Below are positions 1 to 64,000 of a stretch of DNA of 64,000 nucleotides, one piece after another. Within the stretch, counting starts at the first letter, position 1; every line of letters starts with the position of its first letter. The stretch comes from Planctomycetes bacterium syqfu. GTDB taxonomy: Bacteria > Planctomycetota > Phycisphaerae > Phycisphaerales > Phycisphaeraceae. Both the position numbers and the translations under genes were made by a program. The stretch is from positions 4,402,001 through 4,466,000 of the forward strand of contig CP087563.1 in the NCBI GenBank assembly GCA_020974905.1. The letters are read 5' to 3'. The notes under the pieces are model-generated. The model worked only from the letters and a program-made list of their open reading frames with translations, was not told the origin of the DNA and ran no database searches.

Positions 1-123
1 ATGCGCACCACCCAGCGTCCACAAGTCCCCTTTCAACTCAACCGCCTGACATTAGCCATCATCATCCATGCCAGCTACAACACCCTGGCAATGCTCCTGG
101 AACTGGCCGGTGTCTTTAAGTGA
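1..123 (+). CDS. C-terminal end of a probable CPBP-family intramembrane protease (partial)
   Basis: An open frame runs from the first base of the window to a TGA at 121-123, giving 40 residues. The first codon happens to be ATG, but this is probably an internal position, because 40 residues would make only the last helix of a larger protein. The segment LAIIIHASYNTLAMLLEL is hydrophobic and carries an H-x3-N pattern, which resembles the last conserved motif of CPBP (Abi/Rce1-like) membrane proteases. This rests on one motif only, so the family call is tentative. It converges with the glycosyltransferase gene that ends at 180. Confidence 0.4.
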   Translation: MRTTQRPQVPFQLNRLTLAIIIHASYNTLAMLLELAGVFK

Positions 124-179
124 CCAAGGTGTTATCTGGGTGATCCAACAAACAATCAAATGCGGGAAAGAAAACGCGG

Positions 180-1247
180 TCACATAACCTTTTGAATGAT
201 CTCATTGACCTGGCGGGCGCAGGATTCGGTGGTGAGTTTTTCAAGGAAGTCGGTATAGGCCTGCTCAGCAAGACGATTGCGTTTGGCTGGATCGTTGAAT
301 AAATCATCAATCGCATCAGCATAACCCTGCTCATCCATGGGCGTTTTGCCGTTGACGTCGTTGGTGAAAAAGATGGCATGATCAAGCACATCATGGGTCA
401 CCACGGGGACACCTGCACAGATGTAGGACAGAATCTTGCCAAAGCTTTTACCTTCGCTAAAAGCACTTTCCAGACAGACAGGATGAATACCCACCGCACC
501 TTCGCGAATGCTGTTGAGGTAGGCTTCGTAGGAAGGCATGAAGGGTTGGTATTCGATCTTCACGCCCATATCGCGATAAGGCTTGACGAACTTGTCAGCG
601 ACTGCTTGATCACGCACACCGTGAATCCGGAAAATAAAGTCGGTGCGCTTGGCGGTGAGCTTTTCCAACAGCCCGTTGACAAATTTCAACTCAGCGGGAT
701 AGTTGAACGGCTCGGCATGGGCCCAGACCAATCGGTTCTCGCGCTTCTGATGATCATAGGTCGGTGGCGTCGGCGGGGCTGGATGGCTCACCCAGACCAC
801 ATGGGCATTGTCGTTGTACTGACCGCACCAATCACGGACTTTCTTGTTACCAGCCACGACCGCGACACTGTCACGGCAGCTTTGCTCGACCTTGGGACGC
901 AGGTTCGGATCAACATAGTCTGCATCATCAATGATAAAAACGATCGGCAGGTCATAGCTGGCAGGTGCATTGAGTTTGTGACGACACTTGATCATCAATC
1001 CCAGATCCGGTTTGAACCATTTGAGCAGACGTTTGCGCTGAGATTGGCCGACCTGCATGGGGATGATGTTGACCGTCCAACCGAGTTTGCGAAGTTCCAC
1101 AGCCAGACAACTGCCCCAGAGCATGCCCGAGGAACTGGCCATCTCGGTACACGGGAAGATGATCAGGCGCTTACCTGCTTCACCGCGAGGTTGGGTGTAC
1201 ATCTTCAATTCCCGGAGTAGGTGGCCGACCCAGCTCTTGATGCTCAT
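180..1247 (-). CDS. Glycosyltransferase, GT4/GT-B-like
   Basis: A 355-residue protein beginning MSIKSW. A longer frame begins at 1277, but the ATG at 1247 has GAGGAAG six bases upstream, so that start is chosen. Features of a GT-B glycosyltransferase are visible. The N-terminal half has an SSGMLWGSCLAVELRKLGW segment (an acceptor-side Rossmann start). The C-terminal half has FSEGKSFGKILSYICAGVPVVTH followed by a helical tail with repeated DxxxDLFNDPAKRNRLAEQA-like spacing, as in GT4 donor-binding domains. No signal peptide or membrane segment is seen, so it is probably cytoplasmic and acts on a nucleotide-sugar donor for surface polysaccharide or glycan synthesis. The substrate cannot be read from the sequence. 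The neighbours are unrelated: a tRNA lies upstream and a convergent membrane protein gene downstream. Confidence 0.7.
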   Translation of the reverse strand: MSIKSWVGHLLRELKMYTQPRGEAGKRLIIFPCTEMASSSGMLWGSCLAVELRKLGWTVNIIPMQVGQSQRKRLLKWFKPDLGLMIKCRHKLNAPASYDLPIVFIIDDADYVDPNLRPKVEQSCRDSVAVVAGNKKVRDWCGQYNDNAHVVWVSHPAPPTPPTYDHQKRENRLVWAHAEPFNYPAELKFVNGLLEKLTAKRTDFIFRIHGVRDQAVADKFVKPYRDMGVKIEYQPFMPSYEAYLNSIREGAVGIHPVCLESAFSEGKSFGKILSYICAGVPVVTHDVLDHAIFFTNDVNGKTPMDEQGYADAIDDLFNDPAKRNRLAEQAYTDFLEKLTTESCARQVNEIIQKVM

Positions 1248-1444
1248 GTTGTTCTTCCTCGTCAGGTCTGAAAACACAACAGCGTAAACGCCAAATTGGC
1301 GCAGTGACAGTACGGATACGAAAATTATCGGCGTTTTTACAGGTCAGCTTAACCAGACACTCTGTGATCGCACGTTTGCCCGTTTCAATGCTACCTGAGT
1401 GATCAGTTTGCAGGATCGGGCTCAATCCCATTGGAAATGAAAAA

Positions 1445-1528
1445 TGCGGGCGAGAGGACTCGAACCTCCACGGGTATTACCCCACCAGAACCTAAATCTG
1501 ACGCGTCTGCCAATTTCGCCACGCCCGC
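1445..1528 (-). tRNA. tRNA-Leu (anticodon UAG)
   Basis: On the minus strand the acceptor stem GCGGGCG pairs with CGCCCGC. The T arm has GGTTCGAGTCC and the anticodon stem-loop is CAGA-TTTAGGT-TCTG, reading anticodon UAG. A long variable arm (GGGTAATACCC) marks this as a class II tRNA, consistent with leucine. The discriminator base is A. CCA is not encoded; TTTT follows. It lies between the glycosyltransferase and a zinc-ribbon membrane protein, on the same strand. Confidence 0.93.
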
Positions 1529-1577
1529 ATGGTGAAGCGCGGTGATGCACTCCAAGTGGCACATGATACACGCTTGT

Positions 1578-2747
1578 TCATGCTTTCGCACTTGCCCTGA
1601 CCACCTTGCCACACTCGGGGCAGGTCTCAGATGTCGTGTTCACCAGCAGGTAATCACAGTTGGGGCAATGCGGTTCGAACAGTTTGATTTGAAATTCCAT
1701 GTGACACACACGGCATTGACTCTCACCAATGGGTAGCGTCTGACTTGTCTGACAATGTGGGCAGGTCAGTGACAGTTCCCTGTAAACCAGTTCCGACTCC
1801 TCGCGCGTGCGACGGCGGGTCCGGCGACGGTTGGCACCATGAATCACCAGCAAGGCAAATGTCCCGCAAATGGTCATGAACCCACAAGCACCCGAGAGTC
1901 TTGCCAAACCATCAACACTGCCTTTGGAGAAGATGTCCATCACCGCAAGCTGCACGAAAAGTCCGGTGGCAACGGCCATCCCCTGCACCACCATGCGCGT
2001 GATGGATTGACCACCAGGTTGCATGGTCAGTAACCAGATCACATTGCTATGGGCATAGAGGATGGCGATGATCGTTGCCAACGCAAACCATGTTGGGTCA
2101 TCACCCCCACCGATCCAGATTTCGATGAGCAAGAACAGGTAACTGGTCAGCGTTGCGATCAAACCGACGAGTTTATGGGGTCTAAATCGACCTGCGAGAA
2201 TCAGGACTGCAAGCAGACCATAACCAAGCAATGCCCAGCTTGTCTCCCACCAATCGCTGTAGGAACCGAGCGTGCTGCGAAGTCGAAAACTGTCATTGAT
2301 CGCAGCAAGTAACAATAGCAATTGCGTGATGCAACTGACTGCCAGCAGAACATGGCCGGTGCGTTTGAGGCTGTCTTTCTGCTGCAGATAAAGTGCCAAC
2401 ATCGCCAGCAGTCCGGTGATGGGCAGCGTCAGACTCATGTACCCACAGACTTCCCAGAAATCATTTTCAAAGAAGTCCGCATCGACAAACCAGATGAGCA
2501 GCAAGCAAAGCAGAAACTCGATACCGGTGAGTCCCATGCCCAGCAGGCCGGCACGGTGGAAGTTATCCAAGCGCGAAAGTCCGCTGCTGATTTGATAAAA
2601 CAGACAGCCCATGGAGACAGTGACCGCTGAGCCGATGATCTGCCAGGTGAGTTTATCACCGCCAAAGAGAATACCAATCGCTCCACCGATGGCAGCAATC
2701 GCCAACGTTGCGAGCAAGGTACGAACGATCCATTGTTTTGTGGACAT
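1578..2747 (-). CDS. Multi-spanning membrane protein with C-terminal zinc ribbons (paralogue A)
   Basis: A 389-residue protein starting MSTKQWIVRTLL, with GGGAG seven bases before the ATG. Most of the chain (about residues 8-310) is a series of hydrophobic helices, roughly nine or ten. The C-terminus carries two zinc-ribbon-like knuckle pairs: CPHCQTSQ with CRVCHMEF, then PHCPNCDYLL with CPECGKVV. The family is not recognised. The adjacent gene at 2833-4032 is a clear paralogue with the same architecture and the same knuckles, so the pair arose by tandem duplication. The helices presumably anchor the protein while the ribbons sit in the cytoplasm and may bind protein or nucleic acid. No function is assigned. 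Confidence 0.75.
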   Translation of the reverse strand: MSTKQWIVRTLLATLAIAAIGGAIGILFGGDKLTWQIIGSAVTVSMGCLFYQISSGLSRLDNFHRAGLLGMGLTGIEFLLCLLLIWFVDADFFENDFWEVCGYMSLTLPITGLLAMLALYLQQKDSLKRTGHVLLAVSCITQLLLLLAAINDSFRLRSTLGSYSDWWETSWALLGYGLLAVLILAGRFRPHKLVGLIATLTSYLFLLIEIWIGGGDDPTWFALATIIAILYAHSNVIWLLTMQPGGQSITRMVVQGMAVATGLFVQLAVMDIFSKGSVDGLARLSGACGFMTICGTFALLVIHGANRRRTRRRTREESELVYRELSLTCPHCQTSQTLPIGESQCRVCHMEFQIKLFEPHCPNCDYLLVNTTSETCPECGKVVRASAKA

Positions 2748-2832
2748 GCAAAACTCCCAAGTCAGTCAACGAGAGGCGTCACCCATCCCCGTCGTGACAA
2801 AGGTCGTGAGGTTGGACATTGATTGTACCGGA

Positions 2833-4032
2833 TCAGACGGGTTCACCAACCGGTGTCCCAAGATTCTCAGCCAGTGGATGCCCACACTCCGGGCAATTGC
2901 CACTGCTTTGACCGATGAGCAGGTATTCACAGTTGGCACAATGTGGCTCGGTGATTCGGAAGTGAAACTGCATGCCACAGGTACAGCAATGCTGGCCGGC
3001 TTCGGTGAGCAGTTGAGACGTCTGACAATGCGGGCAGACAATTTGAAGCTGAGAATAACTGAACTGCGCGGGGATATCGTTTCGCCGGATCTTGATCGCA
3101 TCGACAGCAGCTTTAAATGCCACGACAAATGTCAACGTGATCAACACAAACAGGATCATGCCAAAGAGCATGAAGATGGCGGTCTCCTGTTTGCCACGGA
3201 TATTGGCTGCAAAGGCGCACAAATACATCATCACCGCGGCATCCAGGACTCCCAACCCCAACGCGACATTACGAACCATCCGACCCCAGAACGGCTTGAT
3301 GGGGATACACCACATCAAATTGAAATAGGCAATGAGGACAGCCAGAATCGCGCCGATCCCCACCTGCCAGACATTGCTTTGATTGATGCGGTAAACGCGC
3401 ATGACATCCATCGTGATCAACACACAGGTCACCGTTGCACCCACCAACGCCAAGGCCTTGTACCATCGCCAACGCCCTGCAAAGAGGACCGCCAAGCCGA
3501 TGCCAACGCAGGCTTCCATAACAGTGAGTACCATCAATAGATTGGTCAATCGCCAATTGCGCAGAATCTCGGAACAGAAACCGGCCGTGGTTAACATCGC
3601 CATAAACAAGCCGGTCGCGCCAATGAGTAACCATGATGAAACCAACAGCGATTTGAACCGTTTGAGATAGCATCCCAATCCTGCCAGGATCGCTGCAGGC
3701 AGTGACGCGATGATCAGGACGATGAAAAACTCTTCCCAATCCCGACCCCGTCGGAAGGCTGGGTTGGTGTATGTAAAAAACAAGCCGTTGAACATCAGGC
3801 ACGTCAACACCACCCAACCCATCGCCACCCAGGAGGCGTGTTTGCCATGTTTAAGCAGTGACAACCAACTGGCCGGATACAGCAGCAGACAGGCGACGGC
3901 GGTGGCAATCGCCCCACCAATCGCCGGGCCGAAGATATCGTCCTCCATGATCACAAGGCCGTAACAACCTGCCAGAACATTAAGTCCGAGCAAGGCGAAA
4001 AATCCCCAGAGTATCCATTTGCGAATCGGCAT
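2833..4032 (-). CDS. Multi-spanning membrane protein with C-terminal zinc ribbons (paralogue B)
   Basis: A 399-residue paralogue of the gene at 1578-2747. Its ATG is preceded by CAGGGGGCCGC. It begins MPIRKWILWGFFALLGLNV and then has about nine or ten hydrophobic helices. The tail repeats the paralogue's cysteine arrangement: CPHCQTSQ, CCTCGMQF, EPHCANCEYLL and CPECGHPL. The identical CPHCQTSQ core and the shared EPHCxNCxYLL segment show common descent. The two genes are 85 bases apart on one strand and are probably co-transcribed. Function is unknown. The double zinc ribbon at the end of a polytopic membrane protein is the only mechanistic hint. Confidence 0.75.
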   Translation of the reverse strand: MPIRKWILWGFFALLGLNVLAGCYGLVIMEDDIFGPAIGGAIATAVACLLLYPASWLSLLKHGKHASWVAMGWVVLTCLMFNGLFFTYTNPAFRRGRDWEEFFIVLIIASLPAAILAGLGCYLKRFKSLLVSSWLLIGATGLFMAMLTTAGFCSEILRNWRLTNLLMVLTVMEACVGIGLAVLFAGRWRWYKALALVGATVTCVLITMDVMRVYRINQSNVWQVGIGAILAVLIAYFNLMWCIPIKPFWGRMVRNVALGLGVLDAAVMMYLCAFAANIRGKQETAIFMLFGMILFVLITLTFVVAFKAAVDAIKIRRNDIPAQFSYSQLQIVCPHCQTSQLLTEAGQHCCTCGMQFHFRITEPHCANCEYLLIGQSSGNCPECGHPLAENLGTPVGEPV

Positions 4033-4513
4033 GCGGCCCCCTGATGTTCAAGTCTGTGCTGCCCATGATAGTATCCGTATCCATCCTATGGGAGCGAACG
4101 AAGAATCACCCAATCATACAACCAATCCATCTTTTTTGATGCTTATCAAGCATGCAAGGTTCCGGCTATTGCGCGCCTTTTATGCACAGACCAAGATGTC
4201 ATGAATCGTAACTCCCATAAAAACATAAACCGGCACACTGGCACGGACTTTGCACATAGACCGACAGAACTCTCGTTCTGACACTTTCTATCTTGCCCAA
4301 CGCTCGGGCAAACTTCCCCACCCGGACAACGAAGTCCTTCCTTGATCAAGCTGTATTGTCACCAGCGCAGGTGTTGCAATGCCGCCGAAGGTCTGTTGTG
4401 TTCCGGGTGTGCTTCGTTCATGAAGTTCAGTGGGATTGAAAGGTCAGCACGCGAATTGAATATGCCAGCAATCGTCACTTGGCGTGACTTGGCTGAGCAT
4501 GGAAAGACGAGTG
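4033..4513. other. Gene-free leader region upstream of the nitrate operon
   Basis: A 481-base stretch with no convincing gene. It separates the divergent membrane-protein pair from the nitrate operon and must hold both promoters. The distal part is unstructured and AT-rich. The part from 4293 to 4408 contains the hairpins listed separately. Short frames here (for example on the plus strand from 4342) lack ribosome sites and protein-like composition. Confidence 0.5.
4293..4408 (+). promoter_or_regulatory. Structured 5' leader of the nitrate operon (candidate attenuator or RNA switch)
   Basis: Two structures are visible. The first is a hairpin with stem TTGCCC (4293-4298) and GGGCAA (4306-4311) and a 7-base loop AACGCTC. 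The second is a long-range stem. ACCCGGA (4320-4326) pairs with TCCGGGT (4402-4408), CAAC (4327-4330) with GTTG (4395-4398), and CCTTC (4336-4340) with GAAGG (4387-4391). The leader ends about 100 bases before the first gene. Nitrate assimilation operons in several bacteria are controlled by leader RNAs bound by ANTAR proteins such as NasR or NasT. Whether this leader belongs to that class is not shown, because no T-run terminator follows it here. Confidence 0.35.
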
Positions 4514-6220
4514 ATGATTTCCAAGACCACCGAAAAATCCGATGCGCCCAAGGCTTCGCCATCTGCTGATGCGACCGCCTCATCCAGTGGTGCTCCTAAA
4601 GACCTGCTCTCGGCTTTACTCACCGAGCAGCAAACCTTCACCGCTGTCGATCGCTTCTCCCAGGCCCATCAGGCAGGTGACATCCCCGCCCAAGCTGCTT
4701 ACTACCAATCACTGATCCCAACTGATAAACCGCAAGCCGGTCAGCAATATGCATTCGAGGTGAATCTCGATACCTGCACCGGTTGCAAAGGTTGTGTCAC
4801 CGCTTGTCATAATCTCAACGGTTTGGACGACAACGAAGCCTGGCGTGAAGTCGGACTGCTCACCAGCAGCGACATCTCACTGCCCGTCGTGCAGCACATC
4901 ACCACGGCTTGTCATCACTGCGTTGAACCTGGTTGCCTCGAAGGCTGCCCGGTCATGGCGTATGACAAAAATCCCGAGACCGGCATCGTCAAGCATCTGG
5001 ATGATCAATGCATCGGTTGTCAGTACTGCATACTCAAATGCCCCTACGATGTCCCCAAGTACAACGCGGATCTGGGCATTGTCCGCAAGTGTGACATGTG
5101 TACCGATCGCCTGGAAGAAGGCGAAGCCCCGGCATGTGTCCAGGCCTGCCCTGACAAGGCGATCTCCATCAAGTTGGTCGACACCGTTGAAGCACAAAAA
5201 AACGCACAAAAACAGGACTTTTTGGCGGACACACCCGATTGCACCATCACCACGCCGACCACGCGCTACGTCAGCAAACGCCTTGCAGGTGTCTCGCTGC
5301 ATGCCCCGCAAAGTCAGCCGCGTGCAGAGCATGGGCATTTACCCCTGGTGGTGATGCTGGTCCTCACGCAATTGGGTGTCGGTGCATTGCTTGCCGAGCG
5401 CTTGCTTTTGCCGTTTGCCAATAGCTGGACACAGCTCGTCAGTTCGGCCATGGGATTCAGCATCGGTATGTTCGGCATGACGTGCGCGATCCTGCATCTT
5501 GGAAGACCCCTCTATGCTTACCGCGCGTTTCTGGGTTGGCGGACCAGTTGGCTCTCCCGTGAGATCATCGCGTTTAACGGCTTTGCAGCAGCAGTCCATC
5601 TGCACATCACCATGGTTGCGTTATCCAACAATCTCATCCCGTCATTCATCCTTGAGAAGATTCCCTTCGCCATCCCCATGATCCCCACATGGCTCACCGG
5701 TTGGGCTTCGGTTCTCACAGGATTGGCAGGCGTGTTCTGTTCCATGATGATTTACATCGACACCAAACGCCCTTGCTGGAATTTTAAAAACACAGCCACC
5801 AAGTTCAGCATGACCGGCGTGGTGCTTGGTCTGGCATCTGCCATCGTCGCAACGTGTGTGGGAGCGATCCTCAATCAATCTGCCATCAAGCCCGATCATC
5901 TCATGCTCATGAATCTGGCGTTGATCATCGCAGTCGCCATCAAGATCGGTTTTGAACTGACGCATCTGACGTACAACACCAAGGCTTTACCGCTGGTACT
6001 CATCGCGCGCGTTGCATTCGGGATCACCGGCGGGGTACTCCTGCCGTTTGTGTGCGTGACGATGATTTCACTGGCGGACCCGATGATTCTCGCTGGTCTT
6101 GCCGGAACCAGCTTTGTGTTACTCACACTCGGTGAGTTGGCTGAACGTTACCTGTACTTTGCTGCCAGCGATGCGTTGCGCATGCCCGGCATCACGATCT
6201 CTGACGGAGGGCACCACTGA
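4514..6220 (+). CDS. DmsB-DmsC fusion: four-cluster ferredoxin subunit fused to a membrane anchor
   Basis: A 568-residue protein. In-frame GTG (4484) and ATG (4499) starts exist, but the ATG at 4514 follows GGAAAGACGAG and is preferred. Residues 85-215 hold sixteen cysteines in the DmsB/NarH pattern for four [4Fe-4S] clusters: C88/91/94/98, C133/136/141/145, C166/169/172/176 and C193/196/208/212. From about residue 280 to the end there are around eight hydrophobic helices resembling DmsC/NrfD-like anchors, beginning [19 protein letters not shown]. In DMSO reductases these are two separate subunits, with the anchor oxidising menaquinol and the ferredoxin subunit wiring electrons to the molybdoenzyme. 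Here they are one chain. The stop overlaps the start of the molybdoenzyme gene (TGATG), so the products are probably translated together and form one complex. Confidence 0.85.
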
Positions 6221-8484
6221 TGTCGCAAACCAAATCGCTCAACCTTCCCCTGCTCAAAACCGCAGCCAACATCATCCGCCAATGGGACGGCCCATTGACC
6301 CAGCAAATCGTGCGTGATCCGGGCGGCTTTGGACTTGGGCAAATCCCACGTAAAGCCAAACCCGATGCCACCACCACCATGACCTGCGGCTTTTGTGCCA
6401 CCGGCTGTGGTCTGAACATTCATTTGCAGGATGGCAAAGCCGTCGGCCTGTCACCCAAAACCGAGTATCCCGTGAACCTGGGCATGGCCTGCCCCAAGGG
6501 TTGGGAAGCGCTGGCAGTCACACAATCCGATGATCGCGCGACCACACCATTACTCCGTGATGCAACAGGCAAACAAGTCCCCGTCGATTGGGACACCGCG
6601 CTGACCACCTTCACCACGCGCATCAAAAAAATCATGGCCAAGCACGGCCCCGAGTCCGTCGCCTTTCTCTCCACCGGGCAAATTGCCTGCGAAGAAATGG
6701 CATTGCTCGGTGCGTTGGCCAAATTCGGCATGGGTATGATTCACGGGGATGGCAACACGCGTCAATGCATGGCAACCGCTGTCACCGCCTACAAACAATC
6801 CTTCGGCTTCGACGCACCGCCCTACACCTATGAAGATTTCGAAGCGTCCGACGTCATGTTCTTCGTCGGTTCAAATCTCTGCATCGCACATCCCATCCTC
6901 TGGCAACGGGTGATGCGAAACAAACACAATCCCGACATCATCGTCATCGACCCCCGGAAGACCGAGACGGCGATGGCAGCAACGCATCACCTGGCGATCT
7001 CACCCAAGAGTGACCTGGCACTGCTCTACGGCATCGCGAATCTGCTCATCGTCAATGACTGGATCAATCGTGATTACATCGACGCAAACACCACCGGCTT
7101 TGATGAATTCGCTGCTCATGTCAAAGCCTACACACCCAACCGCGTTGCCAAACTCACCGGCATTGACCCCGACACACTCTGCACCATGGCGCGGAAAATT
7201 CATGATGGCAAGCGCGTGAGCTTCTGGTGGACCATGGGCGTGAACCAATCCCACGAAGGCACCCGCGTTGCCCAGGCCATGATCAACATCTGCCTCATGA
7301 CCGGCAACATCGGTCGCCCCGGCACAGGTGCCAACTCCATCACCGGCCAATGCAATGCCATGGGCTCACGACTCTTTTCCAACACCACCAATCTGCTCGG
7401 CGGACATCACTTCACCAAGCAGGAAGACCGCGAAAAAGTCGCCAACATCCTGGGCATTGATGTGAATCGCATCCCCGATCGCGACAGCTTGCCTTACCAT
7501 CAAATCATCGAAGGTGTCGAGACCGGCAAGATCAAGGCGATCTGGTTCATCGCAACCAACCCATCCCATTCATGGATCGGCCAAAACAAATTCCGTGATC
7601 TCATGAACAAGCTCGACTTCCTGGTCGTGCAGGACATGTACCACAACACTGAAACCGCGCAACAAGCGGACCTGGTGTTACCCGCTGCGGGTTGGGGTGA
7701 AAAGGATGGCACGCTCATCAACTCCGAACGACGCTTCGGTCTGTTGAAAAAAGTCTCCCCGGCTCCCGGTGTTGCCCTGGCAGACTTCTCGATTTTCAAG
7801 GCGATTGCAGCATACTGGGGTTGCGCGGACATGTTCGAAAAATGGACCGACCCCGAAGCCGTCTTCAAAATTCTCACCCAACTCTCCGAAGGCCAACCCT
7901 GTGACATCACCGGCATCAAAGACTATCGCATGCTCGATGATAACGGTGGGATTCAATGGCCTCTCAAGCAAGGTGACGAACTGCAGACCCATCGCAGACT
8001 CTTTGCTGATGGCAAGTATTTTCATCATGACGGTAAAGCCAAGTTTCTTTTTGAAGAAACGCGCAACATGCCCGAGATGCCCAACAGCGAATACCCGTTC
8101 GTCCTGCTCACCGGGCGTGGCAGCGCAGCGCAATGGCATACCCAAACCCGCACCGGTAAGTCCGCTGTGTTGCGCAAGCTTTATCCCAATGACATCTACG
8201 TGCAGATTAATCCCGTTGACGCTGGCGCATTGAGCATCGAACCGACACAGTGGATTTATGTCTACTCCCGTCGTGGCTATCTCAAAGCCCGCGCGTTTGT
8301 CACTGCAACCGTTGCACCGGGGCAAGTTTTTATCCCCATGCACAATCACGAAACCAATCGCTTGACCAAACCGGTCTTCGATCGCTATTCGCATCAACCC
8401 TCATACAAGGCCTGTGCTGTCGCGTTAAGTCTGAGCAAGCCTTGGATCGCATCCGAAAAATCAGAAGGAGTCAGCTATGAGTAA
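6220..8484 (+). CDS. nasA: Assimilatory nitrate reductase catalytic subunit (Mo-bisPGD)
   Basis: A 754-residue molybdopterin oxidoreductase. It starts one base inside the previous stop codon, with GGAGGG upstream. C56, C59, C63 and C91 (motif [10 protein letters not shown] ... ACPKGW) bind an N-terminal [4Fe-4S] cluster. C183, in the segment [10 protein letters not shown], matches the molybdenum ligand of NasA and NapA nitrate reductases. Molybdopterin-binding segments follow ([39 protein letters not shown]), then a C-terminal dinucleotide-binding domain ([19 protein letters not shown]). There is no twin-arginine signal, so the enzyme is cytoplasmic, as expected for nitrate assimilation. It reduces nitrate to nitrite. 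The next gene encodes a nitrite reductase, which supports nitrate rather than another substrate. Confidence 0.9.
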
Positions 8485-10303
8485 TCCAACTTTCACTGAC
8501 GCACAAAAACAATATCTCCAGGGCTTCGTCGCTGGTGTGGACCTGCAACGTCACAACAAAGGTCTTGGTTCACTGGCAGGATCTCTGCCGATTCTCAACA
8601 ACGGCAACACTGCACCTTCAGGTGAAATGGTGACCATCGGTGCTTCCGGAGGCCCCGATGCAATACACCATCAAGCACAGGATCGCTTTACTTCCGCAGG
8701 TAAGAAACTCTGTAACGAAGAGAAAGCCAAGCGTGAGAAAAACGCTTTGGACATCTATGACGAAATGGTCGAACGTGCCAAAAAAGGCGAATTCCCCAAG
8801 GGTTCAGACGTTTTTCTCACCAAGTTCCACGGCTTGTTTTATGTCGCACCGGCACAGGATTCTTACATGTGTCGCATGCGACTTCCAGGTGGTCTATTAA
8901 AAAGTCATCAACTGCGTGGCGTTGCGCAAATCTCAAACAGCCACGCTGGCGGCTATGCCCATGTCACCACACGGGCCAATCTCCAGATTCGGGAGATTCC
9001 GCCAACCGATACCATCCATGTTCTCAATGGGTTGGCAGATCTCGGCATCATCACTCGTGGGGCAGGCGGCGACAACCTGCGCAACATCACCGCCAGCCCC
9101 ACTGCCGGGATCGATTCACAGGAGTTGATCGACACGTCCCAACTCGCCAAGGACATGCATCACTACATTCTCCAACATCGTGAGATGTATGGCCTGCCAC
9201 GCAAGTTCAACATCGCCTTTGACGGAGGTGGTAAAGTTTCTTCTGTTGCTGACACCAACGACGTCGCTTTCATGGCTGTGAAACTCGGAGAAGAAAACGC
9301 CACCGCCGACTTCCCCGCAGGCGTCTACTTCCGATTGGAACTTGGCGGCATCACCGGTCACAAAGACTTCGCCCGCGACACCGGCATCATGCTCAAGCCC
9401 GATCAATGTGTCCAAGCGGCAGCGGCTGTCGTCAAGTGCTTTATCGAACATGGCGACCGTACCGACCGTAAAAAAGCGCGTCTCAAATACCTGCTTGATG
9501 ATTGGGGTTTTGAAAAGTTTATTGCTGAATGCCAAACGCATTTAACCTTCGATTGGCCGAAGTTTGATCTTGCAAAATGCACACAGCGAAGCAAGGTTGA
9601 CCGATTGGGCCATGTCGATTTTCATCCACAAAAACAGGCTGATTTGCACTATGTCGGGGTGACGCTACCCGTGGGCAAGCTTGAACAGGAACAGATGTTT
9701 GCCATCGCTGATATTGCTGATCGCTTTGGCAATGGTGATATTCGACTGACTGTTTGGCAGAACCTGTTGATCCCCAACATCCCGACTGAAAAGATTGATG
9801 CTGTCAAAGAAGCCATCGAAGCTGCAGGATTGCATTGGAGTAAAAGCAACATTCGTGCCGGACTTATTGCCTGCACCGGTAACGCCGGTTGCAAGTTCGC
9901 TGCAAGCGACACCAAACGTCATGCCATGCAGATTGCAGAGCATGTTGAAAACACCGTTGCACTTGATAGCCCCGTAAACATTCACGTCACCGGTTGTCAT
10001 CATTCCTGTGCCCAACATTACATTGGCGACATCGGTTTGATGGGTGCTTCGGTGAGTGTTGAAGACGACATGGTCGAAGGTTACCACATGTATCTTGGTG
10101 GCGGCTATGGTGAAAACCAGGGCATTGCCCGGGACTTTTTCCAGAACGTGCAGGCAACCGATGCACCTGCCATCGTCGAGCAATTACTCACAGCCTACAT
10201 GAACAACCGCACGGATAGCGATGAAAGTTTCGCAGCGTTTTGCAATCGTCACGAAATCGAGCAACTCAAAGCGTACTGTGCCTATGAACCTGCTGTGGCG
10301 TAA
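8477..10303 (+). CDS. nirA: Sirohaem nitrite reductase, NirA-like (nitrite to ammonium)
   Basis: A 608-residue protein in the sulfite/nitrite reductase haemoprotein family. AAGGAG sits seven bases before the ATG, which lies inside the end of nasA (8-base overlap), so translation is likely coupled. The bridging sirohaem-[4Fe-4S] site is C466-x5-C472 ([10 protein letters not shown]) and C507-x3-C511 (TGCHHSC). Two ferredoxin-like half domains are visible, with the segment [14 protein letters not shown] in the first. The reaction is six-electron reduction of nitrite to ammonium. Sulfite reductases share the fold, so the nitrite assignment rests mainly on co-transcription with nasA. The extreme N-terminus, [15 protein letters not shown], resembles the N-terminus of the flavoprotein encoded next. 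Confidence 0.85.
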
Positions 10304-10330
10304 TGCAAATCGCCTGTAAACAAAACATGA

Positions 10331-10429
10331 AACCACAGATAAACACAGATGAACACTGATAAAGACAAAACTTTGTGTGTCATTCAAAACACCTGTGATT
10401 ATCTGTGCTCACTTCCGGGGGCTGTGGTT
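10331..10429. repeat. Palindromic repeat between nirA and the flavoprotein gene
   Basis: AACCACAG at 10331-10338 is the exact reverse complement of CTGTGGTT at 10422-10429. The flanking CAGATAAACACAGAT and GATTATCTGTG continue the symmetry imperfectly. The composition (CCACAGATAAACACAGATGAACAC) is that of an intergenic palindromic repeat and not of a gene. It sits inside the nitrate operon, in the 161-base gap before the flavoprotein gene, and could influence mRNA processing there. Confidence 0.55.
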
Positions 10430-10464
10430 AATTGCCTTGAACACATTGATGAAGGAATTCACTC

Positions 10465-12048
10465 ATGACCACCCCGATAGTTCCCGTGTTACCTGAGACT
10501 GCGCCGTTTAGTGAAGACCAGCGGAGTTGGCTTAATGGTTTTTTTGCAGGTCTTCTTGGTACGGATACCGGCAACGCTGCTGTATCACCTATGACGCCTG
10601 CAACCGATGCCCCTACTGGAGATGTTGAGGACGATGACGACGATCATCCCTGGCATGACGCGGCGATGCCGATGGACGAACGCATGGCGTTGGCAGAAGG
10701 ACGCCCGCTCAAAAGCAAGATGATGGCGGCCATGGCGCAGCTGGATTGTGGTGCCTGTGGTTATGTCTGCCAGAGCTATTCGGCTGCCATTGCCTCAGGC
10801 GAGGAAAAGAATCTCACGCTCTGCCAGCCCGGTGGTAAAGACACTGCCAGGAAACTAAAAGAGCTGATCAAAACCGCAGACCTCACCATTGAAGGCAAAA
10901 CACCTTCAGCATCCAAAAACCCAGAAAATGCTGTAAATACAGGCATTTTTGATCGAAAAAATCCCTTCCCCGCTCCGTTGCTTGCTGCAACACGACTCAA
11001 TGCAGTCGGCTCATCCAAGGACACGCGTTATGTCAGTGTCGACATCATGCACTCGGGTTTGAGTTACAAAGCCGGCGATGCATTGGGCGTCTACCCTGAA
11101 AATTGTTACGCATTGGTCAATGATATTCTCTCACTGTTGCATGCTTCAGGCGGTGAGATTGCGATGTATCGCAACCAACTCATTCGAGAGTTGGATATTA
11201 TCAAACCGACCGATGAATTGCTTGAATTGATGCAGGCCAACGCAACGGATCAAGCGGATAAGGACAAGCTCGCCAAGTTACTTGCAGAAGAAACAGTTGA
11301 AAACTTACCTGTTGAACCGCAGGTGATTGACTTGCTGCTTTTCTTTGAGAACATCAAGCTCACGGTCAAGGATTTTGTTGGGACGTTACTCCCCATGTCG
11401 CCACGACTTTATTCGATCAGTTCATCACCGAAGGCTTACCCCGACGAAGTGCATCTGACGGTGGGTGTGGTGGAATACGAGATGGCAGGTCGCAAACGCA
11501 AAGGTGTCGCGTCGACGTACCTGGGTCAACGTGTGCATCAGCATCAACCGGTTCGCGTGTTCATTCAACCGTCTCATGGCTTTGCCCCGCCATCGGATAC
11601 GAATAAGCCCATGATCATGGTTGGACCAGGAACAGGTATTGCACCGTTTCGCGCGTTTTTACAGGACCGTAAAGCAGATGGTGCAGTCGGTAAAAACTGG
11701 TTGTTCTTCGGTGATCAACACGAAGCAACGGACTTTTTGTACCGCGATGAACTCGAACAATACGTTGCAGATGGCATGCTCAACAAATTGACGACCGCAT
11801 TTTCGCGTGACAGTGATGAGAAAGTTTATGTCCAGCATCGCATGCTCCAACATGCAACTGAGTTGTGGGAATGGCTCAATGACGGTGGTCATTTTTATGT
11901 CTGTGGTGATGCCAAGCGGATGGCAAAAGACGTGGACGATGCACTGCATCAGATCATTGCCCAGCAAGGTCAGATGAGTGACGATGATGCCAGGGCGTAT
12001 GTGAAACAGATGTCTGCGGATGGACGTTATCAGCGCGATGTGTATTGA
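10465..12048 (+). CDS. NADPH-dependent flavoprotein with Fes [4Fe-4S] domain, CysJ-like, no flavodoxin domain
   Basis: A 527-residue protein; AAGGAA lies about eight bases before the ATG. The order is: an N-terminal helix FSEDQRSWLNGFFAG; an acidic linker (DVEDDDDDHPWHD); a Fes-type [4Fe-4S] domain with C95, C98, C102 and C120; then a CysJ/P450-reductase-type FAD domain (RLYSISSSP near 11401) and an NADPH domain (GPGTGIAPFRAF, YVCGDAKRM). It ends RYQRDVY, as CysJ proteins do. CysJ's FMN-binding flavodoxin domain is absent, and the Fes domain occupies its place. The likely role is to pass NADPH electrons through FAD and the Fe-S cluster to the NirA encoded upstream. A sulfite reductase role is the alternative. 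Terminated at 12092-12130. Confidence 0.85.
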   Translation: MTTPIVPVLPETAPFSEDQRSWLNGFFAGLLGTDTGNAAVSPMTPATDAPTGDVEDDDDDHPWHDAAMPMDERMALAEGRPLKSKMMAAMAQLDCGACGYVCQSYSAAIASGEEKNLTLCQPGGKDTARKLKELIKTADLTIEGKTPSASKNPENAVNTGIFDRKNPFPAPLLAATRLNAVGSSKDTRYVSVDIMHSGLSYKAGDALGVYPENCYALVNDILSLLHASGGEIAMYRNQLIRELDIIKPTDELLELMQANATDQADKDKLAKLLAEETVENLPVEPQVIDLLLFFENIKLTVKDFVGTLLPMSPRLYSISSSPKAYPDEVHLTVGVVEYEMAGRKRKGVASTYLGQRVHQHQPVRVFIQPSHGFAPPSDTNKPMIMVGPGTGIAPFRAFLQDRKADGAVGKNWLFFGDQHEATDFLYRDELEQYVADGMLNKLTTAFSRDSDEKVYVQHRMLQHATELWEWLNDGGHFYVCGDAKRMAKDVDDALHQIIAQQGQMSDDDARAYVKQMSADGRYQRDVY

Positions 12049-12091
12049 TCGATTTTAACATTGAGTGAATAGCATACTTGCCATCTCATCA

Positions 12092-12130
12092 AACCGCGGA
12101 TTACACAGCAGTGTGACCCGTGGTTTTTTC
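12092..12130 (+). terminator. Rho-independent terminator of the nitrate operon
   Basis: The stem AACCGCGGATTACAC pairs with GTGTGACCCGTGGTT with one mismatch and two G-T wobbles, followed by TTTTTT. It starts 44 bases after the flavoprotein stop codon. Confidence 0.8.
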
Positions 12131-12159
12131 TCGATCAATTGAAGTAAGGTCGTGAAGCG

Positions 12160-12192
12160 TCCCCGGGTTAAAACCCCGGGGCTTTAATGTGC
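12160..12192 (-). repeat. Short GC-rich palindromic repeat (copy 1)
   Basis: CCCCGGG and CCCGGGG flank a short AT core, with CTTTAATGTGC after it. Read on the minus strand this is GCACATTAAAGCCC followed by GGGGTTTTAACCC. The same arrangement recurs on the plus strand at 31349-31384, so it is a dispersed element. The rest of 12049-12376 holds two terminators and no gene. Confidence 0.5.
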
Positions 12193-12300
12193 ATCTGTTA
12201 ATGCGTTGGTTGTTGATCATCATTAGTGAACATCGTAACGAAGTAACGAACGAAACTTCGTGATGATGCTGTGTGTCAGACCGTGGATTGGATGCGCGCA

Positions 12301-12337
12301 GAAAAACCGGTCTGTGGTTGGGGAACCACAGACCGGT
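12301..12337 (-). terminator. Rho-independent terminator of the flagellin gene
   Basis: A perfect 14-base stem, ACCGGTCTGTGGTT (12306-12319) with AACCACAGACCGGT (12324-12337), and a 4-base loop. On the minus strand it is followed by TTTTTC. It lies 40 bases past the flagellin stop. Confidence 0.88.
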
Positions 12338-12376
12338 GGAGCATCAATTTAGGAGAGCTGGGTATTGCTTTGGGTC

Positions 12377-13873
12377 TTAGCCGAGCAGCTGCAGTGCTGC
12401 TTGTGGCTGCGAGTTGGCAATACTCAGGATGTTGGTCGAGGCCGAGGAGAGAATCTGGGCACGGGTCATGGCAGCGGTCTCTGATGCGAAGTCTGTATCG
12501 CGGATGCTGCTTTCTGCGGCCGAGGTGTTCTCAAGGGCGACGCCCAAGCTGTTAATCGTCGAGTTGATGACGTTGGATTGGAAGGCACCAATCTTGCCTC
12601 GCAGGCTCGAGACCTGGCTGATGGCGGCGTCAACAATCTTCTGTGCGGTTTCAAGGTCACCGTCGACGAGGTTGGAGGAATTACCCGATCCAAGATCGTC
12701 AAGGTATCCGACATTGATATCACCGAGTTTTCGTGATGCAACGTTGCCCAAGCCGATGGACACCTGGTTGTTGATATCAACCGATGGTCCGAGGTTGAAC
12801 TTGGCACCACCACCGGTGATGGTTAATGCGGAGATGGTACTCAGCGAGGTTGCACCAGCAGCGGTCAGTTCAACTTCCATATCCAGGAAGTCGGTAGCGA
12901 CCTTGGCGGTTCGACCATCGCTGGTGGCATTGATGCCGTTGATGATGGCACCGACGTCTTGACCGGCATCGCGGATGGCGGAGGTGACGTTGGCGAAGGT
13001 GGTGGCCCCGCCGGTGTCTGCCGTATTTTCGTCAATCGTCGAGAGTGTGAAGACCGAACCGGCCTGGCCACCCTGGTTGATGATGTCGAAAGACACGAAC
13101 TCGTTACTACCGTATGCAGTGGACTTGATGACCAGACCTGTCCCGGATGTTGCGGCGGAGACGCCTGTCACTTCCTTGAAGGTGTTGATCGTTTCTGCAA
13201 CCGATGCGAGGGTGGTGCCTGATGCGAAGGAAAATTCGCGGCTGCCCTTGGAACCAGCAATCTCGAATGTGAAAGTCGAGTTGGCGTTGGTCAAGTCCAG
13301 TGCACCGTTGGTTGACAGGAACAAGCCAGCGTGCTGAGCGGATGCGGTGACGACGACTTCAACGTCGCGGGTTTCACCGTAACCAAGCTTGGTGGCATTG
13401 ATCTGGTAGTCATTAACCGTGGCAGCCTGACCTGAAACGGTAAAGTCAAAGTTACCGTTAAGCAGTTTGGCTCCCTGGAAGTTGGTGGAAGAAGCAATGC
13501 GGTCAATCGTCTGCAGGATCGAATCGATCTGAAGTTGATTGGCTTCCTTTTCTTCCTTGCTCAGGCCGGCGTCGTTGGCGGATTCGCCGACAAGGCCCTG
13601 AACTTCCAGAAGCAGTGCGCTGACTTCCTGAAGTCCGCCTTCGGCGATGTTCATCACCTGGTCGGCACGTTCAGCGTTGTCAATGGCTGCGTTAATGGAG
13701 GCTTTTTCAGAACGCAGGTTTTCACTTGCGATCAGGCCGGCAGGGTCATCTTTGCCTCGATTGATGGCCAAGCCGGTGCTCAGACGTTCCAGCGAAGTAT
13801 TGAGAGAACTGTTGTTGTTCTTCAAAATTCTCTGGCTGAGCAGTGAGGTTACGTTAGTGTTGATGCGACTCAT
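12377..13873 (-). CDS. fliC: Flagellin
   Basis: A 499-residue flagellin. The frame stays open further upstream to 14023, but the protein family begins at MSRINTNVTSLLSQ, so the ATG at 13873 is the start. The N-terminal D0/D1 region (residues 1-160) is classical: RLSTGLAINRGKDDPAGL, then NAERADQVMNIAEGGLQEV. The C-terminal D1/D0 region is likewise typical, with SSLRGKIGAFQ, AESSIRDTDFASETA and ending ANSQPQAALQLLG. About 230 variable residues between them form the exposed domains. The product is secreted through the flagellar export apparatus and polymerises into the filament. It stands alone, with its own terminator, and no other flagellar gene is in the window. Confidence 0.95.
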   Translation of the reverse strand: MSRINTNVTSLLSQRILKNNNSSLNTSLERLSTGLAINRGKDDPAGLIASENLRSEKASINAAIDNAERADQVMNIAEGGLQEVSALLLEVQGLVGESANDAGLSKEEKEANQLQIDSILQTIDRIASSTNFQGAKLLNGNFDFTVSGQAATVNDYQINATKLGYGETRDVEVVVTASAQHAGLFLSTNGALDLTNANSTFTFEIAGSKGSREFSFASGTTLASVAETINTFKEVTGVSAATSGTGLVIKSTAYGSNEFVSFDIINQGGQAGSVFTLSTIDENTADTGGATTFANVTSAIRDAGQDVGAIINGINATSDGRTAKVATDFLDMEVELTAAGATSLSTISALTITGGGAKFNLGPSVDINNQVSIGLGNVASRKLGDINVGYLDDLGSGNSSNLVDGDLETAQKIVDAAISQVSSLRGKIGAFQSNVINSTINSLGVALENTSAAESSIRDTDFASETAAMTRAQILSSASTNILSIANSQPQAALQLLG

Positions 13874-13989
13874 GGCTCTTCGGTCTCCCCAAACTCCTAA
13901 AGGTTTGCTCCTCAGTGAAGGGTTCATTACAGTTAGAAACCCTTCAACCAATTTGTTTGCTACAGACCACGCGGTCTTTGCGAAAGGAA

Positions 13990-14018
13990 GTATCGGGACG
14001 ATTGATACCCGACTTAAT
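13990..14018 (-). promoter_or_regulatory. Candidate sigma-28 (FliA)-type promoter for flagellin
   Basis: On the minus strand, TTAAGTCG, a 12-base spacer and CCCGATAC resemble the flagellar sigma consensus TAAAGTTT-N11-GCCGATAA (5 of 8 and 6 of 8 matches). It is about 120 bases upstream of the start codon, implying a long untranslated leader. The match is imperfect. Confidence 0.4.
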
Positions 14019-14091
14019 TTCATCGCAAACGGAATAACCGGAATAATTGGAAATCACCTTTTTGCCGTCCGGATAAGTGCGCATCAAATCA

Positions 14092-14115
14092 CAAAAACCC
14101 CTTGTTTTAAGGGGT
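14092..14115 (-). terminator. Rho-independent terminator of moeA
   Basis: On the minus strand the hairpin ACCCCTT-AAAAC-AAGGGGT is followed by TTTTTG. It is about 50 bases beyond the moeA stop codon. It also separates moeA from the flagellin promoter. Confidence 0.75.
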
Positions 14116-14165
14116 AAAATCGCTCTGTGATAACAAAGTGTTCAATTGAATTTTTTTTTGAGAAA

Positions 14166-15416
14166 TTACTGGACCAGCGGCAAAAACCGCACTTTTTGCC
14201 CAGTTTCACAGCCTGTCAAGCCGCTGACAAGCCACACAAAACCGTCTGCGGAGGCCGTGTGCATCAGGTCACCGGAGCCCTGCCAGCCAAGAATGGATGC
14301 TTTTTGATCTGAAAGGCGCACCAAACGGAACTGATCACGTGTCGGATGGGCTTTGGCAGGTTGATCAAGCACCACTTCCTGCCAATGTGGTTGGACTTGC
14401 TGGGTCAATCGACAGATGACCGGCCAAACAAACAGATGAAATGTTGCAAGCACACTCACTGGATTTCCTGGTAACCCCAAAATCATGCAACGATCCTGGT
14501 GTGCAGCAAAGACCGGCTTGCCCGGTTTGATGGCAACACCGTGAATCAACTTCGTCACACCAAGTTTTTCCCATGTCGCAGGCAAATGATCACGCTGCCC
14601 GACACTCACGCCCCCAACGGTCAGCACCAGGTCTGATGTCTGCAAAGCTTTTTGAGCAGCTTCAAAAGTCGGTTCAGGCTCATCGGGTAAATGGATATGC
14701 GTGACATCCACAACGCCAAGGTTCGATAACAATGCAACAATCAGTGGGCCGTTGCTGTTGCGGATTTGTTGAGGCTGAAGTTGATCGGTTGGCGTCTGTG
14801 GTGGACGCACCTCATCACCGGTGGTCAACAGCGTGACGCGTGGCCTGGGGACCACATCCAGTTGCACCTGGACCACAGCGGACGCAATGGCAATGTGGTG
14901 TGGGCGCAACACGGTTCCCGCTGGGATCACCTTGTCCCCAGCGCGTGCATCAACACCTTGACGGTGAATGTTCTTCCAGGGTTCCACCGTGTCGATTTCA
15001 AACGACACCATTTCTGAGTCCGCCGAGTTAACTTCAGCCAACTCAACGGGAATCACTGCATCGGCTCCGACGGGTAATGGTGCACCGGTGGCAATGCGAT
15101 AGGCACAGCCCTGTTTAACCGGGGTCTGATAATGTTCTGGCGATGCACCTGCAGCAACCGTCCCTGTCAATCGCAGTTGACAACCAGGTTGAACATCCGA
15201 TGCCGACATCGCAAAACCATCCATGGCACTGCGATCAAACGGCGGTTGATCACGATCAGCATGGACATCTTGGGCTAACGTCCGCCCCAACGCCCCCATC
15301 AAATCCTGCTTCACCGGAGCCAACGGCAGACAAACCGACAGCAAACGATCCAATGCATCTATATAGTTCGGTAGTGATTGACGGGAACATACATCCATGC
15401 CAAGAGTGTAACGCAT
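14166..15416 (-). CDS. moeA: Molybdopterin molybdenumtransferase MoeA
   Basis: A 416-residue MoeA, close to the usual 400-410. It inserts molybdate into adenylylated molybdopterin to make active molybdenum cofactor in the cytoplasm. Visible signatures are PPFDRSAMDGFAM near residue 58, TGAPLPVGADAVIPVE, LLTTGDEV, RNSNGPL, LTVGGVSVGQRDHLP and LGLPGNPVSVLATFHLFVWP. ATG codons at 15416 and 15398 are both possible and neither has a strong ribosome site. It lies about 2 kb from the nasA nitrate reductase, a molybdoenzyme that needs this cofactor, which suggests a functional link although the genes are on opposite strands. Confidence 0.92.
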   Translation of the reverse strand: MRYTLGMDVCSRQSLPNYIDALDRLLSVCLPLAPVKQDLMGALGRTLAQDVHADRDQPPFDRSAMDGFAMSASDVQPGCQLRLTGTVAAGASPEHYQTPVKQGCAYRIATGAPLPVGADAVIPVELAEVNSADSEMVSFEIDTVEPWKNIHRQGVDARAGDKVIPAGTVLRPHHIAIASAVVQVQLDVVPRPRVTLLTTGDEVRPPQTPTDQLQPQQIRNSNGPLIVALLSNLGVVDVTHIHLPDEPEPTFEAAQKALQTSDLVLTVGGVSVGQRDHLPATWEKLGVTKLIHGVAIKPGKPVFAAHQDRCMILGLPGNPVSVLATFHLFVWPVICRLTQQVQPHWQEVVLDQPAKAHPTRDQFRLVRLSDQKASILGWQGSGDLMHTASADGFVWLVSGLTGCETGQKVRFLPLVQ

Positions 15417-15623
15417 CCGGACGTGCGATGGTGTTTGGCTTAAGCGACTTCCTGATGATTATGAGTTTGCTACTATATATAGATTGTCCCGACAGGATTC
15501 AGAGATCGACCGGCTCAAGCAGTCCCAAGGCAAGATCAACCGATCTACCCGTGCCGATGTCATCAACGGATCCAAGGCTGGACAAGTTTGTTAATTCAAT
15601 GAAATTTTATTGACGTGATCTGA

Positions 15624-16802
15624 ATGACTGCGTATTCTGGTATTGCAGTTCCCGTCGGATCGCAGAGGACATCTATTTTGCTTCAGACCATTAAACGCGT
15701 CAATCAACAAACCGCTGCTGTGAATAATCGCCAACTGGTGATTCGTTTGCTTCAGGAGCATGGCCCCCTTTCGCGCAGTCAACTCGTCAAAATGACGGAC
15801 CTGCGGGGCTCGACGCTCACGTATATTACACGTGAATTATTGCAGATGGATATGCTCATCGCTGCAGGTCGCCGCGAAAGCACCACCGTCGGCCAAAAGC
15901 AGCAGTTGCTCCAGATCAACCCGGACTATGGTTGGGTATTGGGTCTGGACTTGCGTGAAGGTCAATCCCAAGTGGTGGTTTTGGATGCGGCAGGCCAATT
16001 GGCTGGTGATTGCCTGATTCAGACTGACAAGGATCTGAATAAGCTTCAAACCGTGCTCCCGGAATTGATTGAGCGTTGCGCATCGGAGTTTGGTGTCAAT
16101 GCTGATAACCTGCTTGGAATCGGCATGGGGGTGTCGGGTATCGTCGATGTGCAGAAAGGCTCGATCATCACGTCACTGCAATTTGGTGTTTCAGATTACC
16201 CATTGGCTGAGAAGTTGACTGAAGCGTTAAACGTGCCGGTGAAACTTGACCATGACGGTAACTTCATTGCGTTGGCCGAACAGCAGCAAGGCAGTGCCCG
16301 CGGTCTGAACGACTTTGTGGTACTGATCATGGACGACCACGTCAATGGTGAGGAAGTCGGTTTCCGCTCGTTTGGTTCAGCTTTGGTACTCAACGGCCGC
16401 GTGCATCGTGGTTATCAGTTTGCTGCAGGTGAAATCGGCCAGCGTTTAATTCCGCAGATCAGCCAAAAGGGGTCGCGCTCAGATTTGAAGGTTCTTGCTG
16501 ACGCCGATGCGCCGATCAGCCCTTGGTTATCACACGTTTGCCAGGAAGTTGGTTTGACACTTGCTGCCCTGGTGAACCTGCTTGATCCACAAGCGGTGTT
16601 ATTGGCTGGTGACAGTCCCATTGCCAACCGCGCGTTTATTCAGGAAATGCAAAAGCAGATCAATCAACAGCGCATCGGCACATTGCCCCAACCCTTGGAT
16701 GTTCACACCTGCGCGTTCTCCACCCAATCCTGTGCACGTGGCGCGGCTTTGGCAACACGCGACGCGATGCTAGCCGACGCCGTTGCTCAACACGTCCGGT
16801 AA
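15624..16802 (+). CDS. ROK-family transcriptional regulator
   Basis: A 392-residue protein with an N-terminal winged helix (residues about 35-85, NNRQLVIRLLQEHGPLSRSQLV) and a ROK sugar-kinase-like domain (from LGLDLREGQSQVVVLD, with GIGMGVSGIVD and NLLDPQAVLLAGD). This is the NagC/XylR/Mlc-type architecture: a repressor that binds DNA with the N-terminal domain and senses a sugar or sugar phosphate with the other. Two departures are visible. The CxCGxxGC zinc motif normal after HAGEIGH is missing (AAGEIGQRLIPQISQKG instead), and the ATP-site Asn-Asp is replaced by DHDGN. Catalysis is therefore unlikely. No sugar-use gene adjoins it. The moeA gene is divergent. Confidence 0.82.
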   Translation: MTAYSGIAVPVGSQRTSILLQTIKRVNQQTAAVNNRQLVIRLLQEHGPLSRSQLVKMTDLRGSTLTYITRELLQMDMLIAAGRRESTTVGQKQQLLQINPDYGWVLGLDLREGQSQVVVLDAAGQLAGDCLIQTDKDLNKLQTVLPELIERCASEFGVNADNLLGIGMGVSGIVDVQKGSIITSLQFGVSDYPLAEKLTEALNVPVKLDHDGNFIALAEQQQGSARGLNDFVVLIMDDHVNGEEVGFRSFGSALVLNGRVHRGYQFAAGEIGQRLIPQISQKGSRSDLKVLADADAPISPWLSHVCQEVGLTLAALVNLLDPQAVLLAGDSPIANRAFIQEMQKQINQQRIGTLPQPLDVHTCAFSTQSCARGAALATRDAMLADAVAQHVR

Positions 16803-16962
16803 ATCCTTCTCAATATTTCATTATGGTCCGGCAAAAGCTCCAACGGCTTAATCCCCGTTTACGTTTGGTCGATATTCCTCATTGGAACCAGCCATGTTGT
16901 CATGGTGACAGCCGTGGGCTGTTCGAACCCCGGGGGGGTCTGAAAGTCGACCAGGATTCAGC

Positions 16963-19179
16963 GTGATCAGCCAACTGAAAATCAAGTGGAAGTTCATGCT
17001 GGTGGTGTTCCACACGACCATGTTGCCAATTGTCCTGGTGGGCCTATTCAGCTACTGGGAAATCTCAAAAAATATTCTCGAACTGCACAACAAAGCAGTT
17101 ATCGATATGAATACCACCTGGCATGAAATCGCCAGTCGCTATGACGAGCAAGTGCATCTGTTCTGGGATCGCGAGTTGGCCCTGGGGCGCCAAAACCTCA
17201 ATGCGATGGCCGCTAATCTCGATGTGTCCATGTTTGATATCAAGCTCAATAATCCCGATGCATCCAACGAGGAACTCTTGCGCATCTGGATGATCAACAC
17301 ACGCAATATTCGGGTTGGTGAGGTTGGCAACATCATTCTCATCAACGCCAAACATCAGGTCATTTACTGGCAGGGAACCATCCTCGACAAACCCGTGCCC
17401 CTTTCCCATTGGATCAAAGATCAGAACCTCATTGACACCATTGATCATCATCTCAATGAATCTGAAAACAAAATCATTAATGCAAGACACGACTGGCCGG
17501 ACACGAAAAACAAGATTCAAGAACACCTGCTGAGTTACGGTTATTTTCCTGAACAGGATACGTATCTGGTGTGCGTACAACCTGTCATTGCCTACAAAAG
17601 CATGCCGTTACTCGAAGATATCAAACAACAATATCTCAGACAAACTCTGCATGTGGACAGTCATGACCACAGCCGTATCTGGATTATCAATTCGAACAAC
17701 AACATTACGATTCCCAACGGCATCTCCAAGCGCATGTTGTCGGGCATCGAGCACTTTCATCCCGACGAGCAGCTCAATGTCCTCTTTAATCACGTACGCA
17801 ATCTCCAATCGGACAAGCCAATTCAAAAGCAATTGACTTTAACCGATCCATCAACTGGGGTTGGTATCCATCATCAATTGACGCTGAGCTATTTGCCCCA
17901 TTGGGATTGGATCATCTGTGTGACCAGCCACATGGATTGTGTCCGCCAAGCCCACCGCAAATTGCTTTACGGTGTCATTGTGATCGGCATTATTGCTTTG
18001 ATCGTCGGAACAGGCTTTGCCTATGTTGTTGCGATACGTATGGCCAAACCCATTGAAAAACTTAGTGAATCAGCACGTCAGGTCACATGGGGATCCCTGA
18101 GTGTTGACCTGACGAACCTGACCAGTCGCAAGGATGAATACGGTGAACTGGCATATGCGTTTAACGAGATGGCCATCGGTTTGAAAAGCAAGATGAGGCT
18201 GGTGGAATTATCACAGGAACAAATGCAGCTTCAAAACCAGGAACTCAAGGACGAGATTGCACAGCGCAAACAAGCTGAAGAACAAAAAGACAAGTTACAT
18301 GATCAATTGCTCGCTGCATCACGCGAAGCCGGCATGGCGGAGATCGCATCGGCGGTCCTGCATAACGTCGGTAACGAACTGAACAGCATCAATGTCGCCT
18401 CCGCTCTGGTCAACGAACAAGGCAAACAGTCTTCACTGGCACACCTGTTTAACATCGCTGACATCATGCGCCCGCACGTGGATCACTTTGCTGACTTTGT
18501 TCAAAACAATCCGCAGGGCCAACTCCTGCCCAGGGCATTGATTGAACTGGTCGATACCATTGAGCCCGAATACAACTATGTGATGGATGAAATCGGCCAA
18601 CTGGTCTCGGGCATTGAACGCATCAAGCAGATCATCCAGGCTCAGCAATCCTATGTCACCCATGTCGATGTCAATCAGCCTGTCGAACCGGCCCAGATTT
18701 TCGAAGACGCACTGGCTATCAACCATGCGGGCATCGAGCAACGCAACATCGTCGTCAACAAACATTTCAATCCCGTCCCCCGTGTGCATCTGTCCAAACA
18801 CAAGGTGCTCCAGATCCTTGTCAATCTCATCAGCAATGCCAAGCATGCCCTGGATCAAACCATCGAAAACCGACAGATCACCTTGCAGATGGCCATCCAT
18901 AAACACGAAGACGAACACCAATTGATCTACCGTGTCGTGGACACCGGCTGTGGTATCAGCGACGACCAACTGAGTCGAATCTTCAACCACGGCTATACCA
19001 CCCGTACCGACGGACGCGGCTACGGCCTGCATTACAGCATTCTCACGGCAACCGAGTTGGGGGGCAGTCTCACCGTCAAATCATCCGGACCCGGCCAGGG
19101 AGCAACCTTCACCCTCATTCTCCCGGTTAAATTAGAAGCCGAGTTGGACGGCCCCAGGTACAAGGCATTGAACATCTGA
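16963..19179 (+). CDS. Membrane-bound sensor histidine kinase (orphan)
   Basis: A 738-residue protein from a GTG start with AGGATT upstream. A transmembrane helix at about residues 11-30 and another at about 330-357 flank a periplasmic sensor of about 300 residues, probably Cache-like. A HAMP domain follows (MAKPIEKLSESARQVTWGSL), then a coiled coil (residues 410-450) and the kinase core. The phosphoacceptor is H467 in LHNVGNELNSINV, the H-N-x-G-N variant of the H box. The ATP-binding domain has the N box N621/N625, the G1 box D660-T-G-C-G, and GRGYGLHYSILTATELGGSL. No response regulator gene is adjacent. The ligand is unknown. Confidence 0.88.
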   Translation: MISQLKIKWKFMLVVFHTTMLPIVLVGLFSYWEISKNILELHNKAVIDMNTTWHEIASRYDEQVHLFWDRELALGRQNLNAMAANLDVSMFDIKLNNPDASNEELLRIWMINTRNIRVGEVGNIILINAKHQVIYWQGTILDKPVPLSHWIKDQNLIDTIDHHLNESENKIINARHDWPDTKNKIQEHLLSYGYFPEQDTYLVCVQPVIAYKSMPLLEDIKQQYLRQTLHVDSHDHSRIWIINSNNNITIPNGISKRMLSGIEHFHPDEQLNVLFNHVRNLQSDKPIQKQLTLTDPSTGVGIHHQLTLSYLPHWDWIICVTSHMDCVRQAHRKLLYGVIVIGIIALIVGTGFAYVVAIRMAKPIEKLSESARQVTWGSLSVDLTNLTSRKDEYGELAYAFNEMAIGLKSKMRLVELSQEQMQLQNQELKDEIAQRKQAEEQKDKLHDQLLAASREAGMAEIASAVLHNVGNELNSINVASALVNEQGKQSSLAHLFNIADIMRPHVDHFADFVQNNPQGQLLPRALIELVDTIEPEYNYVMDEIGQLVSGIERIKQIIQAQQSYVTHVDVNQPVEPAQIFEDALAINHAGIEQRNIVVNKHFNPVPRVHLSKHKVLQILVNLISNAKHALDQTIENRQITLQMAIHKHEDEHQLIYRVVDTGCGISDDQLSRIFNHGYTTRTDGRGYGLHYSILTATELGGSLTVKSSGPGQGATFTLILPVKLEAELDGPRYKALNI

Positions 19180-19229
19180 AAATCAACCGGATTTGTAAGC
19201 AGTGACCGACTTCGGATAAACTTGTGCGC

Positions 19230-20300
19230 ATGGCAAAAAAGAAGCTCAGTTATGCGGATTCGGGTGTGGACATTGATGCAGGCGATGCGGCGGTCGATAA
19301 GATCAAAGGTCATATCCGACGGACGTACGGCCCGCGTGTGCTGGGCAAGTTCGGCAGCTTTGCCGGCTGCTTCAGACTCGATTACAACGAGAAGCTCTTC
19401 AAACGCAATTACAAGGACCCTGTCCTCGTAAGCTGTGCTGATGGCGTGGGTTCCAAAGTCAAACTCGCCGTCCAGATGGGTATCCTCGACACCGTCGGCC
19501 AGGACTGCGTGGCCATGAACATCAACGACCTGATCGTCCAGGGCGCCGAACCCCTGTTCTTCCTGGACTACATCGGCATTCACAAGGTCGACCCCGTGGA
19601 GATCGAACAGATCGTCAAGGGCGTGGCTGACGGCTGCCAGTTGGCCGGATGCTCGCTAATCGGTGGCGAAACCGCCGAGTTGCCCGACATCTACGAACCA
19701 GGCGACTTTGACCTGGCAGGCTTCTCCGTCGGTGTGGGTGAACTGAAAAAAATCATCGACGGTTCACGCACTGAAGTCGGCGACGTGATCCTGGGCATGG
19801 CTTCCTCCGGCGTACACTCCAACGGATACTCGCTGGTGCGTGCGATCCTCAAGCATGGCAAACTCGATATCAACAAGGTCTATCCTGATCTGGACCCTGA
19901 AAAGAAACTCGGCGAAGTACTCCTTGAACCGACCCGCATCTATGCCAAGAGCGTGGTGAGTGTCCTACGTAAATACAAGCACAAAATGCCGATCTCGGCG
20001 ATGAGCCACATCACCGGCGGCGGCTTGCCCGGTAACGTCAATCGCACACTCAGCGATAAAGTCGATGCCAAGATCAACCGCAAGGCATGGGCCGTCCCCC
20101 CGATCTTCAAGTTTCTGCAAAAGCATGGCAATGTCGACGAAAACGAAATGCTCCGCGTCTTTAACATGGGTGTGGGCTACATCATGATCGTCCGCCCACA
20201 CTTTGCAGACTCCATCCAGCAACAACTGGAAAAAGCCGGCGAAACCGTCTTCAAACTCGGGACGCTCACCAAGGGCACCGGCAAAGTCCTGCTCAAGTAA
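19230..20300 (+). CDS. purM: Phosphoribosylformylglycinamidine cyclo-ligase (AIR synthetase)
   Basis: A 356-residue PurM, catalysing ATP-dependent ring closure of FGAM to AIR in purine synthesis. A GTG two codons upstream (19224) is possible, but the ATG giving MAKKKLSYADSGVDIDAG is preferred. Signatures are SYADSGVDIDAGDAAVDKIK, the glycine-rich VSCADGVGSKVKLA, VAMNINDLIVQGAEPLFFLDY, SLIGGETAELP and SHITGGGLPGNVNR. Length and motif order match the family. It stands alone, with no other pur gene nearby. A hairpin overlapping its stop codon and a stronger one at 20657 probably end its transcript. Confidence 0.95.
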   Translation: MAKKKLSYADSGVDIDAGDAAVDKIKGHIRRTYGPRVLGKFGSFAGCFRLDYNEKLFKRNYKDPVLVSCADGVGSKVKLAVQMGILDTVGQDCVAMNINDLIVQGAEPLFFLDYIGIHKVDPVEIEQIVKGVADGCQLAGCSLIGGETAELPDIYEPGDFDLAGFSVGVGELKKIIDGSRTEVGDVILGMASSGVHSNGYSLVRAILKHGKLDINKVYPDLDPEKKLGEVLLEPTRIYAKSVVSVLRKYKHKMPISAMSHITGGGLPGNVNRTLSDKVDAKINRKAWAVPPIFKFLQKHGNVDENEMLRVFNMGVGYIMIVRPHFADSIQQQLEKAGETVFKLGTLTKGTGKVLLK

Positions 20301-20322
20301 CTCAGCTATAAACCTGAGTTTT
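20299..20322 (+). terminator. Weak terminator overlapping the purM stop codon
   Basis: The stem AACTCAG (20299-20305) pairs with CTGAGTT (20314-20320), with loop CTATAAAC and a short TTTT run. The AACCTGAGTTTTG part recurs as an exact reverse complement at 20624-20636. Confidence 0.5.
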
Positions 20323-20636
20323 GCTTAAGCAATGAACGTGTTGAAAAAGGATTAGTGATTAGGAATTAGGACAAGGCAAAAACAAGCCAATAGACTCCCA
20401 TCTCACAACCCTAATCCCAAATCCCTAATCACGAATCCTTAGCTAGAGCAGTTCCAGCCATTAATCTCCATGCCGTCTTAGATTTCGTCATTCCTGCGCA
20501 GGCGGGAATCCAGTGGCATTCTGTTGATACTTGCAAGTTCCACTGGACTCCCGCCTGCGCGGGAGTGACGGAAGATGAAGAGTAATTCGTTGAACTGTTC
20601 TAAAAACAGTTGATATCCTTATCCAAAACTCAGGTT
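20311..20636. repeat. Nested palindromic repeats downstream of purM
   Basis: A 13-base inverted pair (20311-20323 and 20624-20636) encloses two further palindromes. One is an AT-rich one at 20347-20440, whose arms are AAGGATTAGTGATTAGG-like and CCTAATCACGAATCCTT-like. The other is a REP-type palindrome at 20446-20601. No gene fits here. The 580-base gap 20301-20880 consists of these, a terminator, and the promoter region of the next gene. Confidence 0.6.
20446..20601. repeat. REP-type palindrome, copy a
   Basis: A long imperfect palindrome with outer arms GCAGTTCCAG ... TGAACTGTTC, middle arms CGTCATTCCTGCGCAGGCGGGA ... TCCCGCCTGCGCGGGAGTGACG (each quoted arm is part of a longer one), and a core AATCCAGTGGCATTCTG. 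Related copies lie at 24012-24137 and 35928-36285, in the opposite orientation, with a fragment at 23820-23865. Confidence 0.75.
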
Positions 20637-20656
20637 ATAAATCACCAATCCAACCA

Positions 20657-20692
20657 CAGGGCATCGAATGATCATTCGTTGCCCTGTTTTTT
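20657..20692 (+). terminator. Strong rho-independent terminator
   Basis: CAGGGCA-T-CGAATGA pairs with TCATTCG-T-TGCCCTG, a 15-base stem followed by TTTTTT. It is likely the effective terminator of the purM transcript, with the repeat cluster lying in its 3' untranslated region. Confidence 0.82.
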
Positions 20693-20880
20693 CTTCAGTG
20701 GCACAGAAGCACATCCACCTGCCCCCTCTCTAACCCACGTAACCCGTACAGTCCGACATTGACATCCATAATCCCCACGTAATTACCCTGTGGCACAGAA
20801 ATTCGATAACCCATCAGACGATACATCTCATGACTGCAGGCGCAACTGCGCCGATTATCTTGTCAGAGACAGGGCAATGC

Positions 20881-22407
20881 ATGATGCACGCAAAGCGTCG
20901 ACATTCCGTTGTATTCCGGTTAATGACCTGCATGGTGATGGGTGGTGTCTTCCTCTCCGGTTGCGTTGCCTGGATTGAACTTAACCGTGTGCGGACGTTG
21001 ACCCAGATTCAGATCACCCAGGAATCACAACTGCTTGCCCGCAATATCCAGAATGTTCTGCGCGATCTGTATCGTGAAGAGCAGACACGTCCCAAGCCGA
21101 CCTTGCTGCACGAATCCATCACGCCGTTGATGAATGTTGATTTCATCGCCGCTGCTCGTGTCCGCATCCCCAATCACCCGCCGGTTGAGTTGGGTTACTG
21201 GCCCAATGACAAAGACAACCAGATGATCGTCTGGCCGTTGTCCGAGTCTGCGGTAACATCGGGGCTGGAAGTCGATCAAAAGAAATTCACGCTCATCCAG
21301 GCACCATTTAAGATCCGTGGCAATACGGCCATGGTCGAACTGGTCGTCGACGGACGTGTATCGATCTGGCGTACCTGGTCTTCCGTGCTCAACCACATCT
21401 CATTGCATTGGTTTTTCCTGGGGATCATGATTCTGCTGGGACTGTATCTGCTGCGTCGCTGGTTTACCGGCCCGTTGTCAGAGGTTTTGCAGTTGATCAA
21501 CGCCCACGCCGGTGCCGAACCGTTCTACCGCGTTGCCCGTAATGACAAGGGCGAATTCTCACAACTTGCTGAGTCCATCGGTGGCATGCTCACGCGCCTT
21601 GAAAACACCACTGACCGACTGCGTAAGCGCGAACGTGCATTTGAAAATCTCTATCACTTTGCACCCGCACCGCTGATCAGCCTGGATCCCAAGGGCCTGA
21701 TCATCGAAGCCAATCACCGTGCTGCCCAACTTTTTAATATCAGTAACGAATCCCAACTCGTCGGACGCCGCGTCATGGAGTTCATCCGCACATCCGACCG
21801 TGGCATGCTCAAGCAGGCCATCGACCGATTGGAAGTCAACCAGGCACCACGCTGTGAAGTCGTGCTCAGTTCCGGCAAGAAAACGCGCAACGTCGTCATC
21901 GAATGTGCTGGTGTTCGCGATGAGGATGGCATGCTCCAACGTGTCCGTCTTGCTTTGCAGGATGTCACCGAACTGCGTGAATTGCAATTGGAAATTGAAG
22001 ATCACAGCCGACTGATGAAGCTGCTGATCAATCACATGTCCGACGGTTTGTTACTCATTGATCAGAACAACAACATTGCTGCATGCAACGAACGTCTTGC
22101 GATGTTGCTGCACACCTCAGCCGATGCGATGATTGGCAAGCCCTATGAAGCGACGACGTTCTGGGATGAACTGGGCATTCTCAATCATGGCGCGTTTGTC
22201 CGTCGAATCAAGCAGATTGCAGGTGAATCCGAACGCTCCGGTCGTGAACGTTTTGACACGCGTGTCGGTACCTTCCTCTTCCAGGGAATCCCGGTGCAGG
22301 ATCAGGACACCTGTCAGCGCGGGCGCTGTGGGTGGTGCAGGACATCACCAGCCAGGTGCAATCTCAGCAACTACTCATCCAACAGACACAGCAACTCCAG
22401 GGCCTGA
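20881..22407 (+). CDS. Sensor protein, N-terminal part: membrane-HAMP-PAS-PAS (frameshifted gene)
   Basis: This frame carries the N-terminal half of a sensor. The frame is open from 20830, but the hydrophobic start suggests the ATG at 20881, after an AGGG. There is a transmembrane helix at about residues 8-31, a periplasmic sensor, a second helix (HWFFLGIMILLGLYLL, about 176-192), HAMP, and then two PAS domains (PAPLISLDPKGLIIEANHRA and MSDGLLLIDQNNNIAACNER). After FLFQGIPVQDQD the sequence stops looking like protein and runs 35 residues to a stop. The continuation, ALWVVQDITSQVQ, is in another frame (next entry). One missing base in the G run near 22321 explains this, so the two frames are one gene, either broken or misread. 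Confidence 0.75.
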   Translation: MMHAKRRHSVVFRLMTCMVMGGVFLSGCVAWIELNRVRTLTQIQITQESQLLARNIQNVLRDLYREEQTRPKPTLLHESITPLMNVDFIAAARVRIPNHPPVELGYWPNDKDNQMIVWPLSESAVTSGLEVDQKKFTLIQAPFKIRGNTAMVELVVDGRVSIWRTWSSVLNHISLHWFFLGIMILLGLYLLRRWFTGPLSEVLQLINAHAGAEPFYRVARNDKGEFSQLAESIGGMLTRLENTTDRLRKRERAFENLYHFAPAPLISLDPKGLIIEANHRAAQLFNISNESQLVGRRVMEFIRTSDRGMLKQAIDRLEVNQAPRCEVVLSSGKKTRNVVIECAGVRDEDGMLQRVRLALQDVTELRELQLEIEDHSRLMKLLINHMSDGLLLIDQNNNIAACNERLAMLLHTSADAMIGKPYEATTFWDELGILNHGAFVRRIKQIAGESERSGRERFDTRVGTFLFQGIPVQDQDTCQRGRCGWCRTSPARCNLSNYSSNRHSNSRA

Positions 22408-23402
22408 AAAACCTGGGGCAAAAGCTCTTTGGTGTGACCACGGTCGAACAACTGCTGACCTTTGCAGGCACGCAACTCTACGAAATTTTCAATGTCGAAG
22501 CCGTGGGGATCGCTCTGCGTGGTGACAGTCATGCCTGGCGTAGTCGGCAGGTGATTCACCGTGGGGCCAACCCGTATCTGCTGGATCCCAACCGTGAGTT
22601 GGTTGAGGAGATCGAACGCAATTTCCTGCCACAAATTATCTCGCAACGTGAGATCACCTACTGGCCGGACACGCCACGTTCGACCCGTTGGGGTAAAGCA
22701 TTCTCACGTTCTGGCCTGACCTCACTGGCTGCCTGCCCATTGGTTGGCCATGCCGATCCCATGGGTGTCTTGTGGATCGCGCGTCGCGGCGGTGAACGCA
22801 TTGAACGCCATCACCTGTACCTGCTTGAAGCCTTGGCTCCGCTGATCGCTTCACGCCTGGAAATCGCACGGCTGGGTTCACGTTTGAGTAATCTCCAACT
22901 CACTGACCCGGTGACCGATCTGCCCAATCAGCAGCACATGCTCTTTGAACTGACGCGCTATCTCAAACAACCGCAATTGACCACCGCATTGTGCGTGGTG
23001 CATTTAAACCGCATTGAAGCACTCAAAAGTCTTATTGACCAGAACAAAATCAACGAAATGCTCCGCCAGATCGGGACAACCCTCAAACGTCACAGCCGAT
23101 CCTCAAGCATCGTGGGTAAACTTCGTGGCAATGACTATGCCATCATCTGTCCCGGCGTGGACAAAGAAGCGGCCCAAGCGATTGTCGACAGACTTTATAC
23201 CGCCATCTGTAAGCATCACGCGTTCACGTCTCCCGATGGCACGCAATGGGAGCAGACCGCGACTATTTCGTGCGTGATGCTGACTGACCACAAAATTTCC
23301 GCCAGCCAATTACTGCAATTGGCAATCTCCAAGGCTTCATCACCCAAGCCACACAAGCTACTGGAAAATGATCCCACCGCCAAGGACCGACAGGCGGGTT
23401 GA
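22332..23402 (+). CDS. Sensor protein, C-terminal part: GAF and degenerate GGDEF (frameshifted gene)
   Basis: The downstream half of the same gene, overlapping the first frame by 76 bases. The GTG at 22332 is not a credible start. It completes the second PAS domain (VVQDITSQVQ), then a coiled linker, a GAF domain (about residues 30-185, QKLFGVTTVEQLLTFAG onward) and a GGDEF-like domain beginning DPVTDLPNQQHMLFEL. The signature GGDEF is replaced by RGNDY (VGKLRGNDYAIICPG), so diguanylate cyclase activity is not expected. A regulatory or GTP-binding role is possible. An apparently active cyclase is encoded 4 kb downstream at 27628. Confidence 0.75.
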   Translation: MVQDITSQVQSQQLLIQQTQQLQGLKNLGQKLFGVTTVEQLLTFAGTQLYEIFNVEAVGIALRGDSHAWRSRQVIHRGANPYLLDPNRELVEEIERNFLPQIISQREITYWPDTPRSTRWGKAFSRSGLTSLAACPLVGHADPMGVLWIARRGGERIERHHLYLLEALAPLIASRLEIARLGSRLSNLQLTDPVTDLPNQQHMLFELTRYLKQPQLTTALCVVHLNRIEALKSLIDQNKINEMLRQIGTTLKRHSRSSSIVGKLRGNDYAIICPGVDKEAAQAIVDRLYTAICKHHAFTSPDGTQWEQTATISCVMLTDHKISASQLLQLAISKASSPKPHKLLENDPTAKDRQAG

Positions 23403-23665
23403 ATCAGGTGACAACAAGCGTCGCAAACCCAGTAAGTGGTTAGCATCATCGACCTTCAGTTTTTTGTGATCTACGATGACTGACATCATTGGGCAATGAT
23501 CGCTGAACCCCGCTTCGACACGACTTCACCTCATACACAACGAATCAAGACATCGGTTCAAGAAAGTTGTGTTGCGCCCTGTGAAAATGGACTGCTCTGG
23601 CGCCATGGACAATACACGCGAAAAGCTGCGTGCAGCAACGCCGGCCAACTCGTATCAATTCTGAT

Positions 23666-23795
23666 AATAACTCGTGCTTGAATGAGCACCGGATGTCAAC
23701 CCGGTGCCCATTGTGTCAACGTTGCGTCATGGGGCACCGGGTTGACACCCGATGCTCAATGAATTCAAACGCACGAGTTATAAATGGGATTGGTA
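23666..23795. repeat. Second palindromic family, copy 1
   Basis: The left arm (ATAACTCGTGC..GAATGAGCACCGG..GTCAACCCGGTGCC) matches the right arm (GGCACCGGGTTGAC..CCGATGCTCAATGAATT..GCACGAGTTAT) as an imperfect inverted repeat, with GGGATTGGTAT beyond it. A diverged copy in inverse orientation lies at 35798-35929, where ATACCAATCCC precedes it. Both copies sit next to a REP-type palindrome. Confidence 0.6.
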
Positions 23796-24011
23796 TCACC
23801 TGTTTTTTATAAACAGATTCGTAGGCGGGAATGACGAAATCAACGAAGGCATGGCGATTAATGATTTGTACTACACCAGAGCCGCACACGCAGTAAGCGG
23901 TTGTCTTGAAGATCATCTGACCATGCCATGTGATCTGTGATGATCACGAAACCCCGCGTTGACACAACGCGGCTCGCCTGAGTCAAACCATAGCATTAGG
24001 CAATTCAAATA

Positions 24012-24137
24012 ATTAATCGCCCGCTTCCGTCACTCCCGCGAAGGCGGGAGTCCAGTGAAATGTGCAAGCGTCAACAGAATGCCACTGGATTTCCGCCTGC
24101 GCGGGAATGACGAAAAAATATGATGCAATGGAGATCC
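24012..24137. repeat. REP-type palindrome, copy b
   Basis: CCGTCACTCCCGCGAAGGCGGGAGTCCAGTG-type left arm and CCACTGGATTTCCGCCTGCGCGGGAATGACG-type right arm (each longer than quoted elements elsewhere), with outer AATTAATCG and GCAATGGAGAT remnants. Orientation matches copy c at 35928 and is opposite to copy a. Confidence 0.72.
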
Positions 24138-24242
24138 ATTTTTTAACGACTCTGACCCGACTTTTCATGCGCGATTCGTCTTCTTGCCGATTTGTCATGT
24201 AGTGTCTATGTATTACCAGGAACGTCCAATCGAGTTATCGCC

Positions 24243-24803
24243 ATGCAAACCGTTTTGATCATACTGGCAGCAGTGAGTGGGAGCGTGGTCATCGGCGCGC
24301 TCGCTTGGCCGTTGATCATGCGTTGTCGGCTGTCAAACCTGAAGCTCGAACGACTCAAGACCAAGCAAACTCAACCCAGGTATGGCAAGATCGATCGATT
24401 CCTGGACGCTGCGGAAATCCAGACACTCGAATCGCTCAAACAATGCATCGGCAAAGACATGTCGGTCTACCCCAAGGTCCGGCTGGCCTCCCTGCTCAAA
24501 CTCACCGAAGGCAAAGAGACGGTAAACCCGCAGTTGGCAGCGTATGTCCGTCAACACGCTGTGGACTTTGCCGTCTGTGATGCGTCGACGCAGAAGCCGA
24601 TCCTGGTGGTCCTGCTGCGTAACACGCTTGATCAATCCGAGAAAACGCAACTCGAACGTGCCCAGCTTGAGGAAGTCCTTGGCGATGCCGGGCTTGCGGT
24701 CCTGCCCATTTCACGTCAGCAAGCACCCAACTCTGTCCAGATTGCCCAATCCCTACAAAGCGCACTGGCAGCATTTGTGAAACAACAAGCCAATGCTGCA
24801 TAA
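24243..24803 (+). CDS. Membrane-anchored DUF2726 protein
   Basis: A 186-residue protein from the ATG giving MQTVLIILAAVSG (in-frame upstream codons to 24192 are judged untranslated). Residues 3-28 form a single transmembrane anchor. The rest matches the DUF2726 pattern: FLDAAEIQTLESLKQC, MSVYPKVRLASLL, VDFAVCDASTQKPILVVLL and a C-terminal AGLAVLPISRQQ. DUF2726 domains look like restriction-endonuclease-fold relatives and occur beside topoisomerase-type zinc fingers, but their function is uncertain. Here the catalytic-looking acidic residue of VDF is kept, while the usual ELDD after the second strand is not. No neighbours help with a role. Confidence 0.65.
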   Translation: MQTVLIILAAVSGSVVIGALAWPLIMRCRLSNLKLERLKTKQTQPRYGKIDRFLDAAEIQTLESLKQCIGKDMSVYPKVRLASLLKLTEGKETVNPQLAAYVRQHAVDFAVCDASTQKPILVVLLRNTLDQSEKTQLERAQLEEVLGDAGLAVLPISRQQAPNSVQIAQSLQSALAAFVKQQANAA

Positions 24804-24945
24804 CAGGTTAGGCTTTGGTACACTTTTTCTCTGATCGTCGGATTTTCACGTGACAGGCTTTGGCCAAGCGGTTATTCTGTAGCTTGAAGAGAAACGTTAT
24901 CGGTACCCGTCCGCAGGAGGGGACTTGCGGCCTGGAGGTTGCCTT

Positions 24946-25176
24946 ATGGCATATCGCAATCGGTATAGTGATGCCGAGCTTGCATTAGAGACGCTGAAAC
25001 TGGAACTCGAACGACATCTGCGCAAGGTGGTCTGCCCGGTTCACGGTGAGCATCCCAAACGCGTGACCGTGTATGGGACATCGGTCTACGACATGAGTTT
25101 CAAGGTCGATGGCTGTTGTGACGAGTTGGCAGACGCCATGCTTCAGTCCATTGGCCAAGCCAGTTCGATGGTTTGA
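24946..25176 (+). CDS. Small conserved-looking protein of unknown function
   Basis: A 76-residue protein starting MAYRNRYSDAEL, chosen because GGAGG lies ten bases before this ATG. The first half is a charged amphipathic helix (ALETLKLELERHLRKVV), followed by CPVHGEHPKRV, a strand-rich part, and GCCDELADAM. Three cysteines and two histidines could bind a metal. No family is recognised. It is flanked by the DUF2726 gene and a lipoprotein gene on the same strand. Confidence 0.6.
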   Translation: MAYRNRYSDAELALETLKLELERHLRKVVCPVHGEHPKRVTVYGTSVYDMSFKVDGCCDELADAMLQSIGQASSMV

Positions 25177-25269
25177 GCTTTCGAAAAATCCGGGGTTAAT
25201 TAATCATCATCCCGCGATCGTGTTTGATTTCTCATATCAAATTTCCATCATCACATGGTTGAGGTGTCG

Positions 25270-26076
25270 ATGCGCCAGCTTTGCACAATCATCATGATTG
25301 CTTTGTTAATCGGGTGCTCCGAAAAGGAACCCACGGTTAATGTGCAATCAGACAAAGATCTGGCCACTCAACAAGGAATCGATGAGGCCATTGAGGATAT
25401 ACAATCAGGTCACCTGCGTCTTCGTATTCAGCAAGCCGGATCCATTACGCCAGACGAGTACTGGATGGAAGCCATCACACGTGAACTGGGTGTCACCTTC
25501 GAACCTTATATCGGTGATATCATCACCGACGATCATCGTCTCAAGGTCATGAATGCCTACAACCAAACCATGTACAAGGAATTTGAAAAAAAGTTTGGTA
25601 AAGGCAGGTTTGACCAGATATCCAAACAAGCTCGAGAAGAGTCGATCCAGTTACGAGCCATCGAAGAGCAATCACGAAAATACATGAAACTCCTTGAGAA
25701 TAAGCTTCACCAACTGGAACAGAGCCAGCCCAACCCAAACACCCTCACTGCAACGAAGACATTCAGACACACCCAAAAACTTCTCACGCCACATTACATT
25801 GTCACCATCTCTGATAACAGTCAGGAAGGTGACGTCGCGTATGACGGTGTTCAATACCATGGCGTGTCACGCACCACAGGCAAGTCCATTACGTTGATGG
25901 GTTCGACGTATCATCTCCACGACAAGCAAGGCACGCCCACCCGCTTTCTTGGTTACCGTTTTGTCAATGGTGATACGACCTATGACGTTCTGGAAATCGA
26001 TGAACGGCCACGGCTCATCGTCCATCAGAACAACCACACGATCATCGATGAACACGGGGATTGGGTTAAAGAATAA
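25270..26076 (+). CDS. Putative lipoprotein of unknown function
   Basis: 268 residues from the ATG with GAGGTG just upstream (MRQLCTIIMIALLIGCSEKEP). The hydrophobic stretch ending LLIGCS is a lipobox, so the protein is probably lipidated at Cys17 and exported. The mature part is hydrophilic. It has a helical, Gln/Glu-rich central segment (residues about 110-165) and a beta-rich C-terminal part with repeated G-x-x-Y patterns (GDVAYDGVQYHGVS, GYRFVNGDTTYDVLEID). No family is recognised. It converges with the VOC gene 13 bases beyond its stop. Confidence 0.65.
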   Translation: MRQLCTIIMIALLIGCSEKEPTVNVQSDKDLATQQGIDEAIEDIQSGHLRLRIQQAGSITPDEYWMEAITRELGVTFEPYIGDIITDDHRLKVMNAYNQTMYKEFEKKFGKGRFDQISKQAREESIQLRAIEEQSRKYMKLLENKLHQLEQSQPNPNTLTATKTFRHTQKLLTPHYIVTISDNSQEGDVAYDGVQYHGVSRTTGKSITLMGSTYHLHDKQGTPTRFLGYRFVNGDTTYDVLEIDERPRLIVHQNNHTIIDEHGDWVKE

Positions 26077-26089
26077 ACCAAGTGCACAA

Positions 26090-26518
26090 TCAAAAACGAA
26101 TCGCACCATACTCATCGAACTGACATTGCTCGCTCCAGGCCACTTCCCAGTGGTAGCCGTCGGGGTCGGTGAAGTAACCGCTGTGTCCGCCCCAGAAAAC
26201 GTCCTGTGCTTGTTTGACGATCTTGCCACCAGCTTTCTCCGCCAACTTCAAGACGTGGGCAACTTCTTCTTTGGTTCGGACATTGTGTGCGATGGTGATA
26301 CCGGAGAATGAGCTTTGTGGCAACGGTGTGTCGGGAGCGATGTCGTCAGCCAAGGCTTGCAGTGGATACACCGCCAAGCGCGTGCCAGTGGTCATGAAGA
26401 AAGCGATATTGGCATCATCCTTTGCATCGGTGGGTAAGCCCAAACCGTCACGATAAAAGCGAATGGCTCGGGGCATGTCTTTAACGCCAAGTGTGATGAT
26501 GCTGATGCGCGGTTCCAT
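26090..26518 (-). CDS. VOC-superfamily (glyoxalase/dioxygenase-like) protein
   Basis: A 142-residue single VOC unit, the usual size, with AAGGA seven bases before the ATG. It begins with the typical strand (PRISIITLGVKDMPRAIRFYRDGLGL) and ends with GHSGYFTDPDGYHWEVAW, where the E of WEV is the expected metal ligand. Two paired babbab modules are inferred. Members bind a divalent metal and act on small electrophiles or aromatic compounds, or serve as resistance proteins. The substrate cannot be inferred here. It is probably monocistronic. Confidence 0.82.
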   Translation of the reverse strand: MEPRISIITLGVKDMPRAIRFYRDGLGLPTDAKDDANIAFFMTTGTRLAVYPLQALADDIAPDTPLPQSSFSGITIAHNVRTKEEVAHVLKLAEKAGGKIVKQAQDVFWGGHSGYFTDPDGYHWEVAWSEQCQFDEYGAIRF

Positions 26519-26574
26519 GGATTGTTCCTTGATGATATTTCAACTCTCATGCGTTGATAGTTACACAGGGTGTT

Positions 26575-26610
26575 CAAAAAAACACGCAGCATCGGGTGAT
26601 ACTGCGTGTT
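26575..26610 (-). terminator. Rho-independent terminator of clpP
   Basis: On the minus strand the stem AACACGCAG/CTGCGTGTT with a 12-base loop is followed by seven T. It starts 34 bases past the clpP stop codon. Confidence 0.85.
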
Positions 26611-26643
26611 GGGTGTGATTCGTTTTATCCTGCGTATGCAGTG

Positions 26644-27342
26644 TTATTTCTTGTCGCCTTCGGCTTCCTTGACGTTTTCGATGACTTCATCAACCAAGCC
26701 ATATTCCTTGGCTTCCTGGGCGGAGAAGTAGCGGTCGCGTTCGGAATCTTCTTCGACTTGTTCGACGGGCTTGCCGGTGTGACGAGAGAGGATTTCGTTG
26801 ATCGCGCGCTTGGAGCGAAGAATTTCCTCTGCCTGAATTTTCACATCCGATGCCTGACCGGTGACACCGCCGTAGGGCTGGTGGATCATGACCTTGGCGT
26901 GGGGCAGGATGAAGCGTTTGCCTTCGGCACCTGATGCGAGGATGACAGCACCGCCGGACATGGCGCGGCCGATGCAGTAGGTGGCGATGGGACACTTGAG
27001 GAAGTTCATTGTGTCATAGATGGCCAACGTGTCATCGACACTGCCACCGGGGCTGTTGATGTAGAGGTTGATGTCGGTGTCCTTCTTCTGGTTTTGAAGA
27101 TGGAGCATCTGCATGATCACACGCGTAGCTGAGTTGTAGTTGATCTCACCGACGAGAAAGATCACGCGGTTTTCCAGCAGCAACTCATCGAGCGTCATTT
27201 CACGGATACGCTGCATCGGCGGTGCAGCGGACATCGAACCGTAGGCACCGGCCATGGCCATGGCTGCAGGATGTGTCACATCCGGGGTTCCGGGGGTTCC
27301 GGGGGTTTTGATTTTTTTATCTGACAGGTCGTAATTAAACAT
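26644..27342 (-). CDS. clpP: ATP-dependent Clp protease proteolytic subunit
   Basis: A 232-residue ClpP serine peptidase with AGAGGTAG before its ATG. The catalytic triad is S129 (GRAMSGGAVILASG), H154 (MIHQPYGGVTGQASD) and D203 (EEDSERDRY). Its spacing of 25 and 49 residues equals that of E. coli ClpP. The oligomerisation and substrate segments INLYINSPGGSV and VIFLVGEI are intact. An N-terminal extension of about 40 residues (containing TPGTPGTP) precedes the family core; it may be a propeptide or a distinctive axial loop. It forms the barrel that degrades proteins fed by ClpX or ClpA. No clpX gene or trigger factor gene adjoins it here. Confidence 0.95.
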   Translation of the reverse strand: MFNYDLSDKKIKTPGTPGTPDVTHPAAMAMAGAYGSMSAAPPMQRIREMTLDELLLENRVIFLVGEINYNSATRVIMQMLHLQNQKKDTDINLYINSPGGSVDDTLAIYDTMNFLKCPIATYCIGRAMSGGAVILASGAEGKRFILPHAKVMIHQPYGGVTGQASDVKIQAEEILRSKRAINEILSRHTGKPVEQVEEDSERDRYFSAQEAKEYGLVDEVIENVKEAEGDKK

Positions 27343-27627
27343 GAGCTACCTCTGGTGAATGAGCATATTGAAGTGATTACATCATAAAGCAAGTTGGACG
27401 CGGGGAAAAATCGGAACACCGCGGTTGCCCATTTGAATAATCAACTCGGACCCAAACAGCAGTCACAATCGTCAAATTGAGAACCCTTTTCAACTAGGTC
27501 AGGCAAACAATGTCAACCTGCTGTCTCCATATTCCGATCTTGATATTACCATTGCTCGGGGGGGAGTGGCATTAAGCCCCAGCAGGATTCGTTTGAGCCT
27601 GCACCGATGCAAAGAGGTCCAGATCAA

Positions 27628-29316
27628 ATGAATTTCTTCACTTCCAGGCGACTCAATGCGCAGATGATTTTTGCATGCCTGTTCCTGTGCAGCGCTTTGA
27701 TCAGTCTGATCATCAGTCACCGTTTTTTTACCTGGCATCTGGATGACTACATCAGCCAACGCAATAAGCAGGGGCAGATGGAAATCCATCTCCAAAGCCA
27801 ACTGTTTGAACGCGAACTCAACTACATCACATCGGATATCTATTTCCTCTGTCACAGTCTTGAGATGCAGGCCTTTGCACAGGACCCAAGTGATCAGAAC
27901 TACGCAATGCTCAATGCTGAACTGACTTCGTTTATCAATGAACGGGGCATCTACGATCAGGTTCGTCTGCTTGATCTTGATGGCAAAGAAATCACCCGCA
28001 TCAACCAACTCAACCAACGCCCCATTGTCATCCCTCAAGATGAACTGCAGGACAAAAGTCACCGCGGCTATTTCCAACACTGTACCCAACTGCATCGTGG
28101 AGAAATCTATATCTCCTCAGTCGATCTGAACCAGGAATATCACCAGATCGAAAAACCCTACAAGCCTGTCGTCCGACTGGGCATGCCGGTCTACGATGAA
28201 AGCGGCAACCGCAAAGGCTATATCATTCTCAATTACCTGGTCAAAGATTTACTCAAACTCGTCACACAACCTTCAGTCAATGATATTGAACTGGAATTCA
28301 TGCTCGTTTCAACTGACGGTTACTACAGCTCACACCGTGACCATGCCAAGCTTTGGGGCTGGTTACTGCCCAATCGCACGAAGCAGAATTTCGCCCATGA
28401 CTATCCCCAACTCTGGGCCGAGTTGAACAAGCGTAAAAAAGGCAGGTTTGAGAATGGTCAACTGGCCATGGTGTATGACACCATTGATTTTCGTGTCCGT
28501 GAAGAAATGGTCACACCACGATCATTGGACAAGGATCGCTTACCCGTCGATGACAACTCCTACCGCAGCACTGAATTCAGAATCATCAGCATGATCCCCG
28601 AAGCCCAAATCATGGATAAACGCTCACGCTTGTTCTACAAGGTCGGCATGATCTGGTCGCTGCATCTGGTCATCTCCATCCTGCCGATCTGGGGACTGAC
28701 CTACCTGATCATGATGTACTACAACCGTCATCTGGAACTGACGCACCGGGCACATTATGACAAGGTCACCGATCTGCCCAATCGTGATCTGTTTCTCGAA
28801 ACCCTCAACAACACCCGGGATAAAGCACACCAAACGCAATCCCGTTTTGCGGTTCTCTATATTGATCTGGATGGCTTTAAGCCGGTCAACGACAAGCTTG
28901 GTCATAGCAGTGGTGATGACGTGTTGGTACTCGTCGGCAAACGTCTGCTTAAATGCGTCCGTCAGTCAGACATGGTTGCCAGGATCGGCGGCGATGAATT
29001 TGCGGTGATCCTTTCACGCATCGGTCAGGCAGAAGACGCCCAACGTGTCGCAGACAAAATCAAGCAGTTGATCAAAACACCCTACATGCTTGCCGACAAG
29101 GTCGCCCACGTGAGTTGTTCCATTGGCTGTGCGGTCTACCCGGACCAATCGGATAATCTCGACGAACTCATCGACCTGGCAGACCAACGGATGTACGACG
29201 ACAAACGATCCCACAAGTCGCTCAAACTCACCCGCGATAATGCGGACGATCACCATAAGCCAGACAACGGCCACGATGCCAACGGCACGGTGTCGCATTC
29301 ACCATCGTCGGCATGA
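27628..29316 (+). CDS. Membrane diguanylate cyclase with periplasmic sensor
   Basis: 562 residues from the ATG giving MNFFTSRRLNAQ, with AAGAGG ten bases upstream; an ATG seven codons earlier is less likely. A transmembrane helix lies at about 15-33. A periplasmic sensor of about 300 residues follows, Cache-like, with VRLLDLDGKEITRIN and YISSVDLNQEYHQIEKPYKPVVRLGMPVYD. A second helix lies near 345-365, then a GGDEF domain with intact G454-G-D-E-F458. An inhibitory I site, R445-Q-S-D448, stands five residues ahead of it. It should therefore convert two GTP to cyclic di-GMP and be product-inhibited. Signal unknown. Confidence 0.9.
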   Translation: MNFFTSRRLNAQMIFACLFLCSALISLIISHRFFTWHLDDYISQRNKQGQMEIHLQSQLFERELNYITSDIYFLCHSLEMQAFAQDPSDQNYAMLNAELTSFINERGIYDQVRLLDLDGKEITRINQLNQRPIVIPQDELQDKSHRGYFQHCTQLHRGEIYISSVDLNQEYHQIEKPYKPVVRLGMPVYDESGNRKGYIILNYLVKDLLKLVTQPSVNDIELEFMLVSTDGYYSSHRDHAKLWGWLLPNRTKQNFAHDYPQLWAELNKRKKGRFENGQLAMVYDTIDFRVREEMVTPRSLDKDRLPVDDNSYRSTEFRIISMIPEAQIMDKRSRLFYKVGMIWSLHLVISILPIWGLTYLIMMYYNRHLELTHRAHYDKVTDLPNRDLFLETLNNTRDKAHQTQSRFAVLYIDLDGFKPVNDKLGHSSGDDVLVLVGKRLLKCVRQSDMVARIGGDEFAVILSRIGQAEDAQRVADKIKQLIKTPYMLADKVAHVSCSIGCAVYPDQSDNLDELIDLADQRMYDDKRSHKSLKLTRDNADDHHKPDNGHDANGTVSHSPSSA

Positions 29317-29364
29317 CGGAATTTTTCCGATTCACAGTTGCCTGTCGGCAAGACCGTGCTATCA

Positions 29365-29392
29365 TAACTGTATCGATATTGTGGTACAGTTA
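29365..29392. promoter_or_regulatory. Candidate operator at the GntR-type regulator start
   Basis: TAACTGTA (29365-29372) and TACAGTTA (29385-29392) are a perfect 8-base inverted repeat with a 12-base spacer, ending one base before the ATG at 29394. A dimeric regulator bound there would block its own expression. The position suggests autorepression. Confidence 0.55.
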
Positions 29393-29393
29393 A

Positions 29394-30500
29394 ATGACAC
29401 GCACTTTAAAATATCAAATCATCAAGGATTGGCTCGTTGAGCAGGCTGCCGACCCGGCTTCGCGTAAGGCCATGCCCTCGATTCGTCAGATCCGAAAGCA
29501 TTTCGGGGTGAGTTTGGCGCCGGTGACCCGCGCCCTTCAAGAACTTGAAGCTGAAGGACTTATCGAGCGTCGCCAAGGCGCCTCCACCGTCACCACCAAC
29601 CGCAATCGCACCATCAACAAAGCCAGTGAAGCCAACACCAGCTTGGGGACGATCATCTCGGTTTTCCCGGATTACCCGTCGGAAGTGTACTGGCGGATGA
29701 GTCATGCTCTGGAGCACCAGGCCCGGATGCAGAAGCTGAATCTGCAGATGTACAAGTTCGATCACACGCTGGACTTGGATGACGTGCTGCGTTTTGCTGG
29801 CAGTCAGGATCACTGTCGGGGTCTAATGCTGACGATGGGGTCCGACGCGCTGTCGATTACACAGTTGGAACAATTGGGCGTTAGCGGGATGCCGGTGACG
29901 CTGTGTGATCATCTTTTTGAATATGAGAACCTGCCGGAGAATATCACGATTCTCTCGCCGAACGCTTCGATGACTGCGGAGATGGGCGTTTGGACCTTAC
30001 ACGAGATGGGTCATCGCAAGCTGGGCTATTTCCGCAATGAACCGAAGACGGATCAGGGCGATCAGAAGTTAGCAAGCACGCTCAAAACGGCCCGTCAGCT
30101 TGGCATTGAACTGGATAAACGCGCGGTCTTTTCCACAGCGATCAAGAGTTGGTCAAGCTCCATGGACGCAGCGATGGAACTGACGCGAGAAGCTTTGCCG
30201 GTGATCAGGGAACTGGGTTTGACTGCGTTAATGTACCAGTCGACACCAGGCGCGTATGCCGCCTGCCAGGTGTTTTACGAAGCCGGCATCCGCGTGGGCA
30301 AAGACATCAGCGTCATCAGTGGCGGTGATTATGAATTTGCCCAGTACGCCTGTCCTGCCTTGACGGTCATGGCATCGGACTACGTTCAGATGGCCAAAGA
30401 CGCGGTGAACCTGCTGATCGACAGGCCGGCCGGCACACCCTCCCTGATCAAGTATCCGCCAAGCCTCATCAAACGAAACTCCGTCTGCAGGATCGATTGA
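29394..30500 (+). CDS. GntR-type transcriptional regulator with LacI-like sensor domain
   Basis: A 368-residue protein. The N-terminal winged helix (residues about 5-70) is GntR-like: MPSIRQIRKHFGVSLAPVTRALQELEAEGLIERRQG. The rest is a periplasmic-binding-protein fold as in LacI and AraR, with VYWRMSHALEHQARM, a central MGHRKLGYFRNEP strand-turn and SVISGGDYEFAQYACPALTVMASD. Such regulators usually bind a sugar and control carbohydrate genes. The following genes, a pseudopilin and a secreted glycosidase fusion in the same orientation, are plausible targets. Confidence 0.85.
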   Translation: MTRTLKYQIIKDWLVEQAADPASRKAMPSIRQIRKHFGVSLAPVTRALQELEAEGLIERRQGASTVTTNRNRTINKASEANTSLGTIISVFPDYPSEVYWRMSHALEHQARMQKLNLQMYKFDHTLDLDDVLRFAGSQDHCRGLMLTMGSDALSITQLEQLGVSGMPVTLCDHLFEYENLPENITILSPNASMTAEMGVWTLHEMGHRKLGYFRNEPKTDQGDQKLASTLKTARQLGIELDKRAVFSTAIKSWSSSMDAAMELTREALPVIRELGLTALMYQSTPGAYAACQVFYEAGIRVGKDISVISGGDYEFAQYACPALTVMASDYVQMAKDAVNLLIDRPAGTPSLIKYPPSLIKRNSVCRID

Positions 30501-30571
30501 TAACCCAAAAAGTCGCATCATGATCTGATGCCGAATCGTTGAATTTCAGAATCAAAACAGGAGCGTTGACC

Positions 30572-31309
30572 ATGTCTCATCGCCAACACTTGTCTACTAC
30601 CCAACCGTCCAAAGCGTTCACTCTCATCGAACTGCTGGTGGTCATCAGCATCATCTCGATTCTGATTTCCATTCTGCTTCCCGCCCTGGCCAAGGCACGC
30701 GGTGCTGCCATGGACATCAAGTGCATGAACAATCACAAGCAGATGAACCTGGCGATCCAGTACTACATGTCCGACACCAACCACATCCCCCGCACCTGTG
30801 ATTCGGCATGGGATAACCAGTGGCATCAGGTCATCGACCACCTGTATCTGACCGGCATTCACAAAAGCAGCTACACCGACAAAAGCAAACGCCCCGAAGC
30901 CAGCTATTTCGACTGTCCCCGTCGCAGCATGCCCATGATTGGTGGCAGCAATGACAAGATGACCTACGGCACAGGCGGGTATGCCTCCAACGAATGGTTA
31001 ATGGTCCGTGCAGACAACCCCTTCCAGGTCCAGAAAATCTCCAAACCCGATGAAGCGCCCATGATCATGGATGCCTCCAACTGGTATGCAAGTTACTGGG
31101 TCTTCCGCAATGCAGCAGGCTACAACAACACCCGCTTTGATCACGAAGACACGTTCTATGTCTCCTTCATGGATGCCCATGTCGCACGGGTTCGCGAACG
31201 TGAAGCCCAATATGCAGACCCCGACAAGTGGTTGGGAGGTGCCTTCGGATCACGTGCCATGAACTACTGGGGCATCTACAAATGGGATTGGCAAGACAAT
31301 CGCTGGTAA
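30572..31309 (+). CDS. Pseudopilin-like protein with prepilin cleavage/methylation motif
   Basis: 245 residues from the ATG giving [10 protein letters not shown], with AGGAG eight bases upstream (the frame opens earlier at 30539). [20 protein letters not shown] is a type IV prepilin N-terminal motif: cleavage after a residue preceding F, with Glu at position 5, then a hydrophobic helix. The tail [20 protein letters not shown] resembles the H-x9-D-G/A tail motif of planctomycetal DUF1559-like pseudopilins. It is processed by prepilin peptidase and either assembles into a pseudopilus or stays anchored. In this phylum such proteins are numerous and their roles are mostly unknown. It lies between a sugar-type regulator and a secreted glycosidase. 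Confidence 0.88.
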
Positions 31310-31348
31310 CCCCCGGAAGGCGTTGCCCTCTTGCCTTGAACAACCGCA

Positions 31349-31384
31349 TGCACATTAAAGCCCTGGGGTTTAAACCTCAGAGAA
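31349..31384 (+). repeat. Short GC-rich palindromic repeat (copy 2)
   Basis: GCACATTAAAGCCCTGGGG followed by TTTAAACCTCAGAGA, a second copy of the element seen on the opposite strand at 12160-12192. It lies in the leader before the SUMF1-glycosidase gene. Confidence 0.5.
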
Positions 31385-31410
31385 CACCTTGCAATCAACG
31401 ACAACCACGG

Positions 31411-34400
31411 ATGAACATGATGTACAAAACCGTATTGGCCATCTTCCTGCTTGCAACCACGCTCCACGCAGCACCCTTCGCCTTTGCCAATGACACCGTC
31501 CCGCAACTCATTGAGATCACCGACATCAACAACCCCGTCGATCGGCAGATGGGTGACAAGTTCGGGTTCGGTCGCGTGGAAGATCCCTATGCCATCGGCA
31601 AAACAGAAGTCACCAACGCGCAGTACGCAGCCTTTCTCAATGCAGTCGCCAAGGACGATCCCAACCAACTCTACGATGAGCGCATGGCAACGCACCCGCG
31701 CGGCGGAATCACCCGCAATGGCCAACCCGGCAGCTACACCTACACCGTCATCGCAGACCGAGCCCATCAACCGGCTGTCTTCGTGAGTCTGCTGGATGCA
31801 ACGCGATATTGCAATTGGCTGTCCACCGGCAAAACGGAATCCGGCGTCTATGCCATCCGTCAGATCGAGCGCTTTGATGATGTCTCCATTCAACCTGCCA
31901 TGCGCGATCTGAATTCGGCAGAAGGTCAACGCCTGTATTTCCTGCCTGATCGCAACCAATGGTACAAGGCAGCCTACTACCAACCGCAAACGCAAAACTA
32001 TCGCGTGTATGCCAACATCACTGTCAGCCAACCCTCGGCCTATGGCACGATCCACCAATTCGACAACGCACGCGAATGGATCGAAACCCCTTACCGCCAA
32101 TACCGCCGCAGCCTGGGCAAAAGTTGGGATCGTACTGACGACCGTTTCCATGACCCGAAAAACTGGCATCCATCACGCGCTCATGAAGGCAGTGACGACC
32201 TGGGCTTCCGTGTCGCTGCCACCCCTGCCCTCCAACTCATCCGCACTGTCAACAATAAACACAACTACTTCCTCCAAGGCCATAACGACGGCAAACTCCA
32301 ACTGCGTTACGACGGTCAACCCACCAACGCCAAACTCAGTTACCGCATCACCGACTACTTTGCCAAGACGATCCGTCACGCTGATCTGGACATCACGCTC
32401 AAACCCGGCAAGCAAAGCGTGCTCGACTTCACGATGCCCAACATTGATGGCTACTACGAACTGCATGCAACGGTCACCGTGAATGATCAGACACACCGCT
32501 TTAACCCCCTGCCGATGGTGGTGGCAGACAAGCCCGTGGAGCGCCCGACGGACCTGATGGCAACAAGCTTCGGCGTCACCGGACACCTGGGCAAGTTCGC
32601 GTATGACTACACCACTTTTGCAGACCCCGATGACGTGCTTGAGCTTTATCGCTATGCAGGCATCACCGTCAATCGCATGGACGGCCCGTGGGAATTAGTC
32701 ATCGACAAGACGCGAGATGCAGGCATTCAAAACCTCATCGTGCTCTCTACCATGGGTTGGAATTACACACTCTGGAAACCGGCTGCCAGTCAGCAGATCA
32801 TCGACAAATGGGCCAAACTCGGCGTAGAGGAAATGTACGCAGGCTATGCAGAGAACATTTACCAGCGCGTGCTCAAACACAAGGACCTCGTCCCCGCGTG
32901 GGAGATGACCAACGAACCCTGGGGCAGACACATCGTCCCCGAAGACTACACGCAATCGGTCAAGGTCGCAGTCAAGGCAACCCGAATGGCAGACCCCAAC
33001 GCGGTCACACTCATGGGTGACACCACTTTTCTGGGTGAAACATTGCTCTCCTCTGGTGCGGGCGCTCTCTGTGACATCCAATCATTTCATGTCTATAGCT
33101 ACTTCCGCCAATATTTCTGGGGCATCCCCACCAAACTCCGACACATCCGCAGTGTCATGGACCAATACGGCATGAACGGCAAACCCATCTGGCTCACCGA
33201 GACCAGCGGTTGTGGCTACGGCATCCACATCTACCCCGGCCAAGACCTTGCCCAAGTCCGACATTATCAGGCGATGGACTTACCCAAGAAGATGGTCGGC
33301 TCATTGGCTGTCGGTGCAGACAAAACCTTCTTCTACAACTTCCGAACCACCCCCGCACACGGCACGGAAAACGAGTTCGGCATGGTGCACACCGACCTGA
33401 CCCCCAAGCCTGCTTTTGCAGCTTACCGCACCGTTGCCAAACTCTTTAACAGCAGTCGCTATGTCGGGCAGATTGATTTGCCCCAGGAATATCTTGGTTA
33501 CATGTTTGAAAAAGCAGGACAAAAACATGCCCTGATCTGGCTGCGAGATTTGCAATCCAATGAGCTCAGCGGCAAGCCAGCAGCACTCCCGGATGTCCTC
33601 AAGCAGACAAGACAACTCGGCTTTGATGCCACCGGTCATGTCACGCAGTTTAATCTCATGGGGACACCAACAACGCTGCAAATCGCGGATGGCAAAGTGA
33701 CCTTTGATGTCACTGGCTATCCCACCTGCATCGTCGGTGATGTGGCTTTCCCCATGCTCAACGTGTCATCACAGAAAACCGATCATGTGTCGCAGAACAA
33801 GACGGCTACCGCGAACCTGCGCATCCTCCCGCCGATGCCTCCGTCGACGGACATGCGGAACCTGGAAAAGCCCAGTCGTCTCACAGCGTCATGGGTAACA
33901 CCGTCGGAGATGACCGTGCGTCTGTTTAACCATGCAGACAAACCCATCACCGGCAGGTTGACCTTGAACGTGCCCGACACCTGGTTACCCGATAGCTGGC
34001 ATGTCCTGACCAAGCCGCAGACGGTGACGTTGCCAGCCTATGGTTCTGCAACCCGTGTGATCAGCTACCAACCGCCGCACGCCAATCCTGCACGCATCAC
34101 GCAGTTCCTGCTCACTGCCACGCTGACCTTGGACAACGGCGAGGTCTTTGCGGATCGCGCGATCGTCAACATTGCCAGGCAGCAGCCCTACCGACATTGG
34201 CAACTCCCCAAAGCCGATCAAGCCAAGGGCGTGACGTTTGAGAACAAACTTGAAAACGGTGATGCGGACGCAAGGCTGAGTTGGGATGACACACGCGGAA
34301 ACTGGACGGAGATTTACGTTTATCCTGCACCCAAACTCGCTGAGAAATCGCTGGACGAACTTGCGCCCTACACCTTCAACGTCCGCAGCAAGACACCACA

Positions 34401-34653
34401 GCAGATTCAACACATCAATCTGCGTGTCCGTGATGCCAGTGGCGAAGTCTTTCAGTATCGCTTCACCCCCAAGTTCGAAAACGCGGATTGGCATCAAGTC
34501 ACCTACGACATTGCCAACGACAAGCCCAAGGCCAAATGGGGTGGCAACAAGGACGGCAAACTCGACCTGCCATTGACTCTGCAAGGTATCGCATTTGAGT
34601 TCACCCGCGGTGACAAAGCCCAGGAAGGTTCCCTGGAACTCAAGGCCGACTGA
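31411..34653 (+). CDS. Secreted fusion: SUMF1 (formylglycine-enzyme-like) domain + clan GH-A glycosidase
   Basis: 1,080 residues from the ATG giving MNMMYKTVLAIFLLATTLHA, a clear signal peptide with likely cleavage after AFA. ATG codons at 31417 and 31420 are alternatives. The in-frame extension upstream overlaps the pseudopilin gene and is discarded. Residues about 30-270 resemble a SUMF1 domain (IGKTEVTNAQYAAFLNAV, SLLDATRYCNWL, NAREWIE, DDLGFRVAA). Residues about 360-720 form a TIM-barrel glycosidase: a YRYAGITVNRMDGPWE strand, acid/base E502 in MTNEPWG, nucleophile E597 in WLTETSG, and the ADKTFFYNFRT strand. The spacing fits clan GH-A (GH5/GH39-like). The remaining residues are beta-rich. 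The substrate is unknown. Confidence 0.8.
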   Translation: MNMMYKTVLAIFLLATTLHAAPFAFANDTVPQLIEITDINNPVDRQMGDKFGFGRVEDPYAIGKTEVTNAQYAAFLNAVAKDDPNQLYDERMATHPRGGITRNGQPGSYTYTVIADRAHQPAVFVSLLDATRYCNWLSTGKTESGVYAIRQIERFDDVSIQPAMRDLNSAEGQRLYFLPDRNQWYKAAYYQPQTQNYRVYANITVSQPSAYGTIHQFDNAREWIETPYRQYRRSLGKSWDRTDDRFHDPKNWHPSRAHEGSDDLGFRVAATPALQLIRTVNNKHNYFLQGHNDGKLQLRYDGQPTNAKLSYRITDYFAKTIRHADLDITLKPGKQSVLDFTMPNIDGYYELHATVTVNDQTHRFNPLPMVVADKPVERPTDLMATSFGVTGHLGKFAYDYTTFADPDDVLELYRYAGITVNRMDGPWELVIDKTRDAGIQNLIVLSTMGWNYTLWKPAASQQIIDKWAKLGVEEMYAGYAENIYQRVLKHKDLVPAWEMTNEPWGRHIVPEDYTQSVKVAVKATRMADPNAVTLMGDTTFLGETLLSSGAGALCDIQSFHVYSYFRQYFWGIPTKLRHIRSVMDQYGMNGKPIWLTETSGCGYGIHIYPGQDLAQVRHYQAMDLPKKMVGSLAVGADKTFFYNFRTTPAHGTENEFGMVHTDLTPKPAFAAYRTVAKLFNSSRYVGQIDLPQEYLGYMFEKAGQKHALIWLRDLQSNELSGKPAALPDVLKQTRQLGFDATGHVTQFNLMGTPTTLQIADGKVTFDVTGYPTCIVGDVAFPMLNVSSQKTDHVSQNKTATANLRILPPMPPSTDMRNLEKPSRLTASWVTPSEMTVRLFNHADKPITGRLTLNVPDTWLPDSWHVLTKPQTVTLPAYGSATRVISYQPPHANPARITQFLLTATLTLDNGEVFADRAIVNIARQQPYRHWQLPKADQAKGVTFENKLENGDADARLSWDDTRGNWTEIYVYPAPKLAEKSLDELAPYTFNVRSKTPQQIQHINLRVRDASGEVFQYRFTPKFENADWHQVTYDIANDKPKAKWGGNKDGKLDLPLTLQGIAFEFTRGDKAQEGSLELKAD

Positions 34654-34742
34654 TCGCAGGCAAAGGAATGTCGAAAGCCTTGACTTGTGGAATGCGTCAT
34701 GTGATCATTGCCCTTAACTTCCATTGAACACGGGGATGGACC

Positions 34743-34991
34743 ATGACCACCGAGACACTCGATATCCAATCAGAGCACAGTCACTTTAAAAGTATGAACA
34801 TCCCGGGCGCGATTGTTGGCCTTGCGTCAGTGATCTGCACGTTTACATTTATGATCGTGTTAATGCTTTGCATCTTTGCCAGAGAACACGTGATGGTCGC
34901 TGCCTACATCGCAGGTGCGTTGGGACTGATGGGCGTCTGCCTGGGGAGCATGCTTGTGAAAATCAGTTCACACCAAAGTTCACGTCCGTAA
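34743..34991 (+). CDS. Small two-helix membrane protein of unknown function
   Basis: 82 residues with GGGGATGG before the ATG. Two hydrophobic helices (IVGLASVICTFTFMIVLMLCIF and VAAYIAGALGLMGVCLGSML) are linked by REHVM, and a short polar tail follows. No family is recognised. It follows the glycosidase fusion by 90 bases and is ended by the terminator at 35016. Confidence 0.65.
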   Translation: MTTETLDIQSEHSHFKSMNIPGAIVGLASVICTFTFMIVLMLCIFAREHVMVAAYIAGALGLMGVCLGSMLVKISSHQSSRP

Positions 34992-35015
34992 GACACAAGC
35001 AAAAATGAGACAATA

Positions 35016-35050
35016 AAAACACCGTGCGACTGATCGGCGCACGGTGTTTT
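35016..35050 (+). terminator. Rho-independent terminator
   Basis: AAAACACCGTGCG (35016-35028) pairs perfectly with CGCACGGTGTTTT (35038-35050), with a 9-base loop and a T run continuing to 35051. A-rich and T-rich flanks make it potentially active in both directions. It lies 25 bases beyond the small membrane protein gene. Confidence 0.85.
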
Positions 35051-35208
35051 TGTTTTGGCTTGCGGAATGGAATGAAGCCAATGTGTCGTTGCGTCTGAAT
35101 CGATCATTCTCTAAACGGCTGAGGCAATCAACTGCTTTGCAGTTTCAGCGACACTTGGTGTGGCGCTATTCTTCAACCGATAGATGATGCGTTGACGCTT
35201 CTTGCGGT

Positions 35209-35496
35209 TCAAAATTGGGCAGCGTCGTCGTTACCGCCTGCATTGTTCTCTTCGAGCATTTTGCGGAGGTAGTTGTTTTCACGACGGGTGGCTTCGAGGT
35301 CGAAGACCAGGTACTTGATCGACAGACGCAGGTAGTCAAGGGACTCCTGCAGATCACTGACGGTCTTGCGCAGCTTCTGGTGACGTTCCTGCGTCTTCTC
35401 AGCCAGCTTGGTAAGGCGTTCTCTCTCGGCGACAGGCAAGGTTGAAATTTCTCCCATCAACTCTGCCAACTTTTCCTGAAACTTCTGTTCTTCCAT
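35209..35496 (-). CDS. Coiled-coil protein of unknown function
   Basis: 95 residues from the ATG giving MEEQKFQEKLAELMG; GAAGGG lies about eleven bases upstream. The frame extends to 35523 without a better start. The whole chain is heptad-rich (LTKLAEKTQERHQKLRKTV, DLQESLDYLRLSIKYLVFD), implying a long helix or coiled coil. It ends in a disordered NNAGGNDDAAQF tail. No catalytic motif is seen. It is monocistronic. Confidence 0.65.
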   Translation of the reverse strand: MEEQKFQEKLAELMGEISTLPVAERERLTKLAEKTQERHQKLRKTVSDLQESLDYLRLSIKYLVFDLEATRRENNYLRKMLEENNAGGNDDAAQF

Positions 35497-35797
35497 GGCG
35501 TTACTTTTCCCTTCGGGCAACAAATCGCTTTCTCTTATCGGTCACAACGTCGTCTCAAAACGTTGTTCGCGTCCTCATTGGTTTTGAATATAACACAAGA
35601 AACCTGCCATGCTGCATAAATGTCGAAAAGAGATGTTAAATATCTTTATCACCATGAAAAATAGACACTTGCGAATTAACGTTTTTTCGTCAGCCCTTTG
35701 CTGGCATGGGCGGATTATGACGAATGATGTCCTCAGACCACATGCGACGTACCCTCATAACCACATGTCGCAAACGAATAACACGATGATATGTCTA

Positions 35798-35929
35798 ATA
35801 CCAATCCCGGTAAGAAAATGCGTTTCGATGAGCGCCGCATGTCAATGCGATGCAAGTCACAAAACGCATCATGGCACCTGCACCAGATTGACAACCGGTG
35901 CTCAATGAATTGGAACGCACGCGTTAAAG
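35798..35929. repeat. Second palindromic family, copy 2
   Basis: It starts ATACCAATCCC and ends GGTGCTCAATGAATTGGAACGCACGCGTTAAAG-like. The last part matches the right arm of the copy at 23666-23795 (GATGCTCAATGAATT, ACGCACGAGTTATAAA). It is more diverged internally than copy 1. Confidence 0.5.
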
Positions 35930-36285
35930 CGGTTCCAGTCATTAATCTCCATCTTCCGTCACTCCCGCGCCCCGGAAGACGGGAGTCCAGTGGAACTTGC
36001 AAGTGCGAACAGAATGCCACTGGATTCCCGCCTGCGGACATTATGCATATCATTTCACAAGTGTTTATATGAACTGCGATTAGTGATGTTTTAGGGGTCG
36101 GACTTACTCGACATGATTCGTAGGGTGGGTAGAGCAAAGCGAAACCCACCAATTCAACGCCATTGCAAGCACCGATGGTGGGTTTCGCTACGCTCTACCC
36201 ACCCTACGTCAGAAGGCCACGTGCATAATGTCCCTGCGCGGGAATGACGAAACCTAAGACGGTATGGAGATTAAGGAACTGCACT
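35928..36285. repeat. REP-type palindrome, copy c, interrupted by an insertion
   Basis: Left part GCGGTTCCAGTCATTAATCTCC through CCACTGGATTCCCGCCTGC. Right part GCGGGAATGACG through TGGAGATTAAGGAACTGC. Removing the 198-base insertion and one copy of the duplicated CTGC restores an uninterrupted CCCGCCTGCGCGGGAATGACG junction, as in copies a and b. Confidence 0.75.
36036..36233. mobile_element. MITE-like element with 12-bp terminal inverted repeats
   Basis: The ends are GGACATTATGCA (36036-36047) and TGCATAATGTCC (36222-36233). CTGC is duplicated on both sides (36032-36035 and 36234-36237). Inside, GTAGGGTGGGTAGAGC and GCTCTACCCACCCTAC form a large second palindrome. No coding capacity, so it would depend on a transposase made elsewhere. 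Confidence 0.72.
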
Positions 36286-36361
36286 AAAACCGGATGGGTC
36301 TAAAACCATTGACGTGTGTCAAGACACAGTTTTGATGACGCGACATCTGAATGGGAGCGAT

Positions 36362-36401
36362 CAAAAAACAAGCGTCCGTCAGGTATGTCTGACGGACGCT
36401 T
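36362..36401 (-). terminator. Rho-independent terminator of the giant gene
   Basis: A perfect 13-base stem, AAGCGTCCGTCAG with CTGACGGACGCTT, and a 6-base loop. It is followed on the minus strand by GTTTTTTG. It lies about 60 bases past the stop codon of the giant gene. Confidence 0.88.
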
Positions 36402-36459
36402 GGGTGTGTTTATTTAGTTGTCATGTTCCGACCCTGCAGTCGGCCTTGGAAGGTTTGGC

Positions 36460-39400
36460 TTACTGTGCCTGACCTTCTTCGGTGGTTGCTTCCTGGGCCT
36501 GTGCGACTTCCGTCTGGATTGCTTCGAGAAGCTGATTGACGGTGATGTTGCTGGGCGTGATGTTGGAGAGCAGGTTTTCAAGTGCGATCTTCAATTCACG
36601 CGGGGTCAGACCCAGGACCATGATTTCGTCGACAAGGTTATCGAGTTGATCCATGATGCTGGCTGCTTCGTTGCCGTAGGCATCGATCATGCTGCGAATG
36701 TCAGCCGGGCTTGAGCCGGGGGTGACATTCTGGGTTGCCGCCGAGAGCACCTCACGGATGTGATCAGTCTGATCAACCCGTGTGGGCATGCCGGTTTCCG
36801 GATCAACATCACCTTCGACATAGAAGAGGCTTCCGTGTGCCTTGAGGACACTGCTGGCTTGCTCAAGCGGCAGACGACCGGCATTGACCGAGACGTCGGA
36901 CGCGTCGAGTGTCGAGGGCATGTCGTTGAACCAGGCATGATCGCCGGCGATACCGCGGAGTTCTTCGTCCGTCGGCATGTTGATGCCGATACCCAGAGCA
37001 TTTTCCAGCTCGTTGGCCTGTGAGGGGCTCACGAGCGGGAAGTTGTCGACAGCATCGAAGAGGTCTTCGTGCGGACGACGGAAGCGGATACGATCGTTCA
37101 GATCGTACGGGAAGGACAGTGCCGGCTCGGCGACGGTGACACCCTGTGCACGCAGGTCAAGGACGTGGTAATCCAGCGGACTGGACGCACTGTCGATGCC
37201 CGGAGCGAAGACCGGGTTGTCAAAGCCATCGACCAGGTAGCGGACGATGTAGCCGAAGTCGGAGTGAATCAGCGTGGTGAAGTATTCGCCGGTGGGCAGT
37301 GAGAACTGCGGGTCGACGTTACCGTTGCCGGTGATTTCTGCCGGGGTGATGCCTTCGGTGCGACGCCAGTCGATCGATCCGTTGACGACGATGTCCAGAC
37401 CTTGGTCGAAGGTCCAGTCATCTTCGTTGTAGATGCTGTCACTGGTGTTGTCGCGGCTGTTGAGCATATTTTCAGGCATGCGTGCAGCCAGGTCAACGAA
37501 GCGGACTTCAGACCATTGTCCGTTGTCCAGCAGGTCGCCGTTGAAGTCCCCCTGGATCAGGAAGTCACCGTCAATGGTCAGGTCGGAAAGCACGATCTGA
37601 CCACCGTTGAGGTTGAAGGTCAGGCCGCTGTCGCCAAGGGCATCGTTGACCGTCGGACGACCGATGTCGGTCGAGGTGGCGGAAGTGATGGACTTGTCGA
37701 AGCTGCTGACTTTACCCAGCACGGTGAACTTCTCACGGGCACCCATGTTGAACTCAGCGGTGCTGGTCAACGGATCCGCGTCGGTGTCTTCGCGTCCCAC
37801 CAGGTTGATGTTCAGAACACCATCCTTGGTGGAGATGATCGAAGCCATACCGGGCATGGTGTAATCATTGGTTGCCGAATCAGGACGGGTGGTCACGGTG
37901 TTGAGATTGATCTGGCCAGCCAGACCGATGTTGGCATCCGTGACGGAGGTATCCAGCGGGCCAACCTGTGACGTCGGAGCGTTACCACCATTGGCTGACA
38001 GATCACCATTGATGATCAGCAAGCCAGCCGGCAAAGCGTAGTACTGGTTACCGGAAGAAGCTTCCTCTTCCAGACCCGCAGCAGCCTGCAGGGTGATGGT
38101 ACCACCGTTACCGCCGGTTGAATCCGGCGTGGTGCTTGCCACCAGGTCACCGCCACCGTTGACGGTGATGGTCGAACCGATGAGCACGTCGGCATTATCG
38201 TAGTCAGCCAGGACATCGGTGCCGTTGAAGTCGGCATCAGACTGGATGAAGACCGTGCCACCGTCACCGCCGGTGCCGGTTGAACCGGAGTTCACATTGC
38301 CACCGTTACCGGTGATTTCGCTGCCGGTACCGATTTGGATATGAGCCAGATCACCGTCAGCCAGAATGGACAGGCTGCCGGCGTTACCGCCATCGTCACC
38401 CTGACCACCGTTGAAGGTGATGTCCGAATCGGTGACGTCACCGATAAGGATGAAGCTGTTATCGCCACTGGTGCCGTTGTCATGACCGGTTTCAATCTCA
38501 ATGGTTCCACCATTACCACCCAAGGCATCCGCACTGGCTCCGCCGATGGCATCGATAGTGCCATCAATGGTGATCTGCGATTCAGTGCCATCGGTGGTCA
38601 CCTGAATCAGACCAGCATCACCACCGTTGCCAGAGACTTGGGACTCACCACCGTTGGATTCTAGGTTGGCATCGATATCGATCGTTGCACCAGTGTCGCC
38701 GGTGGTGTCGATTTCGATGGTGTTACCATCACCGCCGATACCGGTTTGAGCGGTACCGCCTGTGGCAGTGATCGCACCGTTGATATCGATGGTTGCCGAG
38801 TCACCGTTGGTGTTGACATCCACCGAACCGGCATCGCCACCGTTACCGGTGCTTGTATTGGCACCACCGTTGGAGGTGATCGAACCATTGGTGATAATGG
38901 TTGCGCTATCCATATCGGTATCAATCAGGATGTCACCACCGTCACCGGCTGTGGTCGATCCTTCACCACCGATGGTCGTGATGTTGGTATCGGTATTGGA
39001 CAGGAGAATGTCACTGCTCTGACCATCGGTCTGAATGGTGACATTACCACCGTTGGTTGCTGTACCGACGGTTGCATTACCACCATTGGCATAGATCCAG
39101 CCAGCCAGTGTGATGTCGGCATTGGCGTTGGTTGCGGTTTCGGTCGTGTCGATGGTGACATTACCTGCCGCACCGGCGACGCCGTCTGCCGTGCTTCCGG
39201 CACTGGTGTTGATATTCAGGGCGATTGCAGTGAAGTTGATATCACTTTCACGGCCAGCGGTGTCCACATCGACATCGCCACCGTCACCGCCGTCACCGTC
39301 ATCCGTATCACCGCCGATGGCAGTCAGAGCACCGGAAACAGTGATGTCTGCACCTGCGACTGTTGTGTCAACATCTTCGGTGGCGTGGATTTCGATGTTA

Positions 39401-42400
39401 CCAGCATCGCCGCCGTCACCGGTATCCGTATCACCACCGTCGGTGTTGATATTGGTTGCGGTGATGGTACTCAGTGCACCGTTGGTGGTCAGCGTCACGT
39501 TGTTACCGTTGCCGCCATCACCGGTACCTGTGACTTCACCGCCCTGTGCGGAGATGTCACCGACCGAGATCGGGCTGGTTGCATCGCCAGCGTTGTTGGT
39601 CTGGTCATCAACCGCGTTGGTGATGATGTTGACGATACCTGCATCACCACCACTGTCAGCCAGGCTGTCACCGGCTGTCACATCGCCACCGTCGGTGGTG
39701 ATGGTGGAAGTGGTGACGCCACTGGTCGTGCCAATGGTTTGGATTTCAACGATACCACCGAAGCCACCATCGGAGCTGGTGGACTGACCACCAACTGCTG
39801 AGATGGCACCGGAGACGGTGATCGAAGCACCTGAGGCACCGTCGGTGTCCAGGTCGACGTCACCGCCAAAGCCGCCGTCGCCGGTTGCCGCACCACCGTC
39901 TGTGGTGATGGTTGTAAGTGAGATGGTTGCGTCGACGCCGTCGGTTGAGACTTCGACTTCACCGCCGTCACCACCTGCTGTGGTACCGTCACCACCGGTT
40001 GCCGTCAGGCCGCCGGACACTTCAATGGTTGAGGTGGTCCCTGCAGTGCTGATGTCGATGGTTGGCACATTGCCAATACCGTCGTTGTTCAGGGCACTGC
40101 CGCCGGTTCCGTCGGTTGCATCACCGCCGGAGGCCGACACGGACGTCAGTGTGATGGTGGCAGTTTCACCGCCAGTTTGAATGGTAATCACATCGGCATC
40201 GCCACCGTCGCCGGTTCCGGTTGCCACACCACCGTCATTGGTGATGGCGACGGTTGCAATGATGTCACTGCTGTCACCGTCGGTGGAAATGGTGATGTTG
40301 CCATCGGTCGTGGTTGCTGCACCCAGTGCCAGGTCGCCGGCATCGCCAGCATTGCCTGAGCCAGCCGAGTCGCCGCCTGAGGCGTTGACTGCGGCGTTGA
40401 GGGTGATGTCTGAACCGGTATCGTCACCTGCGGTATCTTCGGTGGTGATGGAAATCGTACCACCCGTACCACCGGTTGCGGTGCCGCCTGCGTTGGTGGC
40501 ATCGCCGCCCTGGGCACTGATGCCTGCAGAGGTGTCAGCCAGCGTGATGCCAGCCGAAGAACCGTCAGTATTGATGGTCACCGTACCGCCTGCACCGGCC
40601 GTTGTACCAGCTGCACCGGTGAGGTTACCACCGTTGGCAGTGAGGTCGGAGTTGAGGGCGATGGTGTTGCCATCTTCGTCGCCGGAGTTATCCAGGTCGG
40701 AGTTGATGGTGATGTTGCCAGCGTTGCCGCCTGCCGTGTCACCGGCGCCACCGGAGGTGGTGACGTCAGCTGCTTGGAGCAGGGTGATGGTTGAGCCGGC
40801 TTCATCGGTGGTGATGGTTACCGCACCACCGTTGCCACCAGAACCGGCGGTTGACGTACCGCCGGAGGAATCAAGGGTGGTTTCGACTTCGATGGTTGCT
40901 GTTGCACCATCAGTGTTGATGTCGATTGTGCCACCAGTGCCGCCTGCGGTGTCACCGTCGCCGCCGCCGACATTCACTGAGCCGGTGCCCAGGTCGATGG
41001 AAGCTGAGGAGCCGTCGGTTGAAGCGGTGAACGAAGCACCGTCACCGCCGGTACCTGTGCCGGTTGCTGCCCCGCCGACGGAGTCGACGTCCAGGCCTGT
41101 ACCGGTTGTGATGGTTGCATTAGCACCATCGGTATCCAAAAGGATCGCACCACCGTTGCCACCTGTGCCGGTCGCGGTTGTACCGCCGTTAGCCGTGATG
41201 GTGTTGTTGGTACCCAACGCGATGGTTGAATCACCACCGTCTGTGGAGATGGTCACCGTGCCAGCATCACCACCCGTGCCGGTGGTCTGAGCTGCACCAC
41301 CGGAAGTGGTGATGGTCAGAGCGTTGGCTGAGGTGATGGTGGAGGTGCTGCCAAGCGTGGTCACCAGGACATTTCCACCGTCGCCACCGTCGCCGTCGGC
41401 TGCTGTGCCACCGGTGGTAGTCAGGTCGACATTGATGCCAAGGATGATATTACCGTTGGCACCGTTGGTGGTCAGGGTGATGGCATTGCCAGGAGCAACT
41501 GCCGAGTCGTCACCTGCGTTACCCGTGCCGGTTGCGTTACCGGAACTGGTCACCAGGTCGACGTCATTTTCAAGGGTGATGGTACCGCCGTCGTTGCCAT
41601 CAGCACCGGAGTCGGTGTTGATGGTGATTTGACCACCTGTACCACCGTTGGAGGTGCCAGCACCGTCGCCGCCGGTTGCAGTGATGTCTGCATCAGCGGT
41701 GATGTTGATATCCGAACCACCCTCGTCGGTTTGGATGGTGATCACACCACCTGCACCGGCTGTGCCACCGGTTGTGGAGTCGCCACCGTCTGCCGAGATC
41801 AGGGCATCGTTTTCAATGTCGATGTTCGACTCGTTGCCAACCGTGCCACCGGTCGTGGAGATGGTGATGAAGCCTGCAGCACCACCATCGCCGGCAGCAG
41901 CATCGCCGCCGTCGGTTTCCAGTTGACCGTCAACCGTGATACCAGCATTGTCGCCAGCCGTGGTGATGACGATGGAGTTGCCACCCGTACCACCATTGAT
42001 TGCACCGTCGCCACCGTGGGTGGAAACGTAGCTGTCAGCTTCGATGGAGATGGTTGATTCATCGCCAGTGGTGGTCATTTCGACGTGGCCACCGTTACCG
42101 CCTGATCCGCTGGTTGAGTCACCGCCCCAGGCCGTGACTTCAGCCGTATCGACCAGGAGGATGTCACCACTGAGGCCGGTTGTGGTCAGGAAGACCTGGC
42201 CACCTGCACCGCCGTCACCAGCAGTACCCTGCGAGTCACCACCGTCTGAGTAGACATTGCCGAGAATCGTGATGTTGCCGTTGTCACCCGTGGTGTTGAG
42301 GTTAATGTCGGCACCTGCACCACCGTTACCGGCTGTGGAGGTTGCGTCGGTGTCACCACCGGTTGCCGAGATCGTCACATCTTCATCGACGAAGATGTTG

Positions 42401-45400
42401 GGGTTGTAGTTAACAGAATCAGCACCTGCCGTGGAGATGGTGATGTCACCACCGTTACCGGCATTGGAAGCCGAGTCACCGGTTGTGTCGCCACCGTTGG
42501 CATGGACATCGTCGTAGAAGTCGATGTAAGCACCGTCACCGATGGTGGTGATGGTGATGGCATCGGAAGCCGAGTAGGCACTACCCGCTGCACCACCGTC
42601 GCTATCGCCACCGTCAGCGGAGATATCACCGCTGTTTGAGATGTAAGCGTCTTGGCCATCGGTGGTGAGACTGATCGGACCGCCCGTACCACCGTTGCCG
42701 GTGCTACCTGCATCCGTGGTCGAGCCACCGTCTGCAGAGAGATCACCCGAGCTGGCGATGTAGGCGTCTGCACCCGTGGTACTCACAGCGATGCTGCCTG
42801 CGTTGCCCGCATTGGATGCTGATGTGCCGGTGATGCTGCCACCATTCACGATGATGTCGTTGTAGATATCCACGCTGGCGTTGTCGCCCTGTGTGGAGAT
42901 GGTGATGGCATTGCCACCACCGGGAGCAAAGGCACTACCGGCTGCTCCCGTGACACTGTTGCCACCGGTGGCATAGAGGTCGCCGTCGATCTCGATGTAG
43001 GAGTTGGTTCCGCCTGCACCGGTGGTGATATCGATCTGACCACCCGTGCCGCCTGCACCGGCCGTTGCCGAACCGCCACTGGCGTCGATGTATGCCGTGT
43101 TCACAATCTCGGCATTGGTGCCCGTGGTGGAGATGGTCACTGTACCACCTGCACCGGCGTCACCGGTTGAAGCATTCACATTACCACCGATGGCATCGAT
43201 GGAACCTTCAAGCAGGATGTCGGAACTGTCTGCACCGGTGGTACTCACTGTCACGCTACCACCTGCACCGGCCGTACCCGTGCCATCGGTGATGTCACCA
43301 CCGCTTGCAGAGATGTCGCCGTTGGCTGTTGTGGCGATCGGAGAAGTGGTACCTGTGCTTGCGACAACCACCGTACCGCCAGCACCACCGTCACCGGTTG
43401 AACCGGCACCGGTCACATTACCGCCGTCGGAATGAACCACTGCGTCAATGCTGATCGAAGCCGAGGTGTTGGCCGTGGTGATGGAGACAAGGTTACCTGC
43501 ACCAGCGGTGCCAGTACCGGTGTTATCGCCACCGTCAGCAGAGACTGCACCGTTGACCGCGATGGTTGAGCTGGTGCCTGCTGTGGAAATGGCCACCGTT
43601 CCGGCCAGACCACCGGTGGTGCCAGCCGTATCGCCACCGTCGGTGGTGATCGGACCTTCAAGGGTGATCAGGGCCGTGTTGTCATTGGTTGTAAGTGTCA
43701 CCGCACCGCCTGCACCACCTGCTGCGTCAACCGAGCTGCCACCCGTGGTAGCGATGCTGCCGGTCGAAGCCATCAGGATGTCGGAGGTGTCACCGTTGGT
43801 GATGATGGTCACGGTGTTACCCGCACCGCCGTCACCGGTTGCCGTGGCATTACCGCCCGATGCGGAGACCGCACCGTTGATGACCACGTCGGCGTTGGTG
43901 CCACCGGCGTTGTCAGCAGAGTTGGAGGTGATGGCCACCGTACCTGCGGCACCACCGGCTGCGACGGTCGAAGCCCCACCATCAGCGGTGATGGTGTTGA
44001 CGACGATATCGTTGTAGGTGGAGGCTGCCAGGGCGTTGGTGGTGGTCAGTGTGACCGCGCCACCCGTGCCACCGGCTGCTGCCGTGCTGTTAGCGCCACT
44101 GGTCACGATTGAACCGTTACCACTGTTACCAGCAGTACCGATATTGATACCTTCATTGGTGGAGGTCAGAGCGACCGCACCGCCGTTGGCTGCATCTGCC
44201 ACACCGTCAGCGGTTGTGCCGCCGGTGAGGATGTTGGTCACTTGGATCTGGCCATCAGCGTTGATGGTCACTGCACCGCCGTCGGTTTCGGCGTTACGGG
44301 CGAAGGTGATGATGTCGTCAGACAGATCGTCACCCAATGCCGTTGAACCGCTGATGACTTCGTTGGTACCGATGAGCACGCTGGCTGCTTCGATGTCGCC
44401 AAGGCTGGTGACATTGCGGCTGCCATCGATGGTCAGGGTACCCAGTGCCGAAGCACCTGCGGCACCGGTTGAACCGACTGCACCTTCGAAGGTCACATCA
44501 CCGTCGGTGTCGCCACCACTGCCGTCACCGGTATCGATGGTCAGCGGGTTGGCGCGACGGGTTGTACCGTCGACTGTGCTCAGGAAGGTCACGTCACCGT
44601 AGGCCGTGCCGGTGGTATCCATGCCGGTGGTCAGTTCGACACCACTGCCTGCGGTTTCGGTAAGGGTGACTGCATCGGTGAAGATGATGTCAGCCGTGCC
44701 GTCGCCGCCATCGCCGGTGGTGATGTCACCGCCGGTGGTCACGGAGCCGCCGCCGTCCTGGAGGAAGTTACCGTCGATGGTGAAGGTCACACCATTGGCG
44801 ATGGTCAGCACGCCGTCGTTGCCGATGTGCATGCCGCCGTCACCGGTGGTGGTGACATTGGCAATCGGAACTGCACCGTCGGCACCTGGATCATTGAAGT
44901 TGATGGTCGTGCCGTTGATGTCCACACCGTTGAGATTACCGGTCAGCAGACCGCCATAGTTGGTCAGCTGGTTGTCGGTGCTGATGGTGTTATTGAAGTT
45001 GACAAGCGTCGCGTCCTGGACGAACAGACCCGCCGCAGTGATCGGGGCATTGCTGTTCTGGAGCACCTCTGCCGGGCGATCACCGTTATCAGCGGTGTTG
45101 ATCACCAGGTAGTTCAGTGCGGTGGAACCACCGACGTTGTCATCACCCGCGTCGTCACCGAAGGTGATGGTGCCGGTGCCTGAGATCAGCGTCAGGTTGC
45201 GACGGGTGCCAGCACCTGTTCCGGTTGCATCGGAGTTGATGCTGCCGGTGAAGGTCAGATCACCCGCACCACCGATCGCACCGGTACCGGGCTGGGCGGT
45301 GGAGATGGTGACATCGTTACCCAGTTCAATATTGCCGGTATAGGTCTGTGTGCCGGAGCTGAAGACCTGATCGGTGTTGATGATGATGGCGTTGACGCCG

Positions 45401-48400
45401 GTGTTGGCGCTGTTGGTCACCGTGAGGGTACCGAACTCGCCCAGTGCACCCACGCGGTCTGCGGTTGCATCGGCATCGCCGTTGCCCAGGGTGCCCGAAC
45501 CGTCACCACCGAATTGGATGTTGGAAGTCCCTTCATCCACTTCGACGACCAGGTTGTTGGCTGCGGCGTCGGAGTCGAGGGTGTTGTTGAAGAAGATGCC
45601 GGTCGTACCGTTATCTTCAAGGGTCACGGTGTTGGGTGTGCTGTTGTCAGCGTCGTTGTCAGCGATGACCACTGCGTCGTTGTAGATCTGAGTACCGCCG
45701 CTGGTGAGCACATCCGCATGGATGTAGGTCGTGCCGCTGGTCACGTCATCGTGTCCATTGGCATTGAGTGCCAGGTTATCAGTACGCAGGAATTCAAGAC
45801 CGTCGGTATCCGCACCAACTTGGTTGGTTGCGTTACGGCTACCCACTTCAGCTTCAAAGTAGTTGTCACCGAGGGTGGTGTTGACTGTCAGGCCCACGTC
45901 GTTAGCGGCGCCGCCGTTGTCGGCTGCGTCGATGAACCGGTTGAAACGAATGTCACCGGTCGAAGAGGTCGTACGCACGTTGTCGACATCCACGAGCAGG
46001 ACGTTGATCGTGTAGGTCTGATCCTGCGTGGTTGTAAAGACGGTTTCAGCTGCATCGGTACCCGCTGGGCCGATCTGAAGCTGAGCGTCGGTGCCACCGT
46101 TGACGGTGATGCTGTTGGCGGTGATGTTGGCGTTGACGTCAACCACACCCAGCGTGCCTTCGTTGGAAGAGTTACCCACAACCATCAACAGGTCGCCAGC
46201 AATGACAGTCGTGTCGTTGAGCGTGATCACGCCGTCGTCGTCGACGTCGAAGGTGGCATTGCCGCCGTTGGTGGTGGTCACGGTGCTATCGAAGGTGATG
46301 GTATCCGCACCATCCTGGCCGTCGACGATCAGGTTGCCAGCAACCTGCACCGCACCAGTTGCGTCGAAGGTGTCATCGCTGGCACCCATTTCAACCGTCA
46401 CATCATCCAGAGCGGTGATGGCTGCGAAGTTGATGTCATCGACACCCGCACCCGTGGTGAGGTTGAACGTGCTGTTGAGCGTGCTCAGACCAGAGACAGT
46501 AAAGGTATTGGCACCATCGCCAAGGTTGATGACCGCTGCACCGGTGGTGAAGGTGTCATCGAAGGTGACGGTGTCGTCGCCAGCACCACTTGTGATATCA
46601 AGGTTGCTGGAGAACAGAGCTGCACCGACCACACCGAGATTGTTGGTGCCTTCGTCAAGATCAATGTCAGCAAAGCCAGTGACGGTCAGAGTGTCAGCGA
46701 AGTCCACGCTGTCGCCGTCGGCACCACCGATGTAATCGAGGTTACCGCTGAACACCGCGGCCGCCGAAGCATCAAGGGTGTTGGTGCCATCACCGAGGTC
46801 AATGACCACGTCGCCGGTGGCTGCGATTTCTTCGAAGTCGATATCATCCGTACCACTGCCGGTGATGATGCTGGCCGTGTCATTGAAGGTGGTCAGGTCT
46901 GCCACACTCATGGTGTTGGTGCCATCGCCAAGATCAATGATCGTGGTGCTGGCGGTCAGAGCATCACCAAAGGTCAGGGTGTCATCGCCACTGCCGCTGA
47001 GAACAACCAGCGAAGCGGTGAAGGTTGCATCGCCGACCACACCAAAGTCATTGGTGCCTTCGGCAAGAGCAATGTTGGTATCGCCGGTCACGCTGAGCGT
47101 GGAAGCGAAGTCCACGCTGTCGTCACCCGCACCACCGACATAGTCGAGGTTACCGCTGAACACCGCTGCCGCCGACGCGTCAAGGGTGTTGGTGCCGCCG
47201 CCGAGATTAAAGAGCACGTTGCCGGTGGCTGCGATTTCTTCGAAGTCGATGTCATCGGTTCCACCACCAGTGGTGATGCTGGCAGTCGAATTGAAGGTGG
47301 TCAGGTCAGCAACACTCATGGTGTTGGTGCCTGCACCGAGATTGATGAGCGTTTCACCTGCCGTCAGAGCATCGCTGAAGGTCAACGTGTCATCACCGCT
47401 GCCACTGGAGATATCCAAGACCCCGGTGAAGGTTGCATCGCCGACCACACCAAGGTCATTGGTGCCTTCGGCAAGAGCAATGTTGGTATCGCCGGTCACG
47501 CTGAGCGTGGAAGCGAAGTCCACGCTGTCGTCACCCGCACCACCGACATAGTCGAGGTTACCGCTGAACACCGCTGCCGCCGACGCGTCAAGGGTGTTGG
47601 TGCCGCCGCCGAGATTAAAGAGCACGTTGCCGGTGGCTGCGATTTCTTCAAAGTCGATGTCATCGGTACCAGTGCCGGTGATGATGTCGAGGGTTTCATC
47701 GAAGGTTGCCAAGTCAGCAACACTGAGGGTGTTGGTGCCGTTACCAAGATTAATGAACGTGGCATCAGCTGTCAGGGCGTCACCAAAGGTTACGGTGTCG
47801 TCACCGGAACCGGAGGTGATTGTCAGTTCACCATCAAGGATGGCATCGCCAACCACACCCAGATCATTGGTACCTTCACCAAGGGTGATCAGAGTGTCGC
47901 CGCCAGCATTGACAGACAAGGTGGAAGCAAAGTCAATGCTGTCATTGCCAGCGCCACCATCTATGGTCAGGTCACCGGTGACTACTGCAGCACCGGTCAC
48001 ATCAACCGTGTCGTTGTCACTGCCCAGGTTGATGGTTGTCGTACCTGCGGTCAGCACGCCGTCGAAGTCGATGTTGTTAACCACACCGGCAGCGCCGTCA
48101 ATGGTCACACCACCAGTTGCAATCACATCACCGTTGAAGTCGGCGGTGATCGTGTCGGTCGAATCGACCAGGGTCACAGAGAGTTCACCTGCACCAAGGT
48201 TGACGATTTGGGTTGACAGGTCACCGCGTGATGCGATTTCCAGATCGTTGCCACCGCCGGACACATCACCGAGGGTGACGTTGCCGCCATTGTCAGCAGC
48301 AGCGCCACTGGTGTTGATGTAGGTATCAGCCGCGAGGGTCTGGGTATCCTGACCGGTCGTGCTGGGCATGGTCACCGGACCGTCGACCACCACGTCCATC

Positions 48401-51400
48401 AGGTCATCACCGTTGGGCAGGTTATCGCCGAAGGTGACCGAGTTGGCTGCGTTGACAGTCAGGCTTGACAGGGCGTCGGTGTTGCCGATGTCCTGTCCGA
48501 AGGTGACGCTACCGGCATCAGCGGTGGTGATCGCCAGCGAGTTGTTTTCGCCAGATTCACTGTCGATGGTTTCATCGAAGTCCACGTTGCCAGCAGTGCT
48601 GCTGATAGTCGTGTCGCTGTTGAGCACCACATTGTCGCCGAAGGTGATGTTACCCGTTGTGGCAATCGAACCGCCGTCGATGACGGTTTCACCCGCCTGA
48701 TCGGTGGTCAGTGAGCTAAGAGCATCATTGGCACCGACAGTACCCAGGAAGGTGGTGGTGCCAGCAGCGTTGACGGTCAAAGCATTGTTTTCACCAGTTG
48801 CTGAATCCACGGTGGTGTCGAAGGTGACATCGTCGCCAGCGGTCATGATGACGTCTTCTTCCAGATCCACGATGCTGTTGTAATCCTGGCTGGCAGTCGT
48901 GCGGACGTTGCCAGCGAAGATATTGATCTGAGTGGTTGCGGTGACGTCAAGGTTGGCCAGTTGGCTGGCTGCGGTGCCGATCTGGTCACCGGATGCATCA
49001 CCGAGGTTGACCACATCGCCAGCATTAAGTGTCAGGTTACCCGTGCCGCCGCCAAGGACATCTTCGTTGATGTTGATGTCGCCGCCGGTGGCAGTGAGGG
49101 TGGTGTTCCCCGTGACAGTCAGGTCACCGCCAAAGGTTTGATCACCGGTACCCGCACCTGCGTTGGAGGTAGTGATATCGGCGTTGTTGTTGATGGCCGT
49201 GGTTCCACTGATTGACAAGGCTTCCAGTGGCGTGGTGCCACCGACGTTGTCGTTGAAGACCGCGTTACCGGTGATGATCAATGCATCATCGTTACCGCCA
49301 TCTGAATCAAGTGTATCCTCGAAGGTGATGGTGGTGCCGGTGAGTGTGACATCCGTGCTCAGCAGCACTTCGTTGTTGTAAAGCTGCGTGGCGTTGGCGG
49401 TGTTGATATCACCGCTGATGGTGGTCACACCTGTGTTCTGGCTGCCAACGGTCAGGCTGGTGATGCCTGCGATGGTCTGGCCATTGAGTGTGATGTTGCC
49501 ACTGTTGATCGTCTGCACGGTCACGCTGTCGTCGCCGTTACCGATGTCGTTAAGCGCCCCTGCCACGACGGTAACATCTGCACTGTCGGTGGTGGAGACC
49601 AGGTTGCCATCAGCAATGTTGATGTCGGTGAGTGTTGTTGCACTGACCGAGTAAAGTTCGACATCGCCAATGGTCTGAGCATTGATGCTGTTAAAGTCAA
49701 CCGCAGCGGTACCCACACTGTTAAGGAAGATGCCATCAGCGGTGGTGTTGGTTGCGGTGATGGTCGGGCTGTTGATTTCAACTGCGCCAGCTTGGCCGGT
49801 TGCACCGATGCCGTTAACAGCGTTAAGCGTCACGGAGGTCGAACCGATCACGCCACCGTCAAGACCGGTGTCTGCGTCGGTGATTTCATCGTCAGCAGTG
49901 AGTGTGATGATGGTACCTTGAATCTGGCCGACTGCGATGTCCTGATCAGATGTCAGGGTGATCGTGCCGTCGGCAATGAGGTTACCGGTGGTCAGATCAA
50001 CTGCACCTTCGCTGTCGATATAGACATTGCCGTCGATACCGACAGGTTCACCGCCGGTGAGTGTGCCGGTCAAGGCCACATCGATCGGGGCAGCTGCGGT
50101 TCCGACCACATCACCACCGCCGGTGTTGACCACCTGGATATCCAGGCTGCCGGAGGTGATTTCCACATCGGTTGCACTGGCACCAGCATTGGTGATGGTA
50201 CCGGTGCCTGCGGCGATCACACCTGCGGTGAGGTTGGTCTGACCGGTGGTCAGGACTGCAAAATCACGCAGGACGATATCGTCACCGGAGATGTACACAT
50301 CGCCGGATCCAGCCGTGATCACTTCGTTGGTCGTGGTACTGTCAACCGCGAAGGTCACCGTACCGGTGCCGTCCTGTGTACCGGCATCAACTGCAAAGTC
50401 GGCATCAATATAGATGTCGCCATTGGCAGAACTGATGGTGGTCGTACCAGCACCAACGTTAAAGTTCACATCATCACCGGCCTGGACATTGATCTGCCCG
50501 CCGGAACTGGAGACTGTGCCACCCGCATTGAAGTTGATGTCATTCAGGGCTTCGATCAGAATCGCACCACCACCAGAGACAACCGGGGCCACGACGGTGA
50601 TATCCATCGGCGGGTCAACGGTGATATCGCCACCATTACTGGAGATGCCTTCGTTGGCTGTCACGCCGTCACCGATTTGCAGGCTCTGGCCGTTCTGCGA
50701 GTAGAAGATTTCGTTGGCTTCACCGGTACCCGCAGCACCATTGCGGATGCGGCGGATGGTGACGTTCGTCGAAGGATTGTTATCGATGGAGATTTCACCA
50801 CTGCCACTGTTGTCAGCGGTAATGAATTGGGCGTTGACACGAATCGGCTGATAGCCGGTCGTCGAAGCATTCTGCGGGGCAAAACCAATACCGGTTGCAG
50901 CACTGAGAACCAGTTCGTCAACGTTGTCGATGCTGGTGCCTGCAGAGTTGTTGTCAACGATCGTGGTGTCGGAGGTCAGCGTCACATCGTTGGATGTGTT
51001 GGCATTACCCAGATCACTGTTGGCATCGATATGACCTTCAAGCACGATGGCGCCAGCGGTCACGATCAACTGTGATTCATTGTTGGCACCACCACCACCG
51101 GTCGGGTTACCGTCGCCATTGGCGTCGATGGTGATGTCACGCAGCGTTGCAGTACCGTTGTCAACACCGGCAGTCAGGTCAATGGAGACCGAACCGTCAG
51201 CGATGATTTCGGCGGTGCCCTGCATGGTGAAGTTCTGAGCGTTGGTCACGTTCAGGTCACCGTCCGGACCAGCCGGGGCAGCGTTGATCACGATGGTCGC
51301 ACCGTTTTCAACGATCACATCAAAGTAGTTGCCCGGATCGCCAGGATCAGCACCCGGGGACAGGTTCAGGACACCGGAGTAGGACTCGGCACCGGGGCTG

Positions 51401-52833
51401 AAGACGATGTCACCAGCCTTGGCACGGTATTCCAGAACACGGTTGGAGTCGACCTGACCGGTACCGGTTTCAGTGACTTCGCCGTAAATGTTCTTGGTAC
51501 CCAACAGGTCAAGCGTGTTGGGGTTGCGTGCGTAGATGGTGGCGTCGGAGTTAATGGTGATCGAACCGGGATTGGTAGCGTCTGCGTTAAACAGCAGCAC
51601 GTTACCGGCATCAGGCGTGTTGATGATGGTACCTGTACCATCCACACCGCTGCCGTTAACCGTCGCACCAGTGCCGTTGGCGGTGATGGCCACGTCACTG
51701 TCTGCACCGTTACCGATGGTGATGGTGCGTTCTGCTGACGGTGCGGAGATCACGGTACGGATGTAACCGGCAACCGTCTGCATACCCAGTGCATTGCCGT
51801 TACCCAAGGTGATGTTACCGTCGTTCACATCGATGTCGACGTTGGTGCCGGCCGCCATCACCGTGGAGGTGGCTGTGGAGGTAAACAGGTTGCCCGTGCC
51901 GTCAAGGTTGACAGTCAACTGACCGGTGGCAGCTTCGGATGAGTATTCGAAGGTCACATCACCGGTGGTGCTGTTTAAGGTTGCCGCATCGGCTGCGTAG
52001 AACGAAGCGTCGGTTGCGCCCACACCGCTGGCCACGAAGGTGATCTGGTCATTGTCACCGTCGAAGTTGGTGGCCGTCAGACCATCGGCTTCGTTGACAA
52101 CCAGGTCGTTGCCTGCACCAAAGACTGCTGCGTCAATGTTGGTCACCGTGGTGTTGACGGTTTCGCTGGCACCGGACTTGAAGATCAGGTCCTGTGCAGC
52201 AACGTTGCTGAGGTTGACGATGTCGCCAGTCGCAGCTTCGATCTTGATCACACCGTTGGTATCAACATCAATGTCATCATTGTCCAGAATCACGTTGCCA
52301 CTGGTGGCAATGAAGGCCAGGCGATCACCATCAAAGGCGGCCTGGTTGTTGAGATTGATGTTGTTGGTATCCAGGTCCAACGCTGCGGAGTTACGGATCC
52401 AACCGGAGGCTTCGTTGTTGCCGCCGACACTCAATGCCGTGATGGTCAGACCACCACCGGTATCGGTGTTGTCGATGGCAATGTCCGAATCCGTTTCAGT
52501 GGTCCGGGCAGCAAGGTTGGCGACCGCGGTTTCCAGAGCGTTGCCGACATAACCGGTGTCTTCAGGATCGATGAGTACGTTGTCGCCACTGACCAGACCG
52601 ATGAGGGTGTTGGCACGGGCGTCAAGGGTTGTCGCTGTCACGTTGTTGGTTGCAGCGTTGTTGTCAATGATCTGTCCAGTGTTACCTGCGTCCAGAGCCT
52701 GGAGGTAAACCGTACCGCCGGTGGAGCTGATGGTGCCCAGGTTCATGGTTGCCGAAGCACCGCCAGATGCCGCACCGCCAGCGATCACTTCGATCGTGCC
52801 GGTAATATCACCAGCACCGTGGAGATGCCGCAC
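36460..52833 (-). CDS. Giant beta-strand-repeat surface protein, C-terminal part (5,457 residues)
   Basis: The longest frame of the window. Its apparent GTG start is only the point where it overlaps the upstream frame (to 52808) by 26 bases. The repeat pattern runs straight through, so both frames are one gene. The chain is almost wholly short beta-strand repeats rich in Gly, Thr, Asp, Asn and Ala with almost no Cys. In order: filamentous-haemagglutinin-like repeats; RTX-like GGxGDD repeats (46560-47950); and Gly-rich 40-48-residue repeats (37950-44330). The last 500 residues differ: a domain with YFTTLIHSDFGYIVRYLVDG, then a helical tail ending ATTEEGQAQ. The protein is presumably secreted and cell-surface associated. 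No autotransporter barrel or LPxTG-like anchor is seen. Confidence 0.82.
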   Translation of the reverse strand: MRHLHGAGDITGTIEVIAGGAASGGASATMNLGTISSTGGTVYLQALDAGNTGQIIDNNAATNNVTATTLDARANTLIGLVSGDNVLIDPEDTGYVGNALETAVANLAARTTETDSDIAIDNTDTGGGLTITALSVGGNNEASGWIRNSAALDLDTNNINLNNQAAFDGDRLAFIATSGNVILDNDDIDVDTNGVIKIEAATGDIVNLSNVAAQDLIFKSGASETVNTTVTNIDAAVFGAGNDLVVNEADGLTATNFDGDNDQITFVASGVGATDASFYAADAATLNSTTGDVTFEYSSEAATGQLTVNLDGTGNLFTSTATSTVMAAGTNVDIDVNDGNITLGNGNALGMQTVAGYIRTVISAPSAERTITIGNGADSDVAITANGTGATVNGSGVDGTGTIINTPDAGNVLLFNADATNPGSITINSDATIYARNPNTLDLLGTKNIYGEVTETGTGQVDSNRVLEYRAKAGDIVFSPGAESYSGVLNLSPGADPGDPGNYFDVIVENGATIVINAAPAGPDGDLNVTNAQNFTMQGTAEIIADGSVSIDLTAGVDNGTATLRDITIDANGDGNPTGGGGANNESQLIVTAGAIVLEGHIDANSDLGNANTSNDVTLTSDTTIVDNNSAGTSIDNVDELVLSAATGIGFAPQNASTTGYQPIRVNAQFITADNSGSGEISIDNNPSTNVTIRRIRNGAAGTGEANEIFYSQNGQSLQIGDGVTANEGISSNGGDITVDPPMDITVVAPVVSGGGAILIEALNDINFNAGGTVSSSGGQINVQAGDDVNFNVGAGTTTISSANGDIYIDADFAVDAGTQDGTGTVTFAVDSTTTNEVITAGSGDVYISGDDIVLRDFAVLTTGQTNLTAGVIAAGTGTITNAGASATDVEITSGSLDIQVVNTGGGDVVGTAAAPIDVALTGTLTGGEPVGIDGNVYIDSEGAVDLTTGNLIADGTITLTSDQDIAVGQIQGTIITLTADDEITDADTGLDGGVIGSTSVTLNAVNGIGATGQAGAVEINSPTITATNTTADGIFLNSVGTAAVDFNSINAQTIGDVELYSVSATTLTDINIADGNLVSTTDSADVTVVAGALNDIGNGDDSVTVQTINSGNITLNGQTIAGITSLTVGSQNTGVTTISGDINTANATQLYNNEVLLSTDVTLTGTTITFEDTLDSDGGNDDALIITGNAVFNDNVGGTTPLEALSISGTTAINNNADITTSNAGAGTGDQTFGGDLTVTGNTTLTATGGDININEDVLGGGTGNLTLNAGDVVNLGDASGDQIGTAASQLANLDVTATTQINIFAGNVRTTASQDYNSIVDLEEDVIMTAGDDVTFDTTVDSATGENNALTVNAAGTTTFLGTVGANDALSSLTTDQAGETVIDGGSIATTGNITFGDNVVLNSDTTISSTAGNVDFDETIDSESGENNSLAITTADAGSVTFGQDIGNTDALSSLTVNAANSVTFGDNLPNGDDLMDVVVDGPVTMPSTTGQDTQTLAADTYINTSGAAADNGGNVTLGDVSGGGNDLEIASRGDLSTQIVNLGAGELSVTLVDSTDTITADFNGDVIATGGVTIDGAAGVVNNIDFDGVLTAGTTTINLGSDNDTVDVTGAAVVTGDLTIDGGAGNDSIDFASTLSVNAGGDTLITLGEGTNDLGVVGDAILDGELTITSGSGDDTVTFGDALTADATFINLGNGTNTLSVADLATFDETLDIITGTGTDDIDFEEIAATGNVLFNLGGGTNTLDASAAAVFSGNLDYVGGAGDDSVDFASTLSVTGDTNIALAEGTNDLGVVGDATFTGVLDISSGSGDDTLTFSDALTAGETLINLGAGTNTMSVADLTTFNSTASITTGGGTDDIDFEEIAATGNVLFNLGGGTNTLDASAAAVFSGNLDYVGGAGDDSVDFASTLSVTGDTNIALAEGTNDFGVVGDATFTASLVVLSGSGDDTLTFGDALTASTTIIDLGDGTNTMSVADLTTFNDTASIITGSGTDDIDFEEIAATGDVVIDLGDGTNTLDASAAAVFSGNLDYIGGADGDSVDFADTLTVTGFADIDLDEGTNNLGVVGAALFSSNLDITSGAGDDTVTFDDTFTTGAAVINLGDGANTFTVSGLSTLNSTFNLTTGAGVDDINFAAITALDDVTVEMGASDDTFDATGAVQVAGNLIVDGQDGADTITFDSTVTTTNGGNATFDVDDDGVITLNDTTVIAGDLLMVVGNSSNEGTLGVVDVNANITANSITVNGGTDAQLQIGPAGTDAAETVFTTTQDQTYTINVLLVDVDNVRTTSSTGDIRFNRFIDAADNGGAANDVGLTVNTTLGDNYFEAEVGSRNATNQVGADTDGLEFLRTDNLALNANGHDDVTSGTTYIHADVLTSGGTQIYNDAVVIADNDADNSTPNTVTLEDNGTTGIFFNNTLDSDAAANNLVVEVDEGTSNIQFGGDGSGTLGNGDADATADRVGALGEFGTLTVTNSANTGVNAIIINTDQVFSSGTQTYTGNIELGNDVTISTAQPGTGAIGGAGDLTFTGSINSDATGTGAGTRRNLTLISGTGTITFGDDAGDDNVGGSTALNYLVINTADNGDRPAEVLQNSNAPITAAGLFVQDATLVNFNNTISTDNQLTNYGGLLTGNLNGVDINGTTINFNDPGADGAVPIANVTTTGDGGMHIGNDGVLTIANGVTFTIDGNFLQDGGGSVTTGGDITTGDGGDGTADIIFTDAVTLTETAGSGVELTTGMDTTGTAYGDVTFLSTVDGTTRRANPLTIDTGDGSGGDTDGDVTFEGAVGSTGAAGASALGTLTIDGSRNVTSLGDIEAASVLIGTNEVISGSTALGDDLSDDIITFARNAETDGGAVTINADGQIQVTNILTGGTTADGVADAANGGAVALTSTNEGINIGTAGNSGNGSIVTSGANSTAAAGGTGGAVTLTTTNALAASTYNDIVVNTITADGGASTVAAGGAAGTVAITSNSADNAGGTNADVVINGAVSASGGNATATGDGGAGNTVTIITNGDTSDILMASTGSIATTGGSSVDAAGGAGGAVTLTTNDNTALITLEGPITTDGGDTAGTTGGLAGTVAISTAGTSSTIAVNGAVSADGGDNTGTGTAGAGNLVSITTANTSASISIDAVVHSDGGNVTGAGSTGDGGAGGTVVVASTGTTSPIATTANGDISASGGDITDGTGTAGAGGSVTVSTTGADSSDILLEGSIDAIGGNVNASTGDAGAGGTVTISTTGTNAEIVNTAYIDASGGSATAGAGGTGGQIDITTGAGGTNSYIEIDGDLYATGGNSVTGAAGSAFAPGGGNAITISTQGDNASVDIYNDIIVNGGSITGTSASNAGNAGSIAVSTTGADAYIASSGDLSADGGSTTDAGSTGNGGTGGPISLTTDGQDAYISNSGDISADGGDSDGGAAGSAYSASDAITITTIGDGAYIDFYDDVHANGGDTTGDSASNAGNGGDITISTAGADSVNYNPNIFVDEDVTISATGGDTDATSTAGNGGAGADINLNTTGDNGNITILGNVYSDGGDSQGTAGDGGAGGQVFLTTTGLSGDILLVDTAEVTAWGGDSTSGSGGNGGHVEMTTTGDESTISIEADSYVSTHGGDGAINGGTGGNSIVITTAGDNAGITVDGQLETDGGDAAAGDGGAAGFITISTTGGTVGNESNIDIENDALISADGGDSTTGGTAGAGGVITIQTDEGGSDINITADADITATGGDGAGTSNGGTGGQITINTDSGADGNDGGTITLENDVDLVTSSGNATGTGNAGDDSAVAPGNAITLTTNGANGNIILGINVDLTTTGGTAADGDGGDGGNVLVTTLGSTSTITSANALTITTSGGAAQTTGTGGDAGTVTISTDGGDSTIALGTNNTITANGGTTATGTGGNGGAILLDTDGANATITTGTGLDVDSVGGAATGTGTGGDGASFTASTDGSSASIDLGTGSVNVGGGDGDTAGGTGGTIDINTDGATATIEVETTLDSSGGTSTAGSGGNGGAVTITTDEAGSTITLLQAADVTTSGGAGDTAGGNAGNITINSDLDNSGDEDGNTIALNSDLTANGGNLTGAAGTTAGAGGTVTINTDGSSAGITLADTSAGISAQGGDATNAGGTATGGTGGTISITTEDTAGDDTGSDITLNAAVNASGGDSAGSGNAGDAGDLALGAATTTDGNITISTDGDSSDIIATVAITNDGGVATGTGDGGDADVITIQTGGETATITLTSVSASGGDATDGTGGSALNNDGIGNVPTIDISTAGTTSTIEVSGGLTATGGDGTTAGGDGGEVEVSTDGVDATISLTTITTDGGAATGDGGFGGDVDLDTDGASGASITVSGAISAVGGQSTSSDGGFGGIVEIQTIGTTSGVTTSTITTDGGDVTAGDSLADSGGDAGIVNIITNAVDDQTNNAGDATSPISVGDISAQGGEVTGTGDGGNGNNVTLTTNGALSTITATNINTDGGDTDTGDGGDAGNIEIHATEDVDTTVAGADITVSGALTAIGGDTDDGDGGDGGDVDVDTAGRESDINFTAIALNINTSAGSTADGVAGAAGNVTIDTTETATNANADITLAGWIYANGGNATVGTATNGGNVTIQTDGQSSDILLSNTDTNITTIGGEGSTTAGDGGDILIDTDMDSATIITNGSITSNGGANTSTGNGGDAGSVDVNTNGDSATIDINGAITATGGTAQTGIGGDGNTIEIDTTGDTGATIDIDANLESNGGESQVSGNGGDAGLIQVTTDGTESQITIDGTIDAIGGASADALGGNGGTIEIETGHDNGTSGDNSFILIGDVTDSDITFNGGQGDDGGNAGSLSILADGDLAHIQIGTGSEITGNGGNVNSGSTGTGGDGGTVFIQSDADFNGTDVLADYDNADVLIGSTITVNGGGDLVASTTPDSTGGNGGTITLQAAAGLEEEASSGNQYYALPAGLLIINGDLSANGGNAPTSQVGPLDTSVTDANIGLAGQINLNTVTTRPDSATNDYTMPGMASIISTKDGVLNINLVGREDTDADPLTSTAEFNMGAREKFTVLGKVSSFDKSITSATSTDIGRPTVNDALGDSGLTFNLNGGQIVLSDLTIDGDFLIQGDFNGDLLDNGQWSEVRFVDLAARMPENMLNSRDNTSDSIYNEDDWTFDQGLDIVVNGSIDWRRTEGITPAEITGNGNVDPQFSLPTGEYFTTLIHSDFGYIVRYLVDGFDNPVFAPGIDSASSPLDYHVLDLRAQGVTVAEPALSFPYDLNDRIRFRRPHEDLFDAVDNFPLVSPSQANELENALGIGINMPTDEELRGIAGDHAWFNDMPSTLDASDVSVNAGRLPLEQASSVLKAHGSLFYVEGDVDPETGMPTRVDQTDHIREVLSAATQNVTPGSSPADIRSMIDAYGNEAASIMDQLDNLVDEIMVLGLTPRELKIALENLLSNITPSNITVNQLLEAIQTEVAQAQEATTEEGQAQ
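37950..44330 (-). repeat. Gly-rich solenoid-type repeats of the giant protein
   Basis: About 2,100 residues made of irregular units of roughly 40-48 residues. Each contains a GGTVTISTxG-type strand, a polar strand such as SxITIxGxI, and a loop like DGGDxTGTGxGGAG. On the plus strand this appears as endlessly repeated CACCACCGTCACCGCCG-like tracts. Units differ in sequence, so age and selection, not recent copying, are implied. Confidence 0.75.
46560..47950 (-). repeat. 408-bp tandem repeat, RTX-like units of the giant protein
   Basis: CAAGGGTGTTGGTGCC starts at 46773, 47181 and 47589, exactly 408 bases (136 codons) apart. A second anchor (ACACTCATGG-like) at 46904, 47312 and 47720 keeps the same spacing. 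Copies two and three are nearly identical over more than 200 bases. Each 136-residue unit contains three related subunits of about 45 residues with GxGTN and GxGDDxxxF, resembling calcium-binding nonapeptides. More diverged units flank the three. Confidence 0.85.
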
Positions 52834-55800
52834 CAGTGGTCACATCGGTACTGCAACGGATCTGGATGGCCAAGTTGCCTGCACCGCGTGAGGTCGAATT
52901 GACCTGAACGCCACTGAGCACGATCGGGGCCACACCGTCACCGGCTGCACTGTCAAGATCAACCAGTGTGATGCTTGAGCCGGTTGACTCGATACGGGTC
53001 ACACCGGTGTTTACGTCGATGGTGGTGTCGGCTGCCTGCGTGATGGCGCCGGCGGCCTGGATTTCCGTGGTGTCACCGTTGGCGTCACGGTCGGTTTCCA
53101 GGTCGTCGTTGATGGCAACTGTACCCGAAGCGTTGACTTGGAGTTGACCGTTGATTTCAACAGACAGGTTGGCCGGACCATCGGTTGCAATACCGTTACC
53201 GGTGATGGTTACCGCACCACCGTCGATGGTGAGGTCTTCGACATAGCTGCCACCGTTGGCATTGAAGAGACCCAGTGTCACGGCACCATCGGTCGAGCCA
53301 TTGGCATCGAGTTCCAGGTTCCATGCACCACCGACACCTGAAACCGTCGAGCTGGCCAGATTGATGTCACCTGCTGCTTCGCCGTCGCCACCTTCAGTGT
53401 CAACTTCAGTATTAGCGGTGAGCACGATGTTCGAAGAGTTGTCCACATCAAACACCGGAGCCCCACTGTAGTTTTCCATCAGCAGTTGGGCTGTGCCGCT
53501 GTTGTCTGAGTCATGGATAAACAACGTGCCGTCTGTGGTTTGGCCGTTGGTATCAAAGGTCAGACTCTGGAAGGCATTGGTTGTACCCATGTCACCGACG
53601 CGGATGTTACCGGCATCAACGCTGTTACCAGCGCCCTGGCCGGTTGCATCACCACTGGTGGTGACGATGAGGGCCGTACCAACGGATGCACCGTCAGTCA
53701 CTGCATTACGCAGGTCAATGGCACCTGAGTCGACGGCAGCGTTCGAAGCGTTGGTATCAAAGAGAATATTGGTGACCTGGGTGCCAGCGATGCCGCCGGT
53801 ACCTTCAAGGTCGATGATGCCGTTGATGGTGATCGTTGCGGTGTCCTGTGTACCGGCAACGCCGTCGACTTCGATGCTGGTACTGGCACGACCGAAGGTC
53901 AGGCGACCGTCGTTGGCCACACCGGCTGCGCCGGCATCGCCGTCCATATTGATGGTCACCGTGTCCAGGAAGACATTGTTGCCACCGTTGTCGGTGATGG
54001 CGCCAAGTTTCACATCGCCACCGTTTTCACCTGCCACACCACTGGAGGTGTTGATGGCCAGGGTGTTGTTGGCACCACTGCTGTAAACCGTGGAGTTGCT
54101 CCACTGAACATCACCGCCAGCATCATTGTCTGCACCTTGTGCGGTATCGACGGTGATGCTGTTACCGATGATGATGTCGCCGCTGCCAAGAATGGAGAAG
54201 TAAGCGGCAGTACCGGAGTTACCACCTGCGTCGGAGTCTTCAAGACTGATGTCACCCAGCAGCGTGGTGCTGCCGGCAGTGGAAGCAGCTGTATTGATCT
54301 GAATGCTGTTGAGATACTGGCCAGCGGTGTTGTTGAAGGTGCCCAGTGTCACGTTGCCACCGGTGTTACCCGTGGACTGTGTATCGATGAACAGGTCACC
54401 ATCAAGAATCGTGGTTGAGACCGAGCCACTGGTTGCAGCCAGGCTGACGATACCAGCATTTTCATCGTTACCGTCTTCGGTATCGATGGTCACGTCAGCA
54501 GTCAGTTGGATGTTACCGTCGATGGTCACACCACCAGCTGCCGAACCCGGATCGGTGGAAATGTTGTTACCAAGGCTCACAATACCGTCGGTACCTGCCG
54601 TGGTACCGGCATCGACGACCAGTCCTTGCAGGAAGCTGTTGCCACCTGCGTTATTGTCCACAAGACCGAAGGTCACCGCACCACCGGTGCTGCCTGCGGC
54701 GGCATCGGTGTCGATGGTGAGGGTGAAGTTAGCAGCGTCAGCATAGATATTGCTGGCACCGAAGTTCACTGCACCGGCGTCCTGACCGGCGGTATCACCG
54801 ATTTCGGTGTCGATGGTCACGTCATTGCTGACGATCACATCACCGCCACCGGTGAGGGTCATATCCGAGGATGCCACGCCGTTGTGGTCGAGGCTGATGT
54901 TGCCGTTGAGATAAAGGTTGCCGTCTGTCGTGCCGTTGGTATTGATTGCAAGACCATTGAGGTAGTTACCGCCATCATTGTCAAAGACACCCAATGCAAC
55001 GTTGCCACCCGCATCGCCATAGCCCTGAGCGTCGATGGTCAAAATGACGTTGTTGGCTGAGGCTGAGATGGAACCGGAAGACGAGGTGTTACTGCCATCG
55101 GTCCCCAAACGGACATAACCACCAAACTGGTTGTCTCCCTGTTCAGTGTCGATGGTGATGGAAGTCGGAAGAACGATATCGCCTTCTACAATCACGTAGA
55201 TGGGATTCACACCTGCACCGCCACGGTCGACATTGATGTCACCGTTGAGAGTCACGGTACCATTGGATGTTGCGCCGGTTGCCAAAATTTCCACGCGTTG
55301 GAGGAAGGTGTTGGGCTGTGCCGTATCATCGACTGTACCGATGGTGACATCACCAGCATTACCATCTGTTGAAGTGGTATCCAGTCTCATTTCAGCGCTT
55401 GTGCCTGCGGCTGATGCCGAAATCGTGGTGGTACCACTTTGATAAAGGTTGATATCACCGCTGTCACCGGAATTGTCACCATTGGTGTCAATCTGGAAAG
55501 CGTAGCCGTCGTTGGCAATGATGTTATCACCGTTGAAGTTGTAATCACCTTCCAGGATCGTTGTGACGTGTAAAGAATCATCGCCATTGATGCTGGCTTC
55601 AGCATCGGTGAAATACAGGTCGCCAGCAGCGCCACCACCGTCGGTTGCGGTGATCTGCACATCGCCGACATAGGTGTAAACCGCACCGTCAGCCAATTGG
55701 CCCAAGGCGCTGTCCACGTCACCGATATCGCCCTGATTCACATCACCATCGGCCCCGGCACCGCCATCGGTCGTGTCGATGGTCAGGTTCCAGTTGTCTG

Positions 55801-58800
55801 CGGCATTGGAGGTGATAAAGGCATTGGAGCTGTCAAAATCAGCACCGTTGGTGTTGATCGTGGTGTCGCTGGTTAGCACAACGATCGAGCCGAAGTTGAT
55901 CGCGTCGTTCCCCACGCCTGCGGCATTGTCCACATCAAACTGCGTCGCAGCGGTGCCATCACCCAGGACGATAAAGCCACTACCGGAGGTCAGTGACAGG
56001 GTGCCCAGGTCGCCAGCGTTGCCGATCTGGTTGGGAAGTTGAATATCACCGTCGTTGGCACCATTTTCAACGTCGATGGTCAGGTCATAGCCTGCACCAT
56101 TGATTGTGCCGTTGGAATCAAAGATCACGTCACCGTCATCGCCGGTGGCTGCGTTACCTGTGCCCACGCCGTCGACGTCGACACCGCCTGCACCATTAAC
56201 ATCGGTGCCATCAGCGGCAGTGGTGATACTCACGTCTTCAGCCATCACCACGGTTGTTGCATTAGAAAAGTCAACGTGGTTGGCCACGTTGATGTCCACC
56301 GTGCCACCACCGGAAAGATCATCGAGATTCAGGGTACCGGCGGTACCGGCACCGGAACTGGTGTTCACGGTCAGACTCTGGAGCACCTGATAGGTCACGC
56401 CAGCACCGTCAATGTCAACGACATCGCCGATGGTCACATTGGCCGCGTCACCGCCACCACCACCTGTGCTGGTGTTGATGGTCAGGTCCACGCCGGCTGC
56501 GGTTGCACCGACAACGGCCTGATCCAAATCCACAACACCGGCATCACGACCGTCGTCGGTCTGGTTGGTGTCGATGACCAGGTCAAAGCCCAGGCCCAGG
56601 GTACCGATGAGTTCCACACCGCTGGTTGCGGCATTGGTGCCATCACCGTCGACGAGGATGCTGCCGGCTGCGGCGCCGGAGATGTTACCGTTGGTGCCGG
56701 ACTGACCGGTCGTGTCCACAAAGAGGCGGCCAAGGTAATTGCCACCGCTGTTGGAGAAGGTGCCGAAGGTAACGTTGCCACCATCGACGTTGCCATAGCC
56801 ACCGTCGGTGGAGGTGTCGATGTTAAGCACCACGTTGGCGTTGGTGGCTGAGAGATCAGCCGAACCCAGATCCACAGCACCGGGTGCGGTGGTACCTGTA
56901 CCACCGATGGTTGAAAGGGTCACGGTTGAACCGCCCGCGACGCCGAGGATGATTTCATCACCGTCGAAGCTGAAGGATGCCTGATCGGCATCACCGTCGT
57001 TACCCAACAGGATGTTGCCGTTGAGGGTCAGGTTATTGGTTGCATTGGTATTGATATCCAGGCCTTCGAGGAAACCGCCACCCGAGCCATCGATGGTGCC
57101 CAGGACCACGTCCTGACCGTTGTTGCCACCGCCAGCGGACACGTCGATTTCCAGGCTCGAATCACCGCCGAGGACGGTGAAGGTTGCATTGGTGAAGTCG
57201 ACCGGTGCAGCATCGTTGTCATCGCCCTGTTCGGTGTCGATGATCAGTGCTGCAGAAGCAGGGATTTCGACGGTACCGGTGAAGTACACGCCACCGACGG
57301 CGCCGGTGCCGGTGCCGTTAGGATCATCCACGGAGATGTTGTTATCCAGGGTGATCGCGCCGGTTCCCTCTGTGAGAGCCTCGAAACGGGCCAAGTAATT
57401 GCCTGCCGTGTTGGTGACGGTACCGAAGTCGATATCACCACCTGTGCCATTACCACGTGCGTCGAGTACCAATCCGGTATCCGAGTTGGTTGCGGAAACC
57501 GTGCCGCTGCCCAGGTCGATGTTACCGCCGTTGGTGGAATTATCCGCTTCAGTGTCGATGGTGACGGTGTTGCCTGAGGCAACGCCCACGATGGTGTTGC
57601 CACCGTTGAAGGTGAAGTCACCGAAGTCGCCACCACCATCGTCGTTGAGGGTGATGTTGCCGTTGAGGGTGAGATTACCTGCCGTGTTACCGGTTGAGGT
57701 GATGGTCACATCGTTGACGAATTGGGTACCGTCGGTGTCATCAAAGACACCCAAAGTCACGGCACCGCCGATATCGCCGGCACCTGCGCCGCCGCTGGCG
57801 GTAATGGTCAGATTATTGGCTGCCGCGTCGGAGCTGGTGGCACCGGTGATGGTGACCGCACCGCCGTCGTCATTGGTCGAGCTGGAGTTGATGTTGAGGG
57901 TGCCGCCGGTACTGATGACGACATCATCGCTGAGGGTGACTGCGCCGCCTGCGCCGTCAACCGCGCTGGAGGTGAGATTGCCGTTGAGGGTGATCACACC
58001 TGTACCGGTGGTGTTGATATTGATCGCACCACCTGCGCCGGTCGCGCCGGAGCTGGAGTCGATGGTGTCGATGGTGACGCTGGTACCGCTGTCAATATCG
58101 ACCTGGCCGCCGGTGCCATCGGGTGTGGAGGTATCGATGCCTGATGTCAGCGAAACGGTGGTACCTGCGTCGATATTGACCGCACCGCCGTTACCAGCTG
58201 TGCCGACGGAGGTATCGACGGCCGCACCGGCGTGGGTGCTGGTGACTGCGCCGCCGGTGGAGTTGATCGTGACCGAGCCGCCGTTGCTGTTCACAGCGGT
58301 GGATGTCAGGGTACCTGCATAGACGATGTTGCCCGGTGCCTGCAAGACGACGGTGCCACCGTTGCCGGTGTTGGTGGTATCGGCACTGATAAAGCTAGCG
58401 ACATGGGTGCTGGTAATGCCACCGGTGGTGGTGATGATGGAGACGTCGCCACCGGAGGTTGCGCCATTGGCATCAATCACGCCTGCCATGGTGATCTGTC
58501 CATCGGCATCAATGTCGATATCGCCTGCATTGCCGGTGGTCGAATCAGCATCAATGAACTGGGCCACGTGGGTGCTGGTAATCGTGCTGCCGGTGGTGGT
58601 GATGGAGACATTACCTGCATTAGCGCTGGCTGCGTCTGAGGAGATCACACCTGCGAAGCCGATCGCACCGGTCGCGTCAATGTCAATCGTGCCACCGGTT
58701 GCCTGGTTGGTACCACTGGCTTCAATGGCCTGAGCACCATGGGTGAAGTTAATCGCACCCGAATCGGTATCGACGGTCACACTGCCAGCCGCACCACCAT

Positions 58801-61800
58801 TATTGGTTGCATCAGCCGAGGATGTATTAAGCGTGCCTGCAATGTTGATATTGCCGGTGGTGGTGTTGATGGTGATCGCACCGCCGTTATTGTCATTGGA
58901 ACTGGTGTCGATGCCGCCGATATTGCCCAGGTCGATCTGACCGCCTGCGTCGAGGTCAACGGCACCGCCGTTGAATGCACCGACCGCGGCAGTGGAACTG
59001 TCAATCAAACCTGCGATATCGAGGGTGCCGCCGGTGGTGGCGATGGTGATCGCGCCGCCGGATGTTTCCGCGCCGGTCGAGTCCAGACCGCCATCGATAT
59101 CAATCGCGCCGGTGGCGTTGACGGTGATGGTACCGGTGGTGGCTTGATTGGCGCCGGAGGTATCGATGGTCGTGCCACCAGCGGACAAGGTGACGCCACC
59201 GTTGTCGGTATCGATAAGCACATCACCTGCATCCGCGCCGCCGTCGTCGGTGGCATCAGCTGCGGAGGTGTCGATGACGCCGCCGATGGTGATGGTGCCG
59301 GTGGTGGTATTGATGGTCACGTTACCGGAGTTGCCATCGTTGGAGTTGGTGAAGATATCATCGGTGATGCCGACGGTGCCTGCCGCGTCGAGATCGACGG
59401 TACCGCCCGTGCCTGCACCGGCTGCGGTGGTGTTGATGCCGGTGGCGGAAGTGAGGCTGAGTGTGCCACCGGTGGTGGTGATCGAGACGTTGCCGCCGTT
59501 ACCCGCCACGGTCGAGGCACTACTGGTGTCAATGGTGTTGCTGATGGAAATCGCGCCGGTGGCGTCGATATCGATCACACCGCCGTTACCGCCGCCTGCG
59601 TTGTCGTTATTGGAAAACAAACCGACACCACTAAGGGTCACGCCGCCATTTGCCGCGGCGATGGTGATGTTGCCGCCATTATCGCCGGCATCCGAACCGT
59701 GGGTATCGCTAGTAATTGTGCTGGTGATGGTAATGGTGCCAGCGGTATTGGAATTAACCGTAATCGTACCGCCGTCACCTTCGTCGGAACTACTATTCAA
59801 CAAGATAAGGTCAATCGAACCGGCAGCATCGATGTCAATGGCGCCACCGTTGGCGGTGCCGCCAATTGCATTGCCGCTATACGAACCGTCGCTATCAATC
59901 AGACCACCGGTGGAATTCACGGTGATCGAACCGGGGGTGCCCGTATCAGCGGATGTGTCGATACCGCTACTTGTGAGGATATTGCCATCGCCGGTGATGG
60001 AAACCGTGCCGGCATTACCAGCACCTGAGCCGGAGGCATTGACATTGACCAGCGAGGTGATGCCGTCTTCGCCGCCGTCGGCATCATCGACAAGGATGGT
60101 CACGTTGCCAGCCGTGCCAGCACCGGACACGCTGGTGTCAATGCTGCCGGTAAGCGTCAGGCCGCCGTCGGTGGTATCGAGGGTGACTGCGCCGCCGCTG
60201 CCACTGGTCGCACCGCCAGTGGCACTGATGGACGTGCCGGAGATGCTTGCACCGTCGATATCGACTGCGCCGCCGGCGCCGGTGTCATTGCCGTCAGCAT
60301 CAATTGCGCCGGTGAGTGTCACAGCACCGGTGCCGTTGAGGGTGACATCGCCACCGTTTTCGCCGGCCAGGCCGCCCTGGGTGGTGATCGAGGTCACATC
60401 AATGGTCGAGCCTGTAATGTCCACGCCGCCGTCGAGGGCATTGGTACCACCGATGGCACCATCAATATCCACTGCACCAGCAGCATCGGTACCGTTGTCC
60501 GAAGCGTCGATGGTCAACGCCAGATCGTCGGCGTCATTGGCGTCGGAATTCACCGTGCCGGTAATGGATACGGCACCGGCGTTTTCCGTGGTGTGAGTCG
60601 TGGTGATGGTCACGCTGGTGTTGTTGAGCACCACATTGCCATCGAGGTAAACCGCACCGGTATTGGCTGCCGTGTTGTTGGCGTTGGTGGTGAGATTGCC
60701 ACCAAGATTGATGGTGGTGCCTTCGATGTAAATGGCGTCGTTGACATGAGCGGCGTGTTCCGAACCGTCATCCACCGTGACCGCACCGAGTGTGATGGTC
60801 GTGCCGTAGGCAGCAAGGTGATCGAGGTTGGTCATACCCGGCAGTGCGCCAAGGTTGATGGCATTGCCACCGGCATCGAGTGTCAGACCATTGGCATAGG
60901 TGCCGGTACTGGTGATACCCGTTGCGGCGATGCTGATCGTACCGTCAGCGGCACCAGCGGCGCCACCGCCGGTTGTGGCCTGGTCGTTGGTGTCGATGAT
61001 AACGGTGCCACCAAGCGTGATCCCGCCGGTGATGTTCAAGTCAACATTGCCCGTTGCGGTTCCTGCACCAGCACCGTCGGTGCTCAGATCACCGTTGAGT
61101 GTCAAGGCGCCGGCTGCGGTGATATCAATGGTGTCAGAGCCGCCGCCACCTTGCGTGGTCACATCATCAATGATGACGTTGTTGGCACTGACAACGGTAA
61201 AGTTACGCAGATCCTGCGTGCCACCCACGACACCGTCGATGGTCACGTTGCCGGTGCCTGCGGTGATGGTCAGTGTACGGTTACTGCCTTCGGCATCCGC
61301 CTGAATACCGCCGGTGCCGTCGAAGAGGACGTTACCTGCACCCGCACCGGTGTTGATGGCGATGTTCTGGTTAAGAGTGACTGCCGGGTCGTTGGCATCA
61401 TTACCGATGGTGATGTTGTTACCTGCGGTACCGCCGCCGTTGGTCAAGTCGCCGTTGAGCGTGATCGCGCCACCGGCTGCTGTCTGGATACCGATGGTGC
61501 CACCGGCATCGGCACCGTTGCCGCCACCGTTGGAGTTGATGCTCTGAACGCTAACAGTTGAGCCGGAAGAATCGATGTTTATCGTACCACCGTTGCCGTC
61601 ACTGCCTGCTGCACCGTTTGCGAAGATATGGTCCACAGAGACCGCACCGGTACCGTCAATATTGATGTTACCGCCGGATTCATTGGTACCCGCATCGGCA
61701 CCTGAGGTGTAGAGCCTGCCAGTGGTCACCTGACCGCCGTTGATGGTGATTCCACCGTCAAAGGTTACAACTTGGCCGGTATTACCGTCGATGAGCACAT

Positions 61801-64000
61801 TACCGCTGGTTGTTGCACCGGTCGTCACAATATTGATCGAGCGGTCATTGGCAGCGTCATTGACATTCGCATCAATTTGCGAGCCGCCGTTACCGAAAGT
61901 AACAGCACCGCCGGTTGCGCCGCTTGTGGAAGTGTCGAAGGTGGCGTTTGCAAAAATGTCGATATTGTCACTGTTGAAATCAATGGCACCTGACTCAGAC
62001 GGATTACCAGAGCCGGTGTCGTAAAGCGTGCCGTTGATGTCGATACGGGTTACCGCGGCCAGAGAACCGATATCGATGCCGCCGGCTGCGCCAACGCCAT
62101 TGGTTGTCACATCATCCAGATCAACGATATTCGCATTGTAGATGTCCAGGCGACCAATGGTCACGTCGTCTTGCAAATCCACATTACCGCCAGCTGCATC
62201 CGTAGCAATCCTCAGGGTATAGGTATTGGCGGCATCGGTGATGGTGCCGGTGAAGGTCGCATCACCACCCTGTGTGGCGATTAAAACAACAGAACTGTTC
62301 AGGGTGGTGTCACCGGTGATTGTCACATCGCCGGTATGGCCGTTGTCATCATCCGTGTAGATAGTGCCACTAAGGTTGATCCCACCGGTCGAGGTCAAGG
62401 ACACGCTGCCCAGGTCGTCACCGCCGTTGCTACCGGCGCCGTTGGAAAGTGTAATCACACCATCGCCAGTGGTGACGACAAAATCATGATCACCGCTTGC
62501 ATCGGCACGGACTTTGGAACCGAATGACGCGATACCGCCGGTACCGCCACCTGCGGCATCGGTATCCACCGTCACATCAGTGATCAGGATGATATTACCC
62601 GTTGCCCCGGAGAGATCGACATTACCAGTCCCCACGTTGTCATCGGTTTCGATGTCGCCAACAAGTGTGGTCACGCCGGTGGTCGTCACGGACAGCGCTT
62701 CAAGCGCAACACCCGTACCCACACCAGCGAACGTCACGGCACCGTCGCCAGCCGTGATCGTCAGGCTGTCTTGGCCAATACCTGTGGAATCCACCACGCT
62801 GCCGGAAAGATCAATCGCGCCACCGGTACCGCTTGCACCGTCGTCGGAGTTAAGCGTGATATCCGCACCAAGGTCGATACCACCCGTAGCAGCACCGAAG
62901 TCGATGTTACCGGTGCCGGAGTTGTCGTCGGTTTCGATGCTGCCGTTAAGCGTCACCTGGCCACTGGTTGTCACGTCGACGAATTCAAGCGCGGTTGTCG
63001 TACCAACTGCACCGAGTGTCACCGTGCCGGAACCTGCGGTTACGGTCAAGGATTCTTCGCCAAGGGTCGTGCCGTTGAGCGTTGAGCTAAAGAGTACATT
63101 GCCTCCTGCAGCATCAGTGTCGAGGGTGATGTCACCAGTCAGCGTCGTTGCATTGCTGAAGGTGATGTTGTCATTGGTGGTGGTGATATCGGCAGCAGTG
63201 GAAATCCCGGTGAAGTCCTGGGCGATGAAAGAGCCATCCAGATTCATGGCACCCGTGCCGATGGTCAGTGTGCCAGCAGCATTACCATCAATGTTCACAG
63301 CACCGCCGCCCGTGGTGGTCACGGTAGCTGCATTGTCAAAGACGACCGCCTGAACATTGTTGATATCCAGAATATCGCCTGCACCTGCCAGATCCAGTGC
63401 CGCTTCGATGGTCAACGTGCCGGTGGTGGCATTGACCTGAATCTGTCCAAGACTGGAATTGGCTACATTGCTGCCGAACGTGTCACCCTGACCGTCGCGG
63501 CCGAGGGTCACGTTACCGCTGGAGGTGATGATGATGTCTTCATTACCATCAGCGGTGGTTTCAGCAACGACGCTGCCAGCCAGGTTCACGTTACCGTTGC
63601 CGGTGGTGATGGCCAGGTCTGCGCCTGCATCGCTGAACTCGATGGTATCGTTGATGGTCACGTTGCCGTTGCCGGCAGAGGTATCGATGGTCACGGTGTT
63701 GTTGTTACCGGGAGCGATATTGAAGCTGCTGCGACTACCGTTGACGGTGAAGCTGCCTGAAGCCAGGGTGATGTTGTCATTAACGGTGATTTCACCGCCT
63801 GCGCCATCGGTGTTGATGACCATGCTCACAGGCACGTTCACAGTGCCGTCAGCGGCATTGATCACAACTGTCCCGGTGTTGCCCGATTCGCCGACGATGA
63901 TGGTTTCGATGCTGTTCTGCACATCGGCAAGTGTGGCTTCAGTGACATCCAAACCTGCGCCAGTGTTGCCCACGTTAATGGTGCCACCACTGGTCATGGA
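52808..64000 (-). CDS. Giant beta-strand-repeat surface protein, N-terminal part (partial, open at window edge)
   Basis: At least 3,729 residues. The frame is still open at the last base of the window, so the true start and any signal peptide lie beyond it; the Met at 63997 is probably internal. The composition is the same repeat-rich beta type as the downstream frame. From 64000 inward there are haemagglutinin-like units (DNSGTGNIDFG, LTITAGDGAVTF), then GNVSITTTGG-type units (about 57900-60500), then about twelve units of roughly 100 residues ending GGNYLxxLxINT (53200-57750). The frame ends GAASPRCW after a shift at about 52815. Joined to the downstream frame it makes a protein of about 9,170 residues within this window alone. 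Confidence 0.82.
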   Translation of the reverse strand, partial: SMTSGGTINVGNTGAGLDVTEATLADVQNSIETIIVGESGNTGTVVINAADGTVNVPVSMVINTDGAGGEITVNDNITLASGSFTVNGSRSSFNIAPGNNNTVTIDTSAGNGNVTINDTIEFSDAGADLAITTGNGNVNLAGSVVAETTADGNEDIIITSSGNVTLGRDGQGDTFGSNVANSSLGQIQVNATTGTLTIEAALDLAGAGDILDINNVQAVVFDNAATVTTTGGGAVNIDGNAAGTLTIGTGAMNLDGSFIAQDFTGISTAADITTTNDNITFSNATTLTGDITLDTDAAGGNVLFSSTLNGTTLGEESLTVTAGSGTVTLGAVGTTTALEFVDVTTSGQVTLNGSIETDDNSGTGNIDFGAATGGIDLGADITLNSDDGASGTGGAIDLSGSVVDSTGIGQDSLTITAGDGAVTFAGVGTGVALEALSVTTTGVTTLVGDIETDDNVGTGNVDLSGATGNIILITDVTVDTDAAGGGTGGIASFGSKVRADASGDHDFVVTTGDGVITLSNGAGSNGGDDLGSVSLTSTGGINLSGTIYTDDDNGHTGDVTITGDTTLNSSVVLIATQGGDATFTGTITDAANTYTLRIATDAAGGNVDLQDDVTIGRLDIYNANIVDLDDVTTNGVGAAGGIDIGSLAAVTRIDINGTLYDTGSGNPSESGAIDFNSDNIDIFANATFDTSTSGATGGAVTFGNGGSQIDANVNDAANDRSINIVTTGATTSGNVLIDGNTGQVVTFDGGITINGGQVTTGRLYTSGADAGTNESGGNINIDGTGAVSVDHIFANGAAGSDGNGGTINIDSSGSTVSVQSINSNGGGNGADAGGTIGIQTAAGGAITLNGDLTNGGGTAGNNITIGNDANDPAVTLNQNIAINTGAGAGNVLFDGTGGIQADAEGSNRTLTITAGTGNVTIDGVVGGTQDLRNFTVVSANNVIIDDVTTQGGGGSDTIDITAAGALTLNGDLSTDGAGAGTATGNVDLNITGGITLGGTVIIDTNDQATTGGGAAGAADGTISIAATGITSTGTYANGLTLDAGGNAINLGALPGMTNLDHLAAYGTTITLGAVTVDDGSEHAAHVNDAIYIEGTTINLGGNLTTNANNTAANTGAVYLDGNVVLNNTSVTITTTHTTENAGAVSITGTVNSDANDADDLALTIDASDNGTDAAGAVDIDGAIGGTNALDGGVDITGSTIDVTSITTQGGLAGENGGDVTLNGTGAVTLTGAIDADGNDTGAGGAVDIDGASISGTSISATGGATSGSGGAVTLDTTDGGLTLTGSIDTSVSGAGTAGNVTILVDDADGGEDGITSLVNVNASGSGAGNAGTVSITGDGNILTSSGIDTSADTGTPGSITVNSTGGLIDSDGSYSGNAIGGTANGGAIDIDAAGSIDLILLNSSSDEGDGGTITVNSNTAGTITITSTITSDTHGSDAGDNGGNITIAAANGGVTLSGVGLFSNNDNAGGGNGGVIDIDATGAISISNTIDTSSASTVAGNGGNVSITTTGGTLSLTSATGINTTAAGAGTGGTVDLDAAGTVGITDDIFTNSNDGNSGNVTINTTTGTITIGGVIDTSAADATDDGGADAGDVLIDTDNGGVTLSAGGTTIDTSGANQATTGTITVNATGAIDIDGGLDSTGAETSGGAITIATTGGTLDIAGLIDSSTAAVGAFNGGAVDLDAGGQIDLGNIGGIDTSSNDNNGGAITINTTTGNINIAGTLNTSSADATNNGGAAGSVTVDTDSGAINFTHGAQAIEASGTNQATGGTIDIDATGAIGFAGVISSDAASANAGNVSITTTGSTITSTHVAQFIDADSTTGNAGDIDIDADGQITMAGVIDANGATSGGDVSIITTTGGITSTHVASFISADTTNTGNGGTVVLQAPGNIVYAGTLTSTAVNSNGGSVTINSTGGAVTSTHAGAAVDTSVGTAGNGGAVNIDAGTTVSLTSGIDTSTPDGTGGQVDIDSGTSVTIDTIDSSSGATGAGGAININTTGTGVITLNGNLTSSAVDGAGGAVTLSDDVVISTGGTLNINSSSTNDDGGAVTITGATSSDAAANNLTITASGGAGAGDIGGAVTLGVFDDTDGTQFVNDVTITSTGNTAGNLTLNGNITLNDDGGGDFGDFTFNGGNTIVGVASGNTVTIDTEADNSTNGGNIDLGSGTVSATNSDTGLVLDARGNGTGGDIDFGTVTNTAGNYLARFEALTEGTGAITLDNNISVDDPNGTGTGAVGGVYFTGTVEIPASAALIIDTEQGDDNDAAPVDFTNATFTVLGGDSSLEIDVSAGGGNNGQDVVLGTIDGSGGGFLEGLDINTNATNNLTLNGNILLGNDGDADQASFSFDGDEIILGVAGGSTVTLSTIGGTGTTAPGAVDLGSADLSATNANVVLNIDTSTDGGYGNVDGGNVTFGTFSNSGGNYLGRLFVDTTGQSGTNGNISGAAAGSILVDGDGTNAATSGVELIGTLGLGFDLVIDTNQTDDGRDAGVVDLDQAVVGATAAGVDLTINTSTGGGGGDAANVTIGDVVDIDGAGVTYQVLQSLTVNTSSGAGTAGTLNLDDLSGGGTVDINVANHVDFSNATTVVMAEDVSITTAADGTDVNGAGGVDVDGVGTGNAATGDDGDVIFDSNGTINGAGYDLTIDVENGANDGDIQLPNQIGNAGDLGTLSLTSGSGFIVLGDGTAATQFDVDNAAGVGNDAINFGSIVVLTSDTTINTNGADFDSSNAFITSNAADNWNLTIDTTDGGAGADGDVNQGDIGDVDSALGQLADGAVYTYVGDVQITATDGGGAAGDLYFTDAEASINGDDSLHVTTILEGDYNFNGDNIIANDGYAFQIDTNGDNSGDSGDINLYQSGTTTISASAAGTSAEMRLDTTSTDGNAGDVTIGTVDDTAQPNTFLQRVEILATGATSNGTVTLNGDINVDRGGAGVNPIYVIVEGDIVLPTSITIDTEQGDNQFGGYVRLGTDGSNTSSSGSISASANNVILTIDAQGYGDAGGNVALGVFDNDGGNYLNGLAINTNGTTDGNLYLNGNISLDHNGVASSDMTLTGGGDVIVSNDVTIDTEIGDTAGQDAGAVNFGASNIYADAANFTLTIDTDAAAGSTGGAVTFGLVDNNAGGNSFLQGLVVDAGTTAGTDGIVSLGNNISTDPGSAAGGVTIDGNIQLTADVTIDTEDGNDENAGIVSLAATSGSVSTTILDGDLFIDTQSTGNTGGNVTLGTFNNTAGQYLNSIQINTAASTAGSTTLLGDISLEDSDAGGNSGTAAYFSILGSGDIIIGNSITVDTAQGADNDAGGDVQWSNSTVYSSGANNTLAINTSSGVAGENGGDVKLGAITDNGGNNVFLDTVTINMDGDAGAAGVANDGRLTFGRASTSIEVDGVAGTQDTATITINGIIDLEGTGGIAGTQVTNILFDTNASNAAVDSGAIDLRNAVTDGASVGTALIVTTSGDATGQGAGNSVDAGNIRVGDMGTTNAFQSLTFDTNGQTTDGTLFIHDSDNSGTAQLLMENYSGAPVFDVDNSSNIVLTANTEVDTEGGDGEAAGDINLASSTVSGVGGAWNLELDANGSTDGAVTLGLFNANGGSYVEDLTIDGGAVTITGNGIATDGPANLSVEINGQLQVNASGTVAINDDLETDRDANGDTTEIQAAGAITQAADTTIDVNTGVTRIESTGSSITLVDLDSAAGDGVAPIVLSGVQVNSTSRGAGNLAIQIRCSTDVTTGAASPRCW
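53200..57750 (-). repeat. About 100-residue repeats with GGNYL motif in the giant protein
   Basis: About twelve units share the order VTIDTExGDxxxxG, then LTIDTxxxGGxVTLG, FDNxGGNYLxxLxINT, and a GxLxLNGNISLD loop. Clear examples end YLNGLAINT, FLQGLVVDA, YLNSIQINT and FLDTVTINM. The units are diverged from one another at DNA level. Confidence 0.68.
57900..60500 (-). repeat. Haemagglutinin-like short repeats of the giant protein
   Basis: Units of roughly 40-50 residues built on GGxVxITTTGGTxxxTxxxxxIDTSSA and the partner GTVDLDAAGTVxI strand. They resemble the beta-helix repeats of filamentous haemagglutinin-type exoproteins. The unit phase changes at both borders, giving a third repeat architecture within the same protein. 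Confidence 0.6.

What the first reader, a model, noticed from the sequence alone, without database searches (positions are those of the whole stretch)
10465..12048. CysJ-like reductase in which an Fe-S domain replaces the flavodoxin domain
The protein keeps the CysJ FAD/NADPH half down to the RYQRDVY terminus, but carries a Fes-type [4Fe-4S] site (C95, C98, C102, C120) instead of an FMN flavodoxin. Inference: electrons go NADPH to FAD to [4Fe-4S] to the sirohaem nitrite reductase, a one-electron route without FMN. This would be a distinct nitrite-reducing system, neither ferredoxin-dependent NirA nor NADH-dependent NirBD.
Basis: partly seen in the sequence, partly recalled or inferred. Interest (0 to 1): 0.62.

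Follow-up and report, generated by a model that had tools for sequence, protein, structure and literature searches.

The report
Nitrite reductase partner with iron-sulfur swap
Next to a bacterial nitrite-reducing enzyme sits a relative of the sulfite-reductase electron donor in which the usual FMN-carrying domain has been replaced by a small iron-sulfur domain; the pair is found together in many planctomycetes and soil/plant bacteria, which suggests an overlooked NADPH-powered way of turning nitrite into ammonium.

Summary
Window 10465-12048 encodes a 527-aa protein with an intact CysJ-type FAD/NADPH half (residues ~160-527), an RnfB/corrinoid-protein-type [4Fe-4S] domain (C95, C98, C102, C120; PF04060) and no flavodoxin domain. 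It belongs to an existing but misleadingly named NCBI family, PRK06214 'sulfite reductase subunit alpha'. All four cysteines are invariant in 44 homologues. Starting from NirA, all 21 NirAs above the NF007126 cut-off in 681 sampled genomes are followed directly by a CysJ-type reductase: 18 with the Fe-S domain, 3 with an FMN domain. None of 10 more distant NirA-like genes is. In Verrucomicrobiota, and in two genomes of the window's own family, NirA's neighbour carries the ordinary FMN domain, so the two domains replace each other beside the same enzyme. Reductase and NirA trees split FeS from FMN at one matching branch each. NirA has the nitrite-type RKFN motif; the genome's other sirohaem enzyme is sulfite-type. 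Both subunits share a CysJ-like N-terminal helix, a candidate docking element. Most likely route: NADPH > FAD > swinging [4Fe-4S] > NirA. I found no paper describing it. New variant of a known kind.

The parts
10465..12048 (+). FeS-type CysJ-like reductase (here called FeSR), 527 aa; PRK06214/NF004859 family
10501..10554 (+). N-terminal helix, residues 13-30 (APFSEDQRSWLNGFFAGL); candidate docking/oligomerisation element, homologous to CysJ N-terminus and found in NirA
   Evidence: AF2 helix 17-30; HMM test against shuffles
10645..10884 (+). [4Fe-4S] domain, residues ~61-140, ligands C95, C98, C102, C120; RnfB-FdI / CFeSP N-terminal type, flanked by disordered linkers (34-58, 143-159)
10942..12045 (+). 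CysJ-type FAD/NADPH half, residues ~160-527 (R314, Y316, S317 FAD; S447, R448, K453, Y455 NADPH 2'-phosphate; C-terminal Y527)
8477..10303 (+). NirA family sirohaem/[4Fe-4S] nitrite reductase (NF007126), 608 aa, with RKFN nitrite-type motif at 242 and N-terminal docking-like helix; presumed electron acceptor
6220..8484 (+). NasA-like molybdopterin nitrate reductase (presumed), same operon
4484..6220 (+). DmsB-DmsC fusion (4Fe-4S ferredoxin plus membrane anchor), presumed quinol donor to NasA-like enzyme, same operon

Best explanation
FeSR and NirA form a two-subunit, NADPH-dependent assimilatory nitrite reductase. NADPH reduces FAD in the CysJ-like half (fold and ligand residues shown; chemistry inferred). 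FAD passes electrons singly to an RnfB/CFeSP-type [4Fe-4S] domain held between two flexible linkers, which swings like the FMN domain of diflavin reductases (linkers predicted; motion inferred). The cluster delivers them to the [4Fe-4S]-sirohaem centre of NirA, which takes six electrons to convert nitrite to ammonium (pairing shown by linkage and co-inheritance; electron transfer inferred). A CysJ-like N-terminal helix present on both subunits probably helps to assemble the complex (homology shown; role inferred). The upstream DmsBC-NasA pair would supply the nitrite from nitrate. The Fe-S domain replaced an FMN flavodoxin domain, or the reverse, most simply once within a lineage of NirA-linked reductases.
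For: Invariant C95/C98/C102/C120 and FAD/NADPH residues in 44 homologues; no flavodoxin in any. NirA-first sampling of 392 Planctomycetota and 289 genomes of the Bradyrhizobium class: 21 of 21 NirAs over cut-off followed by a CysJ-type reductase (18 FeS, 3 FMN), 0 of 10 for distant NirA-like genes. FeSR-first scan: 35 of 38 have NirA directly upstream, one of the rest lies at a contig edge. FMN versions beside NirA in Verrucomicrobiota (L085, L086, L090, L098, L105, L126) and in the window's own family (L164, L165). Reductase tree separates FeS from FMN/half types with SH-aLRT 99; NirA tree with 98. RKFN in all 39 readable NirAs versus RKFK in CysI and in the genome's other sirohaem enzyme. 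Docking helix: best of 3000 shuffles 6.7 bits; E. coli CysJ 11.0; 31 of 50 NirAs above 7; CysI, SiR, unpartnered NirA-like and half-type reductases below 1. FeS domain homologous to RnfB FdI, a mobile shuttle domain in Rnf (PMC9588780), and closest in fold to the CFeSP N-terminal [4Fe-4S] domain (Z 5.9). Only one PRK06214-type reductase in the genome.
Against: No biochemical data for any FeSR was found. The Bradyrhizobium japonicum authors call NirA (bll4571) ferredoxin-dependent, though in the passages read the donor was not tested (PMC4724949); P. aeruginosa NirA accepts spinach ferredoxin and hardly NADPH plus free flavin (PMC8092218), but its relation to this NirA family was not tested here. 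One FeSR paralogue (L080) sits beside a globin and a NirB-like protein without NirA, and L089 has no NirA nearby, so other acceptors are possible. The docking helix is weak in about a third of NirAs. A 161-nt gap containing a dispersed repeat separates nirA and FeSR in this genome.
Confidence: 0.8

Rival explanations
1. FeSR is the flavoprotein of a sulfite reductase, as its NCBI family name says.
For: NF004859 is named 'sulfite reductase subunit alpha'; the FAD/NADPH half is CysJ-like.
Against: Its partner has the nitrite-type RKFN motif and matches the NirA family model; the genome has a separate sirohaem enzyme with the sulfite-type RKFK motif and no CysJ beside it. None of 38 FeS-type loci was next to CysI.
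Confidence: 0.05
2. FeSR is a general donor that feeds the nitrate reductase NasA as well as NirA, or mainly NasA.
For: NasA-like genes are in most of these clusters, directly downstream of FeSR in many alphaproteobacteria; in Paracoccus one donor, NasG, may serve both enzymes (PMC4724949).
Against: NasA linkage is variable, NirA linkage is not. In the window NasA has its own DmsBC partner. Bradyrhizobium loci have nirA-FeSR without NasA, and in B. japonicum Flp, encoded elsewhere, is proposed to serve NasC.
Confidence: 0.1
3. FeSR is an NADPH-dependent reductase of free ferredoxin or of another protein, and NirA is served by that ferredoxin.
For: FNR-type families match the FAD/NADPH half. 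A paralogue occurs beside a globin without NirA.
Against: Constant gene-pair linkage, matching trees and the shared N-terminal helix point to a direct complex. A built-in [4Fe-4S] domain makes an extra ferredoxin unnecessary.
Confidence: 0.1

Closest known systems
CysJ, flavoprotein subunit of E. coli NADPH-sulfite reductase (6efv, 9c91, 1ddg)
   Same: FAD/NADPH half over ~366 residues at ~42% identity in structural alignment, C-terminus, N-terminal helix motif, neighbour of a sirohaem enzyme
   Different: Flavodoxin/FMN domain absent and replaced by a [4Fe-4S] domain; partner is nitrite-type NirA, not CysI
NCBIfam NF004859 / PRK06214 'sulfite reductase subunit alpha'
   Same: Full-length match including the FeS domain, 700 bits against a cut-off of 432
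   Different: The name implies sulfite; the evidence here points to nitrite. The model also passes FMN-type proteins (L126, L164)
Ferredoxin-dependent NirA (plant, cyanobacterial, P. aeruginosa)
   Same: Same sirohaem/[4Fe-4S] nitrite reductase superfamily and nitrite-type residues
   Different: Here NirA is inherited with a dedicated NADPH reductase and carries an extra N-terminal helix
NirB/NirD and NasB-type NAD(P)H nitrite reductases
   Same: Pyridine nucleotide to sirohaem electron path
   Different: Those use a fused glutathione-reductase-type FAD domain plus BFD-like/Rieske domains (general knowledge), not a CysJ-like subunit
BoxA (benzoyl-CoA epoxidase reductase)
   Same: [4Fe-4S] domain(s) fused to an FNR-type FAD/NADPH module (from general knowledge; TIGR03224 matches the FNR half)
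   Different: Other ferredoxin domains and a di-iron oxygenase partner; no CysJ-type helix or NirA
RnfB FdI domain and the N-terminal domain of corrinoid iron-sulfur protein
   Same: Same [4Fe-4S] module; a mobile shuttle domain on flexible linkers in Rnf; fold match
   Different: Different host protein; cysteine spacing one residue shorter in FeSR

Membership tests
PRK06214 / NF004859 | Score over curated cut-off (432 bits) along the full model | tested here: met
   699.5 bits, model positions 6-539
Diflavin reductase (CysJ/CPR type) | FAD/NADPH module with CysJ/CPR fold and FAD/NADPH ligands | tested here: met
   Z 45 to 6efv; R314, Y316, S317, S447, R448, K453, Y455 invariant
Diflavin reductase (CysJ/CPR type) | FMN-binding flavodoxin domain | tested here: not met
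   No flavodoxin family in any of 44 members; PF04060 domain in its place
NADPH-sulfite reductase (CysIJ) | Paired with sulfite-type CysI | tested here: not met
   Partner is NirA with RKFN; no CysI beside FeS-type loci
PF04060 FeS (RnfB/CFeSP-type [4Fe-4S] domain) | Four conserved cysteines and profile match | tested here: met
   22.3 bits in the window (cut-off 23, so just below on its own), 43 of 44 homologues match at E up to 0.01; Cys 44 of 44; RnfB 8ahx E 3e-4 by profile
PF04060 FeS (RnfB/CFeSP-type [4Fe-4S] domain) | Binds a redox-active [4Fe-4S] cluster | not testable with these tools
   Needs Fe/S analysis and EPR
NirA family (NF007126) | Neighbour scores over cut-off 523 bits and has nitrite-type active-site Asn | tested here: met
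   910 bits; RKFN at 242
Ferredoxin-dependent nitrite reductase | Ferredoxin is the physiological donor | not testable with these tools
   Linkage argues for FeSR as donor

The most novel reading that the evidence does not exclude
The whole NF007126 NirA family, including Bradyrhizobium NirA that the literature calls ferredoxin-dependent, is the catalytic subunit of a two-subunit NADPH-nitrite reductase assembled through a CysJ-like helix present on both subunits, in which FMN and [4Fe-4S] swinging domains are interchangeable. It would be a third kind of assimilatory nitrite reductase and a natural experiment in replacing a flavin shuttle with an iron-sulfur shuttle.
Probability: 0.6. Interest if true: 0.68.

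Novelty: new variant of a known kind. Interest (0 to 1): 0.57.

Why it matters
It names the likely electron donor of a widespread bacterial nitrite reductase that is now assumed to use ferredoxin, and it shows a diflavin-type reductase in which the FMN domain has been exchanged for a [4Fe-4S] domain beside the same catalytic partner. That lets the role of FMN in diflavin reductases be tested with natural pairs. It also suggests that NCBI's name for the family ('sulfite reductase subunit alpha') is wrong for these members, which affects sulfur and nitrogen annotation in many genomes.

Tried and rejected
A scan of viral contigs with FeSR found no relative. PADLOC gave nothing. A literature search for PRK06214 found no paper, and other searches found no description of the FeS-type reductase; the library is open-access only. 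I considered that the missing flavodoxin might be a separate protein: the genome has one flavodoxin-family gene, about 2.8 Mb away with no NirA/FeSR-type gene beside it, so a dedicated partner flavodoxin is unlikely but not excluded. Foldseek on the Fe-S domain alone gave no significant match (E above 2); the VIA second look ranked three corrinoid iron-sulfur proteins first, at modest Z of 4.5-5.9, which is suggestive only. Coordinates of the model were not available, so FAD-to-cluster distance could not be measured.

Full report
Observation. Window 10465-12048 (+) encodes 527 aa. Residues 142-527 align with CysJ to its last residue, and the predicted structure (mean pLDDT 87.7, 44-sequence alignment) matches CysJ 6efv over residues 149-527 with Z 45, 2.2 A over 366 residues, 42% identity. 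In place of the flavodoxin domain there is a ~80-residue domain with C95, C98, C102 and C120. It matches PF04060 (22.3 bits, just under the cut-off of 23) and RnfB models. Among 44 homologues from Planctomycetota and Proteobacteria (mostly alpha) all four cysteines are invariant, 43 match PF04060 and none matches a flavodoxin family. FAD residues (R314, Y316, S317) and the residues equivalent to the NADPH 2'-phosphate ligands of cytochrome P450 reductase (S447, R448, K453, Y455; equivalence from general knowledge) are also invariant.

The Fe-S domain. A profile of the domain alone finds only RnfB in the PDB (8ahx, E 3e-4). Folded alone (pLDDT 87.6), its best structural neighbours in the VIA second look are three corrinoid iron-sulfur proteins (Z 5.9, 5.1, 4.5), aligned over the first ~58 residues of those chains, which in 2ycl is the N-terminal 4Fe-4S domain; Foldseek itself gave nothing significant. 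In Rnf this domain, FdI, is on flexible linkers and proposed to shuttle electrons by moving; the same paper notes that it resembles the corrinoid protein's domain (PMC9588780). In FeSR the domain lies between two segments with pLDDT below 50 (34-58 and 143-159), and the lengths of these linker regions vary from 20 to 48 and from 11 to 55 residues among homologues. This is the arrangement expected of a swinging domain, like the FMN domain of diflavin reductases (PMC3509625). Motion itself is inferred.

Partner. The gene upstream, 8477-10303, is NirA (NF007126, 910 bits). Its motif RKFN at 242 has Asn where E. coli CysI has Lys217; tobacco nitrite reductase has Asn there (RKWN in the phmmer alignment; the meaning of the position is from general knowledge). 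All 39 NirAs in which the motif could be read have RKFN. The genome has one other sirohaem enzyme, L136 6542-8383, with RKFK and CysI-like overall, with no CysJ beside it, and one PRK06214-type reductase. So the sulfite assignment implied by the family name is not supported.

Linkage. A FeSR-first scan gave 38 FeS-type loci: 35 with NirA directly upstream on the same strand, one at a contig edge, two without. Because that scan starts from FeSR, I repeated it from NirA: in 392 Planctomycetota and 289 genomes of the Bradyrhizobium class, 21 NirAs pass the family cut-off and all 21 are followed by a CysJ-type reductase, 18 with the Fe-S and 3 with an FMN domain; 10 NirA-like genes below the cut-off have neither within 1.5 kb. 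Genomes are related, so these are not 31 independent cases. In Bradyrhizobium nitroreducens (L072) the two genes overlap by 4 bp, after a nasT-like gene.

A domain swap in place. In Verrucomicrobiota the same NirA family stands next to a CysJ with an ordinary flavodoxin domain; L126 keeps the complete DmsBC-NasA-NirA-reductase order of the window. Two genomes of the window's own GTDB family (L164, L165) also have the FMN form. In a tree of the FAD/NADPH half, all FMN-bearing and stand-alone forms lie on one side of a branch with SH-aLRT 99 and all FeS forms on the other. In a tree of NirA the FMN-linked and FeS-linked forms are split by one branch with 98. One swap followed by joint inheritance is the simplest reading; the direction is not fixed because the trees are unrooted, and these were quick trees without bootstrap.

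Shared helix. FeSR residues 13-30 (APFSEDQRSWLNGFFAGL) form a helix. An HMM from this stretch in 47 FeSRs scores 21-52 bits on nearly all FMN-type CysJs, 11.0 on E. coli CysJ (LTPTQLAWVSGYFWGVL) and above 7 bits on 31 of 50 NirAs, against a best of 6.7 bits in 3000 shuffled sequences; CysI, the genome's sulfite reductase, NirA-like genes without partner and stand-alone reductase halves score below 1. In CysJ the N-terminus is needed for octamer assembly (general knowledge). A matching helix on both subunits makes a docking or co-assembly role plausible; this is inference.

Mechanism. NADPH to FAD to [4Fe-4S] to NirA's [4Fe-4S]-sirohaem, six electrons per nitrite. Shown: domain content, conserved ligands, partner, co-inheritance. 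Inferred: cluster assembly, electron order, docking, physiological role in nitrate assimilation together with the DmsBC-NasA pair.

Relation to the literature. B. japonicum NirA (bll4571, 625 aa, behind nasST) is essential for growth on nitrite; the authors describe it as ferredoxin-dependent and show that the flavoprotein Flp is not needed for nitrite (PMC4724949), but in the passages read the donor was not tested. The B. nitroreducens equivalent has the same length and lies behind a nasT-like gene, with FeSR as the next gene. I infer, without having seen strain USDA110 itself, that FeSR is the missing donor. No paper describing this reductase was found in the open-access library; subscription papers were not searched.

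Verdict. The family was already in databases under a misleading name, so the novelty lies in the function assignment, the FMN/[4Fe-4S] exchange beside one catalytic partner and the shared helix: a new variant of a known kind.

Noticed in passing
window 10304-10464: The nirA-FeSR gap holds a dispersed repeat (CCACAGATAAACACAGATGAACACTGATAA and a partial inverted copy); 26 genome copies within 3 mismatches and none of the reversed control.
   Followed up: partly
window 4484-8484: A DmsB-DmsC fusion next to a NasA-like enzyme without an obvious Tat signal: looks like a quinol-linked, cytoplasmic assimilatory nitrate reductase, conserved in Planctomycetota and Verrucomicrobiota.
   Followed up: partly
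L042 8313-9137; also L043-L049: In several Planctomycetota-phylum genomes, the gene after the last nuo gene of a complex I operon ends in the same Fe-S module (40-50% identical to FeSR residues ~60-135), suggesting an extra cluster on complex I.
   Followed up: no
L080 9001-10569 (Planctomycetes bacterium K23_9): A second FeSR copy without NirA, beside an apparent single-domain globin and a NirB-like FAD protein; possibly a reductase for NO detoxification.
   Followed up: partly
L091, L092, L100 and other Verrucomicrobiota loci: Stand-alone ~380-aa CysJ FAD/NADPH halves with no FMN or Fe-S domain and no docking helix, not linked to NirA or CysI.
   Followed up: no
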